Source: Georgenia satyanarayanai
GTDB taxonomy: Bacteria > Actinomycetota > Actinomycetes > Actinomycetales > Actinomycetaceae
Assembly: GCF_009193135.1 (NCBI RefSeq)
Contig: NZ_VUKC01000021.1
Span: forward strand, 1 to 53,413
DNA: 53,413 nt
Direction: 5' to 3'
The notes under the pieces were generated by a model that made no database searches, was not told the origin of the DNA, and saw nothing but the letters and a program-made list of their open reading frames with translations. The number at the start of each line of letters is the position of its first letter. The first letter of the stretch is position 1. The position numbers were made by a program, and so were the translations under genes. Positions 1 through 53,413 of this stretch are shown piece after piece.

Positions 1-107
1 TAGCGAGGGGGAAACGCCCGGTCCCATTCCGAACCCGGAAGCTAAGCCCCTCAGCGCCGATGGTACTGCGTGGGAGACTACGTGGGAGAGTAGGACACCG
101 CCGAACA
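1..107 (+). rRNA. 5S ribosomal RNA, 3' part (5' end outside the window)
   Basis: The first ~107 bases carry the conserved 5S core, including the CCCATTCCGAACCCGGAAG stretch and the late GGGAGAGTAGG segment followed by the closing GCCG. About a dozen 5' bases are missing, judged against the usual ~117-120 nt length. The 5S gene normally closes the rRNA operon, so 16S and 23S should lie just upstream of the window. The 3' boundary is estimated from helix pairing and may be off by a few bases. Confidence 0.93.
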
Positions 108-115
108 CCCATTCC

Positions 116-148
116 GTAAGGGCCGCAACGATGCGTTGCGGCCCTTAC
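116..148 (+). terminator. Terminator of the rRNA operon
   Basis: A perfect 14-bp inverted repeat (GTAAGGGCCGCAAC, loop GATGC, GTTGCGGCCCTTAC) sits ten bases after the 5S gene. It is followed by a short T-containing tail (GTGTTTCT). Position and stem strength fit intrinsic termination of the rRNA transcript. Confidence 0.9.
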
Positions 149-189
149 GTGTTTCTACCCGGGTGCAGCCCAGACGAAGAGAGAGATCG

Positions 190-2307
190 ATGGACGACCA
201 CAGGAACAACTCATCACGTGGCGAGGATCGCTCCGGGCGGCCCAATCGCGGCGGAGCCGGCTCCCGTGGTGCAGGCCAGGGAGGCCAGCGCCGCGACGAG
301 GGCGCGAAGCGGCCCTACCGTAAGGACGACGGCCCGCGCGGCGGCGGTCCTCGCCGTGACGGCGACGATCGCGGCGCGCGTGGTGGCCGCCCGGCTGGCG
401 GTGGCGAGCGCGGCCGCTCGTACCCGCCCCGCCGGGACGGTGATGCTCCGCGTCGCGAAGGCGACAACCGCGCGCGGTACGGTTCCGACAACCGCGGCGG
501 GCAGGCTCGCGGCGAGTCTGGATCGCGCCCCGCGCGCGCGCCCTACGGCCGTGACGGCGGCCCGCGGCGCGAGTCGGACGACCGTCGTGGCGGTCCGCGG
601 GACCAGCGCGACGGCCGCGGGGACGAGCGTCGGCCACGAGGGGAGTGGAGCTCGCGTCCCAGTACCGAGCGCGGCCCCCGTCGTGATGGTGACGGTCGTG
701 GCTCGCGCGACTACGGCCCGCGGCGGGACGGTGGTGACCGTGGTGGTCGTGACTTCGGTCCGAGGGGTGGCGGTGACAGCCGTGGTTCGCGTGACTACGC
801 GCCCCGTGGTGGCGGTGACAGCCGTGGTGGTCGTGACTTCGGTCCGAGGGGTGGCGGTGACAGCCGTGGTTCGCGTGACTACGCGCCCCGTGGTGGCGGT
901 GACAGCCGTGGTGGTCGTGACTTCGGTCCGCGTCGTGACGGTGACAGCCGTGGTTCGCGTGACTACGCGCCCCGTGGTGGCGGTGACAGCCGTGGTGGTC
1001 GTGACTTCGGTCCGCGTCGCGACAGCGACAACCGCGGGTCGCGTGACTTCGGTCCGCGGCGCGATGGTGATGACCGTCGTGGCGACTCGGCGTCCCGGAG
1101 CGACGACCGTCGTCCCCGTGGCGGGTGGAGCGCCCGGCCGGCACGCTCCGACGACCGTGAGGGGCGTCCCGCGGGTCGCTCCGACGACCGACGTGGCAGC
1201 TCCGGTGGCCGTGACTTCGGCGCCCGCGGCGGCTCCGACGATCGTCGTGGTGGCCGTGAATCGCGTCGCGACGACCCCCGCGCCCCGCGGCGCTTCGGCC
1301 GGGACAACGGCGACGGACCGACCCACGCGCGCAGCGGACGGCCCAGCCGTCCCGGTGAGCTCGACCCCCGCCGGGTGGAGCGCGAGCCGGAGCCGATCAT
1401 CGATGACGACGTCACCCCCGACATGCTCGACCGCGCGGCACGCGCCCGGCTGCGGACGCTGACGAAGTCCAACTCCGACCACGTCGCCTCCCACCTCGTG
1501 ATGGCGGGGCGTCTCGTCGACATCGACCCGGAGCGCGCCTACGAGCACGCCCGGACGGCCGTGCGCAGCGCCGGGCGTGTCGACGTCGTGCGGGAGGCAC
1601 TCGCACTCACCGCCTATGCCACGGGCCGGTACGCCGAGGCCCTGCGCGAGGTCCGGACCGTGCGGCGCCTGAGCGGCATCGACGCCCACCCGGCGATCGA
1701 GGCCGACTGCGAGCGCGGCCTGGGCCGCCCGGAGCGGGCGCTCAGCGTCGTCGCCGAGGCCAAGGGCAGAACTCTGCCTGTCGCCGAGGCGGTCGAGCTC
1801 ACCCTCGTCGAGAGCGGCGCACGCGCCGACCTCGGCGAGCACGAGGCCGCGCTGCTCGTCGTGGAGCGCCTTCTTGCCGCTGTCAAGGACGCGGAGCCCA
1901 AGCGACGTCTGCAGCTCGTGCGCGCCGACCGTCTCGAGACGCTCGGTCGCCACGAGGAGGCAGCCGCTGTCCGCGAGGCCGCTGGCGAGTTCCAGCCCCA
2001 GGACGAGGACCTCGTCGTCGTCGACCTCCTCGAGGAGGACGACGAGGAGGACGACGCGGCGACGGGCGCTGCGCCGGTGTCCGAGGACGTGACCGCAGTG
2101 GAGGGCGCAGAGCCCGAGCCCGAGCCCGAGCCCGAGCCGGAGCCGGAGCTGCAGGCTCAGCCCGAGTCCGAGCCGGAGCGCGAGCCGGAGCCCGAGCCCG
2201 CGCCCGTCGATACGGCGCCGGAGGCCACCCCCGAGGGGGCCACGGCGGACGAGCCGGCACAGGTCCAGCTCGACCTGTTCGCCGACACCGAGGAGGAGCG
2301 TTGGTGA
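190..2307 (+). CDS. RGG-repeat protein with TPR-like core and acidic EP tail
   Basis: This 705-residue protein has three parts. Residues ~1-410 are a low-complexity, arginine/glycine/aspartate-rich region with RGG, RDFGPR and RDYAPR repeats. Residues ~425-620 are an alanine-rich helical segment resembling tetratricopeptide repeats. A long acidic stretch and an alternating EPEPEP tail end the protein. I start at ATG 190, after GAAGAGAGAG; the upstream in-frame ATG at 136 lies inside the 5S terminator. It precedes a HAD phosphatase and tlyA, as Rv1691 does in M. tuberculosis. RGG-type tails often bind RNA, so an RNA-related scaffold is plausible, but that is inference. Function unknown. Confidence 0.85.
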   Translation: MDDHRNNSSRGEDRSGRPNRGGAGSRGAGQGGQRRDEGAKRPYRKDDGPRGGGPRRDGDDRGARGGRPAGGGERGRSYPPRRDGDAPRREGDNRARYGSDNRGGQARGESGSRPARAPYGRDGGPRRESDDRRGGPRDQRDGRGDERRPRGEWSSRPSTERGPRRDGDGRGSRDYGPRRDGGDRGGRDFGPRGGGDSRGSRDYAPRGGGDSRGGRDFGPRGGGDSRGSRDYAPRGGGDSRGGRDFGPRRDGDSRGSRDYAPRGGGDSRGGRDFGPRRDSDNRGSRDFGPRRDGDDRRGDSASRSDDRRPRGGWSARPARSDDREGRPAGRSDDRRGSSGGRDFGARGGSDDRRGGRESRRDDPRAPRRFGRDNGDGPTHARSGRPSRPGELDPRRVEREPEPIIDDDVTPDMLDRAARARLRTLTKSNSDHVASHLVMAGRLVDIDPERAYEHARTAVRSAGRVDVVREALALTAYATGRYAEALREVRTVRRLSGIDAHPAIEADCERGLGRPERALSVVAEAKGRTLPVAEAVELTLVESGARADLGEHEAALLVVERLLAAVKDAEPKRRLQLVRADRLETLGRHEEAAAVREAAGEFQPQDEDLVVVDLLEEDDEEDDAATGAAPVSEDVTAVEGAEPEPEPEPEPEPELQAQPESEPEREPEPEPAPVDTAPEATPEGATADEPAQVQLDLFADTEEERW
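690..1080 (+). repeat. In-frame 42-nt repeat encoding 14-residue RGG units
   Basis: Within the preceding gene, 42-nt units alternate between two variants (GGDSRGSRDYAPRG and GGDSRGGRDFGPRG), so the higher-order period is 84 nt. Several consecutive copies are nearly identical at the nucleotide level. Such arrays change length easily by slippage or recombination. Outer units diverge (RRDGDDRRG and similar), so the boundaries are approximate. Confidence 0.8.
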
Positions 2308-3368
2308 CGGCAACCCTCACCGGGTCCGGCGTCCCCGCCGACAGCTACGACGTCGCCCTCTACGACCTCGACGGCGTCGTCTACCTGGGTGACGAGCCCG
2401 TTGCCCACGCGCCAGCCGCCATCCAGGCGGCCGCCGCGCGCGGCCTGCGTCCGCTGTACGTCACGAACAACTCCTCCCGTGAGCCGGAGGACATCGCCGC
2501 GCAGATCGCCGGTTTCGGCATCCCGTGCGAGCCGGACGAGATCGTCACCTCGGCCCAGTCGGTGGCCCTGCTCCTCCAGGAGGAGCTCGAGCCCGGCGCA
2601 CGGGTGCTGCCGGTGGGAGGCAAGGGTCTGCGGACCGCGCTGAGCACGGCGGGCTTCGTGCTCGTCACGAGCGCGACGGACGCCCCGGCCGCCGTGGTTC
2701 AGGGCTTCGCCCCGGACCTCGGGTGGCGTGACCTCGCCGAGGCCGCCTACGCCGTCGGTGCCGGGGCCCGGCACGTCGCGACGAACCTCGACGGCTCCAT
2801 CCCCAAGGAGCGTGGCGTGGCGCCCGGCAACGGCGCGCTCGTCCGGGCCGTCGTCGAGGCCACCGGCATCGAGCCCCTCGCCTCGGGCAAGCCGCTCCCG
2901 GCGATCTACCACCAGGCCGCGGACCGCCTCGGCGCCTCGTCCCCGATCGCCGTCGGCGACCGGCTCGACACCGACCTCGAGGGCGCGCGCGCCGCCGGCA
3001 TGCCGGGGCTGCTCGTCCTCACCGGTGTGACGACGGCGCGCGACGCCGTCCTCGCGCCGGCGCACCAGCGACCCTCGCTCCTCGCCGTCGACCTGCGGGG
3101 GCTGTTCGCGCAACACCCGGCACCGCTCGAGGTGGAGGAGGGCTGGTGGGGCTGCGGCGCCGCCATCGCGCGCGTGCACGACGGCGCTCTCGAGCTCGTC
3201 GATGACCCCACCGGCCCGCTCGGACCGTCGAACCCGCAGCGACTGGGCGGCGGCCGGGTACGCGTGAGCCTCGACGGCTGGCGGGCGCTGTGCGTGGCCG
3301 CCTGGGACGCGGCCGACCGCGGCGTCCCGCTCGCGCCGGAGGTCGTCCCCGTTCTGGTGGTCGGCTGA
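2304..3368 (+). CDS. HAD-superfamily (subclass IIA, NagD-like) phosphatase
   Basis: This 354-residue protein shows the HAD-IIA signature. Motif I is DLDGVVYLGD near the N-terminus, followed by YVTNNSSREP (motif II), SGKPLPAIY (lysine motif III) and VGDRLDTDLEGARAAG (motif IV). These residues define aspartate-nucleophile phosphatases of the NagD/4-nitrophenylphosphatase/phosphoglycolate phosphatase group. A C-terminal ~90-residue extension is not part of the core fold. I choose GTG 2304, which overlaps the previous stop as GTGA and sits behind AGGAGGAG; TTG 2301 is an alternative. It corresponds in position to Rv1692. The exact substrate cannot be read from sequence. Confidence 0.9.
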   Translation: MTATLTGSGVPADSYDVALYDLDGVVYLGDEPVAHAPAAIQAAAARGLRPLYVTNNSSREPEDIAAQIAGFGIPCEPDEIVTSAQSVALLLQEELEPGARVLPVGGKGLRTALSTAGFVLVTSATDAPAAVVQGFAPDLGWRDLAEAAYAVGAGARHVATNLDGSIPKERGVAPGNGALVRAVVEATGIEPLASGKPLPAIYHQAADRLGASSPIAVGDRLDTDLEGARAAGMPGLLVLTGVTTARDAVLAPAHQRPSLLAVDLRGLFAQHPAPLEVEEGWWGCGAAIARVHDGALELVDDPTGPLGPSNPQRLGGGRVRVSLDGWRALCVAAWDAADRGVPLAPEVVPVLVVG

Positions 3369-3379
3369 CCTCCGTACCT

Positions 3380-4090
3380 GTGCACCGACCCACCACCCAC
3401 GAGGGGACCGGACGCCGCGCCGAGATCGGCGCGGGCGTCCGGGCCTCCCTGGCGGCCGGGCTGGGCCTGTACCCGCTGGGCGTGGCCTTCGGCCTCCTCG
3501 TCGTCCAGGCCGAACTCCCGTGGTGGCTCGCGCCGGCGCTGTCCGTCGCGGTCTTCGCCGGGTCCCTCGAGCTCCTCCTCGTCGGCATGATCAGCGCCGG
3601 TGCCTCGATCGTGGCGATCGCCCTCACCACCCTCGTCGTCAACTTCCGGCACGTCTTCTACGCCTTCTCCTTCCCGCTGCGCGTCGTGCGCCACCCCGTG
3701 GCGCGCGCGTACTCCGTCTACGCGCTCATCGACGAGGCCTACGCGATGACCGCCGTACGCCCGCACGGCTGGACGGCGTGGCGGCTGCTGTCGATGCAGG
3801 TGTCCTTCCAGGCCTACTGGGTGGGCGGCGGCCTCACCGGTGTCGCGGTCGCCTCCCTCCTGCCGGGTCCGGTCCAGGGCCTGGAGTTCGCCCTGTGCGC
3901 CCTGTTCATCACCCTCACGCTCGACGCGGCCCGCAGCCGCCGGGAGGTCCCCTCGCTCCTGCTGGCCGCGCTCGCCTTCACCTGCGCCGTCGTCGTCGCG
4001 CCCGACTCGGTGCTCCTCGTCGGTCTGGTGCTGCTCGTCGGCCTGCTCCTCGGCCGGTACGTCCTGACGAGGGGAGGGGCGCGTGCCTGA
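3380..4090 (+). CDS. azlC: AzlC family branched-chain amino-acid exporter, large subunit
   Basis: A 236-residue integral membrane protein with several hydrophobic segments. It carries family features such as GLYPLGVAFGLLV at the N-terminus, LTTLVVNFRHVFYAFSFPL in the middle and DEAYAM after it. AzlC pairs with the small AzlD to export branched-chain amino acids or analogues. The neighbouring azlD overlaps its 3' end by 8 bp, so the two are translationally coupled. I start at GTG 3380, the first reasonable start after the upstream stop; the ribosome site is weak, so the start is uncertain. Confidence 0.88.
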   Translation: MHRPTTHEGTGRRAEIGAGVRASLAAGLGLYPLGVAFGLLVVQAELPWWLAPALSVAVFAGSLELLLVGMISAGASIVAIALTTLVVNFRHVFYAFSFPLRVVRHPVARAYSVYALIDEAYAMTAVRPHGWTAWRLLSMQVSFQAYWVGGGLTGVAVASLLPGPVQGLEFALCALFITLTLDAARSRREVPSLLLAALAFTCAVVVAPDSVLLVGLVLLVGLLLGRYVLTRGGARA

Positions 4091-4403
4091 CCCGGGCTAC
4101 GTCGTCGCCGTCCTCGCGACGGTCTTCGTCATCACGCTGGCGCTGCGCGCGGTGCCCTTCGCGGTCCTCGAGCCCCTGCGAGACTCACGCCTCGTCATGA
4201 CGATGGCGGCATGGATGCCCGCCGGCATCCTCGCTGTCCTCGCGGCCGCCACCTTCCGCTCCTCGGCCACCGGCGGCCATCTTCTCCACGCCGCCCTGGC
4301 CGCCGCCGTCACCGTCGCCGTCCACCTCACCGGCGGGCGGCGCACGCTGCTGAGCGTGGGTGCGGGCACCCTCGCCTACGTCGCGCTCGTCAACCTCACC
4401 TGA
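4083..4403 (+). CDS. azlD: AzlD family branched-chain amino-acid exporter, small subunit
   Basis: A 106-residue, four-segment membrane protein. It has the AzlD-typical ALRAVPFAVLEPLRDSRLV motif after the first helix and WMPAGILAVLA in the next. The GTG start follows a G-rich GAGGGGAGGGG site inside the azlC end. AzlC and AzlD form a two-component exporter in the cytoplasmic membrane. Confidence 0.88.
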   Translation: MPDPGYVVAVLATVFVITLALRAVPFAVLEPLRDSRLVMTMAAWMPAGILAVLAAATFRSSATGGHLLHAALAAAVTVAVHLTGGRRTLLSVGAGTLAYVALVNLT

Positions 4404-4423
4404 GGGCGGCCGCCGACGTCGGT

Positions 4424-4478
4424 AAGTCGGCTGTCGGTGACAAGTCGGCTGTCGGTGGTAGGTCGGCTGTCGGCGGCG
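4424..4478 (+). repeat. Three tandem 18-bp repeats (GTCGGCTGTCGG core)
   Basis: The core GTCGGCTGTCGG recurs at 4426, 4444 and 4462, exactly 18 bp apart. It lies in the 164-bp gap between azlD and the small gene before tlyA, about 40-90 bp upstream of a -10-like TACATT. It could be a protein-binding array or a neutral tandem repeat. Confidence 0.7.
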
Positions 4479-4493
4479 GATGGGTGTCGGTGC

Positions 4494-4530
4494 GGTCGGT
4501 CGGGGCCGGCGCGGCGGTACATTGGCGGGG
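4494..4530 (+). promoter_or_regulatory. Candidate promoter of the small-protein/tlyA/nadK/recN operon
   Basis: TACATT at 4518-4523 fits the actinobacterial -10 (TANNNT). A good -35 is not evident. The start would lie near 4530, giving a leader of about 38 nt that contains the GAGAAGGAGA ribosome site of the next gene. This is the largest gap within the block, which supports a promoter here. Confidence 0.45.
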
Positions 4531-4567
4531 GAGCGGACCCCGCAGGACTGACGTGAGAAGGAGACCC

Positions 4568-4756
4568 ATGCCGGACGTGACGCCAGTGCCAGCCCCGCGG
4601 CCGGCGCCGCCGCGACCCGGCCCCTCGGTCCCGCAGCCGGTCCCCGAGCTCGCCGAGCTCGACACCCTCGCGGAGCGTCCCCTCACCGAGCACGTCACCG
4701 TCCTCGACGCCGTCCACCGTGCCCTGGCAGCCCAGCTGTCCGCGGCCGAGTCCTGA
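4568..4756 (+). CDS. Small conserved protein upstream of tlyA
   Basis: A 62-residue protein with a proline-rich N-terminal half and a helical C-terminal half (ELAELDTLAERPLTEHVTVL and on). It has a strong GAGAAGGAGA ribosome site before ATG 4568 and ends one base before the tlyA start. A small protein at exactly this position is conserved in actinobacteria (Rv1693 in M. tuberculosis). Function unknown. Confidence 0.82.
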   Translation: MPDVTPVPAPRPAPPRPGPSVPQPVPELAELDTLAERPLTEHVTVLDAVHRALAAQLSAAES

Positions 4757-4757
4757 C

Positions 4758-5585
4758 GTGGCGCGCCTCGTCAGGGTCGATGCCGAGCTCGTCCGCCGCG
4801 GGCTGGCCCGCTCGCGGCAGCACGCCGCCGAGCTCATCGCCGAGGGTCACGTGCTGCTCGACGGCGCCGCCGTCACCAAGCCCGCCCGGCAGGTCGACCC
4901 GGCGCAGGCGCTGCGCGTCGTCGCGCCGCCCACCGACGACTACGCCTCCCGCGGCGCGCACAAGCTCGCCGGCGCCCTCGACGCGCTCGGTCCCGATGCC
5001 CCCACGGTCGCCGGTCGCCGCGCCCTCGACGCCGGTGCCTCCACCGGCGGGTTCACCGACGTGCTCCTGCGCCGTGGTGCCGAGCACGTCGTCGCCGTCG
5101 ACGTCGGCTACGGCCAGCTCGTCTGGTCCCTCCAGCAGGACCCGCGCGTCACGGTCCTGGACCGCACCAACGTCCGCACCCTCGACCCCGCCGCCGTCGC
5201 CCCGGCTCCCGGTCTCGTGGTCGGGGACCTGTCCTTCATCTCTCTCACCCTCGTCCTGCCCGCCCTCGCCGCCGCCGCCGCACCGGACGCGGACTTCCTC
5301 CTCATGGTCAAGCCGCAGTTCGAGGTGGGCAAGGAGCGCCTGGGCAAGGGCGGTGTCGTGCGCGACCCCGCCCTGCACGCGGAGTCCGTGCGCACCGTGG
5401 CCGACGCCGCCGCGGCGCTGGGCCTGGGGACGTTCGCCGTCGTGCCCAGCCCGCTGCCCGGTCCCAGCGGGAACGTCGAGTACTTCATAGGCTTGCGCCG
5501 TGACCCGAGCCGCGTCCACCCACCCGAGGAGCTCGACGCCGTGATCGCCGCCGCCATCGACCAGCGCCCCACGGTGGCGACGTGA
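4758..5585 (+). CDS. tlyA: TlyA family rRNA 2'-O-methyltransferase
   Basis: This 275-residue protein has an N-terminal S4 RNA-binding domain (residues ~1-60, with LVRRGLARSRQHAAELIAEG) and an FtsJ-like Rossmann methyltransferase domain. SAM-binding ALDAGASTGGFTDVLL and the later GDLSFISL and MVKPQFEVGKE segments match TlyA. The family methylates the 2'-OH of C1409 in 16S and C1920 in 23S rRNA; in mycobacteria its loss gives capreomycin resistance. GTG 4758 starts one base after the previous stop. The 3' end overlaps nadK by 4 bp. Confidence 0.95.
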   Translation: MARLVRVDAELVRRGLARSRQHAAELIAEGHVLLDGAAVTKPARQVDPAQALRVVAPPTDDYASRGAHKLAGALDALGPDAPTVAGRRALDAGASTGGFTDVLLRRGAEHVVAVDVGYGQLVWSLQQDPRVTVLDRTNVRTLDPAAVAPAPGLVVGDLSFISLTLVLPALAAAAAPDADFLLMVKPQFEVGKERLGKGGVVRDPALHAESVRTVADAAAALGLGTFAVVPSPLPGPSGNVEYFIGLRRDPSRVHPPEELDAVIAAAIDQRPTVAT

Positions 5586-6430
5586 GCCGCCGTGTCCTCC
5601 TCGTCACCCACGAGTGGCGCGAGCAGGCGGTCACGGCGGCACAGCAGGCGGAGGCGCGGCTGCGCGAGCTCGGCATCGAGCCGATCCTCGAGCTCGACGA
5701 CGACCCGGCCCACGACCCCGAGCTCGTCCTCGTCCTCGGTGGTGACGGCACGCTGCTGCGTGCGGCCGAGCTCGTCCGCGGGCGCGACATCCCGCTCATC
5801 GGCGTCAACCTCGGGCACGTCGGCTTCCTCGCCGAGGCGGACCCCGACAGCCTGGGGGAGGTGGTCCAGCGGATCGCCGACCGTGACTACACCGTCGAGG
5901 AGCGGATGACCATCGACGTCGAGGTGCAGACCCCGGCGGGCGAGGTCCACACCGGGTGGGCCATCAACGAGGCGACGATCGAGAAGGTCGACCGGTCCGG
6001 GGTCATCGAGCTCGCCCTCGGTGTCGACGGCCGTGGCCTGTCCTCCTTCGGCTGCGACGGCATCGTCATCGCCACCCCCACCGGCTCCACGGCCTACGCG
6101 TTCTCCGGCGGTGGGCCCGTCGTGTGGCCCGATGTCGAGGCGCTCCTCGTCGTCCCGATCGCCGCGCACGCGCTCTTCGCCCGGCCGCTCGTCGCCGGGC
6201 CGTCCTCGGTGCTCGCCGTCGAGGTCCTGGACCGCAACCTCTCCGGCGGTGACGTGTGGTGCGACGGGCGGCGCCAGCTGCCCGCGCCCGTCGGCTCGCA
6301 CATCGACGTCCGGCGCGGCAGCGAGCCCGTGCGGCTGGCCCGCATCGAACCGACGCCCTTCTCGGGCCGGCTGGTCGCGAAGTTCGCGCTGCCGGTCTCC
6401 GGGTGGCGCGGGGGGAGGAAGGACCCGTGA
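5582..6430 (+). CDS. nadK: NAD kinase
   Basis: A 282-residue cytoplasmic enzyme making NADP from NAD with ATP or polyphosphate. The diagnostic GGDGTLLRAAEL motif is present, followed by GHVGFLAE, INEATIEK and the glycine-rich DGIVIATPTGSTAY segment. The GTG start overlaps the tlyA stop, and the gene end overlaps recN by 4 bp. The order tlyA-nadK-recN is typical of actinobacteria. Confidence 0.96.
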   Translation: MSRRVLLVTHEWREQAVTAAQQAEARLRELGIEPILELDDDPAHDPELVLVLGGDGTLLRAAELVRGRDIPLIGVNLGHVGFLAEADPDSLGEVVQRIADRDYTVEERMTIDVEVQTPAGEVHTGWAINEATIEKVDRSGVIELALGVDGRGLSSFGCDGIVIATPTGSTAYAFSGGGPVVWPDVEALLVVPIAAHALFARPLVAGPSSVLAVEVLDRNLSGGDVWCDGRRQLPAPVGSHIDVRRGSEPVRLARIEPTPFSGRLVAKFALPVSGWRGGRKDP

Positions 6431-8109
6431 TCGAGGAGATCCGCATCGAGAACCTCGGTGTCATCGCCTCCGCGACGCTGGGCCTGGGTCCGGGGTTCAC
6501 CGTCATCACCGGTGAGACCGGGGCCGGCAAGACGATGGTCCTCACCGGCCTCGACCTCCTCCTCGGCGGGCGGGTCGACACGGGCATGGTCCGCAGCGGC
6601 GCCGACCGCGCCGTCGTCGAGGGCACGTTCGTCGTCGGGGACGACGTCGCCGCGCGCGTCACCGACGCCGGCGGCTCCCTCGACGACGACGCCCTCCTCC
6701 TCGCGAGAGCCGTGCCCGCCCAGGGCCGCTCCCGGTCCTTCGCCGGGGGGCGCAGCGTCCCCCAGGCCTTCCTCGGGGAGCTCGCCGCCGACCTCGTCAC
6801 CGTCCACGGCCAGTCCGACCAGCTGCGCCTGCGCTCACCCGCCCGGCAGCGCGCGCTGCTCGACGCGTTCGCCGGTGCCTCCGCACTCCTCGGGGAGTAC
6901 CGCGCCACGTGGCAGCGGCTCACCGAGGTCCAGGCGCGCCTGGAGGAGTGGCAGGCCCGCGCGGACGAGCGCGCCGGGGAGGCGGTGCGCCTGCGCGCCA
7001 ACCTCGAGCTCCTCGAGACGCTGGACCCGCAGCCCGGCGAGGACGACGCCCTGCGCGCGGAGGCGGAGCGGCTCGGCAACGTCGAGGAGCTGCGGCAGGC
7101 CGCTGGACGCGCGCACACCGCCCTCCTCGGGGCGGGGGAGGGCGCCGAGCAGGACGCCACCGTCCTCGTCGACGACGCCCGCCGCGCCCTCGACGTCAGC
7201 GACCCCGAGCTCGGGGCCCTCTCCACCCGCCTCGCCGAGGTCTCCTACCTCCTCTCCGACGTGGGCACCGAGCTCTCGGGGTTCCTCTCCTCCCTCGAGG
7301 CCGACCCGGACCGGCTGCAGACCGTCCACGAGCGCCGCGCGGCCCTGCGGGACGCCGCCCTGCGCCTGGGCCTGGAGAACTCCGACGAGCTGGGGGAGTG
7401 GTCGCGCGCCGCGGCGGCCCGGCTCGCCGAGATCGACGGCCCGCAGGACGGCGGCGCGGCCCTCCGCGAGGAGCTCACCGCCCTCACCGGTGCCCTCGGC
7501 GAGCTCGCCGAGCGGCTCACCGCCGCCCGCACGGGCGCGGCCGCCCGGCTGTCCGAGGCGGTCGACGCCGAGCTCGCCGGCCTCGCGATGCCCGGCGCCC
7601 ACCTCGAGGTGGCGCTCGAGCCCCTGCCCGAGCCCGGCCCTTGGGGCGCCGAGAGCGTGAGCCTCCTCCTGCAGCCCCGGCCGGACTCACCGCCCCGGCC
7701 GCTCGGGGAGGGCGCCTCCGGCGGTGAGCTCTCGCGCGTCATGCTCGCCCTCGAGGTCGCCGTCGCCGCGCCCGCGACGGACGCGGCCGTGCGCCCCACC
7801 TTCGTCTTCGACGAGGTCGACGCCGGTGTGGGGGGCCGGGCCGCCATCGAGGTCGGGCGCCGGCTCGCCGGGCTCGCCCGGGTCGCGCAGGTCGTCGTCG
7901 TCACCCACCTGCCGCAGGTCGCGGCCTTCGCCGACACCCACCTGCTCGTGCGGAAGTCCACCGGGCAGACGACGATCACCGACGTGCGCGAGATCACCGG
8001 CCCCGAGCGGGAGCAGGAGCTGGCGCGCATGCTGTCGGGACAGGAGGACTCCGACGTGGCTCGCCGCCACGCCGCAGAGCTTCTCGACCGTGCCGTCGTG
8101 GCACGATGA
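6427..8109 (+). CDS. recN: DNA repair protein RecN
   Basis: A 560-residue SMC-like ATPase of double-strand-break repair. Walker A is GETGAGKT near residue 30. Two long helical arms flank the middle. The C-terminal head has the signature GASGGELSRVMLALE and Walker B FVFDEVDAGVGG, then VVVTHLPQVAAFAD. Length agrees with the family. GTG 6427 overlaps the nadK stop, and the 3' end overlaps steA as ATGA. Confidence 0.96.
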   Translation: MIEEIRIENLGVIASATLGLGPGFTVITGETGAGKTMVLTGLDLLLGGRVDTGMVRSGADRAVVEGTFVVGDDVAARVTDAGGSLDDDALLLARAVPAQGRSRSFAGGRSVPQAFLGELAADLVTVHGQSDQLRLRSPARQRALLDAFAGASALLGEYRATWQRLTEVQARLEEWQARADERAGEAVRLRANLELLETLDPQPGEDDALRAEAERLGNVEELRQAAGRAHTALLGAGEGAEQDATVLVDDARRALDVSDPELGALSTRLAEVSYLLSDVGTELSGFLSSLEADPDRLQTVHERRAALRDAALRLGLENSDELGEWSRAAAARLAEIDGPQDGGAALREELTALTGALGELAERLTAARTGAAARLSEAVDAELAGLAMPGAHLEVALEPLPEPGPWGAESVSLLLQPRPDSPPRPLGEGASGGELSRVMLALEVAVAAPATDAAVRPTFVFDEVDAGVGGRAAIEVGRRLAGLARVAQVVVVTHLPQVAAFADTHLLVRKSTGQTTITDVREITGPEREQELARMLSGQEDSDVARRHAAELLDRAVVAR

Positions 8110-9317
8110 CACGCGTGAGACCCCTCTTCCGTCGCCGCACGCCCCCCGACACCGGGCCCGGTGTGACCGGACCCGTGCGCGTGGACGCGCGCACGAAGAA
8201 CCTCACCAAGCGCCTGCAGCCCGGTGACGTCGCCGTCATCGACCACCTCGACCTCGACCGCGTCTCGGCCGAGGCGCTCGTCGCCTGCCGCCCCGCGGCG
8301 GTCCTCAACGCCGCCAAGTCCACCTCCGGTCGCTACCCGAACCTCGGCCCCGAGATCATCGTCGCCGAGGGCATCCCGCTGGTCGACGACCTCGGTGGCT
8401 CGGTGATGTCGCTGCGCGAGGGACGGCCCGTGCGCGTGGACGGCAACGCCGTGTACTCGGGCACCGTCCTCGTGGCCGAGGGCACCGAGCAGACCGAGGA
8501 GAGCGTCGCCGCGGCCATGGTCGAGGCCCGCGAGGGGCTGTCCGTCCAGCTCGAGGCCTTCGCCGGCAACACGATGGACTTCCTCAACCGGGAGCGTGAC
8601 CTCCTCCTCGACGGTGTCGGCGTGCCCGAGGTGAGCACCCCCATCGAGGGCCGCCACGTCCTCATCGTCGTGCGCGGCTACCACTACAAAGAGGACCTGG
8701 CGATGCTGCGGTCCTACGTCCGCGAGTACCGCCCCGTCCTCATCGGCGTCGACGGCGGCGCCGACGCGATCATCGAGTCCGGCCTCACGCCCGACATGAT
8801 CGTCGGGGACATGGACTCCGTCTCCGACGCCACCCTCCGCAGCGGCGCCGAGATCGTCGTCCACGCCTACCGCGACGGCCGCGCCCCCGGCATGGCCCGC
8901 GTCGAGCAGCTGGGCGTGGACCACGTCGTCTTCCCGGCCACCGGCACGAGCGAGGACGTCGCCATGCTCCTCGCCGACGACAAGGGCGCCGAGCTCATCG
9001 TCGCCGTCGGCACCCACGCCACCCTCGTGGAGTTCCTCGACAAGGGCCGCGCCGGCATGGCCTCGACCTTCCTCACGCGCCTGCGCGTGGGCTCCAAGCT
9101 CGTCGACGCCAAGGGCGTCTCCCAGCTCTACCGCACCCGGATCTCGACGCTGCAGATCGTCCTGCTCGCGCTCGCCGGGCTCCTGGCGATCGGGGTGGCG
9201 CTGTTCTCCACCGAGCTCGGCCAGGCGCTGTACCAGATCGTCATGGCGCGGCTCGACGGCCTGTTCGCCGCCATCAAGGACCTGCTGGGCATCGCCCCGG
9301 CCGCGCCCACGTCGTAG
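8106..9317 (+). CDS. steA: SteA, cytokinetic-ring/envelope protein with TPK-like domain
   Basis: A 403-residue protein with conserved N-terminal RVDARTKNLTKRL, then a thiamin-pyrophosphokinase-like segment (GVDGGADAIIESGLTPD, VGDMDSVSD). A C-terminal membrane segment (~residues 345-370) is followed by a short tail. It is the homologue of Rv1697 and Corynebacterium SteA, which works with SteB in septum formation and surface integrity. The adjacent downstream gene is steB, supporting the pair. It is translationally coupled to recN. Confidence 0.9.
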   Translation: MTRVRPLFRRRTPPDTGPGVTGPVRVDARTKNLTKRLQPGDVAVIDHLDLDRVSAEALVACRPAAVLNAAKSTSGRYPNLGPEIIVAEGIPLVDDLGGSVMSLREGRPVRVDGNAVYSGTVLVAEGTEQTEESVAAAMVEAREGLSVQLEAFAGNTMDFLNRERDLLLDGVGVPEVSTPIEGRHVLIVVRGYHYKEDLAMLRSYVREYRPVLIGVDGGADAIIESGLTPDMIVGDMDSVSDATLRSGAEIVVHAYRDGRAPGMARVEQLGVDHVVFPATGTSEDVAMLLADDKGAELIVAVGTHATLVEFLDKGRAGMASTFLTRLRVGSKLVDAKGVSQLYRTRISTLQIVLLALAGLLAIGVALFSTELGQALYQIVMARLDGLFAAIKDLLGIAPAAPTS

Positions 9318-9324
9318 GAGCACG

Positions 9325-10356
9325 ATGATCGACTTCCGCTACCACCTCGTCTCTCTCATCGCCGTCTTCCTGGCGCTGGCCCTGGGCATCCTCCTCGGTG
9401 CCGGGCCCCTCAACCAGCCCCTCGGTGACCAGCTCACCGGCCAGGTCGAGGAGCTGCGCGAGGACCGTGACCGGCTGCGCACCGAGCTCGAGGTCAGCGA
9501 GGTCGAGCGCGAGAACCGCGACCGGTTCCTCGAGGAGGTCGCCCCCGCCACCCTCGGCTCGCGCCTGGAGGGCCGCAGCGTCGCCGTCGTCGTCCTGCCC
9601 GCCGCCAACGAGGACGACGTCGCCGACGTGCGCCTGCACCTGGAGCAGGCCGGTGCCACCGTCACCGGCCAGGTCCAGGTGACCGAGGCGTGGACCGACC
9701 CGGCCACCGCGACGTTCCGCTCCAGCTTCTCCGGCCAGATCCTCGGCTACCTCGACCCCGCACCCGAGGACGGCGCCGACGCCGGAGTCATCCTCGGCAC
9801 CGCCCTCGGCCAGGCGCTCACCCGCGGCGATGTCGACGGCACACCCGCCACCGACGCCGAGACGCTCCTCGAGCTGTTCGTCTCGGCCGACGACCCGCTC
9901 GTGGAGCTCACCGAGCAGCCGACCCTGGCCGCCAACGCGACCGTCGTCGTCGCCCCGCGCAGCGAGGCCACCGGCCCGGGCGAGAGCCCCGAGCCCGCCG
10001 ACGTCGAGAGCCGTGAGCAGCGGCTGGCCGAGGAGGTCGCCCTGACCCGCGGGATCGCCGCGACCGGTGAGGGCACCGTCGTCGCCGGTTCGGCCGCCAC
10101 CGATCTCGACCTCGTCAGCGCCGTGCGGGCCGACGGCGCGGCCGCCGAGACCGTGACGACGACCGACTCCGTCGCCGAGCTGACCGGGCGCCTCAGCGTG
10201 CCGATGGCCCTCGCCGTCGACATCTCCGGTGAGGTCGGCCACTACGGCGTGGGGGCGGAGGCCACCGCGCTCGTCCCGCCCGCCGTCTACCTGCCCCCGC
10301 CGGCCGTGCCCAGCCCCGAGCAGGACGAGGCGGCCGAGGCCGAGGACGGCGCCTGA
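9325..10356 (+). CDS. steB: SteB/MctB family membrane protein with coiled coil
   Basis: A 343-residue protein with an N-terminal membrane anchor (MIDFRYHLVSLIAVFLALAL, a family hallmark). A coiled coil follows (ELREDRDRLRTELEVSEVER), then a mostly extracytoplasmic alpha/beta domain. In Corynebacterium, SteB partners SteA in cell division; the mycobacterial homologue Rv1698 (MctB) was described as a copper-related envelope protein. The start follows TAGGAGCACG after the steA stop. Confidence 0.88.
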   Translation: MIDFRYHLVSLIAVFLALALGILLGAGPLNQPLGDQLTGQVEELREDRDRLRTELEVSEVERENRDRFLEEVAPATLGSRLEGRSVAVVVLPAANEDDVADVRLHLEQAGATVTGQVQVTEAWTDPATATFRSSFSGQILGYLDPAPEDGADAGVILGTALGQALTRGDVDGTPATDAETLLELFVSADDPLVELTEQPTLAANATVVVAPRSEATGPGESPEPADVESREQRLAEEVALTRGIAATGEGTVVAGSAATDLDLVSAVRADGAAAETVTTTDSVAELTGRLSVPMALAVDISGEVGHYGVGAEATALVPPAVYLPPPAVPSPEQDEAAEAEDGA

Positions 10357-11177
10357 TGGAGCGCCTGCGCGCCGGGCTGCTCGGCGTCGCGGCCACCGGC
10401 GCGGTGACCGCGACGGTCGAGAGCGCCCCGCCCGGCGGGGCCGAGCGCTGGCAGCGCACCAACTACGCCGGCCGGCAGGTGAGCCTCCTCGGCGGCCTGG
10501 CCCAGGCCGGCGGCACGAGCCTCGCGCTGCTCGGGGCCGGCCGCACCGGCGCTGCCGCCGCGGTCGCCGCGGTCGCCGCGGGTGCGCTCGGCGCGGTCGA
10601 CGACCTCACCGAGCGGGAGGGCGACCGCCACGTCAAGGGCCTGCGCGGCCACCTCGCCGCCCTGCGCGAGGGGCAGGTGACCACCGGCGCGCTGAAGGTC
10701 GCGGGAATCGGTGGCGGCGCGCTCCTCGCCGCGCTGGTCCTGCCCGCGCGTGGCACCGGGCGCGTCGCGCGGCTCGCCCACCGCGGCACGAGCGCCGCGC
10801 TCATCGCCGGCACCGCGAACCTCCTCAACCTCTTCGACCTGCGCCCGGGGCGCGCGCTCAAGGTCACCTGCGGCCTGGCCGCCGCCGCCACGCTCGCCGG
10901 CGGGCCGGGCGCGCCGGTCGCGGCCGCCGCCCTCGGGTCCGCCGCCGCCGGCCTGCGCGACGACCTGTCCGAGCGCACCATGCTCGGTGACACGGGCGCC
11001 AACGCCCTGGGCGCCACGCTCGGCACCGCGCTGGCGGCCCACCCCTCGCGGGTCCTGCGCGGCGGCACGCTCGCCGCGGTCGTCGGGCTCACCCTGCTGA
11101 GCGAACGCGTGAGCTTCTCCCGCGTCATCGACCAGACCCCGGCCCTGCACGCCCTGGACCAGTGGGGCCGGCGGTGA
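10356..11177 (+). CDS. MraY/WecA-like (PNPT superfamily) membrane protein
   Basis: A 273-residue polytopic protein that keeps PNPT phospho-sugar transferase landmarks. GALGAVDDLTE (Asp pair) follows the second or third helix. GTANLLNLFDLRPGRA resembles the NaxNxxDxxxGLA segment of MraY/WecA, and GDTGANALGATLG resembles the GDxGS motif. The protein is shorter than MraY (~360 residues) and less hydrophobic, so activity is unproven. Its place between SteB and MurJ argues for an envelope-lipid role. The ATG overlaps the steB stop by one base. Confidence 0.7.
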   Translation: MERLRAGLLGVAATGAVTATVESAPPGGAERWQRTNYAGRQVSLLGGLAQAGGTSLALLGAGRTGAAAAVAAVAAGALGAVDDLTEREGDRHVKGLRGHLAALREGQVTTGALKVAGIGGGALLAALVLPARGTGRVARLAHRGTSAALIAGTANLLNLFDLRPGRALKVTCGLAAAATLAGGPGAPVAAAALGSAAAGLRDDLSERTMLGDTGANALGATLGTALAAHPSRVLRGGTLAAVVGLTLLSERVSFSRVIDQTPALHALDQWGRR

Positions 11178-11193
11178 GCCGGGTGGCCCGGAG

Positions 11194-12816
11194 GTGACCG
11201 AGCCGGTCACCGGCCGCCGCCGCGTCCTCGCCGGGGTCGCCGGCGCCGCAGGCATGATGGCGGCCGTCACGGTGCTCTCGCGCGCCGTCGGCTTCGTCCG
11301 GTGGTTCGTCCAGTCCGCCACGCTCGGCGACTCGGCCACTGCCAACGCCTACTCCACCGCCAACACCCTGCCCAACGTCCTGTTCGAGGTCGCGGCCGGC
11401 GGGGCCCTCGCCGGCGCCGTCGTCCCGCTGCTCGCCGCGCCGCTCGCCCGCTCGCTGCGCGGGGAGGTCGACCGCATCGCCTCGGCGCTGCTCACGTGGA
11501 CGCTGGCCGTCCTCGTGCCGCTCGGGCTCGTCGTCGCGCTCCTCGCCGGCCCGATCGTCGGCCTGCTGCCCGACTCGGTCGGCTCGGACGTCGAGACCCA
11601 GCGGCAGCTGGCCACCTACTTCCTGCGGATCTTCGCGCTGCAGGTCCCGCTGTACGGCGTCGGGGTCGTCCTCACCGGTGTCCTCCAGGCGCAGCGGCGC
11701 TTCCTCCTGCCGGCCCTCGCCCCGCTCCTGTCGAGCGTCGTCGTCATCGGCGCGTACCTCGCCTTCGGGGTGCTCTCCGGCGGGATGGCCGACGACCCGC
11801 AGCGCCTGACGCAGTCCGCGCTCGACTGGCTCGCCTGGGGGACCACCCTGGGCGTCGCGGCGATGAGCCTGCCGCTGCTCGTCCCCGTGGTGCGCAGCGG
11901 GGTGCGCCTGCGTCCCGCCGTGCGCTTCCCGCCCGGGGTCGGCCGCCGCGCCGTCCACCTCGCTGCCGCGGGCATCGGCGCACTCCTCGCCCAGCAGGTG
12001 AGCGTCGTCGTGTTCATCGTCCTCGCGCGCGCCGGTGGCGTGGAGGGCACGGTGACGATCTGGGAGTACTCCCGCGCGGTGTACTTCCTGCCCTACGCCG
12101 TCCTCGCCGTCCCCGTCGCCACCGCCGTCTTCCCGCGGCTCGCCGAGCTCGCGGGCGGCCACGACCGGTCCGCCTTCGCCGCCATGGCCGTCGGCTCCAC
12201 CCGCGCGGTCCTCGCGGCGTCCCTCGTCGGGGCGGGGATCCTCGCGGCCGCCGCTCCCGGGGTCACCACCGTCTTCTCGCTCAGCGGAAGGATGGAGGGG
12301 ATGACGGCGGCGGTCACGTGGCTCGCCCCCGCCGTCGTCGGCTACGCGCTCGTCTTTCACGTGTCCCGCTGCCTGTACACCCTCGACCGCGGCCGCGCCG
12401 CGGTGACGGCGACGGCGGCGGGCTGGCTCGTCGTCAGCGTCGCCGCCGCCGTGCTCGTCCAGGTGACGGCGCCCGACGGCGGGAACGGGCCGGCCACGCT
12501 CTTCGCCCTGGCCCTGGCGACCTCGATCGGGATGACCGTCGCGGGCCTCCTGCTCCTGTGGGCGCTGCGCCGCGCGCTGGGCGCCGGCGCGCCGCTCGGA
12601 GGGATCGTCCAGACCGTCGGGGTGGGGACGGCCGGCGCGGTCGCCGGGGGGCTGGTCGGCCGGCTCGTCACCGACGCCGTCCTCGGCGCCGTCGGTCCTC
12701 AGCTGCCCTCCGGCCTCCTCGCCGCCGCCGCCGGTGGGCTGTGCGCCGCGGCGCTCGGTGCCGTGGCCGTGGTGCTCGCCGACCGCAGCGCGCTGCGTCC
12801 CGCGCGATGGTCGTGA
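11194..12816 (+). CDS. murJ: MurJ/MviN lipid II flippase family protein
   Basis: A 540-residue membrane protein with 13-14 hydrophobic segments and typical MviN features. These include TVLSRAVGFVRWFVQSATLG at the N-terminus, ANTLPNVLFEVAAGGALAGA after it, and YFLPYAVLAVPVATAVFPRLAE near residue 300. The family flips lipid-linked peptidoglycan precursor across the membrane. It could be a paralogue rather than the essential MurJ. The GTG start has a weak, close ribosome site, so the N-terminus is uncertain. Confidence 0.88.
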   Translation: MTEPVTGRRRVLAGVAGAAGMMAAVTVLSRAVGFVRWFVQSATLGDSATANAYSTANTLPNVLFEVAAGGALAGAVVPLLAAPLARSLRGEVDRIASALLTWTLAVLVPLGLVVALLAGPIVGLLPDSVGSDVETQRQLATYFLRIFALQVPLYGVGVVLTGVLQAQRRFLLPALAPLLSSVVVIGAYLAFGVLSGGMADDPQRLTQSALDWLAWGTTLGVAAMSLPLLVPVVRSGVRLRPAVRFPPGVGRRAVHLAAAGIGALLAQQVSVVVFIVLARAGGVEGTVTIWEYSRAVYFLPYAVLAVPVATAVFPRLAELAGGHDRSAFAAMAVGSTRAVLAASLVGAGILAAAAPGVTTVFSLSGRMEGMTAAVTWLAPAVVGYALVFHVSRCLYTLDRGRAAVTATAAGWLVVSVAAAVLVQVTAPDGGNGPATLFALALATSIGMTVAGLLLLWALRRALGAGAPLGGIVQTVGVGTAGAVAGGLVGRLVTDAVLGAVGPQLPSGLLAAAAGGLCAAALGAVAVVLADRSALRPARWS

Positions 12817-12825
12817 GGGCGTGAC

Positions 12826-16429
<3,604 letters not shown>

Positions 16430-16473
16430 CCCGACCCGATCCCCGCCCCGGGAGCGCGCTGACCGCCGACAGC

Positions 16474-17472
16474 TCACGTACCGCCGAGAGCGCGCGCGAG
16501 CTGACCCTCGGGAGCTGCCCCGGAGTGGCGCGTGGAGAGTGCGCTGACGGCGTAGACGATCGCGACGACCGTCAGCGCCGAGCCGAGCATGTGGACACCG
16601 ACGAGCAGCTCGGGCAGCCCGGTGAGGTACTGGACGTAGCCGACGACGCCCTGCGCGAGCGTGACGCCGAGGAGCACCGCCCACGCCCGCTGTGCGGCGG
16701 CGTTGCGGTCCCGGCGGGCGAGCACCATCCCGACGACGACGAGCACGACGAACGCCCAGACCGCCAGCGCGTGCAGGCGGGAGATGAACGCGGGGTCCAG
16801 CGCCCAGCGGTAGGGCAGCTCCGCGTCACCCGAGTGGGGGCCGGCGCCCGTGGTGACGACGCCGAGGACGAGGAGGACGACACCGACGCCGACGACCAGC
16901 CGCCCGACCGTCCGCGCCGCGGCCGAGGAGACCGGGCGAGGCGGGGCGTCGGGTGACCCGAGCCGGACCAGCAGGTAGGTCGAGACGGTGACGAGCAGCA
17001 GGGAGATGAGCATGTGCGAGCCGACGACGGCGGGGTGGAGCTCCACGAGCACCGTGATGCCGCCGACGACGGCCTGGACCGCGATCCCGACGAGCGGCAG
17101 CAGCGAGAGCCGCTTGAGCGCCGCGGGCCGGGAGGCGGTGGGCTGTCGCCGGTAGACCGCCCACACCAGCGCGAGGGCGATGACGCCGAGCACGCCGGTG
17201 AGCGTGCGGTTGCCGAACTCGATGACCGGGTGGAACGTCATCTCCGCGTGGAACTCGGGCGTGAAGGCGCCGGGCTCGCACATCGGCCAGTCCGAGCAGC
17301 CCAGGCCCGAACCGGTGAGCCGGACGGCGCCGCCCGTGACGATGATGCCGATCTGGGCGACGAGGTTGGCGACCGCCAGGCCCCACGTCAACCGGTCGAC
17401 GAGCTGCTCGCGGCGCGGGGCGGCGGTGGCGCCGGGCGCGACCGGCGCGGACAGAGGACTGGTGGGTCTCAC
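16474..17472 (-). CDS. ctaA: Heme A synthase (COX15/CtaA family)
   Basis: A 332-residue, eight-helix membrane enzyme oxidising heme O to heme A for cytochrome aa3 oxidase. Conserved pieces include [20 protein letters not shown] with the following WPMCEPG cysteine, [29 protein letters not shown] and [11 protein letters not shown], which supply the heme-ligating histidines. The GTG start sits close behind GGAGGG, so the exact N-terminus is uncertain. It lies 50 bp downstream of a DUF1361 membrane gene on the same strand, and they may be cotranscribed. Confidence 0.93.
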
Positions 17473-17522
17473 CCCTCCAGCGTACGTGGCCGTCCGGGTC
17501 TGCCCCCAGGCCGCGGCTCACG

Positions 17523-18218
17523 TCACAGCGTCGCGACCGCCGGCCCGACGACGAGCAGGTACAGGAGCGCGAGCAGCACCGTGTGGGTGACGCAGAAGCC
17601 GAGCGCCTCACGTCGCTTGGCACGCTGGCCGAAGTGACCGACGAGCTTGCGGACGAAGGACCTCGGGTGGGCGACGTCCCAGCTGTTGAAGCGCAGGTAG
17701 CGGCCCAGGTACATGCCGAGGGTCACGAGCAGCAGCACGACCGCGGACAGCACCCAGGAGTCGACGCGGGTGAAGGGCTCGGCGTCGTTGGGGTAGCCGA
17801 CGACCAGGTACATCGTCTGCACGAGAAGCACGTTGAGGAGCGTGTTCATCACCCCGGAGACCGCCAGGGTGAGCACGAGGACGATGTCGTACCAGAGCGG
17901 TACAGCCTCCTCCTGCCTGCGGTGGGAGAAGTTGAGCTCGGTGATGAGGTAGGCGGAGTTGGGCAGCACGAGCAGCCAGGTCACACCGCCGCCCGCGATC
18001 ACCGGCCACACGAGGAGGGGACTCTCCAGCACGACCGCGAGGAGCAGCAGGGCCGTCGTCACAGCCAGCACGACCGCCGGCGCGACCGAGAGCCCGATGT
18101 TCAGCACCATGGGGCGGTAGAGCCGCGTCCCGAAAGCCGGCGCCCGCGCCACCACGAGCGCGAGGGCGTAGAGGTTGAGCAGCACGACCCCGGCGGCGAG
18201 CAGGATGACGGCGTTCAC
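17523..18218 (-). CDS. DUF1361 family membrane protein
   Basis: A 231-residue protein with about six membrane helices. Family landmarks are [35 protein letters not shown] and [19 protein letters not shown]1361 members are uncharacterised membrane proteins of bacteria. I take GTG 18218 as the start, just before the first hydrophobic helix; the ribosome site is weak. It is transcribed divergently from proA. Confidence 0.82.
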
Positions 18219-18473
18219 GGCGTCGACTCTTCCATACGCGGGGGAGGGGGCGGCGTGCCGGTTGTCCTCGAGCCGCTGTCGGGACGCCACCCCTGGCAGG
18301 CCCCGCCCGCCGGCCGTGACGAGCGTCGTGACGACGGCGACGACGGTGCAGCCCGCGAGCAGCGGGGTGACCCGGGCGGCGGCCGTCCCGGACGGTGGGA
18401 GGAGCTGGAGCAGCGGCCGTCGCACCGAGCCGGCCGGCGCGAGACGCGCCTTCCGGCGGCGCGGCGGCGCGCC

Positions 18474-18485
18474 TACCCTGGGGGC
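18474..18485 (+). promoter_or_regulatory. -10 element for a probable leaderless proA transcript
   Basis: TACCCT at 18474-18479 lies six bases before the proA ATG, and there is no ribosome-binding site. A -10 at this spacing puts the transcription start at or next to the A of ATG. The 267-bp gap from 18219 holds no other gene I can support. Confidence 0.55.
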
Positions 18486-19820
18486 ATGACGGACACGCCT
18501 GTGCTCGAGCCCGCCCACCTCGTCGCCGACCCCGGCCCCACCGCGCCGGTGGCCGTCGACGCCCGCGCCGCCGTCGAGGCGACCGCACGGGCGGCCAAGA
18601 CCGCCTCCCGGGTGCTGGCCACCGCCACCCGCGCCACCAAGGACGCCGCCCTGCACGCCATGGCCGACGCCCTCGTCGCGTCCTCGGCCCGGATCGTCAC
18701 GGCGAACGCCGAGGACCTCGACCGCGGCAGGGCGAACGGGATGAAGGAGTCCCTCCTCGACCGGCTCGCCCTCACCGACGAGCGCGTCGCCGCCATCGCC
18801 GAGGCCCTGCGCGAGCTGGCCGCCCTCCCCGACCCGGTCGGTGAGGTGGTGCGCGGCTCCACGCTGCCCAACGGCCTGACCCTGCGGCAGGTCCGCGTGC
18901 CCATGGGCGTGGTCGGGATGATCTACGAGGCCCGGCCCAACGTCACCGTCGACGCCGCCGGACTCGCCCTGAAGTCCGGCAACGCCGTCATCCTGCGCGG
19001 CGGGTCGGCCGCGGCCTCCTCCAACGCCGTCGTCGTCGAGGTGCTCGGGGCGGCGCTCGAGACGCAGGGCCTGCCCGCGGACCTCGTCCAGTCGATCGAC
19101 GCGCACGGCCGCGCCGGCGCCGTCGAGCTCATGCGTGCCCGCGGCCTCGTCGACGTCCTCGTCCCGCGCGGCGGGGCCGACCTCATCCAGACGGTCGTGC
19201 GGGAGTCCCTCGTGCCGGTCATCGAGACCGGCGTGGGCAACTGTCACGTCTACGTCGACGCCCAGGTCGATGTCGCGCAGGCGGTGCAGATCGTCCTCAA
19301 CTCCAAGACGCAGCGCACCGGCGTGTGCAACGCCGCCGAGACGCTCCTCGTGCACCGTGCCGCCGCCGCCGAGTTCCTCCCGGTGGCGCTCGCGGCGCTC
19401 GGTGGGGCGGGGGTGCGTATCCATGCCGACGGCGCCGCCGCCGCGCTCGCGCCGCACGGCGTCGACGTCGTCCCCGCGACCGACGAGGACTGGGCCACCG
19501 AGTACCTCAGCCTCGACCTCGCGGTGCGCGTCGTCGACGACCTCGACGCCGCCATCGAGCACATCGGGCGCTGGTCCAGCGGCCACACCGAGGCGATCTG
19601 TACGACCAGCCTGCGGGCCTCGGAGCGTTTCACCCGCGAGGTCGACTCCGCCGCGGTCATCGTCAACGCCTCGACCCGGTTCACCGACGGAGGGCAGTTC
19701 GGCCTGGGGGCGGAGATCGGCATCTCCACCCAGAAGCTGCACGCCCGCGGGCCGATGGGCCTGGGGGAGCTCACCACCACCCAGTGGGTCGTGGTCGGCG
19801 ACGGCCACGTGCGCGAGTAA
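18486..19820 (+). CDS. proA: Glutamate-5-semialdehyde dehydrogenase (gamma-glutamyl phosphate reductase)
   Basis: A 444-residue enzyme of proline synthesis reducing gamma-glutamyl phosphate with NADPH. Diagnostic segments include [33 protein letters not shown], and the catalytic-cysteine region [16 protein letters not shown]. The C-terminal [17 protein letters not shown] is also typical. The length fits the family. No proB (glutamate 5-kinase) occurs in the window. Confidence 0.96.
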
Positions 19821-19892
19821 GGTCGCTACGGTCCGCCCTCCCCGGCCGTGGGAGACTGGACCGCACGTCTCGACGGAAGGAAGCCCACCACC

Positions 19893-20051
19893 ATGACGAG
19901 CTCGCTCGTGAACCTCGCCCAGCAGACCGAGGAGCACGCCGCCCACCTGCCGATGCCGGCGATCATGTACGGCATCGTCGCCTTCGCGATCCTCATGCTG
20001 CTGCTGCTGGTGACGCTGGCCTACCGCAACGTGCACACGCGCCGCCGCTGA
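19893..20051 (+). CDS. Small single-span membrane protein between proA and nadD
   Basis: A 52-residue protein with one clear membrane helix ([20 protein letters not shown]), followed by a basic NVHTRRR end. CGGAAGGAAG provides a ribosome site before ATG 19893. It ends two bases before nadD, so it is probably cotranscribed. Function unknown. Confidence 0.8.
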
Positions 20052-20053
20052 GC

Positions 20054-20710
20054 ATGACCGAGCACCAGGCGCGGCGGATCGGCGTCATGGGAGGCACCTT
20101 CGACCCGATCCACCACGGGCACCTGGTGGCCGCGAGCGAGGTCGCCGACGTGTTCTCGCTCGACGAGGTCCTGTTCGTGCCCACCGGTGAGCCGGTGTTC
20201 AAGCAGGACCGCGAGGTCACCCCCGCCGAGCACCGCTACCTCATGACGGTGGTCGCCACCGCGTCCAACCCGCGGTTTACCGTCTCACGGGTGGACATCG
20301 ACCGGCCCGGACTCACCTTCACGATCGACACGCTGCGCGACCTCAAGGCCGCCTACCCCGACGCCGAGCTCTACTTCATCACCGGGGCGGACGTGCTGCC
20401 GGAGATCCTGTCGTGGAAGGACGTCGACGAGCTGTGGTCGTTGGCCCACTTCGTGGGGGTGAACCGCCCGGGCCACCAGCTGGACGTCACCGGCCTGCCG
20501 AGCAGCGGCGTCTCCCTCATGGAGGTCCCCGCGATGGCGATCTCCTCCACCGACTGCCGCCGCCGCGTCCGCGAGGGCATGCCGGTCTGGTACCTCGTGC
20601 CCGACGGCGTGGTCCAGTACATCCACAAGCACGGCCTCTACCGGTCGCCGGTCCCGTCCGGCACCGGGGTGACGCCGCCGAGCCGCGAAGGAGGACGAGC
20701 GGATGAGTGA
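20054..20710 (+). CDS. nadD: Nicotinate-nucleotide adenylyltransferase
   Basis: A 218-residue enzyme converting nicotinate mononucleotide to deamido-NAD. The nucleotidyltransferase motif [12 protein letters not shown] is at the N-terminus. The [13 protein letters not shown] motif (the ISSTxxR signature) and the ending [15 protein letters not shown] are typical of NadD. It is followed by an overlapping membrane-protein gene and rsfS, a common actinobacterial order. Confidence 0.95.
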
Positions 20711-21761
20711 GGGGACGGACCGTCCCGCGGGGGAGCGCCGTCGCCGCCGGGAGGCGGAGCGCGCCGCCGCCCGCGCCGCCGAGCAGGCCGGTGCCACGCG
20801 GCCGCTGACCCGCCGCGAGCTGCGCTGGCAGCAGGCCGAGGAGGCCGCACGCCTGGAGGCCATCGCCACCGGCGAGCTGCCGCTGGGCCAGCACCACGAA
20901 CGTCCCGTCCCGCCGCCGATGACGACACCCGGGTCGGCGCCGTCGGCCGCGTCCGCGCCGTCGACCTCCGCAGCCCCGACGCCGGAGCCCGAGCCCGCGC
21001 CGAGCGCACCCTCCGCGCCGGCGAGCGTCCCGACGGCGAGCGCACCGACGGCGGCGTCCGCGCCGTCGTCGGACGAGACACGACCCGGTCCGCCGCGCGT
21101 CCCCAGCCGCCGGTCGCTGCGGGAGCGCGAGCCGGGGCCCGCCGCCGCCGAGCGGCCCCAGGAGCGCACGGCGACCGGCCGGCGACCGGTCGTGCGCACG
21201 CCGAGCACCGCCCAGGGCATCCGGGCGCTGGACGCCACCGGCCAGCTGACGGGCATCCAGCCCGTGGTCCGTCCCGACGCCCCGGGCTCCCGGACCAGCG
21301 CCGCACCGGCCGAGCCCGAGGCCGAGGAGCCGGCGGTGTGGTCCGAGCGCGCGACCTTCTCCCTCGACCTCGACGGCCCGGCGCGCGCCGCCCGTGCGGC
21401 GCTGCCGGAGCCGTCCACCGGCGAGAGCGCGGAGGACATCGAGGACGACGATGCTCCCCTTCGCCCCCGGTGGGTGGCCATCGACGCCGTCTCCGGTGCC
21501 AGCCCGGACGCTGCGGCGGGTCCCGCGCCCTCGCGTCGCTCGCTGCGGGCCGGGGACCCGGCGTCCGAGGCCGCGGAGCCGGCGCCCGACGAGCACAACC
21601 CCGCGGTGACCGTCATCAAGGTCGCCGTGCTCGTGCTCGTCGCCGCCATCATCGGCGCGCTCATCTGGCTGCTCGCCACCGACGCCTTCGCCGGCTCCAC
21701 CGGCGCCCTGCCCACCACCCCCATCACCACGACACACCCCGAGGAGTCCAGTGCCAGCTGA
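20703..21761 (+). CDS. Proline/alanine-rich protein with C-terminal membrane helix
   Basis: A 352-residue protein. It begins with a charged helical region ([19 protein letters not shown]), then has a long disordered part rich in Ala, Pro, Ser and Glu. A single membrane helix ([21 protein letters not shown]) lies near residues 300-322, with a short Thr-rich end. A protein of this design often sits between nadD and rsfS in actinobacteria. AAGGAGGACG precedes ATG 20703. Function unknown. Confidence 0.78.
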
Positions 21762-22152
21762 CGAGAGAGCCCGCCACCTTGCCGTCGTCGCCGCCCGCGC
21801 GGCCGCAGAGAAGAAGGCCGAGGAGATCGTCGCGCTCGACGTGAGCGAACGGCTCGTGCTCACCGACGCCTTCGTCGTCGCGTCCGGGGCCACCGACCGT
21901 CAGGTCCGTGCCATCGTCGACGCCGTCGAGGAGGCGCTCCACGGGGAGGGCGCCAAGGCGATGCGCAAGGAGGGGGTCACCGAGGCGCACTGGGTGCTCC
22001 TCGACTACGGCGACATCATCGTCCACGTCCAGCAGACCGAGGACCGTGAGTTCTACGCCCTCGAGCGGCTCTGGAAGGACTGCCCCGTCATCGAGCTGCC
22101 CGCCGACCTGCACGGGCCGGCCGAGGAGGACGACGCCGGCGTCACGGCATGA
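21751..22152 (+). CDS. rsfS: Ribosomal silencing factor RsfS
   Basis: A 133-residue protein of the RsfS/Iojap family, which binds L14 on the 50S subunit and blocks subunit joining under starvation. Conserved parts are LVLTDAFVVASGATDRQVRA, GAKAMRKEG, HWVLLDYGDIIVHVQQ and REFYALERLWKD. GTG 21751 follows GAGGAGTCC and overlaps the previous gene by 11 bp. Confidence 0.95.
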   Translation: MPADERARHLAVVAARAAAEKKAEEIVALDVSERLVLTDAFVVASGATDRQVRAIVDAVEEALHGEGAKAMRKEGVTEAHWVLLDYGDIIVHVQQTEDREFYALERLWKDCPVIELPADLHGPAEEDDAGVTA

Positions 22153-22763
22153 CCGCCGGCACCATCGTCCTGTGGCGGCACGGGCAGACCGACTTCAACG
22201 CCTCCGGGCGGCTGCAGGGCCAGTCCGACATCGCCCTCAACGCCACCGGGACCGCCCAGGCGGAGGCGGCCGCCGCCGGGGTCGCCGAGCTCGGCCCCAG
22301 CCGCATCATCAGCTCCGACCTGCAGCGCGCGCTAGGGACGGCGGCGGCCCTCGGTGAGCGCACCGGTCTGCCCGTGGAGCCGGAGCCCCGGCTGCGGGAG
22401 CGCTCGTTCGGCCTCTGGGAGGGGCTGACCCAGGCCGAGATCCACGCCGGCTGGCCGTCGGCCTACCGCGCCTGGCGGCAGGGGGAGGAGCCGGAGGGGA
22501 TCGGGGCCGACACGCGCGTCGAGGTCGGGCGGCGTGTCGCTGCCGCCCTGCTCGAGGCTGCCGGTGAGGTGGAGGACGGCGGCGTGCTCGTCGCCGTCGC
22601 CCACGGTGCTGCGATCACCCTCGGTCTCACCCACCTGCTCGACCTCGACGCCGGGGCCTGGTTCGGTCTCAGCGGCCTGGACAACTGCGCCTGGGCGCTG
22701 GTCGCCCCCAACCCGGGCCGGCGGCCCGGCTGGCGGCTCACGGCGCACAACCTCACCGCTTGA
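22149..22763 (+). CDS. Histidine phosphatase superfamily protein (phosphoglycerate-mutase-like)
   Basis: A 204-residue enzyme with the phospho-histidine motif LWRHGQTDFNASGRLQGQSD near the N-terminus, the RERSFGLWEGLTQAE segment and the second catalytic histidine in VAVAHGAAITL. At this position after rsfS, M. tuberculosis carries GpgP (Rv2419c), a glucosyl-3-phosphoglycerate phosphatase, so that is one candidate function. The substrate is not determined by the motifs. ATG 22149 overlaps the rsfS stop. Confidence 0.88.
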   Translation: MTAGTIVLWRHGQTDFNASGRLQGQSDIALNATGTAQAEAAAAGVAELGPSRIISSDLQRALGTAAALGERTGLPVEPEPRLRERSFGLWEGLTQAEIHAGWPSAYRAWRQGEEPEGIGADTRVEVGRRVAAALLEAAGEVEDGGVLVAVAHGAAITLGLTHLLDLDAGAWFGLSGLDNCAWALVAPNPGRRPGWRLTAHNLTA

Positions 22764-22791
22764 CGGTGTGGTGCGCGCCACGGCTCAGCGA

Positions 22792-22822
22792 TTGGTCAGC
22801 GAGGTCCGCCGTCGTCTAGACT
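22792..22822 (+). promoter_or_regulatory. Candidate promoter of tRNA-Ala
   Basis: TTGGTC (22792-22797) and TAGACT (22817-22822) are spaced by 19 bp; the shifted hexamer TCTAGA gives 17 bp. Transcription would begin a few bases before the tRNA at 22837. Confidence 0.55.
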
Positions 22823-22836
22823 CGGTGACGCAGCAA

Positions 22837-22909
22837 GGGGCTATGGCGCAGTTGGTAGCGCGCTTCCATGGCATGGAAGAGGTCGGGGGTTCGAATCCCC
22901 CTAGCTCCA
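22837..22909 (+). tRNA. tRNA-Ala (anticodon GGC)
   Basis: Full cloverleaf of 73 nt. The acceptor stem is GGGGCTA/TAGCTCC with discriminator A. The D arm is GCGC/GCGC. The anticodon stem CTTCC/GGAAG encloses loop ATGGCAT with anticodon GGC. The T arm is GGGGG-TTCGAAT-CCCCC. CCA is not encoded. Confidence 0.97.
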
Positions 22910-22918
22910 CAGCAGGGC

Positions 22919-22951
22919 AGAGGCGCGACACTCCCCGGGTGTCGCGCCTCT
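22919..22951 (+). terminator. Terminator hairpin after tRNA-Ala
   Basis: A perfect 13-bp stem (AGAGGCGCGACAC / GTGTCGCGCCTCT) with a 7-nt loop begins 10 bases after the tRNA. It lacks a clear T-tract, as is common in GC-rich actinobacteria. Confidence 0.8.
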
Positions 22952-23040
22952 GGCGTTCCCGCAGCCCGAACCGTTCCGCGACGGGGCCGTGCTTGGCAGA
23001 CTCTGACTCGACCGAGCCCGCCGGGACGAGGGAGCCCGCG

Positions 23041-23379
23041 ATGACCGCACAGACCGAGCTCGCCGACCGGGTGCGCGCGCTGCTGGCCGGCGAGGACCCG
23101 GTGCGGGAGCAGGGGATGTTCGGGACGCGGTCCTTCCTCGTACGGGAGAAGCTGCTCGCCAGTGCGCTCAGGGACGGTGGCCTGCTCGTCCGCGTCGCCG
23201 CCGACCGCCACGAGGAGCTCCTCGCCCGGCCGGGCGCGACGCAGGCGGTCATGGGACCGGGCCGCGACATGGGCCCGGGCTGGATCGAGGTCCGGCCCGC
23301 CGCCGTCGCCGGGGACGGGCTGGCGTCATGGCTCGGGGTGGCGCTCGAGCACAACCGGGCCGTGACCGCGACGCCGTGA
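23041..23379 (+). CDS. TfoX N-terminal domain protein
   Basis: A 112-residue stand-alone TfoX-N domain. VREQGMFGTRSFLVREKLLA matches the typical RxMFGGxGxY-like region. This is followed by LLVRVAADRHEELLARPGA and a PGWIEVRP strand. Such small proteins are common in actinobacteria and are not shown to control competence. GAGGGAGCCC provides a ribosome site. Confidence 0.82.
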   Translation: MTAQTELADRVRALLAGEDPVREQGMFGTRSFLVREKLLASALRDGGLLVRVAADRHEELLARPGATQAVMGPGRDMGPGWIEVRPAAVAGDGLASWLGVALEHNRAVTATP

Positions 23380-23419
23380 CGGTGAGGTCGCGTCCCTGAC
23401 GGACGGCGATACTGACCCC

Positions 23420-24106
23420 GTGCGCGTCGTCGTCCTCACCGGTGCCGGCATCTCCGCGGAGTCGGGGGTGGCGACCTTCCGCGACTCCGACGGGCTGTGG
23501 GAGGGGCACGACGTCGAGGACGTCGCCACCCCCGAGGGCTTCGCCCGGGACCCCGAGCTCGTCCACCGCTTCTACGACGCCCGCCGCCGCGGCCTCGCGC
23601 TCGTCGAGCCGAACCCGGCCCACCAGGCGCTCGCCGCCCTCGAGGACGCGCTCGGGGAGGACCTGCTCGTGGTCACCCAGAACGTCGACGACCTCCACGA
23701 GCGTGCCGGTTCCCACCGCGTGGTCCACATGCACGGCGAGCTGCGCCGGGCGCGGTGCGAGGTCTGCGGCGCCCGGCCCGTCTGGGACGCCGATCTCCTC
23801 GACGCCCCGCCCTGCCCGGCGTGCGGCCGCGCGACGCTGCGCCCCGACGTCGTCTGGTTCGGGGAGGTGCCCTACGAGCTCGGTCTCATCGACCGTGCCG
23901 TCACCGGGTGCGCGCTCTTCGTCGCCGTCGGGACGTCGGGGGCGGTGTACCCGGCCGCAGGCTACGTCGCCCTCGCCGCGAGCAGCGGGGCACGCACCCT
24001 CGAGCTCAACCTCGGGCCGAGCGCGGTGTCGCGCTACTTCGACGAGGTCCGCACCGGACCGGCGGCGCAGCTCGTGCCGCAGTGGGTCGCCGAGCTGGTG
24101 GGCTGA
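23420..24106 (+). CDS. Sir2-family NAD-dependent protein deacylase (sirtuin)
   Basis: A 228-residue cytoplasmic sirtuin. The NAD-binding motif VLTGAGISAESGVATFRDSD begins at residue 4. TQNVDDLHERAGS and the catalytic histidine in VVHMHGELRR follow. Two Cys pairs (CEVCGA and CPACGR) form the zinc site. No ribosome site precedes GTG 23420; GATACT lies six bases upstream, suggesting a leaderless mRNA. Confidence 0.94.
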   Translation: MRVVVLTGAGISAESGVATFRDSDGLWEGHDVEDVATPEGFARDPELVHRFYDARRRGLALVEPNPAHQALAALEDALGEDLLVVTQNVDDLHERAGSHRVVHMHGELRRARCEVCGARPVWDADLLDAPPCPACGRATLRPDVVWFGEVPYELGLIDRAVTGCALFVAVGTSGAVYPAAGYVALAASSGARTLELNLGPSAVSRYFDEVRTGPAAQLVPQWVAELVG

Positions 24107-24147
24107 GCCGGCCGCGCGCCGCCCGCGCTGCCCCGCGCCGGGCACCA

Positions 24148-24160
24148 TAGGCTTCGGCAC
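24148..24160 (+). promoter_or_regulatory. -10 element for a probable leaderless histidine-kinase transcript
   Basis: TAGGCT at 24148-24153 lies seven bases before GTG 24161, with no ribosome site between. The -35 region is weak. Confidence 0.5.
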
Positions 24161-25801
24161 GTGCCCCGCCAGCCAGCCTCTCTGCCTGCCGAGAACGTGC
24201 AGCGACGGTTCGCCGTCCTCGGACGCCAGCTCCCCTTCTTCGTCGTGTTCGGCGTCATGACGATCGCCCTGGCCACCTGGGAGGAGTTCGGGACCGGCCT
24301 GCCGGACGCCGTCCTCGTCGGCGCCGCGGTCAACGTCACGGCCACGGTGCTCGCGGCCGCCGTGCCCTGGCAGTCGCTGCCCCGCCGGGTGGAGATGGTC
24401 GTCCCGCTGCTCGACATGGCCGCCGTCGTGTGCGTCCTCACCGTGGGGGCCCGGGCGTCGGTGCTCATCATCCTGCCCGTCGTCTGGCTGGCGGCGATGG
24501 GGAAGCGGGCGACCATCGTCGCCGTGGCCGCCGGGGTGGCCTCGTCCATGGGCGTCGACATCGTCCGGGCCGTCGAGGCCGGTGCGTTGTCGATCACGCC
24601 GGAGAACGCGGCCCGGATCTTCATCGTGCCCTCCGTCGTCATCGCCGTCGCCACGTCCCTGCACCTGTCGGAGCGGCGCTCCGCCGCCCGCCGGGAGCTC
24701 CTCGCGGGCCAGAGCGCTCTCGTCGAGGAGCTCCTCGAGGACACCGCACAGGACCGGGCGCGCCTCGAGGGTGTGCTCAACACCATCGACGCGGGCGTCG
24801 CCGTGCTCGACCCGCAGGGCACCGTCGTCGTCGCCAACCGGGCGCTGCGGGAGGCGACCCGCGGCGGGCTGACGGTCGGCTCACAGCTCGTCGACGCGGC
24901 CCCGCGGCTCCTCGCGGTCGACGGCGTCACCCCCGTGGACCCGGCGCGTCTCGTCGCCGTCGGCGGCGGCGAGCAGGTCTCCCGGCGCGTCGTGTGGTGG
25001 GAGCACGGCCCGGCCGAGCGTGCCGCCTTCCGGATCACCAGCGCCCCGCTGCCGAACGACGACGGCGTGAGCGAGGGCACCGTCGTCGCCGTCCACGACA
25101 TCACCGACGAGCTGCTCGCCCTGTCGCAGCGTGACGACTTCGTCTCGTCGGTGTCCCACGAGCTGCGCACCCCGCTCACCTCGGTCACCGGCTACCTCGA
25201 CCTCGTCATCGAGGACCCCGACCTGCCGCCCCACCTCGCCGGGTACCTCGAGGTGGCCGAGCGCAACGCCGGGCGCCTGCGCATCCTCATCGACAACCTC
25301 CTCGGCGCTGCCCGCACCGCCGCGGACGTCGGGTCGCGGGAGGACGTGGACCTGCGTGCCGTCGTCGAGGACGTCGTGGAGTCCCAGGCACCTCGCGCGG
25401 CGGACCGTGACATCGAGATCGTCGTCGCCGCGACCGGCTCGGGCGTCGTGCGGGGGGACGTGGGCCGGCTCACCCAGGTCATCGACAACGTCGTCTCGAA
25501 CGCGGTGAAGTACTCCCACCGGGACGGCCACGTCCGCGTCGAGATCGAGGACGCCGACCGCAGGGTTCGCCTCGTCGTCACCGACGACGGCCCGGGCATC
25601 CCCACCGCCCACCAGGAGCAGCTCTTCACCCGGTTCTACCGCGCGCCCGAGGTGCGGCACACCTCGGTCCAGGGCACCGGGCTGGGCCTGCACATCAGCC
25701 GCCAGATCGTCGAGGCGCTCGGCGGCACGATCACGCTCGCCTCCGACGCGGGCCACGGCACCCGCGTCGAGGTCCTCCTCCCGGCCGGGGGGCGTGGATG
25801 A
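24161..25801 (+). CDS. Membrane sensor histidine kinase with PAS-like domain
   Basis: A 546-residue kinase. Residues ~20-170 contain five or so membrane helices. Residues ~175-200 form a linker helix. Residues ~200-310 resemble a PAS domain (GVLNTIDAGVAVLDPQGTVV, TVVAVHDITDE). HisKA has SVSHELRTPLTSVTGYLDLV with the phospho-accepting His. The ATPase domain has N-box NVVSNAVKYS, DDGPGIP and GTGLGLHISRQ. All catalytic motifs are intact. It overlaps a degenerate GGDEF gene by 4 bp. The nearest response regulator is the OmpR-type gene at 29430-30203, its most likely partner. Confidence 0.93.
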   Translation: MPRQPASLPAENVQRRFAVLGRQLPFFVVFGVMTIALATWEEFGTGLPDAVLVGAAVNVTATVLAAAVPWQSLPRRVEMVVPLLDMAAVVCVLTVGARASVLIILPVVWLAAMGKRATIVAVAAGVASSMGVDIVRAVEAGALSITPENAARIFIVPSVVIAVATSLHLSERRSAARRELLAGQSALVEELLEDTAQDRARLEGVLNTIDAGVAVLDPQGTVVVANRALREATRGGLTVGSQLVDAAPRLLAVDGVTPVDPARLVAVGGGEQVSRRVVWWEHGPAERAAFRITSAPLPNDDGVSEGTVVAVHDITDELLALSQRDDFVSSVSHELRTPLTSVTGYLDLVIEDPDLPPHLAGYLEVAERNAGRLRILIDNLLGAARTAADVGSREDVDLRAVVEDVVESQAPRAADRDIEIVVAATGSGVVRGDVGRLTQVIDNVVSNAVKYSHRDGHVRVEIEDADRRVRLVVTDDGPGIPTAHQEQLFTRFYRAPEVRHTSVQGTGLGLHISRQIVEALGGTITLASDAGHGTRVEVLLPAGGRG

Positions 25802-26961
25802 CCCTCGACGCCTCCACGCTCTACCTCGTCTCGCTCACGGTCATCACCCTCATCGCGACCGTCTTCGTCCTCGAGGTCGCCAGCCGGGGCCGCACGCCGG
25901 TCGACCTCCTGTGGACCCTCGCGCTCACCAACGCCGTCACGACGGCGGTGTTCTACCTCGCCGCCTCGGCGAACGAGTCGCTGTGGTGGTTCGTCGCGCT
26001 GGGGAACGCCTCCTCCGTCATCACGACCATGGCGATGTGGAACGGTGTGCGCGCGGACGACGGACGCCGCCCGCTCCTGGGCGTCACGCTCGGTGCGGCC
26101 GCCGTCGCCGCCCTCACGACGCTCGTCGCCGGGCCCGCCGCCGGTGAGTGGGGCGGCGGCTGGGCGGTGCTGCTCGGGACGGCCGCGGGGGCCCTGCTCG
26201 GCGGGGCCGCGGCCCTGCGCGGCAGCGTGGGGAGACACCGCCTCGGGCGTGTCCTGGCCGGCGTCCTGCTGCTCGTCGGGTGCTACTACCTCCTCCGTCT
26301 GGTGGTCTACCTCGTGGCGGGCCCCGGCTCCCCGACGTTCGCCGGGCCCATGGGGACGTCGACGACGCTCATCGTGCTCCTCGTCCTCATCACCACGGCC
26401 GGGTACTGCATGGTGGTCCTGCGCATCGACGACGTCCACGGCCAGGAGGCCCGCCAGCATCCCTTCGACGCCCGTACCGGGCTGCGGACACCGGTGAGCT
26501 TCGTGCCCGCGGCGCTCGAGGCCGTGCGCGACGCGCACCGTGCGGGGGACCCGCTGGCCGTCGTCGTCGTCACCGTCGAGGGGCGCGACGACCTCGCCAC
26601 CGCCTTCCAGCCGGCCGCCGCCGAGGCGGCGCTCGCCTCCGTCGTCAACAGCGCGCGCTTTCTCGCGCCACCGTCGGCGTCCCTCGCGGGACGGGTGGAG
26701 GACACGGGCGACACCTTCGAGGTCCTCCTGCGCGGCTTCACCGGCGCCGAGGGGCACGTGTGGGCGGAGAACCTGCGCCGACGGGTCCTGCGCACCCCGC
26801 TCGCGCTCGACGGCGGTGGCCGCCTGCGGCTGCGCGTCAGCCTCGGGGTCGCCAGCGACGCCGAGACCGGCTACGACCTCGACGCGCTGCGGGCCCTGGC
26901 CACCCGGCGGGCGAGCGAGGCGCTCGCGGCGGGCGGCAACCGGGCCCTGGGGTGGTACTGA
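25798..26961 (+). CDS. Membrane protein with degenerate GGDEF domain
   Basis: A 387-residue protein with about six to seven membrane helices (residues ~5-210) followed by a cytoplasmic GGDEF-like domain. FDARTGLRTPVSF aligns with the usual DxLTGLxNR start. The catalytic GGDEF loop is replaced by DTGDTFEVLL, and no RxxD inhibitory site is visible, so diguanylate cyclase activity is unlikely. The end, RLRVSLGVAS and LRALATRRASEALAAGGN, keeps the GGDEF C-terminal pattern. It is translationally coupled to the histidine kinase, suggesting an accessory sensing role. Confidence 0.8.
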   Translation: MTLDASTLYLVSLTVITLIATVFVLEVASRGRTPVDLLWTLALTNAVTTAVFYLAASANESLWWFVALGNASSVITTMAMWNGVRADDGRRPLLGVTLGAAAVAALTTLVAGPAAGEWGGGWAVLLGTAAGALLGGAAALRGSVGRHRLGRVLAGVLLLVGCYYLLRLVVYLVAGPGSPTFAGPMGTSTTLIVLLVLITTAGYCMVVLRIDDVHGQEARQHPFDARTGLRTPVSFVPAALEAVRDAHRAGDPLAVVVVTVEGRDDLATAFQPAAAEAALASVVNSARFLAPPSASLAGRVEDTGDTFEVLLRGFTGAEGHVWAENLRRRVLRTPLALDGGGRLRLRVSLGVASDAETGYDLDALRALATRRASEALAAGGNRALGWY

Positions 26962-27032
26962 GGAAACCTGAGGCAGTCCTGAGGTGGGACTGAGGTGAGG
27001 GGCGGGGACCGCTGAGGTCGGCGGCCGATATT
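26958..27032 (+). promoter_or_regulatory. Phased CTGAGG operator array and promoter of the SipW-type exported-protein operon
   Basis: CTGAGG occurs at 26958, 26968, 26979, 26990 and 27012, spaced 10, 11, 11 and 22 bp, i.e. on one face of the helix. Direct repeats of about 11 bp are the classical binding layout of OmpR/PhoB regulators. A -10-like GATATT lies at 27027-27032, so the last repeat takes the place of the -35 box, as in PhoB-activated promoters. The obvious candidate ligand is the OmpR-type regulator encoded 3 kb downstream. Confidence 0.72.
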
Positions 27033-27078
27033 TGGTGCAGCGCCGGACAGACCGGCTCCTGAACCGGAAGGCACGACC

Positions 27079-27657
27079 ATGGCACGCTCCACCACCTCCC
27101 GCTCCACCGGCACCACGTGGAAGGCCGTCGCGGCCACCGCCGTGGGCGTCGTCGTCCTCGGCGTCGGCGGCGCCACCTTCGCCGAGTGGTCCGACTCCGA
27201 GGCCGCCGCGACCGACACCGCGATCACCGCCGGTGTCCTCGACCTCGCCGCCGGCCAGGGCACGTGGACGAACGTCGCCGGCGCGGACGTCACCGCCGCC
27301 GTCGCCGACGGGTCCTACCTCGTCGTCCCGGGCGACGCCCTCACCTACCGCGAGACGATGACGATCGACGCGCAGGGTGACCTGCTCCGCGCGACCGTCG
27401 CCCACAACCTCGAGGGCCTCACCGGCGACGCCGAGCTCCTCGCCCAGCTGCGCGAGAACGCGACGATGTCCCTCAACGGCGAGACCGTCACCGGGACCTC
27501 GGCCGCGGTCGTCGCCGAGGACGAGAAGCAGACCCTCGACGTCGCCGTCACCGTCGCCTTCGACTCCCGCACCGCGGGCCTCGTCGGCCAGGGGCAGGAC
27601 GTCGCCCTCGGCGGCCTGGACGTCACCCTCCAGCAGGACACCGTCCCCGCCGGCTGA
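27079..27657 (+). CDS. SipW/TasA-type exported protein 1
   Basis: A 192-residue protein with an alternate-type signal region. A hydrophobic helix (AVAATAVGVVVLGVGGATFA) is followed by EWSDSEAAATDTAITAGVLDL, which matches the pattern of SipW-dependent exported proteins (TasA, camelysin-like). The mature part is a short beta-rich domain with few cysteines. In Bacillus such proteins form surface fibres after cleavage by the signal peptidase SipW; function here is inferred from the signal only. GAAGGCACGACC precedes the ATG. Confidence 0.82.
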   Translation: MARSTTSRSTGTTWKAVAATAVGVVVLGVGGATFAEWSDSEAAATDTAITAGVLDLAAGQGTWTNVAGADVTAAVADGSYLVVPGDALTYRETMTIDAQGDLLRATVAHNLEGLTGDAELLAQLRENATMSLNGETVTGTSAAVVAEDEKQTLDVAVTVAFDSRTAGLVGQGQDVALGGLDVTLQQDTVPAG

Positions 27658-27694
27658 CCGCCACCAGCACACACCACCGGAGAGGAGGACCATC

Positions 27695-28201
27695 GTGCCG
27701 AACCGCCTGACCCGCGCCGCACTCGCCGCAGTCGTGGCGGCGGTCCTCCTCTCCGGCAGCGCCACCACCCTCGCCGGGTGGAACGACGCCGAGCTCCGCG
27801 ACGCCCAGGTCGTCTCGGCCGGTGAGCTCACCGTCGACCCGGTCAGCGCGAGCACCGTGGTCCTGCGGCCCGGGACCTCCCAGCCGCTGCCCGCGAGCAC
27901 CCCGCTCGTGCCGGGTGACGTCGTGCGTCTCACCTCGACGGTGACCGTCGGTGCCGCCGGGGACCTCCTCACCGGCACCCTCGGCCTTCAGGTCACCGGC
28001 CTGCAGGGGCTGACCCGGTCCACCCCGCGCGTGACGACGACGCTCCCCGCCGCCGGCACGGGTGGCTGGAAGGTCACGCCGGCCGCCGACGGCGCCACCG
28101 TCACCGCCGTCGTCGACCTCACCGTCCCGGCGACCGTCGCCCAGCACACCACCCTCGACGCCGGCGCGATCCGCTGGACCCTCACCCAGGAGATGCCATG
28201 A
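27695..28201 (+). CDS. SipW/TasA-type exported protein 2
   Basis: A 168-residue protein. Its signal region (AALAAVVAAVLLSGSATTLA) is followed by GWNDAELRDAQVVSAGELTV, the same arrangement as in the preceding gene (aromatic, small residue, Asp, then SAGxLxV). The remainder is beta-rich, with VPGDVVRLTSTVTVGAAGD resembling the equivalent VPGDALTYRETMTIDAQGD of protein 1, so the two are distant paralogues. AGAGGAGGACC precedes GTG 27695. The stop overlaps the next ATG. Confidence 0.78.
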   Translation: MPNRLTRAALAAVVAAVLLSGSATTLAGWNDAELRDAQVVSAGELTVDPVSASTVVLRPGTSQPLPASTPLVPGDVVRLTSTVTVGAAGDLLTGTLGLQVTGLQGLTRSTPRVTTTLPAAGTGGWKVTPAADGATVTAVVDLTVPATVAQHTTLDAGAIRWTLTQEMP

Positions 28202-29088
28202 CCACGCGGCTCACCGCCTGCCTCCTCGCCCTCGCCGTCGTGCTGGGCGGGGTGCTCCTCCTGCGTCCGAGCGAGTCCACGCTCGCCGCGTGGAGCGACG
28301 AGGCCACCGTGGCCGTGCCGCAGCTGCGCACCGGTGGCGTCCAGGTCGACGTCACCGGCAGTGGGACCACGGCCACTCTCGGCATGTCCGGTGACACGAG
28401 CGGCACCTGGCGTCCCGCCGCGGTGACCGTCCTCTCCGCCGGCCGCGCCCTCACCGGCGCGGAGCTCGCCGGCTCGCGCGTCGAGTACCGGCTGGCGAGG
28501 AACGGCGCCTGCGTCGCCGCCGACCCCGTCGCGTACTCCGCCAGCCCGAGCGGCACCGCCACCAGCTTCCCGGTCACCGGCGGGGAGCGTCTCAGCGGCG
28601 CCCACACCGTGTGCCTCACCTTCGTCCCCTCCGACCAGGTCCTCGTCCAGCTCGGCGGCCGCGCCCTGTCCTTCGTCACGACCGTCGACGGTGTCGCCGC
28701 CCCGACGGGCACGTGGACCGCGGCGAACACGTGGACGGCCAGCCACACGCTGCCCGCCGCCCCGACCGTCTCGGCCCTGCGCTGCACGCCCGGCTGGCTC
28801 AACCAGTGGGTCACCCTCGGCTGGGACTGGGACGGCGGGGACGCCGCGAACAGGCTCGCGCGCTTCAGTCTGCAGCTCCAGGACCGCGGCACGTGGCGCG
28901 ACGTCGCGACGATCTCCTCCCGCGCCCGGACGACGACGATCACCCCCTACCAGTTCAGCTTCGTCAGCTTCGACAGCTACACCCTGCGCGTGGTCGCGGT
29001 CCTCAACGACGGCACGACCGTCCCGACGTCCTCCACCACCAACGTCCGGGTCGAGCGCGTCGGTCTCGGTGCGGCGTACTGCTCGTGA
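28198..29088 (+). CDS. SipW-type exported protein 3 (larger, two-domain)
   Basis: A 296-residue exported protein with signal helix LTACLLALAVVLGGVLLL followed by STLAAWSDEATVAVPQLRTG, the third SipW-type signal region in a row. The mature part has an N-terminal beta domain. After a Thr/Trp-rich linker (TWTAANTWTASHTLP) comes a fibronectin-III-like domain ending in a Cys (AYCS). It may be the tip or anchor of a surface structure built with proteins 1 and 2; this is inference. It overlaps the previous gene by 4 bp. Confidence 0.75.
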   Translation: MTTRLTACLLALAVVLGGVLLLRPSESTLAAWSDEATVAVPQLRTGGVQVDVTGSGTTATLGMSGDTSGTWRPAAVTVLSAGRALTGAELAGSRVEYRLARNGACVAADPVAYSASPSGTATSFPVTGGERLSGAHTVCLTFVPSDQVLVQLGGRALSFVTTVDGVAAPTGTWTAANTWTASHTLPAAPTVSALRCTPGWLNQWVTLGWDWDGGDAANRLARFSLQLQDRGTWRDVATISSRARTTTITPYQFSFVSFDSYTLRVVAVLNDGTTVPTSSTTNVRVERVGLGAAYCS

Positions 29089-29101
29089 CCGCGGCGACAC
29101 C

Positions 29102-29443
29102 GTGACGGGGGGACTGGTGGACCGGTCGCAGCTGGCCGAGCTCGTTGGGCAGGTGGGAGCGGAGACCGCGGCGGGGATGGTCGAGCGTTTCGTGGCCATG
29201 ATGGGCGGCCGGCTCGGCGCGCTCCGGCAGGCGGTGGCGGGCGACGACGACCGGCGCGACGTGTCGCTCAGCCTGGCGTGCTCCGCCACCATGCTCGGCG
29301 CGCACGCCCTGGCCGACGCCGCCACGCGGTGCCGGACCGAGGACGGTGCGGGCGCCGAGCGGGCGCTGGCCGAGGTCGAGGCCCTCGCCGGGCCCACGTG
29401 CCACGCGCTGCGCGGGGCACGGGCAGCCCTCAGCGGGCGCTGA
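29102..29443 (+). CDS. Hpt-like protein lacking the phospho-accepting histidine
   Basis: A 113-residue all-helical protein resembling histidine phosphotransfer (Hpt) domains (LAELVGQVGAETAAGMVERF, then SLACSATMLGAHALADAATR). In active Hpt proteins the second stretch reads AHSLKGSAxxLGA. Here the His position is Leu56 and the Lys-Gly pair is Ala-Cys, so it cannot relay phosphate in the usual way. It may dock to the receiver of the adjacent regulator. GTG 29102 is used; GTG 29117 is an alternative. Its 3' end overlaps the convergent regulator gene by 14 bp. Confidence 0.68.
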   Translation: MTGGLVDRSQLAELVGQVGAETAAGMVERFVAMMGGRLGALRQAVAGDDDRRDVSLSLACSATMLGAHALADAATRCRTEDGAGAERALAEVEALAGPTCHALRGARAALSGR

Positions 29444-30203
29444 GCGCCAGCCTGTAGCCCACCCCGCGAACGGTCTCGACGTACCGCGGGCTGGTGGCGT
29501 CCTCGCCGAGCTTGCGCCGCAGGTTGGCGACGTGGACCTCCACCGAGCGGCGGTCCGCGTCGGTCGCCTCGAGGCCGGTGTCGTAGCTCTCGGACCACAG
29601 CACACCGGCGAGCTGGGACTTGGACAGCACCCGGCGGGGGTTGGACAGCAGGGCGGCGAGGATGTCGAACTCGCTGCGGGTCAGCTCCAGCGGCGCCCCG
29701 CCCAGCTCGACGACCCGCGCGTCGCGGTCCAGGCGCAGCTCCCCGTGGGCGAGCAGGGCGTCGTCCGGCGCCTCCGCCGCGGGCGGCGCGGCCGGCCCGG
29801 CCGGTACCGGCTCGGCGGGAACCGCGCGCGGACGACGCAGCAGGGCCTCGATGCGGGCGCGGATCTCACGCGGCCGGAAGGGCTTGGTCACGTAGTCGTC
29901 CGCACCCGCCTCGAGTCCGAGCAGGGTGTCGATCTCGTCGGCCCGGCCGGTGAGCATGAGGAGGTAGGTGTCGGAGAACGCGCGGATGCGCCGCGCCACC
30001 TCGAAGCCGTCGAAGTCGGGCAGGGAGATGTCGAGGGTGGTGATGAGGGGCCGCAGCTCACGGACCGCGTCGACGCCCGCCTGACCGGTGGGTGCCGTCG
30101 TCACGGTGAAGCCTGCCTGCCCCAGCGTCGCCTCGAGGAGGAACCTGATGTCGGCGTCGTCCTCGATGACCACTGCGTTGCCCCGCGCGCCCGTCTCGTT
30201 CAC
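29430..30203 (-). CDS. OmpR/PhoB-family response regulator
   Basis: A 257-residue two-domain regulator. The receiver has acidic pocket EDD (14-16), phospho-acceptor Asp58 in TLDISLPDFDGFE, Thr85 and Lys107 in DDYVTKPF, so it is fully conserved. A Pro/Ala-rich linker leads to a winged-helix domain with ELTRSEFDILAALLSNPRRV, RRSVEVHVANLRRKLG and YVETVRGVGYRL. No kinase adjoins it, but the histidine kinase at 24161 is the only one in the window. OmpR-type proteins bind direct repeats, matching the CTGAGG array at 26958-27032. Confidence 0.93.
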   Translation of the reverse strand: MNETGARGNAVVIEDDADIRFLLEATLGQAGFTVTTAPTGQAGVDAVRELRPLITTLDISLPDFDGFEVARRIRAFSDTYLLMLTGRADEIDTLLGLEAGADDYVTKPFRPREIRARIEALLRRPRAVPAEPVPAGPAAPPAAEAPDDALLAHGELRLDRDARVVELGGAPLELTRSEFDILAALLSNPRRVLSKSQLAGVLWSESYDTGLEATDADRRSVEVHVANLRRKLGEDATSPRYVETVRGVGYRLALSAR

Positions 30204-30210
30204 GGTGACG

Positions 30211-30216
30211 ACTGTA
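30211..30216 (-). promoter_or_regulatory. -10 element for a probable leaderless regulator transcript
   Basis: On the minus strand TACAGT lies seven bases before GTG 30203, with no ribosome site. The 65-bp intergenic region is shared with the divergent gene at 30269, which has CACGAT six bases before its ATG. Confidence 0.5.
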
Positions 30217-30268
30217 GCGAACTGGGGTCGGCCGCGCCGGGCGGCCCGTCCCTTGCCACGATGGTGCG

Positions 30269-31072
30269 ATGAGCAGCACCTTCCACAAGACCGACGAGCC
30301 GGTGACGCTGCGCTTCGAGGCGGCCGGGCTGCGCTGGCTGACCGAGGCGGTGGACGACGGCGGCGCACCCGTCGTCGAGATCCTCGCGGAGGGGGAGGGG
30401 TGGATGGACCTCGTCCACCTGCCCTCCGCGGAGCCGACGGCGCAGGCCGCCGCGGCCCTCGGGCGCGGCCTCGCCCGCACCCACGCCGCGGGAGCCCCGT
30501 CGCTGGGGTGCACGCCGCCCGGGTGGCAGGGGGAGGTGCCGCGGAGCTCGGGTCCCATGCCGCTGCACGCCCACGACGCCGAGGCGCCCTTCGCCCGGTG
30601 GGGCGAGTTCTACGCCGAGTACCAGCTGCGTCCGTACGTGCCGCGCGCGCTCGCGAACGGTTCGATCGACGACGACGGCGCCCGCGTCCTCGAGCGCGTC
30701 GCCGACCGGCTCGCGGCGGGGGAGCTCGACCACGACCAGCCGGCCCTGGTCGGTCCCGGTGCCGCACGTCTGCACGGTGACCTGTGGGGCGGCAACGTCG
30801 TGTGGACCGGCCGGGACGGCGACGTCGAGGGGGTGCTCATCGACCCTGCCGCCCACGGCGGGCACGCCGAGACGGACCTCGCGGCGCTCGCGCTCTTCGG
30901 CGTCGACCGCCTGGCCGACATCCGCGCCGGCTACGCGGAGGTGTCCCCGCTCGCCGCGGGCTGGCGCGACCGGGTGGGCCTGCACCAGCTGACGATGCTC
31001 GTCATGCACGCGGTGATCTTCGGTGGCCACTACGGCCCGCGGGCGGTGCAGGTCGCCCAGGGCTACGCCTGA
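30269..31072 (+). CDS. Fructosamine kinase family protein
   Basis: A 267-residue kinase-fold protein. LTEAVDDGGAPVVEIL and EGWMDLVHLP are N-lobe elements. ARLHGDLWGGNVVWTGRDG contains the catalytic HGDLWxGN motif, and LIDPAAHGGHAETDLAALALFG contains the metal-binding DPA and the family GHxExDLA stretch. Members phosphorylate protein-bound fructosamine or ribulosamine, helping repair glycation. The start lacks a ribosome site and may be leaderless. Confidence 0.9.
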   Translation: MSSTFHKTDEPVTLRFEAAGLRWLTEAVDDGGAPVVEILAEGEGWMDLVHLPSAEPTAQAAAALGRGLARTHAAGAPSLGCTPPGWQGEVPRSSGPMPLHAHDAEAPFARWGEFYAEYQLRPYVPRALANGSIDDDGARVLERVADRLAAGELDHDQPALVGPGAARLHGDLWGGNVVWTGRDGDVEGVLIDPAAHGGHAETDLAALALFGVDRLADIRAGYAEVSPLAAGWRDRVGLHQLTMLVMHAVIFGGHYGPRAVQVAQGYA

Positions 31073-31081
31073 GCCCGCGGG

Positions 31082-31110
31082 TTGACGGGGGTGCCCGACG
31101 TCACTAACGT
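31082..31110 (+). promoter_or_regulatory. Promoter of the ArsR/SRPBCC operon
   Basis: TTGACG (31082-31087) and TAACGT (31105-31110) are separated by exactly 17 bp. The ATG at 31119 lies eight bases after the -10, so the mRNA is probably leaderless. Confidence 0.72.
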
Positions 31111-31128
31111 ACAACCACATGGTTGTAC
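31109..31128 (+). promoter_or_regulatory. Palindromic operator over the arsR-like start codon
   Basis: A perfect 9-bp inverted repeat, GTACAACCA and TGGTTGTAC with a 2-bp spacer, begins inside the -10 box and runs through the ATG. Palindromes of this kind are the targets of ArsR-type dimers, so the operon is almost certainly autorepressed by the first gene product. Confidence 0.78.
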
Positions 31129-31457
31129 ATGACGTGCTGGACGACGCCGCGACGGACCGGGTGTTCCGGGCTCTCGCCGACGCCACCCGGCGCGACATCG
31201 TCCGGCGCACCCTCGTGGGGGAGGCGACCGTGACGGAGCTGGCAGGCGACTACGACATGTCGTTCGCGGCCGTGCAGAAGCACGTCACCGTCCTGGAGGG
31301 AGCCGGTCTGGTGACCAAGGACAGGCAGGGCCGCGAACGCCTCGTCCGTGGCAACCCCGAGACGATCCGCCGGGCCCAGCTCCTGCTCGACCAGTACGAG
31401 CAGCTCTGGCGCGGACGGGTCGCCCGGCTCGACGCGCTCCTCACCGAGGACGAGTGA
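31119..31457 (+). CDS. ArsR-family winged-helix repressor
   Basis: A 112-residue regulator. FRALADATRRDIVRRTLVGE is the canonical start of ArsR proteins. The recognition region is ATVTELAGDYDMSFAAVQKH, and a wing (LVTKDRQGRERLVRG) follows. No cysteine metal site is visible, which fits the subgroup paired with SRPBCC proteins. ATG 31119 lies inside the palindromic operator. Confidence 0.92.
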   Translation: MVVHDVLDDAATDRVFRALADATRRDIVRRTLVGEATVTELAGDYDMSFAAVQKHVTVLEGAGLVTKDRQGRERLVRGNPETIRRAQLLLDQYEQLWRGRVARLDALLTEDE

Positions 31458-31476
31458 CCACCAGGAAGGCACCGCC

Positions 31477-32454
31477 ATGCCCGTCACCACCGTCGAGAAG
31501 GACCTCGACGCGCTCACGATGACCGTCGTCGCCGACTTCCCCGTGCCGGTCAGCCGGCTGTGGGACGCCTACGTCGACCCCCGCCAGATCGAGAGGTTCT
31601 GGGGCCCGCCCGGCTGGCCTGCGACCTTCACCCGCCACGACGTCAGCGTCGGCGGGCGCTCGGAGTACTACATGACCGGCCCGGAGGGCGAGCGCTCCGG
31701 CGGCTACTGGGAGTTCCTCGCCGTCGATCCCGGGCACTCCTTCGAGGTCCGCGACGGCTTCACCCGGCCCGACGGCGCCCCCGACGCCGAGCTGCCGTCC
31801 ATGCGGATGGTCTACACCTTCGAGCCGACCGGCTCCGGGTCGCGGCTGACGACGCGCACGTTCTTCCCCTCGCTGGGTGAGCTCGAGCAGCTGCTCTCGA
31901 TGGGCATGGAGGAGGGCCTGACCGCCGCCATGGGCCAGGTCGACGCGGTTCTCGCCGACCTCGCCTCCTTCGCCGCGGACCTGCCCGCCGCGGCGCAGGT
32001 CCTCGACGACACCCGGGTCCGGGTGAGCCGCGTGATCCGCGGCCCGGTCCGGACGGTGTGGGACGCCCACCACGACCCTGCGCTGCTGCGCCGCTGGATG
32101 CTCGGGCCCGACGGCTGGAGCATGCCGGTGTGCGAGGTCGCGACGAACGTCGGGGACTCCTTCCGCAACGAGTGGGAGCAGGAGGGCGGTGGTGGCCGCT
32201 TCGGCTTCACCGGCGAGCTCCTCGAGTCCTCACCGCCGCACCACGAGGTGACGACCGAGCGGATGATCGGTGTCGAGGGCCCCGGAGCGGTCAACGAGCT
32301 CACGCTCACGCCCGTCGCCGGCGGCACGCTGCTCACCCTCGTCATCACCTACCCCGACGCCGAGACGCGCGACGCCGTGCTCGGCACGGGCATGGTCGAC
32401 GGGATGGAGACGAGCTACGCCCGTCTCGAGGCGGAGGTGCTCACGCCGGCCTGA
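31477..32454 (+). CDS. Tandem SRPBCC (AHSA1-like) domain protein
   Basis: A 325-residue protein with two START-like domains. Domain one (~1-160) has PVSRLWDAYVDPRQIERFWG and a YTFEPTGSGSRLTTRTFFPS strand region. Domain two (~170-325) has GPVRTVWDAHHDPALLRRWM and LTPVAGGTLLTLVITYP. AHSA1-like proteins bind small hydrophobic ligands or chaperones. Pairing with ArsR on one transcript is common. GGAAGGCACC precedes the ATG, 20 bp after the arsR stop. Confidence 0.9.
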   Translation: MPVTTVEKDLDALTMTVVADFPVPVSRLWDAYVDPRQIERFWGPPGWPATFTRHDVSVGGRSEYYMTGPEGERSGGYWEFLAVDPGHSFEVRDGFTRPDGAPDAELPSMRMVYTFEPTGSGSRLTTRTFFPSLGELEQLLSMGMEEGLTAAMGQVDAVLADLASFAADLPAAAQVLDDTRVRVSRVIRGPVRTVWDAHHDPALLRRWMLGPDGWSMPVCEVATNVGDSFRNEWEQEGGGGRFGFTGELLESSPPHHEVTTERMIGVEGPGAVNELTLTPVAGGTLLTLVITYPDAETRDAVLGTGMVDGMETSYARLEAEVLTPA

Positions 32455-32495
32455 CGCCCCGCGAACGTGGCACGTGTGTCGGCAAGGAGTTCGGC

Positions 32496-32507
32496 TATCC
32501 TTCCACC
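32496..32507 (+). promoter_or_regulatory. -10 element for a probable leaderless metal-ABC operon transcript
   Basis: TATCCT at 32496-32501 lies six bases before ATG 32508. The flanking AAGGA and TCCTT form a weak imperfect palindrome, which could host a metal-dependent repressor, but it does not match a known DtxR or Zur box well. Confidence 0.55.
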
Positions 32508-33440
32508 ATGAGTTCGGGTGCCCGAAACCGCGTGCTGGTCACGGCGGGTCTCGTGCTGCTCGCAGCGTGCGCGGGACCCGCCGGCGGCGCGCACGACGAG
32601 CGGGTCGACGTCACCGTGACGACGACCCACGCGGCAGACCTTCTTCGCGCCGTCGGCGGTGCGCACGTCGAGGTCACCGCCCTCATGGGGCCCGGCGTCG
32701 ACCCCCACCTGTACCGGGCGAGCCAGGGTGACGTGCGCGCGCTCGTCGCGGCCGACCTCGTCGTCTACCACGGGCTCTTCCTCGAGGGGCGCATGGAGGA
32801 GGTGCTCGAGGCCGGCGCGCTGGACCGCGTCCTCGCGCTGACCGACGCCCTGCCCACCGACGCGCTCCTCGCCTCCACCGACCACCCCGGCCAGCACGAC
32901 CCCCACGTGTGGTTCGACCCCGAGCTGTGGGTCCGGGTGGTCGACCCCGTCGTCGCCGAGCTCAGCGCGATCGCCCCCGAGCACGCCGCGGACTTCGCCA
33001 CCGGTGGCCGCGAGTACGTCGAGGAGGCGCTCGCCGCCCACGCCCGGGCCGCCGAGCTGCTCGCCGCCGTCCCCGCGCAGCGCCGCGTGCTCGTCACCTC
33101 CCACGACGCCTTCGGCTACCTCGGCCGTGCCTACGGGCTGGAGGTCCGCGGCGTCCAGGGCCTCTCGACCGAGGACGAGGCCGGTGTCGCCGACGTCCGA
33201 CGCCTCGTCGACCTTCTCGTCGAGCGGCAGGTGCCCGCCCTCTTCACCGAGTCGAGTGTCTCCCCGGCGAGCATCGAGGCCGTGCAGGAGGCCGCCGCCG
33301 ACCGCGGCTGGCCGGTGCGGGTCCCCGAGCAGGGTCTGTACTCCGACGCCCTGGGCGCGCCCGGCACGCCCACCGGGAGCTACGCCGGGGTGCTCCTCGC
33401 CAACGCCGAGACCATCGCCGCCGCCCTGGGAGGACCATGA
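32508..33440 (+). CDS. Metal ABC transporter substrate-binding lipoprotein (cluster 9)
   Basis: A 310-residue lipoprotein. The signal ends in the lipobox VLLAACAGP. The metal-binding family motifs are [16 protein letters not shown] (first His), [12 protein letters not shown] (second His), [17 protein letters not shown], and [12 protein letters not shown] with a later YSDALG Asp. This set is typical of TroA/MntA-type proteins for Mn, Zn or Fe. It heads a four-gene operon and overlaps the ATPase gene by 4 bp. The exact metal cannot be fixed from sequence. Confidence 0.92.
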
Positions 33441-34180
33441 CCGCGCCGCTGTCCGTCCGCGGGCTCACCGCCGCCTACCGCGAGGAGCCCGTGCTGTGGG
33501 ACGTGTCGTTCACCGTGCCCGAGGGCCGCCTCGTCGGTGTCGTCGGCCCCAACGGTGCGGGCAAGACGACGCTGCTCAAGGTCGCGATGGGTCTCGTGCG
33601 GCCCGTCGCCGGGGCCGTGGAGATCTTCGGGCGGCCCCTCGAGCGGGTGCGCCGGGCGGTCGGTTACGTCCCCCAGCGGGGGAGCGTGGACTGGGACTTC
33701 CCCACCGACGCGCGCGACGTCGTCGAGATGGGTACCTACGGGCGGCTGGGCTGGCTGCGCCGCCCCGGTGCCGCCGAGCGCCGCACCGCCGAGCGCTGCC
33801 TCGAGCGCGTCGGGATGCTCGACCTCGCCGGGCGCCAGATCGGGGAGCTGTCCGGTGGCCAGCAGCAGCGGGTCTTCCTCGCGCGGGCGCTGGCCCAGGA
33901 CGCCCGCCTCTACCTGGCCGACGAGCCCTTTGTCGGCGTCGACTACCTCACCGAGCGCGTCGTCGTCGACCTCCTGCGGGAGCTGCGCGACGAAGGCCGC
34001 ACCGTCGTCGTCGTCCACCACGACCTCTCGACCGTCGCCGACTACTTCGACACCGTCGTCCTCCTCAACCGCGAGCTCGTCGCCGCCGGCCCGACGGCGG
34101 AGGTCTTCACCCCCGAGAACATCGCCCGCACCTACGGCGGGGCGGCCCACCGGGAGCTGGAGCCCGGCCGAGATGGGTGA
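33437..34180 (+). CDS. Metal ABC transporter ATP-binding protein
   Basis: A 247-residue ATPase. Walker A is [12 protein letters not shown], the signature is [16 protein letters not shown], and Walker B reads [12 protein letters not shown], followed by [31 protein letters not shown] is typical of Mn/Zn-type (MntB/TroB) ATPases. It overlaps both neighbours by 4-8 bp. Confidence 0.94.
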
Positions 34181-35054
34181 GCTCACCGCGCTCCTGGGCG
34201 ACTACACGCTGCGGACCGTCGCGCTCGGTGTCGCCGTCCTCGGGCTGCTCGGCGGCACCCTCGGCACCTTCGCGGTGCTGCGCCGCCAGAGCCTGCTCAG
34301 CGACGCGCTCGCGCACGCGACCCTGCCCGGCGTCGTCGTCGGCTTCCTCCTCACCGGCACCACCGCCGGATCCGGGCTGCTCCTCGGCGCCGCGGCGACG
34401 GCGGCCCTCGCCGCCGGGCTCGTCCTCGTCGTCGTCCAGCGCACCAGGGTGAAGCAGGACGCCGCGCTCGCCCTCGTCCTGTCGGTCTTCTTCGGCGCCG
34501 GCACGGTCCTGCTCACCTACGTCGCGGGGACCGGCGCGTCGGGGCAGTCGGGCCTGGACCGCTTCGTCCTCGGGCACGCCGCCAGCCTCGTCACCGCCGA
34601 CGTGCGCGCCATGGCGGTGGCGACGGCGGTGGCGCTCGCCGTCGTCGCCCTCTCCTACAAGGAGCTCAAGCTCGTCGCCTTCGACCCCGCCTTCGCCCGG
34701 GCCGTGGGCTACCCCGTGCGGCGGGTCGAGGCGCTGCTCACCACGCTGCTCGTCGTCGCGATCGTCGTCGGGATCCAGACGGTGGGGGTCGTGCTCGTCG
34801 CCGCGCTCCTCATCACCCCCGCGGCGGCCGCGCGGCAGTGGACCGACCGGCTCGCGGCCATGATCGTCCTCGCCGCGCTCATCGGCGCCCTCAGCGGAGT
34901 GACGGGGGCGGCGCTGAGCGCGACCGCGACGGACCTGCCCACCGGCCCGCTCGTCGTCCTCGTCGCGACCGCGGTGCTCGTCCTGTCCCTGCCCGCGCGC
35001 CGGGTGCGCGCCCGGCTGGGCACCCGGCGGGCAGCCGTGGGGGAGCGGGCATGA
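34173..35054 (+). CDS. Metal ABC transporter permease 1 (ABC-3 family)
   Basis: A 293-residue permease with eight or so membrane helices. [20 protein letters not shown] is the characteristic ABC-3 segment, with [20 protein letters not shown] and [19 protein letters not shown] further on. Starts at ATG 34173 inside the ATPase end. Two successive permease genes, as here, are typical of TroCD/MntCD systems that form a heterodimeric channel. Confidence 0.93.
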
Positions 35055-36055
35055 GCGTCGACGTCGTCATCATCGTCACGGCCCTGCTCGTCGTCGCCCC
35101 GTGCGCGCTGCTCGGCTGCTTCCTCCTGCTCCGCCGCAGCGTCATGGTCGGGGACGCGATCTCCCACGCCGCCCTGCCGGGCATCGTCCTCGCCTTCTTC
35201 CTCACCGGGTCCCTCGGCCCTCTCGCCGCCGTCGCCGGGGCCGCCGCCTTCGGCCTCCTCACCGTCGTCCTCGTCGACGTTCTCGAGCGCAGCGGGAAGG
35301 TCCGCGGTGACGCCGCCGTCGGCATCGTCTTCACCGGGCTCTTCGCGCTCGGCGTGCTGCTCGTGGCCCGCTACGGCGGGGACGTCCACCTCGACCTCGA
35401 GCACGTGCTCTTCGGTGAGATCGCCTTCGCGCCCCTCCACCTCCTCACCGTGGGTGGGACGGAGCTCGGGCCCCGCTCCTGGTGGACCACCGGGACCGTC
35501 GCGGTCGTCGCCGTCACCGTCGTCGTCCTGCTCCACAAGGAGCTCAAGGTGACGACCTTCGACCCTGCGCTCGCCGCCGTCGTCGGGCTCTCCCCGGTTC
35601 TCGTCCACCACGTCCTCATGGCGCTGGTGTCGGTCACCGTCGTCGGCGCGTTCGACTCCGTCGGTGCCATCCTCGTCGTCGCCCTCCTCGCCGGCCCGGC
35701 CGCCACCGCCTACCTCCTCACCGACCGGCTCGGCCTCATGCTCGCGACGGCGCTCTCGGTCGGGGCCGTCGCCGTGCTCGGCGGGTACGGGCTGGCCGTC
35801 CTGTGGGACCTGTCGATCGCCGGGATGGTCGCGAGCGTCGTCGGCGTCCTCTTCCTCCTCGCGCTTCTCGCCGCTCCCCGCCACGGGCTCGTGGGCGCCG
35901 CGGTGCAGCGCCGCCGGCGCCGGACCGTGCTGCGTCGCCGCCTCGTCGCCCGCGCCGAGCGGACCCTGGGTCCGGACGCGACGACGGCGGAGCTCGCCGC
36001 CCGCCTGCAGTGGCCTGTCTCGCAGGTGGAGCGGGCCCGCGCTCGGATACACTGA
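35051..36055 (+). CDS. Metal ABC transporter permease 2 (ABC-3 family) with basic C-terminal tail
   Basis: A 334-residue permease. RRSVMVGDAISHAALPGIVL and KELKVTTFDPALAAVVGLSP mirror permease 1, and VGAILVVALLAGPAATAYLL follows. After the last helix comes a ~55-residue cytoplasmic tail, strongly basic at first and then ATTAELAARLQWPVSQVERA, which resembles one helix-turn-helix unit. In some operons the second permease carries a DtxR-like winged helix at this point; here it would be a shortened version. ATG 35051 overlaps the previous stop. Confidence 0.92.
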   Translation: MSVDVVIIVTALLVVAPCALLGCFLLLRRSVMVGDAISHAALPGIVLAFFLTGSLGPLAAVAGAAAFGLLTVVLVDVLERSGKVRGDAAVGIVFTGLFALGVLLVARYGGDVHLDLEHVLFGEIAFAPLHLLTVGGTELGPRSWWTTGTVAVVAVTVVVLLHKELKVTTFDPALAAVVGLSPVLVHHVLMALVSVTVVGAFDSVGAILVVALLAGPAATAYLLTDRLGLMLATALSVGAVAVLGGYGLAVLWDLSIAGMVASVVGVLFLLALLAAPRHGLVGAAVQRRRRRTVLRRRLVARAERTLGPDATTAELAARLQWPVSQVERARARIH

Positions 36056-36122
36056 GGCCCTGACAGGGTTCGCAGCGCTTCCGGGGTGGGAGGAGCGCAG
36101 TCCGACCCTCCGTGGAGACCGA

Positions 36123-37361
36123 TTGTCCGCCCTGTCCTCCTACCGCAGCCTCTTCTCGCTGACCGGTCCGCTCTACGTCGTCGTCGCGCTCGTCGCGCGG
36201 CTGCCCCTCGCCATGGCGCAGATGGGCACGCTCCTCCTCGTCGCCGAGGTGAGCGGCAGCTACGGCGGCGGTGGCGCCGCCGCCGGTGCCTTCGCCATCG
36301 TCAACGCGGTCGCCTCGCCCGTCGCGGGCGCCCTCACCGACCGGATCGGCCAGCGGCCGGTGCTCCTCGTCCAGTCGGCGGGCGGCTCGCTCGCGCTCGT
36401 CGCCCTCGTCGTCCTCTCCGGGCAGGACGTGCCCTGGCAGCTCCTCGCCGTCGTCAGCGGCGTCGCGGGCATGTTCGTGCCCCAGATCGGGACGATGGCC
36501 CGGGTGCGCTGGCGCGAGCTCACCCGCACCCGCGGCAGGGAGCGCTTCACGCTGCTGTCCACCGCCTTCTCCTACGAGGGTGCGGCCGACGAGGCCGGCT
36601 TCGTCCTCGGCCCGGCCCTCGTCGGCACCATGGCGGCGCTCGTGTCCCCGGCCGGCGCCCTGCTCGTCGCCGCCGGCGGCCTCGCCGTCTTCGCCACGTG
36701 GTTCGCCGTCCACCCCACCGTCGAGCTCGTGCGCGGCCACCGCGGTGAGGGCGGGTCCACCGGCCCGCGGGTGAGCCCGCTCCTCGTCGGCCTCGGCGCC
36801 GGGCAGCTCATCGTCGGGACCATCTTCGGCTCCGTCCAGGCCGGGACGACGGCGATGGCCACGGAGGCGGGGGAGCCCGGTCTCGCGGGGCTGCTCCACG
36901 CCGTCCTCGGCATCGGCAGCGTCGTCGCGGGGCTCGCGATCGTCGTCCTGCCCGTGCGCTTCCGGCTCGCCGACCGCCTGCCCGTCTTCGCGGCGGGCCT
37001 GGCGGTGCTCACCCTGCCGCTGCTCGTCGTCGGCTCGCTGGGGGCGCTCGCCCCCGTCCTCGCCGTCCTCGGCCTGGCCGTGGCGCCCTACATGATCACG
37101 CTGTACTCCGCGTGCGAGCGGGTCGTGGACCCCTCGCGGCTCGGCGCGGCGATGATGGTCCTCGCCGCCGCCACGTCGCTGGGCTACGCGCTCGGCTCGA
37201 GCACCGCCGGGCGGCTCGCCGACGTCGCGGGCTACACCGGCGCCTACCGGGTGACGGTCCTCGCCGGCACCGTGGCGCTCCTCCTGTCCCTCGTCCTGCG
37301 CGTGGCGCTGCACCGCAAGCGGCGCGCGCTGGAGGCCGCGGCGCCGAGCCTGCCGGCCTAG
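36123..37361 (+). CDS. Major facilitator superfamily transporter
   Basis: A 412-residue protein with twelve predicted helices. The motif-A-like loop GALTDRIGQRPVLLVQSAGG lies between helices 2 and 3. A central cytoplasmic loop (VRGHRGEGGSTGPRVSP) splits two halves of six. FSYEGAADEAGFVLGPALVG resembles motif C of drug/proton antiporters (MDR-like efflux). The best start is TTG 36123, five bases after GGAG. The substrate is unknown. The stop overlaps the convergent gene's stop in the shared CTAG. Confidence 0.86.
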   Translation: MSALSSYRSLFSLTGPLYVVVALVARLPLAMAQMGTLLLVAEVSGSYGGGGAAAGAFAIVNAVASPVAGALTDRIGQRPVLLVQSAGGSLALVALVVLSGQDVPWQLLAVVSGVAGMFVPQIGTMARVRWRELTRTRGRERFTLLSTAFSYEGAADEAGFVLGPALVGTMAALVSPAGALLVAAGGLAVFATWFAVHPTVELVRGHRGEGGSTGPRVSPLLVGLGAGQLIVGTIFGSVQAGTTAMATEAGEPGLAGLLHAVLGIGSVVAGLAIVVLPVRFRLADRLPVFAAGLAVLTLPLLVVGSLGALAPVLAVLGLAVAPYMITLYSACERVVDPSRLGAAMMVLAAATSLGYALGSSTAGRLADVAGYTGAYRVTVLAGTVALLLSLVLRVALHRKRRALEAAAPSLPA

Positions 37362-38032
37362 TGTGCGGGCGCGGGGGTGACGACCTCGCGCCACTGCTGC
37401 GGCACCAGCACCTCGCGCCGCTGCTCGCGGCCGGCGAGGTGCTCGCACAGCGTGATCGCGTCGGCGAGGAGCTCGCGGAGCATCCCCGAGGGGTCGGGGA
37501 CGCACGCGGTGGCCAGGCCCACGGACGCGATCTCGACGACGGCGGAGCCCGGGTGGTGCGCCCCCACGCCGCCGACCTGCTCGACGAAGGCGCGGGCCCA
37601 CCGCTCCGCCAGCGGCACCGCGTCGAGGGCGCGGCGGCTCGCGGGGTGCAGGCCCGTCTCGCCCGTCCGCTCGGCGCGCCGGCGCTCGCAGCTGAGGATG
37701 CCCACCGCGAGCGCCCGCTGGTGGTGCTCGCTCACCACCGGCAGCGCCCGGGAGGCGGCGAGGAGCGTCAGCTCGTCGTCCCACCTCGGGTCCTCGCTGC
37801 GCAGCCCGATGACCGCCGGGATGAGCGTCGCGAGCCGGGGCCGTTCGGCGTCCTCGGTGAGGTCGTTGACGAGGCGCGCCAGGTGGGCGAGCAGCGGATG
37901 GGTGCAGGCGGGCTTGTCGCTCCACCGCTCACCGGCCAGGTAGGAGGCCAGCTCCATGAAACAGGCGCCCCTGCGCGGACTGCGGTGCTTTCCCCGCGAC
38001 AGCATGGGCAGGATCTCGATGTCGGCGTCCAC
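37358..38032 (-). CDS. Conserved hypothetical protein (RGACFMELASYLAGE motif)
   Basis: A 224-residue soluble, mostly helical protein. The N-terminal segment RRGACFMELASYLAGERWSD, followed by KPACTHPLLAHLARLVND, is a recognisable conserved motif of an actinobacterial family without known function. Cysteines at RGACF, PACTH, ILSCER, ATACVPD and TLCEHL are spread through the protein. GAGGTGACGTC precedes GTG 38032. Not recognised further. Confidence 0.75.
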   Translation of the reverse strand: MDADIEILPMLSRGKHRSPRRGACFMELASYLAGERWSDKPACTHPLLAHLARLVNDLTEDAERPRLATLIPAVIGLRSEDPRWDDELTLLAASRALPVVSEHHQRALAVGILSCERRRAERTGETGLHPASRRALDAVPLAERWARAFVEQVGGVGAHHPGSAVVEIASVGLATACVPDPSGMLRELLADAITLCEHLAGREQRREVLVPQQWREVVTPAPAH

Positions 38033-38075
38033 GACGTCACCTCACACTCTCGGCACCCGCTAAGTGTGGCCCCTG

Positions 38076-40106
38076 TCACACGGCGCCCGCAATGGCTACG
38101 GGGACGGGCGCGAGGAGGTCGAGGGTGAGGACGGTCTGTCCCCGCAGCTCGGACCGTGCGTCCGTCCGCAGGGTGTCGGGTCGGCGGGGGTTGTCCAGAT
38201 GCCTGAGCACCCGCTCCAGGGATCGCGCGGCGGCGTCCTCGCGGCCGCCGTCGAGCCGGTCCCGCGCCTGCCGCAGGGCGGTGGCGAGCTGGTGGGCGAC
38301 CGGTCCGGCGACCGCGCCGGAGGCGACGTGCCGTTCGAGCGCGGCGTCCAGGCCGGCGAGGGCGTCCCGCGGGTCGGTGGGGGCGGTGGACCCGTCGGCG
38401 GTGACGCGGGTCCAGCCGTCCGCGACGACCGTGGCCCGGTCTGTGGGGTCCCAGTCGTCGACGACCGTGACGCCGTCGTCCTGCACCCGCACGTGCTCGA
38501 CGTAGACGCCGCGGCCGGAGTAGACGGCGTCGGTGACGTAGCGCAGCCGGAGGACGACGTCGCCGGTGAGGCCCACGTCGTAGCGGCCCTGCCACCAGCG
38601 GCCCTCGCCGTCACCGGAGACGCCGCCGGCCGCGTCGCGGACGGTGCCCCCGGCGGTGAGCGTGCCGTCCAGGGGGTGCCACGTGGCGCCGTCGTCGGCG
38701 GACGCCTCGACGTGGAGGACGTCGGTCGGCTCGGTGTGGAACCACAGGTCGACGAGGAGCTCACCGTCGCCGGCGAGCGTGGCCGGCACGGTGAGGGTGC
38801 GGTCGAGGAGGTCGCCGATGCCCGAGTACCAGGCCGTGCCGCGGGTGAAGCCGCTCATCGGGCGCGCCAGTCCCGCGGCCCGCGCGACGGCGCGGCGCAC
38901 GGGGTTGATGTTGCCCCAGTCGCGGCTCGGGTGGACCCGGTTGGTCATGAGGATCGCGATGGTCTCGGTGTGCGGGTCGATGACCAGGGACGTGCCGGTG
39001 AAGCCGGTGTGCCCGGCGGACTCCGCGCTCGTGAGGACGTCGTGGTAGAACCACGCCTCCAGCTCGGGGCCGAGGCCGCGGTGTGCGGAGGAGACCTGCC
39101 CGGTGTAGTCGCGCATCATCGTCTCGACGGTCCGCGGCTGGAGGACCTGCGCCCCGTCGTAGCTGCCCCCGTTGAGGAGCATCTGCCCGAAGACCGCGAC
39201 GTCGTCGGCGGTGGAGAAGACCCCGGCGTGCCCGGCGACCCCGTTCAGCCGCCACGCGGCCTCGTCGTGCACGACGCCGTGGACGAGGCCGCGGTCGGGC
39301 ACGGCCTGGTACTCGGTGGCCGCGATGCGGGGGAGCAGCTCGGCGGGCGGGTTGTACATCGTGTCGCCCATCCCGAGCGGCCCGGTGATGTGCTCGGCGA
39401 CGTAGGTGTCCAGCCCCTGCCCCGAGATCCGCTCGACGATCTCCCCGAGCGTGATGAGGCCGAGGTCGCTGTAGGTGTAGGCGGTGCCCGGCTCGCTCGT
39501 CAGCGCGACGTCCCAGACCCGCTGGAGCGCCGCCTCCTCGTCCGGTGCGCTCCACAGGTTGATCCACGCGGGCAGCCCGCCGGTGTGCGTGAGGAGCTGC
39601 TCGACGGTGATGTCGCCCTTGCCGTTCGCGGCGAAGGCGGGGACGTAGGTGGCCGCCGGCTCGTCGAGGTCGATCTCGCCGCTCTCGACGAGCTGCAGGA
39701 CGGAGACGGCGGTGAAGAGCTTGGAGAGCGAGGCGAGGTCGAACATCGTGTCGGTCCGCATCTCGACCTGCTGCTCGGGCGGCAGCTCGGTGTCGGGGTC
39801 GGCCCAGCGCACCGCGTGCCCGACCGCCGTCCGCTCGACGACGACGCCCTCGGCCGCGACGAGCGCCACCGCTCCGGGGTAGAAGGGGGTCGGCTCGCGC
39901 GTGAGGCCCTCGCGGAGCGCAGGCTCGATCGCGTCGAGCTCACGGGCGACGAGCCCCACCTCCTCCGCGCTGCCGTCCCGCAGCACCCGCTGCGGAGCCG
40001 CCGTCCGGTCCCAGCCGACCCGGTCGTCGGGCGCCCCGCTCGCGGGGAGCACCGTCCCGATGAGCGCGACGCCGACCGTCGCACCGACAGCAATCAACCT
40101 GCGCAT
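38076..40106 (-). CDS. Secreted serine hydrolase (beta-lactamase/PBP4-like) with FIMAH-like C-terminus
   Basis: A 676-residue exported protein. The signal peptide is residues ~1-26 (LIAVGATVGVALIGTVLPASG). The S12-type hydrolase domain has the catalytic SxxK in DLASLSKLFTAVSV, the YSD variant of YxN in TYTYSDLGLITLGE, and HTGFTG late in the domain. It then carries a beta-sandwich region (~470-580). An all-helical C-terminal ~80 residues (LDAALERHVASGAVAGPVAH) resembles the FIMAH domain of surface proteins. Related enzymes cut D-alanyl peptides or esters. GGAGGGG precedes ATG 40106. Confidence 0.85.
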   Translation of the reverse strand: MRRLIAVGATVGVALIGTVLPASGAPDDRVGWDRTAAPQRVLRDGSAEEVGLVARELDAIEPALREGLTREPTPFYPGAVALVAAEGVVVERTAVGHAVRWADPDTELPPEQQVEMRTDTMFDLASLSKLFTAVSVLQLVESGEIDLDEPAATYVPAFAANGKGDITVEQLLTHTGGLPAWINLWSAPDEEAALQRVWDVALTSEPGTAYTYSDLGLITLGEIVERISGQGLDTYVAEHITGPLGMGDTMYNPPAELLPRIAATEYQAVPDRGLVHGVVHDEAAWRLNGVAGHAGVFSTADDVAVFGQMLLNGGSYDGAQVLQPRTVETMMRDYTGQVSSAHRGLGPELEAWFYHDVLTSAESAGHTGFTGTSLVIDPHTETIAILMTNRVHPSRDWGNINPVRRAVARAAGLARPMSGFTRGTAWYSGIGDLLDRTLTVPATLAGDGELLVDLWFHTEPTDVLHVEASADDGATWHPLDGTLTAGGTVRDAAGGVSGDGEGRWWQGRYDVGLTGDVVLRLRYVTDAVYSGRGVYVEHVRVQDDGVTVVDDWDPTDRATVVADGWTRVTADGSTAPTDPRDALAGLDAALERHVASGAVAGPVAHQLATALRQARDRLDGGREDAAARSLERVLRHLDNPRRPDTLRTDARSELRGQTVLTLDLLAPVPVAIAGAV

Positions 40107-40151
40107 GACACAACCCCTCCCGTAGGTCCCGGCGTCGTCGCCGGCACCCCC

Positions 40152-40180
40152 ACTGTGACGAGGGCGGGCGCGCACGTCAA
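40152..40180 (-). promoter_or_regulatory. Promoter of the serine hydrolase gene
   Basis: On the minus strand TTGACG (40180-40175) and CACAGT (40157-40152) are 17 bp apart. The predicted leader to ATG 40106 is about 40 nt and contains the GGAGGGG ribosome site. Confidence 0.55.
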
Positions 40181-40215
40181 GGGTTGACACAGCTACCCGC
40201 AGGCGCGCAAACGAG

Positions 40216-41955
40216 TTACGGGCGCGGGAGGTTGCGAAGGTTGGAGCGCGCCATGGCCATGACCTCCCCGGAGCCGCCGCCGAAGATCTGCTTCGTCATC
40301 GATGTCGCGAAACCGCGCACCTGGCCCGCGGAGATGCTCGGGGGGATCGACAGCGCGTTCGGGTCGGTCATGACCTCGACGAGCACCGGCCCCCGGCGCG
40401 CGAAGGCGTCGCGGAAGGTGGCGGACAGCTCGCGGGGGTCCTCCACCCGCAGCGCCGGGATGTCCAGCGCCTGCGCCACCCGGCTGTAGTCGACGGCGGG
40501 GGAGTCGGTCGCGTGGTGGGGCAGGCCCTCGACGAGCATCTCGAGCTTGACCATCCCGAGGGAGGCGTTGTTGAGCACGACGACGGTCACCGGCAGGTCG
40601 TACTGCCGCAGCGTGATGAGCTCACCCATGAGCATCGACAGCCCACCGTCCCCGGCCAGCGCGACGACCTGCCGCTCGGGGGCGGCGAAGGCGGCCCCGA
40701 TCGCGTGCGGCAGCGCGTTGGCCATCGACCCGTGGATGAAGGAGCCGATGACCCGCCGCCGGCCGTTGGGGGTGAGGTAGCGCGCGGCCCACACGTTGTT
40801 CATCCCCGTGTCCACCGTGAAGACGGTGTCCGGACCGGCTGCCTCGTCCAGCTGCACCGCCGCGTACTCGGGGTGGATCGGGCGGTGCTTCTCGACGTTC
40901 CGCGTGTACGCGCCGACGACCCTCGTCATGACCTTCTCGTGGCGCTTGCGCATGTCCTTGAGGAAGGCACGCGACTTCTTGCGCCGCACCAGCGGCAGCA
41001 GCATGCGCAGGGTGGCGCCGACGTCGCCGTGGACGGGCACGTCCAGGCGGGTGCGCCGCCCGAGGTGGGTGACGTCGACGTCGATCTGGGCGGTGCGCAC
41101 GTCGGCCGGCAGGAAGTCGGTGTAGGGGAAGTCGGTGCCGACGAGGACGAGGAGGTCGGCGGCCTCCATCGCGTCCTGGCAGGCGCCGTAGCCCAGCAGG
41201 CCCGACATCCCCACGTCGTAGGGGTTGTCGTACTGGATGACCTCCTTGCCGCGCAGCGAGTGGCCGACCGGAGCGCCCACCTGCTCGGCCAGGGCGAGGA
41301 CCTCCGCCCGTGCGTTCCGTGCCCCGGCCCCGACGAAGAGGGTGACCTTCCGGGCCGCGTTGACCGCCTCGGCGAGGGCGACGACGTCGGACTCGGCCGG
41401 CACGACGGTGGCCGCGCCGGTGGCGGGGACGAGGTGCTGGCCCTCGGCGTCGACCTCGGCGTCGGCGACGTCACCGGGCAGCGTGAGGACGGCGACCCCG
41501 GGGGTGCCGACGGCGTGCTGGATCGCGGTGCGCGTGACGCGGGGCAGCTGGGCGGGGCTGGTGATGAGCTCGGAGAAGACCGAGGCCTCCGTGAAGAGGC
41601 GGTCGGGGTGGGTCTCCTGGAAGAACTGCGTGCCGATCTCACTGCTCTGGATGTGCGAGGCGATGGCGAGCACGGGCAGGCGCGAGCGGTTGGCGTCGTA
41701 GAGCCCGTTGATGAGGTGAAGGTTGCCCGGGCCGGCGGACCCGGCGCAGACGGCCAGCCGGCCGGTCACCTCCGCCTCGCCGGCCGCTGCGAAGGCCGCG
41801 GCCTCCTCGTGGCGGACGTGGACCCACTCGATGCCCTCGGTGCGGCGCACGGCGTCGACCACGGGGTTGAGCGAGTCCCCGACGATGCCGTAGACGCGCG
41901 CCACGCCGGCGGCGGCCAGCTGGCGGACAAGGTGCTCGGCGATGCTCGGGGCCAT
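40216..41955 (-). CDS. poxB: Pyruvate dehydrogenase (quinone)/pyruvate oxidase, ThDP-dependent
   Basis: A 579-residue peripheral membrane enzyme converting pyruvate to acetate and CO2 with electrons passed to quinone. The ThDP Glu lies in WVHVRHEEAAAFAAAGEAEV. GPGNLHLINGLYDANRSRLP and GTDFPYTDFLP are typical of the PoxB group. The ThDP-binding motif is GDGGLSMLMGELITL with VLNNASLGMV. Residues beyond it fit the C-terminal membrane-activation region. GAAGGAGCACC precedes ATG 41955. It is divergent from the PQQ-dehydrogenase operon, sharing a 462-bp regulatory region. Confidence 0.93.
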   Translation of the reverse strand: MAPSIAEHLVRQLAAAGVARVYGIVGDSLNPVVDAVRRTEGIEWVHVRHEEAAAFAAAGEAEVTGRLAVCAGSAGPGNLHLINGLYDANRSRLPVLAIASHIQSSEIGTQFFQETHPDRLFTEASVFSELITSPAQLPRVTRTAIQHAVGTPGVAVLTLPGDVADAEVDAEGQHLVPATGAATVVPAESDVVALAEAVNAARKVTLFVGAGARNARAEVLALAEQVGAPVGHSLRGKEVIQYDNPYDVGMSGLLGYGACQDAMEAADLLVLVGTDFPYTDFLPADVRTAQIDVDVTHLGRRTRLDVPVHGDVGATLRMLLPLVRRKKSRAFLKDMRKRHEKVMTRVVGAYTRNVEKHRPIHPEYAAVQLDEAAGPDTVFTVDTGMNNVWAARYLTPNGRRRVIGSFIHGSMANALPHAIGAAFAAPERQVVALAGDGGLSMLMGELITLRQYDLPVTVVVLNNASLGMVKLEMLVEGLPHHATDSPAVDYSRVAQALDIPALRVEDPRELSATFRDAFARRGPVLVEVMTDPNALSIPPSISAGQVRGFATSMTKQIFGGGSGEVMAMARSNLRNLPRP

Positions 41956-42082
41956 GGTGCTCCTTCAGCGGTGGGCGGGCCTCGATCGTCGCCCGCGGCC
42001 GACCGTCGTGCAGGTCGAGGAGCCCCGCGGTCCGACTACCGGAGGAGCCGGGCCGTCCCTTCGACCAGTTCATCCACTCGAT

Positions 42083-42150
42083 TGACCAAAGCACTTGTCT
42101 TGACAGGTGAACTTTTGGTTGACAGTGAACCTTAACTGTCCCTAGGTTCA
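42083..42150. promoter_or_regulatory. Cluster of operator-like repeats in the poxB/PQQ-dehydrogenase intergenic region
   Basis: This AT-richer patch (compared with surrounding DNA) holds three TTGAC cores at 42083, 42100 and 42119. It also holds an imperfect inverted repeat ACTTGTC/GACAGGT at 42093-42108. A perfect 7-bp inverted repeat TGAACCT (42126-42132) and AGGTTCA (42144-42150) overlaps the -10 box. The 462-bp gap 41956-42417 holds no ordinary gene; 41956-42082 shows nothing I recognise. Confidence 0.6.
42119..42148 (+). promoter_or_regulatory. Promoter of the PQQ-dehydrogenase operon
   Basis: TTGACA (42119-42124) matches the -35 consensus and TAGGTT (42143-42148) the actinobacterial -10, with an 18-bp spacer. 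The start near 42155 would give a leader of about 262 nt before ATG 42418. The -10 lies within the TGAACCT/AGGTTCA inverted repeat. Confidence 0.65.
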
Positions 42151-42155
42151 GCGCC

Positions 42156-42251
42156 ATGGTCAACGCAGACCGGTCGGCACCCGCCGACACCCATCGTCCG
42201 GGGGCGCTTCTTCCCGAAGCCCCCCGTCACACCGCACCCGCGGTCCGCTAG
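42156..42251 (+). CDS. Candidate leaderless leader-peptide ORF (31 codons)
   Basis: ATG 42156 lies seven bases after the -10 TAGGTT, the same geometry as other leaderless starts in this window. It opens a 31-codon frame ending in TAG at 42249-42251. The peptide starts MVNADRSAPADTHRPG and is rich in Pro, Ala, Arg and His. It would be translated upstream of the secreted dehydrogenase on the same mRNA. No homologue is recognised, and the ORF may be accidental. Confidence 0.4.
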   Translation: MVNADRSAPADTHRPGALLPEAPRHTAPAVR

Positions 42252-42293
42252 ACCCAGCACCACTGCCGCACCGTCGCGGCGTGCTCGAACCAG

Positions 42294-42301
42294 AAGGAGG
42301 T
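42294..42301 (+). promoter_or_regulatory. Orphan perfect Shine-Dalgarno (AAGGAGGT)
   Basis: AAGGAGGT is fully complementary to the 16S 3' end, yet no ATG, GTG or TTG follows within the next 15 bases; the next in-frame starts are far downstream (GTG 42385, ATG 42418). It could be a ribosome standby or stalling site in the leader, or serve a non-canonical start. Confidence 0.5.
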
Positions 42302-42339
42302 CCGACCCCGACCGGCCGCGCCGGTCACCAGACAAGACA

Positions 42340-42381
42340 GACCGGGCCCCCACCTCTTTGCACGGACGTAAGGGCCCGGTC
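42340..42381 (+). other. Leader hairpin before the PQQ-dehydrogenase ribosome site
   Basis: GACCGGGCCC (42340-42349) pairs perfectly with GGGCCCGGTC (42372-42381) across a 22-nt loop. It ends 17 bases before GAAGGAG (42398-42404). It could act as an attenuator, 5' stabiliser or control of ribosome access. Confidence 0.6.
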
Positions 42382-42417
42382 CCCGTGAACAACACCTGTG
42401 AAGGAGTTGCACCACAG

Positions 42418-45400
42418 ATGAAGCCTAACAACTCCCGGGCACGACTGCGCCGCGGCGTCGCCGCAGCGGTCACCGGGTTCCTCGCCGTCAGCGGCCTCGT
42501 CGCCGCGGGCGTGCCGGCCACGGCACACGACGGCGTCGACCACGACGCCGAACCGGGCGCCGAGGCGGCGCTCGACTGGTCGAACTACGAGAAGGTCACC
42601 CTGACGAAGGACGTCGGGGAGCCCATCGACATGGCGATCCTGCCCGACGGCAGGGTGCTCCACACCGCCCGCAACGGCGACGTCCGCCTCACCGACCCGA
42701 ACACCGGCGTCACCCGGATCACCAACAGGATCCCCGTCTACGCCAACTCCGAGGACGGTCTCCAGGGCATCGCGATCGACCCGGACTTCGAGGAGAACAA
42801 CTGGGTCTACCTCGTCTACGCGCCGGTCGAGCTCTCCGGCGTCTCACCGTCGACCGGACGTCCCTACCCGGCGACGACCCCCAGCGGCAACGCCCCGAAC
42901 TCCCTGCCCGCCGGCCAGGACGTCACCTACTGGGACCAGTGGCTGGGCTACAACCTCCTCGCGCGCTTCCAGTGGGACGCGGAGACCAACACCCTCGACC
43001 TCGCCTCCGAGCAGGAGCTGCTCAAGTTCGAGGCCCAGCGCGGACAGTGCTGCCACGTCGGTGCCGACATCGACTTCGACGGTGACGGCAACCTCTACCT
43101 CAGCACCGGGGACAACACCCCGGCAAGCACGCCGGGCGCCAACGGCTTCGCGCCGAACAACGACGCGCCCGGGATGAACCCTGGCTTCGACGCCCGCCGC
43201 GGAGCCGGGAGCACGAACGACCTGCGCGGCAAGATCCTGCGCATCAACGTGCTCGACGAGATCGAGCCCGGTGTCGAGCCCGGACCGGGCGCGACGTACA
43301 CCATCCCCGAGGGGAACCTCTTCACCGGCGAGGAGTACGACGACGTCCGCGACAAGGTCCGCGACGAGATCTTCGTCATGGGCGCGCGCAACCCCTTCCG
43401 CATCGAGGTCGACCCCGGGACCAACTCTCTCTCGTGGGGCGACTACGGTCCGGACGCGTCCCGCGCGGTCGCCGCGGCGAACCCCGACCGCGGCCCGATG
43501 GGCTACGTCGAGTGGAACGTCGTCTCGCTGGACACCCCGGTCAACGCCGGGTGGCCCTACGTGCACGGCGACAACTTCCCGTACAACGAGTGGGACTACG
43601 CCACGGCGAGCCCGCGTGAGTTCTTCGACCCGGAGAACCTGCGCAACAACTCGCGGTGGAACACCGGCCTCGTCGAGCTGCCGCCCGCCTTCCCTGCGAC
43701 GCTCTACTACGGCGACAACCCCGGCGACCAGCCGTGGGACGAGCTCGTCAACTTCGGCGCCGGGTCCGGCCAGGGCCCGATGGGCGGCCCCGTCTACCAC
43801 TACGACGCGGACAACCCCTCCACGGCGAAGTTCCCCGAGTACTGGGACAGGAAGAACTTCTTCGGCGAGTTCTCCCAGGACTACATCGCCGCCTTCACGG
43901 TGGACTGGGAGGCCTTCGAGGTCACCCACATCGAGGACTTCATGCCCAACCGGCTGATGACCTTCGACGCCGTCCCGCCGATCGACAACCCGATGGACAT
44001 GGAGTTCGGGCCCGACGGCTCGCTCTACGTGCTCGACTACGGCGACGGCTTCTTCCGCGCGAACCCGGACTCCGGGCTTCACCGGATCTCCTACGCCGAG
44101 GGCAACAAGGCTCCGCGCCCGGCCTTCGCGGCCACCCCGATCTCCTCGTCCGCGGCCCCGCTCGAGGTCCGGTTCGACGCCTCGGCGTCGATGGACCCCG
44201 AGGGTGGTGCGCTCACCTACGAGTGGGACTTCGACGGTGACGGCACCTTCGACGCCACCGGCGTCGCGGCGACCCACACCTACGACGAGCTCGGCCTGTA
44301 CTTCCCCCGTCTGCGGGTGACGGACCCGCAGGGCAAGTTCGGCCTCACCTCCCGGCAGATCTCCGTGGGCAACCAGGCCCCGGAGATCACGGTCAACCAC
44401 CCCCTCAACGGTGGGTTCTTCGACTGGGGCAACGTCGTCCCGCTCCAGGTGACCACCCAGGACGCCGAGGACGGCAACGAGACCGTGTGCTCGCGCGTGA
44501 GCTGGACCTACGGTCTGGGCCACGACGAGCACGCCCACCCCGAGCTCTCGGGCACCGGCTGCCAGGCCGGCATCCGCACCGACCCCAACTCCCCGGAGCA
44601 CGGGGCGGGCGCGCTGCTCTACGGCGCGATCGTCGTCACCTACCGCGACGCCGGCGCCAACGGCGTCCCGGCGGCGACCGGCGAGGCCACCGTCCGGCTC
44701 AACCCGAAGCTCCAGCAGGCCGAGCACGCCCTCGGCCGTCAGGGTGTCGTCGTCTACGCCGACGAGGACGCCAGCGGCGGCAGCGCCGTGCGCGGACTCG
44801 GCGGCGGTGACTTCCTGCGCTACGACCCGGTGAACTTCTCCGGGATCGACAGCGTGGTCGTCCGTGCCACCGGTGGTGGCGAGGTCCAGCTGCGGTGGGG
44901 AGCGGCCGACGCCGCGCCCTTCGCCGTCGCCCGCATCCCCGGCGGATCGGGCTGGAAGGACGTCCCGGTGGCGCTCACCGGCGCCCCGCAGGGCACCGGG
45001 CAGCTGTTCGTCACCTCGGGCGACGAGCTCGCCGTCGACAGCCTCACGATGGTGGGCGCCGGCGTCGCCGACGTCCAGGCCCCGACGGTCGCGCACACGC
45101 TGGCCCCGGCGGCCCCGACGGGTGTCGGCGGCGTCTACAACGTGCCGGTCCGGTTCTCGGTGCAGCCGCAGGACAACGGTGCGCTGCAGTCGGTGCAGTA
45201 CTCCGTCAACGGCGGGACCTCGTGGTCGAACCTCAGTGCCAACCAGCAGTACGGCGTGAACTTTGGCAACAACGGTGAGTACACGGTGCTCTACCGGGCC
45301 ACCGACACCGCGGGCAACGTCTCCGAGACCGGCAGCGTGTCCTTCACCATCGACCTGAACGCTCCGAACGAGCCCACGGTCGACTCCGTGACGCGCGCGT

Positions 45401-45951
45401 CGCTGTCCTCGCTGCGGGCCGTCTACGGCGCCCCGGGCGAGGTCACCGTCACCGTGTCCGGTGAGGGCGGCACGCCGTCCGGCGAGGTCGTCGTCACGAG
45501 CGGCGACCGTGAGGTCGGGCGCGCCACCCTGAGCGAGGGTGCTGCGACCGTCGAGCTGGACCCGACCCTGGCGGTGGGCACCCACACCCTGCAGGTGGCC
45601 TACCAGGCCGACGAGACCTTCAAGACGTCGCAGACCACCGCGCGCCTGATCGTCACCAAGGCGGCGACCACCGTCACCGCCAGCGTCGCGTCGGTCAAGC
45701 CAGCCGTCGCGGCGAAGGTCAACGTCCACGCCGAGACGGAGACCGACCTCGCCGGCGACGGTGAGGTCACCATCCAGGTCAAGCGCGGTGTGTCGACCGT
45801 GGCGATGCTCAGCGCCACGCTCGACGAGAACGGTGACGCCGTCGTCACCCTGCCCAAGCTCGCGGCCGGCACCTACTCGCTGACCGTCGTGCACAAGGCG
45901 ACCGCGAACACCACGGCGAGCTCGGTCATCACGAGCCTCGTCGTCAAGTAG
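42418..45951 (+). CDS. Secreted PQQ-dependent sugar dehydrogenase-like multidomain protein
   Basis: A 1177-residue exported protein. Signal peptide: residues ~1-36 (RRGVAAAVTGFLAVSGLVAA). Residues ~50-560: six-bladed beta-propeller of the soluble glucose/sorbosone dehydrogenase type, with EDGLQGIAIDPDF, GADIDFDGDGNLYLSTGDN and ARNPFRIEVDPGTN. Residues ~565-650: PKD domain (TYEWDFDGDGTFDATG). Residues ~765-890: CBM6-like beta-sandwich (KLQQAEHALGRQGVVVYADE). Residues ~900-985: OmpL47-like repeat (VQYSVNGGTSW). Two Ig-like domains end it. It probably binds and oxidises sugars outside the cell. ATG 42418 has GAAGGAG 13 bases upstream; GTG 42385 is an alternative. Confidence 0.88.
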   Translation: MKPNNSRARLRRGVAAAVTGFLAVSGLVAAGVPATAHDGVDHDAEPGAEAALDWSNYEKVTLTKDVGEPIDMAILPDGRVLHTARNGDVRLTDPNTGVTRITNRIPVYANSEDGLQGIAIDPDFEENNWVYLVYAPVELSGVSPSTGRPYPATTPSGNAPNSLPAGQDVTYWDQWLGYNLLARFQWDAETNTLDLASEQELLKFEAQRGQCCHVGADIDFDGDGNLYLSTGDNTPASTPGANGFAPNNDAPGMNPGFDARRGAGSTNDLRGKILRINVLDEIEPGVEPGPGATYTIPEGNLFTGEEYDDVRDKVRDEIFVMGARNPFRIEVDPGTNSLSWGDYGPDASRAVAAANPDRGPMGYVEWNVVSLDTPVNAGWPYVHGDNFPYNEWDYATASPREFFDPENLRNNSRWNTGLVELPPAFPATLYYGDNPGDQPWDELVNFGAGSGQGPMGGPVYHYDADNPSTAKFPEYWDRKNFFGEFSQDYIAAFTVDWEAFEVTHIEDFMPNRLMTFDAVPPIDNPMDMEFGPDGSLYVLDYGDGFFRANPDSGLHRISYAEGNKAPRPAFAATPISSSAAPLEVRFDASASMDPEGGALTYEWDFDGDGTFDATGVAATHTYDELGLYFPRLRVTDPQGKFGLTSRQISVGNQAPEITVNHPLNGGFFDWGNVVPLQVTTQDAEDGNETVCSRVSWTYGLGHDEHAHPELSGTGCQAGIRTDPNSPEHGAGALLYGAIVVTYRDAGANGVPAATGEATVRLNPKLQQAEHALGRQGVVVYADEDASGGSAVRGLGGGDFLRYDPVNFSGIDSVVVRATGGGEVQLRWGAADAAPFAVARIPGGSGWKDVPVALTGAPQGTGQLFVTSGDELAVDSLTMVGAGVADVQAPTVAHTLAPAAPTGVGGVYNVPVRFSVQPQDNGALQSVQYSVNGGTSWSNLSANQQYGVNFGNNGEYTVLYRATDTAGNVSETGSVSFTIDLNAPNEPTVDSVTRASLSSLRAVYGAPGEVTVTVSGEGGTPSGEVVVTSGDREVGRATLSEGAATVELDPTLAVGTHTLQVAYQADETFKTSQTTARLIVTKAATTVTASVASVKPAVAAKVNVHAETETDLAGDGEVTIQVKRGVSTVAMLSATLDENGDAVVTLPKLAAGTYSLTVVHKATANTTASSVITSLVVK

Positions 45952-45960
45952 TCCCCCTCC

Positions 45961-45995
45961 GTGCGGGGCCGGCCGCGTGCCGGCCGGCCCCGCAC
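45961..45995 (+). terminator. Strong hairpin between the dehydrogenase and isomerase-like genes
   Basis: A perfect 15-bp stem (45961-45975 with 45981-45995, starting GTGCGGGGCCGGCC) has a 5-nt loop and no T-tract. It lies 9 bases after the dehydrogenase stop and 21 bases before the next gene. It may terminate partly or protect the upstream mRNA. Confidence 0.65.
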
Positions 45996-46016
45996 CCCCA
46001 CACTCGAAGGAGAGTC

Positions 46017-47033
46017 ATGGATCACCACCAGCACGCCCACCCCACGATCCCCAACCGACCGATGAGCCGCCGCAGCATGCTCAAGGCGCTCGCGGCGTCG
46101 TCCGTCGCCGTCGGTCTCGGAGCCGCGATCGGCACCACCGCCGGTGCCGCCGTCGGCTCCATCCCCGGTGCCGCGCCCTCCGGCGGCCGCAACCGGCTCG
46201 TCCCCGTCAACCGGATCGGCATCCAGCTCTACAGCGTCCGCGACAAGCTCAGCGGCGCGAACAGCATCGGCTTCCGCCGCCTCTTCGAGGAGCTCTCGGA
46301 CATCGGCTACTCGCAGATCGAGTTCGCCGGGTACACCCAGGGCGGGGCCGGCGCGATCACCCCGCAGGAGATCCGCCAGCTGCTCGACGACAACGGCCTG
46401 CAGGCCGTCGGCAGCCACCGCACCCTCACCCCCGCCAACATCGACGCCGAGCTCGACATCGCCGAGATCCTCGGCACGCCGTTCCTCGGCCAGGGCGGCG
46501 CGGTGACGAACAACCACACCGAGGCCGGCTGGGCGCAGGCCGCCGAGAACTGGAACCTCATGGGCGAGAAGGCCCGAGCCCGCGGCATCAAGCTCTACTC
46601 GCACAACCACGCCGGGGAGTTCCACTACCTCACCGACAAGCCCGACACCCGTCGCTACGACTACTTCCTGGCGAACACCAACCCGGAGTGGGTGTTCCTC
46701 CAGCTCGACGTCTACTGGGCCTTCGTCGGCAAGCACCAGGCCCCCGGCTTCGAGCCGATCGACTACGTCCGCGAGGACCCCCGCCGCTTCCCGCTGCTCC
46801 ACCTCAAGGACGGGAAGATCAACCCGAACAGCGGCAACGGCTACGACATCATCGAGTTCGGCGCCGGTGACATCAACTTCCAGGAGTTCCTCTCCGCCAC
46901 CCGGGACCGCGGCCAGCGGTACGGGCTGTGGGAGCAGGACAACGCCGCCACCGCGGCCGTTCCTCCGAACCCCGCCAACTCGCTGGGCAACGCTGCCCGC
47001 AGCTACGACGCCATCGCCGCGCTGCGCGGCTGA
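46017..47033 (+). CDS. Tat-exported sugar phosphate isomerase/epimerase-like TIM-barrel protein
   Basis: A 338-residue protein. A twin-arginine signal (MSRRSMLKALAASSVAVGLG) starts at residue 16 of the chosen frame. The xylose-isomerase-like TIM barrel follows, with GIQLYSVRDKL, LFEELSDIGYSQIEFAGY, KLYSHNHAGEFHYL, FLQLDVYWAF and LLHLKDGKI supplying likely metal ligands (His, Glu, Asp). Such secreted barrels often accompany secreted PQQ dehydrogenases, suggesting joint extracytoplasmic sugar processing. GAAGGAGAGTC precedes ATG 46017. Confidence 0.88.
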   Translation: MDHHQHAHPTIPNRPMSRRSMLKALAASSVAVGLGAAIGTTAGAAVGSIPGAAPSGGRNRLVPVNRIGIQLYSVRDKLSGANSIGFRRLFEELSDIGYSQIEFAGYTQGGAGAITPQEIRQLLDDNGLQAVGSHRTLTPANIDAELDIAEILGTPFLGQGGAVTNNHTEAGWAQAAENWNLMGEKARARGIKLYSHNHAGEFHYLTDKPDTRRYDYFLANTNPEWVFLQLDVYWAFVGKHQAPGFEPIDYVREDPRRFPLLHLKDGKINPNSGNGYDIIEFGAGDINFQEFLSATRDRGQRYGLWEQDNAATAAVPPNPANSLGNAARSYDAIAALRG

Positions 47034-47051
47034 CCCGAGGAGAGACCAGAC

Positions 47052-48332
47052 ATGATCCTGAAGCACTGGAAGACGCCGACCGCCGCGCTCGCGGCCGCGG
47101 CGCTCGTCGCGATCGCCGCCCCCGCGGCGAGCGCGGCCACCACCGACTGCACCGACGACCTCGGCGACGCCGCCATCACCGGTGACCTCGTCGTTCCCGA
47201 CGGCGCCACCTGCGTCCTCGGCGGCGCGACGGTCGCCGGGAGCATCACCGTCGGCGCCGACGGGTGGCTCGACGCCACCTCGGTCACCGTCGACGGCGAC
47301 GTCATCGGCATCGACACCTACGGCATCTCCCTCGACGGCACCTCCGTCGGCGGCGACGTCGTGTCCTACTCCGAGGGCCTGCGCGGCGGGTTCCTCTACC
47401 TGCGCGATCTCGCGATCGGCGGGAACGTCGAGGCCGGCGGCATCGACGTCGAGATCAGCGACAGCTCGGTCGACGGCTCCGTCTCGACGCTCGCCGCCAC
47501 CTACGTCGACGTCCTGCGCACGAGCGTGCGCGGCGACCTCTCGGTGGACGGCAGTGACTGGGGGGTGTCCCTCGCCGGCGCCGTCGTCACCGGCAGCGTC
47601 ACCGTGAGCGGGAGCTCCCGTGACGTCCTCATCGGGGCGACCGCCGACGGCGGTGCGGACCGGTGGGGCAACACGGTGGGCGGGGACCTCACCCTGTCCG
47701 GCAACACCGCCAACCTCCGGGTCGCGGGCACCACCGTGCTCGGCGCCGTCGTCCTCGACGGCAACGACCCGGCCGCCAGCTTCGGTCCCGGCAACACCGC
47801 GGGCTCCGTCGACGGCGACTACACCGGTGAGGCGCCCGCCGCCGGTCCCGCGGACGGCGACCAGGCCGTGGTCGTGGTCGTGCCCGAGCCGGACGCCGGC
47901 GAGTTCATCTGGACGATCGACTCGACGAGCAACCTCGTCGACCTCGGGGTCGCGGTGGAGAACGGCGACCACTTCGCGGCCGACGGCACGCTCAACCCCG
48001 TGCGCGTGACCGACACCCGGATCGACGCCCCGCAGTGGTCGGTCTCGGGCCAGGTCTCCGACTTCCGCGCGGGTGACGAGACGGTGTCGGGCAAGTACCT
48101 CGGCTGGACGCCGCAGGTGCTGGAGAACGAGGGCGGCGCCGTCGCCGGCCCGCACGTCGCCTCCGGCTTCGACGAGGGAGAGGGCCTGTCCGTCTCCCGC
48201 ACGCTCGGCAGTGCGGACGCCGGGCACGAGCGCGGGTCGGCCCTGCTGGGCGCCGACCTCGAGCTCAAGCTCCCGGTGTCCGTCGAGTCGGGCACGTACA
48301 ACGCGACGCTGACGCTGACCGCGCTCAGCTGA
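47052..48332 (+). CDS. Secreted beta-helix repeat protein with WxL-like C-terminal domain
   Basis: A 426-residue exported protein. The signal peptide is AALAAAALVAIAAPAASAA. Residues ~30-265 form a solenoid of short strands (GDLVVPDGATCVLGGATVAG, SITVGADGWLDATSVTVDGD), repeating about every 20-25 residues like bactofilin-type polymers. Residues ~275-426 resemble actinobacterial WxL-like domains: GEFIWTIDSTSNLVDLG, SVSGQVSDFRAGD, KYLGWTPQVLENEGGA, LGADLELKLPVSVESGTYNA. Such domains dock to the cell wall. The downstream gene encodes a DUF916-type partner. GAGGAGAGACCAG precedes the ATG. Confidence 0.8.
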   Translation: MILKHWKTPTAALAAAALVAIAAPAASAATTDCTDDLGDAAITGDLVVPDGATCVLGGATVAGSITVGADGWLDATSVTVDGDVIGIDTYGISLDGTSVGGDVVSYSEGLRGGFLYLRDLAIGGNVEAGGIDVEISDSSVDGSVSTLAATYVDVLRTSVRGDLSVDGSDWGVSLAGAVVTGSVTVSGSSRDVLIGATADGGADRWGNTVGGDLTLSGNTANLRVAGTTVLGAVVLDGNDPAASFGPGNTAGSVDGDYTGEAPAAGPADGDQAVVVVVPEPDAGEFIWTIDSTSNLVDLGVAVENGDHFAADGTLNPVRVTDTRIDAPQWSVSGQVSDFRAGDETVSGKYLGWTPQVLENEGGAVAGPHVASGFDEGEGLSVSRTLGSADAGHERGSALLGADLELKLPVSVESGTYNATLTLTALS

Positions 48333-48340
48333 CCCAGACC

Positions 48341-48380
48341 GGTGCCGCCCGTCCCGACCGCCCGCGGGGCGGGCGGCACC
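48341..48380 (+). other. Intra-operon hairpin before the DUF916-type gene
   Basis: Positions 48341-48356 (GGTGCCGCCCGTCCCG) pair with 48365-48380 with one G-T wobble, a 16-bp stem and 8-nt loop. It sits in the 68-bp gap between the WxL-like and DUF916-type genes, without a T-tract. It may set their relative expression by partial termination or mRNA protection. Confidence 0.6.
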
Positions 48381-48400
48381 ACCCACCGAAGGACACCACC

Positions 48401-49444
48401 ATGGACACTCCCGCCCGCCGCGCCGCAGCCGCCCTGCTGGCGGTGCTCGCCCTCGCCGGCGCCACCCTCGTGGGGTGGACGCTGCCGGCCACCGCCGCCA
48501 CGGAGCCCGACGAGGTGACGTGGAGCGTCCAGACGGCCGACAACGCCAACGGCCAGAGCCGCCCGAACTACCAGTACGAGCTCGTGCCGGGGCAGACCCT
48601 GGACGACGCGATCGTCGTGACCAACTACTCCGACCGGGCCCTGACCTTCGCCGTCTACGCCGCCGACGGCTTCCTCAACGAGGTCGCGCAGCTCGACCTC
48701 CTGCCCGCCGGGGAGCAGTCCGAGCACGTGGGCCAGTGGGTGACCCTGGCCGCCGACGAGGTGACGGTCGGTGCCGGTGAGGCCGTGTCCATCGACTTCC
48801 GGCTCACCGTCCCGCCGAACGCGACGCCCGGGGACTACGCCGGGGGCATCGTCACCTCCCTCGGCCCCGCCGACACCGGTGAGGGCGTGCAGGTGGACCG
48901 CCGTCTCGGCTCGCGCCTCCTCCTGCGCGTGGGCGGCGACCTCAGCCCTTCGCTGACGGTGAGCGACGTCGAGGTCGACCACCGCGGGTCGTGGCTGCCG
49001 TGGCAGCCCGGGAACGCCACCGTCACCTTCACCCTGGAGAACACGGGCAACGTCCGCCTCACCGGCACCCAGACGGTGGGCTTCGCCGGTCTGCTCGGGC
49101 TGGGCGGGCGCAGCGCGGTGAGCGTCGACGTCGAGGAGATGCTGCCCGGCAGCAGCTTCGAGCGCACCGTCGAGCTCGAGGGCGTGTGGCCGCTGCTCCG
49201 GACGACCGGCACGGTGGCCGTCGACGGCGCACCGGTCGGTGAGGAGGACGAGCGGCCGCTCGCACGGGAGGCCTTCGCGCTGTGGACAGTGCCGTGGTCG
49301 GTGCTCGCCGGCCTGGCCGTCGTCGTCGCGGCCGTCGTGCTCAGCCGGCTCCGCGCGCGGCGCCGCCGGCAGGCCGAGGACCGCCGCGTGGCCGCCGCCG
49401 TCGCCGCCGCCGTCGCCGCCCAGGAACCCGCCCCCCTTCCCTGA
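48401..49444 (+). CDS. DUF916-type (WxL peptidoglycan-domain) membrane-anchored surface protein
   Basis: A 347-residue protein. The signal peptide (residues ~1-33) ends LPATAATEP. The first beta domain begins VTWSVQTADNANGQSRPNYQ and YELVPGQTLDDAIVVTNYSD, the pattern of the DUF916 domain of WxL-associated proteins, with VPPNATPGDYAGGIVTSL further on. The second (~185-290, VTFTLENTGNVRLTGTQTVG) is Ig-like. A membrane helix (PWSVLAGLAVVVAAVVLSRL) and a basic, Ala-rich cytoplasmic tail end it. It probably anchors or displays the preceding WxL-like protein. Confidence 0.83.
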   Translation: MDTPARRAAAALLAVLALAGATLVGWTLPATAATEPDEVTWSVQTADNANGQSRPNYQYELVPGQTLDDAIVVTNYSDRALTFAVYAADGFLNEVAQLDLLPAGEQSEHVGQWVTLAADEVTVGAGEAVSIDFRLTVPPNATPGDYAGGIVTSLGPADTGEGVQVDRRLGSRLLLRVGGDLSPSLTVSDVEVDHRGSWLPWQPGNATVTFTLENTGNVRLTGTQTVGFAGLLGLGGRSAVSVDVEEMLPGSSFERTVELEGVWPLLRTTGTVAVDGAPVGEEDERPLAREAFALWTVPWSVLAGLAVVVAAVVLSRLRARRRRQAEDRRVAAAVAAAVAAQEPAPLP

Positions 49445-49543
49445 CCACCCCGCCCGCCCCGTCCCACAACCTCGCAATGGGTCGTGTGGACGACGGTCCG
49501 GGCGGCGTCGGCGTCGGACGACCGACCAGTTGGGACGAGGGCT

Positions 49544-49602
49544 GGGGGGCTTTGGGGGTGGGGGGCTGAGGGGCTGGGGGGCTGGGGCGCGGCGCCGGGG
49601 GG
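49544..49602 (+). repeat. G-run array with G-quadruplex potential
   Basis: Seven runs of 4-6 G lie at 49544-49549, 49554-49558, 49560-49565, 49570-49573, 49576-49581, 49584-49587 and 49597-49602. Most loops are 1-4 nt (T, CT, CTTT, CTGA). The array is between two convergent genes (ends 49444 and 49604). It could aid termination or block readthrough. The rest of 49445-49543 shows nothing I recognise. Confidence 0.7.
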
Positions 49603-49603
49603 C

Positions 49604-49921
49604 TCAGCCGCCGATGATGACGGTGGGGCACCCGGGGCCGGGGGCGATCGGCGTGCCGTGGAGGGACATGTCGCCGAGACGCGCGGCGGGGAAGCTGCCG
49701 ATGAGGACGGTCATGCTGCCCATCGCGATCCCGTTGGGGGCGGGGGAGACGCAGACGATGCCGCCGGGCATGGAGTTGGCGACGGCCGCGGGCATCCCCC
49801 CGATGAGCACCGTCGGTACCGCCGCTGCCGGCGTCACGGGGCCGCCCACGTGCGGCTTGGGACCGTCGAACAGCGGGCAGAGCGCCGAGTCGCCCGCCCG
49901 CAGCGCCGGGCCCACGGGCAC
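49604..49921 (-). CDS. PAAR-repeat protein
   Basis: A 105-residue protein made of two PAAR halves. The first has AGDSALCPLF, HVGGPVTPAAAVPTVLIGGM and PAAVAN. The second has GIAMGSMTVLIGSFPAARLG, then DMSLHGTPIAPGPGCPTVIIGG. PAAR proteins cap the spike of contractile injection systems. No spike, sheath or baseplate gene is in the window. It starts (GTG 49921) three bases after the preceding membrane-protein gene, so the two form an operon. Confidence 0.85.
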   Translation of the reverse strand: MPVGPALRAGDSALCPLFDGPKPHVGGPVTPAAAVPTVLIGGMPAAVANSMPGGIVCVSPAPNGIAMGSMTVLIGSFPAARLGDMSLHGTPIAPGPGCPTVIIGG

Positions 49922-49924
49922 CGC

Positions 49925-51241
49925 TCAGTCCTCCGCGGGCTGGAGGAGGGTGCCGCCGTAGAGGACCGACGTGTCGCAGGTGGTGGGTGGCGGGTCCTGC
50001 GCCGGTGGCACCCCGACCTCGTCGCACCGCACGGTCATCGCCAGCTCGGCGCCCTCCCCGGCGACGATGGGCTCCTGGAAGTGGTAGTCGACGCTGCGGA
50101 AGTTCTCCAGCGCGAGGTCGAGGAGCGTGCGCCCGTCCAGCGTGAGCTCGACCCGCCCGAAGTCACCCTGCGGGTTGCTCACCACGAAGTCGGTGAGCCG
50201 GACCGTGCCCTCGGCGGGGACGACGAACGGTTCTGGGGACTGGGTCGCCCCCGGCGCCGTGTCCACCTGGAACCGGTCGGCGACCGGGACGACGAGGTCG
50301 TCGAGCGTGGGCGATCCGACGAGGTCGTTCGCCTCGACTGCGGCGGAGCTGGCCTCGGTGGACGCGGCCTGTGCCGCACGCGCGGCGTTGGACGCCTGCC
50401 CCGCCTCCTCACCGGCCTGCTGCGCCGCGACCGCGGCCTCACGCGCGGCCTCGTTCGCCTGGGCGACGTCCTCCTCGACGGCCCGCTGCGCCGTCGACAC
50501 GATCGTGGGGCGCAGCACGAGGAACCACAGCGCGGCGAGAAGGAGCAGCAGGGCCACGAGCGCGAGCAGGGCCTTGAGGAACCACGGCGGGAGGAGTGCC
50601 TCCTGGAGGTGGGTGCCCTCCAGCGTGACCGGCGTCGTCTCCTCGGTGTGGACCGTGAGCGTGAAGGGGTGCGTGACCGAGGCTCCTCGCCAGATGCGGC
50701 TGCGCGGGGTCACGCGCAGGTCGGCGAAGGCCGCCTCACCGGGCGGGACGGTGAGCGCGGCGGGTCGCGCGTCGACCCGGAGGGCGTCCTGGTCAGGGGC
50801 GGCCAGGCGGACGGTGACCGGGACGTTGCCGCGGTTGTCCACCGCCACGTGGTGGGTGGCGCCCCGCCTGCCACGGGAGGTGCGGGGGACCAGCTCTGCG
50901 GTGGTCTCGAGGAAGGGCAGGACCTCGACCATGCCCTCGGGGACGACCGCCTGCTCGGGGTGCTCGGTCGGCACCACCCGCACGCCGAAGCTCAACTGAC
51001 CCGCCGGGACGGACGCGGAGCGCGGCGGGGCGAAGGAGATCGTCGCCGTCGTCTCCGCGCCGGGGAACAAGCCGGTGATCTCCGCGGGGTCGACGGATGT
51101 CCACGCCCCCGGCACGCCGAGCACCTCGATCCGGTACCCCTCGACGATCTCGCCGTCGTTGCGGATCTGGAGAGGCACCTGCTCCACGGCACCGGCCGCC
51201 AGCCGGACAGACGGGCGCTCCAGGCGCGCAGTCGTGGTCAT
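49925..51241 (-). CDS. Single-span membrane protein with Ig-like (COG1470-type) and coiled-coil domains
   Basis: A 438-residue protein without a signal peptide. Residues ~1-210: two Ig-like domains related to COG1470 proteins (VPLQIRNDGEIVEGYRIEVL, HVAVDNRGNVPVTVRLAA). Residues ~222-245: membrane helix (ALLALVALLLLLAALWFLV). Residues ~255-310: Ala-rich coiled coil (EEDVAQANEAAREAAVAAQQ). Residues ~315-438: C-terminal beta domain. Ig-like/COG1470 membrane proteins are sometimes found near contractile injection gene clusters in actinobacteria; here only PAAR accompanies it. Function unknown. Confidence 0.75.
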   Translation of the reverse strand: MTTTARLERPSVRLAAGAVEQVPLQIRNDGEIVEGYRIEVLGVPGAWTSVDPAEITGLFPGAETTATISFAPPRSASVPAGQLSFGVRVVPTEHPEQAVVPEGMVEVLPFLETTAELVPRTSRGRRGATHHVAVDNRGNVPVTVRLAAPDQDALRVDARPAALTVPPGEAAFADLRVTPRSRIWRGASVTHPFTLTVHTEETTPVTLEGTHLQEALLPPWFLKALLALVALLLLLAALWFLVLRPTIVSTAQRAVEEDVAQANEAAREAAVAAQQAGEEAGQASNAARAAQAASTEASSAAVEANDLVGSPTLDDLVVPVADRFQVDTAPGATQSPEPFVVPAEGTVRLTDFVVSNPQGDFGRVELTLDGRTLLDLALENFRSVDYHFQEPIVAGEGAELAMTVRCDEVGVPPAQDPPPTTCDTSVLYGGTLLQPAED

Positions 51242-51311
51242 GGCCAGACGTTACGGCCGGGGGATGTCCGCACCGAGGGCGAATCGGCGGCTCGCGGGGC
51301 AGCGGTTCTGC

Positions 51312-51331
51312 CCGTTGAGTCCCCGTTGAGT
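51312..51331. promoter_or_regulatory. Paired CCGTTGAGT direct repeats in a divergent promoter region
   Basis: CCGTTGAGT at 51312-51320 and 51323-51331 are 11 bp apart (one helical turn), in the 162-bp region between the divergent COG1470-type and LuxR-type genes. This is a plausible binding site for the adjacent regulator. I see no unambiguous -10 boxes. Confidence 0.5.
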
Positions 51332-51403
51332 GCACGAAGAGTCCTCGGCGGGACAGTGTCGGGCACAGGGTGGCGCGGCCCTGTCGGGGCGAAGGAGGAC
51401 ATG

Positions 51404-52030
51404 ATGATGGAACGAGTGCCGGTCTGGGTCAGTGCCCGGGACCCGATCTCGGAGGCCGGCGTGGTGAGCCAGTTACGGCCGCGCCCGGAGGTGCGGATCG
51501 TGGGACGCGACGAGGACGACGACGCGCTCGTCGCCGTCGTCATCAGCGACAGTCTCGACGGCGACACCTTGCGGATGCTCCGTGCCGTCCAGCGCAGGGG
51601 CTTCACCCGCACCGTGCTCGTCGTGGGGCAGCTCGAGGACAGCGACCTCGTCACCGCGATCGAGGCAGGTGTCGTGGGGCTGGTGCGACGCGCGGAGGCG
51701 ACGTCGGACAGGCTCGTCGCCGTCATCCGCGCCGCCGCGACGGGGGACGGGACCGTCCCGCCCGACCTCCTGGGCCGCCTCATGGACCAGGTGGGCAAGC
51801 TGCAGCGCCAGGTCCTCGGCCCCCGTGGCCTCACCTTCACCGGGCTGGCTGCCCGCGAGATCGAGGTGCTGCGTCTCATCGCGGACGGCTACGACACCGG
51901 GGAGGTCGCCCGGCAGCTCTCCTACTCCGAGCGGACCGTGAAGAACGTGCTCCACGACGTGACGAGCCGGCTGCAGCTGCGTAACCGCTCCCATGCCGTC
52001 GCTTACGCGCTGCGGGAGGGGCTCATCTAG
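51404..52030 (+). CDS. LuxR/NarL-type regulator with atypical receiver
   Basis: A 208-residue protein. The C-terminal LuxR helix-turn-helix (~145-205) is clear: GLAAREIEVLRLIADGYDTG, then EVARQLSYSERTVKNVLHD and RLQLRNRSHAVAYALREGLI. The N-terminal ~125 residues have the alpha/beta rhythm of a receiver (PVWVSARDPISEAGVVSQL, VVISDSLDG, TVLVVGQ), but the acidic pair and the conserved Lys (here GLVRRAEAT) are degenerate, so phosphorylation is doubtful. GAAGGAGG precedes three in-frame ATGs at 51401, 51404 and 51407; spacing favours the second or third. Confidence 0.85.
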   Translation: MMERVPVWVSARDPISEAGVVSQLRPRPEVRIVGRDEDDDALVAVVISDSLDGDTLRMLRAVQRRGFTRTVLVVGQLEDSDLVTAIEAGVVGLVRRAEATSDRLVAVIRAAATGDGTVPPDLLGRLMDQVGKLQRQVLGPRGLTFTGLAAREIEVLRLIADGYDTGEVARQLSYSERTVKNVLHDVTSRLQLRNRSHAVAYALREGLI

Positions 52031-52066
52031 GACGGCGGCGCCCACGTGCTGGCCCCGGCGCGCTCG

Positions 52067-52231
52067 CTGCGTGGTCAGCAGGTGCCGTGCGATGGGTGCG
52101 GCCTCGAGGTGGTACTCGTCGTGGGGTGCGCTGTCCTGCCGGCTCGGCTCCAGCCCGTACGGGTCGAGGTCGTCGAGCAGCCTGAGCATGCGACGGTTCG
52201 TCTCGTGCCACAGTCCCGTCCGGGAACGCAT
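52067..52231 (-). pseudogene. Remnant of a small conserved protein (LDPYGL/DEYHLEA motif)
   Basis: From an ATG at 52231 the minus strand encodes about 55 residues that look conserved (TNRRMLRLLDDLDPYGLEPS and APHDEYHLEAAPIARHLL). They resemble small actinobacterial proteins with a WDPxGL...DEYDxE pattern. The frame then runs on into antisense of the LuxR gene without a convincing C-terminus or stop, so the gene appears truncated. The gap 52031-52338 holds nothing else I can support. Confidence 0.4.
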
Positions 52232-52338
52232 GTCGCAATGACCGCCGACCTCCGGTGTGGTCGGGGCCGCGTCGGATGTCAGTGGTCGCTGAGACGATGT
52301 GACCAGCAGCACATCGGAGGCTCGAGGGGGTGGGGACC

Positions 52339-53413
52339 GTGGCCGTGGAGGTGGTCGACGGCGCAGCGTCCGCCCCCGGGCGCGACCCGGTCGAGACGCT
52401 GAGGGCCTTGCTCGCTGCGGCGAGCGGGCTCGCGGGGAGGAGCTGGCACGAGGTCGAGGGCTACCGCCTCCACGAGGCCCTGGGCGTGCTGGTCCAGCTG
52501 GAGCGGGTCCTGACCGGAGCACAGGCGCAGGTCCTGGCCGTGATCGAGGCGAACGGGCTGTGGGCGCTGGACGGGCAGCGGACCTTTGCCGCCTGGTTAC
52601 GCACCCAGACCGATGGCACCGTGCAGGGTGCTTCCCGGCAGGTGCGCCAGGCGCGAGCGCTGCGGGACCTGCTGCCGCTGACGCGCACGGCCCTGCAGGA
52701 GGGGCGCCTGAGCGAGGAGCACGTCGGTGTGCTGGTCCGTGGGGCGATCACCACCAACCGGCAGCGGGCGCAGCTGTCCGACGAGGAGCTCGGTGAGGCG
52801 TTCCTCGTGGAGCAGGCTCAGCGGATGGATGCGGGGTCCTTCGCCAAGGTCGTGGACACCTGGGCGATCATGGCCGACCCGGAGGCCGCCGACCGGGGCT
52901 GGCGGGAGGAGGGGGCCAAGGAGCAGCTGACGCTCTCGCGCACGATGGACGGCTACCACCTCGCCGGGTGGCTGGACGAGCTGTCCGGGCAGACCGTGGA
53001 CACCGCCCTGCGGGCGCACATGGGCCGCAAGGCCACAGGCGATGAACGGACCCCGGCCCAGCGGCGGGCCGCCGCGCTGACGTCGCTGGCGCGCCAGTCT
53101 CTCGATGCTGGGGAGCAGGGCAAGGGTGCCCGCATCCGGCCCCACGTCACCGTCACCACCGACATCCAGACCCTGCGCGCCCTGGCGGCGGCCACGGGGT
53201 CACCGAAGCCGCCGGTCACCACCAGCGGGCGGGAGCACGAGCCGGGCGCCGAGCTCGGGTTCTGGGACGAGGCCTCCTTCACCGCCCCGGGCGGGCCACG
53301 CGACCCGGGGCAGGAGAGCGTCGACCCGTTCGTGCTGTCCCCCCAGGCGCGGGCCTGGATGGATGCCTGGCGGCCGGGTGACACCCACGTCATCTCCACC
53401 GCCATCGCCCCCC
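52339..53413 (+). CDS. DUF222/13E12-repeat family protein, C-terminus outside the window
   Basis: At least 358 residues, open to the window end. The DUF222 domain shows GRSWHEVEGYRLHEALGVLV, QAQVLAVIEANGLWALDGQR, TFAAWLRTQTDGTVQGASRQ, then VRQARALRDLLPLTRTALQE and RLSEEHVGVLVRG. A 13E12-like stretch ends with HVTVTTDIQTLRAL. This family usually ends in an HNH endonuclease domain, which would lie beyond the window. Members are multicopy in actinobacterial genomes and behave like selfish or mobile genes. GTG 52339 follows GAGGGGG; GTG 52345 is an alternative. Confidence 0.88.
   Translation, partial: MAVEVVDGAASAPGRDPVETLRALLAAASGLAGRSWHEVEGYRLHEALGVLVQLERVLTGAQAQVLAVIEANGLWALDGQRTFAAWLRTQTDGTVQGASRQVRQARALRDLLPLTRTALQEGRLSEEHVGVLVRGAITTNRQRAQLSDEELGEAFLVEQAQRMDAGSFAKVVDTWAIMADPEAADRGWREEGAKEQLTLSRTMDGYHLAGWLDELSGQTVDTALRAHMGRKATGDERTPAQRRAAALTSLARQSLDAGEQGKGARIRPHVTVTTDIQTLRALAAATGSPKPPVTTSGREHEPGAELGFWDEASFTAPGGPRDPGQESVDPFVLSPQARAWMDAWRPGDTHVISTAIAP

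Follow-up and report, generated by a model that had tools for sequence, protein, structure and literature searches.

Gene content of the locus

The window analyzed here, a 53,413-nt stretch of Georgenia satyanarayanai DNA (contig NZ_VUKC01000021.1), contains a compact gene cluster at positions 24161–30203. All seven genes listed in a preliminary description (a kinase, a GGDEF-derived membrane protein, three exported proteins, a His-less Hpt protein and a regulator) were verified in this interval, together with a predicted operator and a −10-like element:

24161–25801, + strand: membrane sensor histidine kinase with PAS, HisKA and HATPase_c domains (Pfam/NCBIfam, transmembrane prediction, orthologues)
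25798–26961, + strand: multi-transmembrane protein whose GGDEF-derived C-terminal domain lacks the GGDEF motif (profiles, alignment)
26958–27017, + strand: predicted regulator operator with CTGAGG half-sites (repeat search)
27027–27032, + strand: −10-like hexamer GATATT, 9 bp past the proximal half-site
27079–27657, + strand: S1, exported, SipW-type alternate signal, TIGR04089 (101.3 bits; cut-off 60)
27695–28201, + strand: S2, exported, SipW-type alternate signal, TIGR04089 (68.7 bits; cut-off 60)
28198–29088, + strand: S3, exported, same signal pattern, sub-threshold fn3-like C-terminus (pattern, Pfam, orthologues)
29102–29443, + strand: soluble Hpt-fold protein with Leu replacing the phospho-acceptor His (pseudo-Hpt; profiles, alignment)
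29430–30203, − strand: OmpR-type response regulator (Pfam), tail-to-tail with the pseudo-Hpt gene with a 14-bp overlap

The kinase has about five predicted membrane segments and scored above the Pfam cut-offs for HisKA (54.7 bits), HATPase_c (109.8 bits) and PAS_4 (29.3 bits); its gene overlaps that of the GGDEF-derived protein by 4 bp. The regulator belongs to the OmpR/PhoB family (Response_reg 83.6, Trans_reg_C 81.5) and has an intact receiver, with the acidic pair, the Asp and the Lys all present. S1, S2 and S3 each have a single N-terminal hydrophobic segment, followed by AEWSD, AGWND and AAWSD, respectively. S1 and S2 are members of TIGR04089; S3 is not, and it matched no NCBIfam model and only fn3, below threshold, in Pfam. 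As for the fiber structure suggested in the preliminary description, S1 scored 14.0 bits against the Pfam camelysin family Peptidase_M73, under the cut-off of 22.5, and an S1 profile search of solved structures in the PDB returned nothing significant, with a full-length match to AbpX at E = 0.75.

A six-frame profile scan of the window found no gene for a SipW-type peptidase. Contigs C4 and C12 of the same genome carry at least two such genes between them. The C4 operon, which has the same predicted operator in front of it, encodes an S1 homolog (S1′) and a signal peptidase of the SipW type joined in one protein to a His-less Hpt domain like that of the window. The circuit had been proposed to be self-contained; with no peptidase gene in the window, it is not.

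Conservation of the cluster

The full cluster was found in four of six Georgenia genomes, counting the source genome, and is thus not a chance assembly. Another Georgenia genome, G003, lacks the GGDEF-like gene only, and in the sixth, which is 57% complete, the cluster is interrupted at a contig end. The co-occurrence across relatives called for in the preliminary description was borne out within the genus and in part outside it, where conservation of the cluster is partial. The gene caller used was simple and missed genes such as the G026 regulator and the L126 S1, both of which were recovered by six-frame scanning. The triple of kinase, GGDEF-like protein and regulator also adjoins glycosyltransferase genes with no SipW nearby.

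Strong linkage between Hpt and TIGR04089 at the level of whole genomes was considered and rejected. Among 396 genomes, 64 had an Hpt match (including matches within long hybrid-kinase frames) and 71 a TIGR04089 match, with 18 in common (odds ratio 2.1, p = 0.03, without phylogenetic correction); 46 of the 64 had no TIGR04089 match.

A predicted operator upstream of the exported-protein genes

Upstream of S1 lies an 11-bp-periodic array with the consensus (C/T)TGAG(G/C). Perfect CTGAGG half-sites start at 26958, 26968, 26979, 26990 and 27012, the last four sharing an 11-bp phase. The 3.44-Mb genome contains three copies of the exact pair YTGAGS-N5-YTGAGS: two at the window promoter and one ahead of the C4 operon. 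Among 35 loci with a regulator, Hpt or GGDEF-like gene, 21 had an exact pair upstream of a called gene and 14 did not; the count becomes 22/35 if the L126 promoter, which fits the rule and was missed by the gene caller, is added. None of 16 negative SipW loci had the pair (Fisher p = 2.8e-5); in these, six-frame scans gave no Hpt, kinase or GGDEF-like gene of the family, and regulator matches reached 37 bits at most. Outside Georgenia's family, the pair was present in 7/17 loci versus 0/16 (Fisher p = 0.007), leaving out L227, which had been chosen for an operator match beside Hpt. Spacings from 6 to 19 other than 11 gave 0–4 of 35. When the columns of the hexamer were permuted (359 permutations), the median was 0/35; the top permutation, at 22/35, is the same motif moved by one base, and the next best reached 13/35.

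The position of the array relative to the −10 was also conserved. The arrangement half-site-N9-nAnnnT was found in 22/25 S1 promoters of regulator-bearing lineages versus 0/16 negatives, with L139, whose contig stops before the regulator position, grouped by genus. This comprised 19/19 promoters in Georgenia's family, Isoptericola and Promicromonospora and 3/6 elsewhere or, by set, 18/18 in the first promoter set and 4/7 in a further set. The first set was scanned over 220 bp, with 10 of the 16 negative loci, and the further set, where start codons were not fixed, over the 330 bp ahead of the first aligned residue, with all 16. An array plus a −10 appeared in 0 of 6,000 shuffled sequences. Both rules were derived by eye from Georgenia promoters, which are therefore no independent test; the independent promoters are those of L241, L242 and L244 and all seven of the further set. 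At L255, L261 and L263, the half-site/−10 geometry was present and the in-phase array missing. The geometry was absent from the S1 promoters of the regulator-bearing loci L233, L250 and L256, and at L250 an exact pair precedes a divergent Hpt gene. The G007 S1 promoter has a single in-phase perfect half-site upstream, and 6/12 non-S1 target promoters lacked the geometry.

Genome-wide specificity of the operator was not seen in relatives. In 15 related and outgroup genomes, the exact pair matched 84 times and a reversed control 59 times; 16 of the 84 matches fell at S1, C4-type, glycosyltransferase or Hpt promoters of the system and 68 elsewhere. Given these off-system matches against the control count, the motif alone does not define a regulon in relatives.

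Promoters bound by PhoB carry direct repeats (Pho boxes) with an 11-bp period that end about 10 bp before the −10, and a final half-site 9 bp ahead of the −10 is the arrangement seen with class II activators of the PhoB type. The Georgenia array shares the repeat period and −10 distance, whereas its hexamer and regulon differ. From the conserved co-occurrence and the predicted operator, the kinase and regulator very probably control the exported-protein genes, as the preliminary description had anticipated. We consider it unlikely that the repeats are read by another regulator or that the system represses S1–S3. Direct-repeat motifs do not reveal which protein binds them, and many OmpR-type regulators are repressors; however, the arrays track this gene set (21/35 versus 0/16), and a half-site lying 9 bp ahead of the −10 is consistent with activation.

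Two degenerate signaling domains

The GGDEF-derived protein of the window scored 18.7 bits against TIGR00254, below the cut-off of 37.4. Of eight motif-less relatives, five also fell below this cut-off and three passed (63.6, 49.8 and 41.3 bits). A family profile matched cyclases in the PDB with E values down to 6.6e-10, so that homology to the GGDEF superfamily is established through the family profile and these three relatives, not through the window protein alone. Its signature reads TGDTF, and with two intact relatives (both GGEEF) as the alignment reference, the GG(D/E)EF active site was absent in 27/27 aligned relatives, which excludes the protein from the diguanylate cyclases. No Pfam GGDEF or EAL match was found in the genome at E ≤ 0.001. 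Identity as a c-di-GMP enzyme was rejected on these two grounds.

The Hpt-like protein of the window scored 15.7 bits against Pfam Hpt, below the cut-off of 24.6, which was passed by 6 of the 13 Hpt-bearing proteins scanned, this one included among the 13. Its family profile matched the solved Hpt proteins 7c1i and LuxU, placing it in the Hpt domain family; the 7c1i motif His falls in the column where the window protein has Leu in place of the phospho-acceptor His. The His was lost in 58/59 aligned Hpt rows (excluding L119, a duplicate of L077). A regulator lay within 1 kb of the Hpt in 44 of these rows, on the opposite strand in 44/44. In other orders, the His was missing in 8/8 regulator-adjacent Hpts and present in 5/5 without that neighbor. 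L262 is one regulator-adjacent Hpt with His in the column. Fold positions were conserved in the alignments, and simple decay of the Hpt was rejected because His loss is near-uniform while these positions stay conserved. The Hpt gene is present in three copies in G026 and four in L126. SipW–Hpt fusions occur in Georgenia and in G055, and possibly at L278 of another order, where the peptidase match was under the cut-off; the C-terminus of the fusion was predicted to lie inside, on the cytosolic side. We found no report of a SipW–Hpt fusion or of degenerate Hpt/GGDEF-like partners in the open-licence PMC literature.

As judged from the alignments, both domains are degenerate as a family trait and not through fresh decay. 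That they may serve as allosteric inputs, as first suggested, is a fair guess. It seems improbable that this is an ordinary two-component system controlling the exported genes, accompanied by functionless Hpt-like and GGDEF-like leftovers of a former phosphorelay and c-di-GMP enzyme. The loss of catalytic residues from both proteins, the genome's want of Pfam GGDEF or EAL matches and the retention of the other cluster genes in G003 without a GGDEF-like match are in line with such leftovers. Remnants would, however, be expected to decay, whereas the Hpt fold positions are conserved, and the Hpt gene has been duplicated, fused to SipW and, in most cases, kept beside the regulator across families. 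A relay through another residue, such as the His that several members (reading LSLH) carry at the usual Lys position, three residues past the normal acceptor site, is very unlikely, as Ala or Gly stands there in the window protein and other aligned Georgenia members and alignments of 15 and 20 rows show no invariant His.

Proposed mechanism

In the reading we favor, at a probability of roughly 0.6, the two-component system activates a regulon of SipW-type surface proteins, and its modulators are encoded along with it. Judging by gene order and domain content, the kinase would phosphorylate the OmpR-type regulator, with the co-translated GGDEF-derived membrane protein as a putative accessory subunit of the kinase. 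The phosphorylated regulator would bind the YTGAGS repeats, a step suggested by the promoter anatomy, and activate the S1–S2–S3–Hpt operon and, in trans, the C4 S1′–SipW/Hpt operon. S1–S3, which carry the signal pattern, would be exported and cleaved by SipW from C4 and/or C12. Made from a regulator-controlled promoter, the pseudo-Hpt may dock on the receiver, neither taking nor giving phosphate, and so limit regulator activity, although the sign of this effect is a guess. The SipW-fused form would dock at the membrane and could tie output to peptidase level or occupancy. Hpt homology, the missing His, the gene pairing and the predicted cytosolic side are the basis of this step, for which the best reading is that the pseudo-Hpt is a predicted non-phosphorylatable feedback ligand.

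More tentatively, and with somewhat less than even odds, actinobacterial pseudo-Hpts could form a dedicated family of non-catalytic regulator ligands, each paired with one opposite-strand OmpR-type regulator gene and often made from its promoter, with the SipW fusion allowing export to be sensed at the membrane and fed back on surface-protein genes. If so, a signal peptidase would be physically linked to a two-component system, and catalytically dead GGDEF and Hpt domains would have a role in an organism with no detected Pfam GGDEF or EAL. The predicted operator makes surface-protein regulation directly testable in Georgenia and several other Micrococcales.

Relation to known systems

The plant pseudo-HPt AHP6 has no acceptor His and is described in the available text as a negative phosphorelay regulator thought to compete with functional AHPs for kinases (PMC7402358). 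The Georgenia pseudo-Hpt likewise lacks the His and, if the mechanism is correct, would be a bacterial counterpart to such inhibitors; unlike AHP6, it is encoded next to an OmpR-type regulator in a bacterium, and in part of its family the domain is fused to a signal peptidase.

In Bacillus, tapA-sipW-tasA and sipW-tasA/calY pair a dedicated SipW with exported matrix proteins (PMC4292775, PMC13082335), and SipW is reported to influence matrix gene expression as well (Terra et al. 2012, as cited in PMC13082335). A dedicated SipW peptidase with its exported proteins is common to these loci and Georgenia. The Bacillus loci are under SinR control, with no in-locus two-component system described in the accessible portions of these sources, whereas Georgenia has its own; the Bacillus products are fiber proteins, whereas S1–S3 are known from sequence.

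The preliminary description knew of no described system of this composition, yet a published SipW operon includes a two-component system: Clostridium perfringens sipW-bsaABCRSD encodes this system together with SipW and several exported proteins (PMC7395162). According to the available text, BsaRS positively controls sipW-bsaA, with the regulator binding the sipW promoter and being needed for its expression, and polymers were demonstrated for BsaA (PMC7395162), whereas Georgenia S1–S3 are known as genes. Common to both systems are a peptidase of the SipW type, multiple exported proteins and a two-component system of their own. The pseudo-Hpt, the GGDEF-derived protein and the peptidase–Hpt fusion are on the Georgenia side, none being described for sipW-bsaABCRSD in that text (PMC7395162). 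The peptidase gene lies within the C. perfringens operon, whereas the Georgenia SipW is encoded outside the window, behind the same predicted operator. Unlike the window, L120 and similar relatives have a SipW gene at the same locus as the exported-protein and two-component genes.

Conservation of the cluster

The seven genes of the cluster at 24161-30203 named in the preliminary description were all present as stated, on the evidence of gene calls, Pfam and NCBIfam. In the 3.44-Mb genome, of which the window is contig C13, the genes for the sensor kinase and the GGDEF-like membrane protein overlap by 4 bp, as do those for S2 and S3, two of the three exported proteins with SipW-type signals (S1-S3); the Hpt-like and OmpR-type regulator genes lie tail-to-tail with a 14-bp overlap. 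The proposal that these genes form a circuit was partly supported, by their co-occurrence in related genomes: the cluster is a real, conserved circuit of the SipW-plus-two-component kind, with an Hpt that lacks its acceptor His (pseudo-Hpt) as the surprising component. The GGDEF-like protein was matched in 19 of 99 genomes (own included), with E < 1e-30 in ten, and TIGR04089, a family of such exported proteins, in 21 of 99, including all ten of those genomes.

The usual order in Georgenia is kinase, GGDEF-like, S1, S2, S3, SipW peptidase, at least one Hpt and then the regulator on the opposite strand; the SipW peptidase is absent from the cluster locus in the window's genus. Genome comparison found no GGDEF-like gene in G003 and a rearranged cluster in G007 and G012. 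Isoptericola and Promicromonospora (loci L127 and L128) retain S1-S2-SipW-Hpt-regulator with no kinase or GGDEF-like gene adjacent, and the same locus scan found exported genes with SipW in Kocuria, Brevibacterium, Ornithinicoccus, Ornithinimicrobium and Arsenicicoccus. When 16 SipW loci (13 from these five genera plus L067, L082 and L246) were scanned in six frames, neither Hpt nor kinase nor GGDEF-like genes were matched, and the regulator was matched once, weakly (37 bits, L133).

The GG(D/E)EF motif is missing in all 27 relatives of the GGDEF-like protein aligned, and two intact relatives (L083 and L084) carry GGEEF. Among ten proteins scored with NCBIfam, the intact relatives reached 154.6 and 138.7 bits against TIGR00254, whose cut-off was passed by three of the eight motif-less ones; the family profile also matched solved cyclases. 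A role in c-di-GMP signaling is unlikely, because the genome has no Pfam GGDEF or EAL match. The protein may instead be an accessory to the co-translated kinase.

An Hpt family without the acceptor His

The Hpt family profile matched the solved Hpt proteins 7c1i (E = 2.3e-8) and LuxU (9.7e-6), and a Leu aligned with the His of the 7c1i AHSFKG motif. His is missing in 58 of 59 Hpt rows (26 from Georgenia's family, duplicate locus L119 left out, and 33 from elsewhere); close relatives are among these rows, which are not independent. A regulator, called by its own profile at 180 bits or more, lies at most 1 kb from the Hpt in 21/26 rows within the family and 23/33 elsewhere. All 44 neighboring pairs are on opposite strands, tail-to-tail in 17 (family) and 22 (elsewhere). 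Among 20 loci (L247-L266) picked from Hpt profile matches irrespective of neighbors, 15 had a regulator neighbor.

A class-wide search returned 20 loci, of which 13, all from other orders, were used. Leu was present in all eight Hpts with a regulator within 1 kb and His in all five without one (three inside hybrid kinases). This set shows that the acceptor position is correctly placed. One regulator-adjacent Hpt, L262:9581-10189 (-), is an exception with His at the acceptor column.

Fusion of Hpt to the SipW peptidase

On contig C4 of the same genome, an S1 paralogue (82% identical) is followed by a gene encoding a peptidase-Hpt fusion, whose matches to Peptidase_S26 (26.9 bits) and to Hpt (31.0 bits) each exceed the Pfam cut-off. 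Its Hpt part is predicted to be cytosolic, because positive charges precede the first and follow the second membrane segment. Alignment revealed the same fusion in G001, G002 and G004. The main locus of G055 encodes one SipW-Hpt fusion, in which Pfam detects the peptidase only and our own Hpt profile scores 82 bits, and L278, from another order, combines in one frame an Hpt above cut-off with a weak, below-cut-off Peptidase_S26 match (14.5). The second SipW locus of the window's genome has Georgenia satyanarayanai and Oceanitalea stevensii as its nearest named relatives, which marks the organism as a Georgenia-type actinobacterium. A third SipW locus, on C12 (L067), encodes SipW and TIGR04089-type proteins without Hpt or operator.

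A phased half-site array at S1 promoters

In the predicted operator upstream of S1 (26958-27017), perfect CTGAGG half-sites occur five times; all but the first, which is one base out, keep an 11-bp phase (26968, 26979, 26990 and 27012). CTGAGG-N(4-5)-CTGAGG matched three times in the genome, always at this promoter (reversed control, 0); YTGAGS-N5-YTGAGS also matched three times, twice here and once before the C4 operon (reversed control, 4). Candidate loci were selected by the presence of a regulator, Hpt or GGDEF-like gene; 21 of the 35 (22 with L126) had a YTGAGS pair upstream, compared with 0/16 SipW loci without these genes; other spacings occurred in at most 4/35 and permuted hexamers in a median of 0 candidate loci. 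The motif alone is not specific in 15 other genomes, because by our own count only 16 of 84 exact pair matches fell at promoters of this system, versus 59 reversed-control matches.

The geometry YTGAGn-9 bases-nAnnnT was found in 18/18 S1 promoters of a first set, 15 of them with perfect in-phase half-sites upstream. In a second set of seven S1 promoters from regulator-bearing loci, L126 had the half-site/-10 and a pair in 11-bp phase, L261, L255 and L263 the half-site/-10 alone, and L233, L250 and L256 neither, which counts against full generality. The total is 22/25 in a sample that contains near relatives: 19/19 in Georgenia's family, Isoptericola and Promicromonospora and 3/6 elsewhere. 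The rule was derived from Georgenia promoters, so the independent cases are L241, L242 and L244, which carry the TAnnnT form of the -10, and the second set. Twelve non-S1 target promoters comprised four with half-site/-10 and phased half-sites, two with half-site/-10 only and six with neither. Negative SipW loci lacked the geometry in two tests (0/10 and 0/16), and 0/6000 shuffled sequences reproduced the promoter pattern.

Outside Georgenia's family, the pair precedes SipW-associated exported genes (L241 and L242), a predicted exported gene (L244), Hpt genes (L227 and L243) and family-2 glycosyltransferase-type genes (L235, L237 and L238; Pfam on L237); within it, the pair precedes a glycosyltransferase in G017. 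In other lineages (L237, L238, L235 and L081), the regulator family adjoins a family-2 glycosyltransferase-type gene with the operator before it (Pfam on L237 and L081), possibly an exopolysaccharide branch of the regulon. A tandem CTGAGGGGCGG repeat with an 11-bp unit and four overlapping pattern matches (G055:C1:1045607-1045656) may be a minisatellite or a large operator array.

Proposed mechanism and precedents

The kinase of the cluster would phosphorylate the regulator, which would then bind the predicted operator and activate the target genes, while the pseudo-Hpt may dock and provide feedback. The nearest system found in print is sipW-bsaABCRSD of C. perfringens, likewise SipW plus a two-component system, in which expression of the sipW operon depends on BsaRS and the sipW promoter is bound by BsaR (PMC7395162). 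Plant AHP6 is a precedent for a pseudo-HPt (PMC7402358). No report of a signal peptidase-Hpt fusion or of bacterial His-less Hpt/OmpR pairs was found in the open-licence PMC literature.

Other genes of the window

38076-40106 (-), serine beta-lactamase-fold hydrolase (PF00144) with MAM-like and FIMAH domains
42418-45951 (+), GSDH protein of 1177 aa with PKD, Ig-like and CBM_6 domains
48401-49444 (+), predicted exported protein with a WxL-interacting-protein peptidoglycan-binding domain match (35.2 bits)
49604-49921 (-), PAAR-motif protein (61 bits), adjoining the next gene
49925-51241 (-), 438-aa product with only sub-threshold Pfam matches

The PAAR-motif protein and its 438-aa neighbor are possibly a piece of a contractile apparatus.
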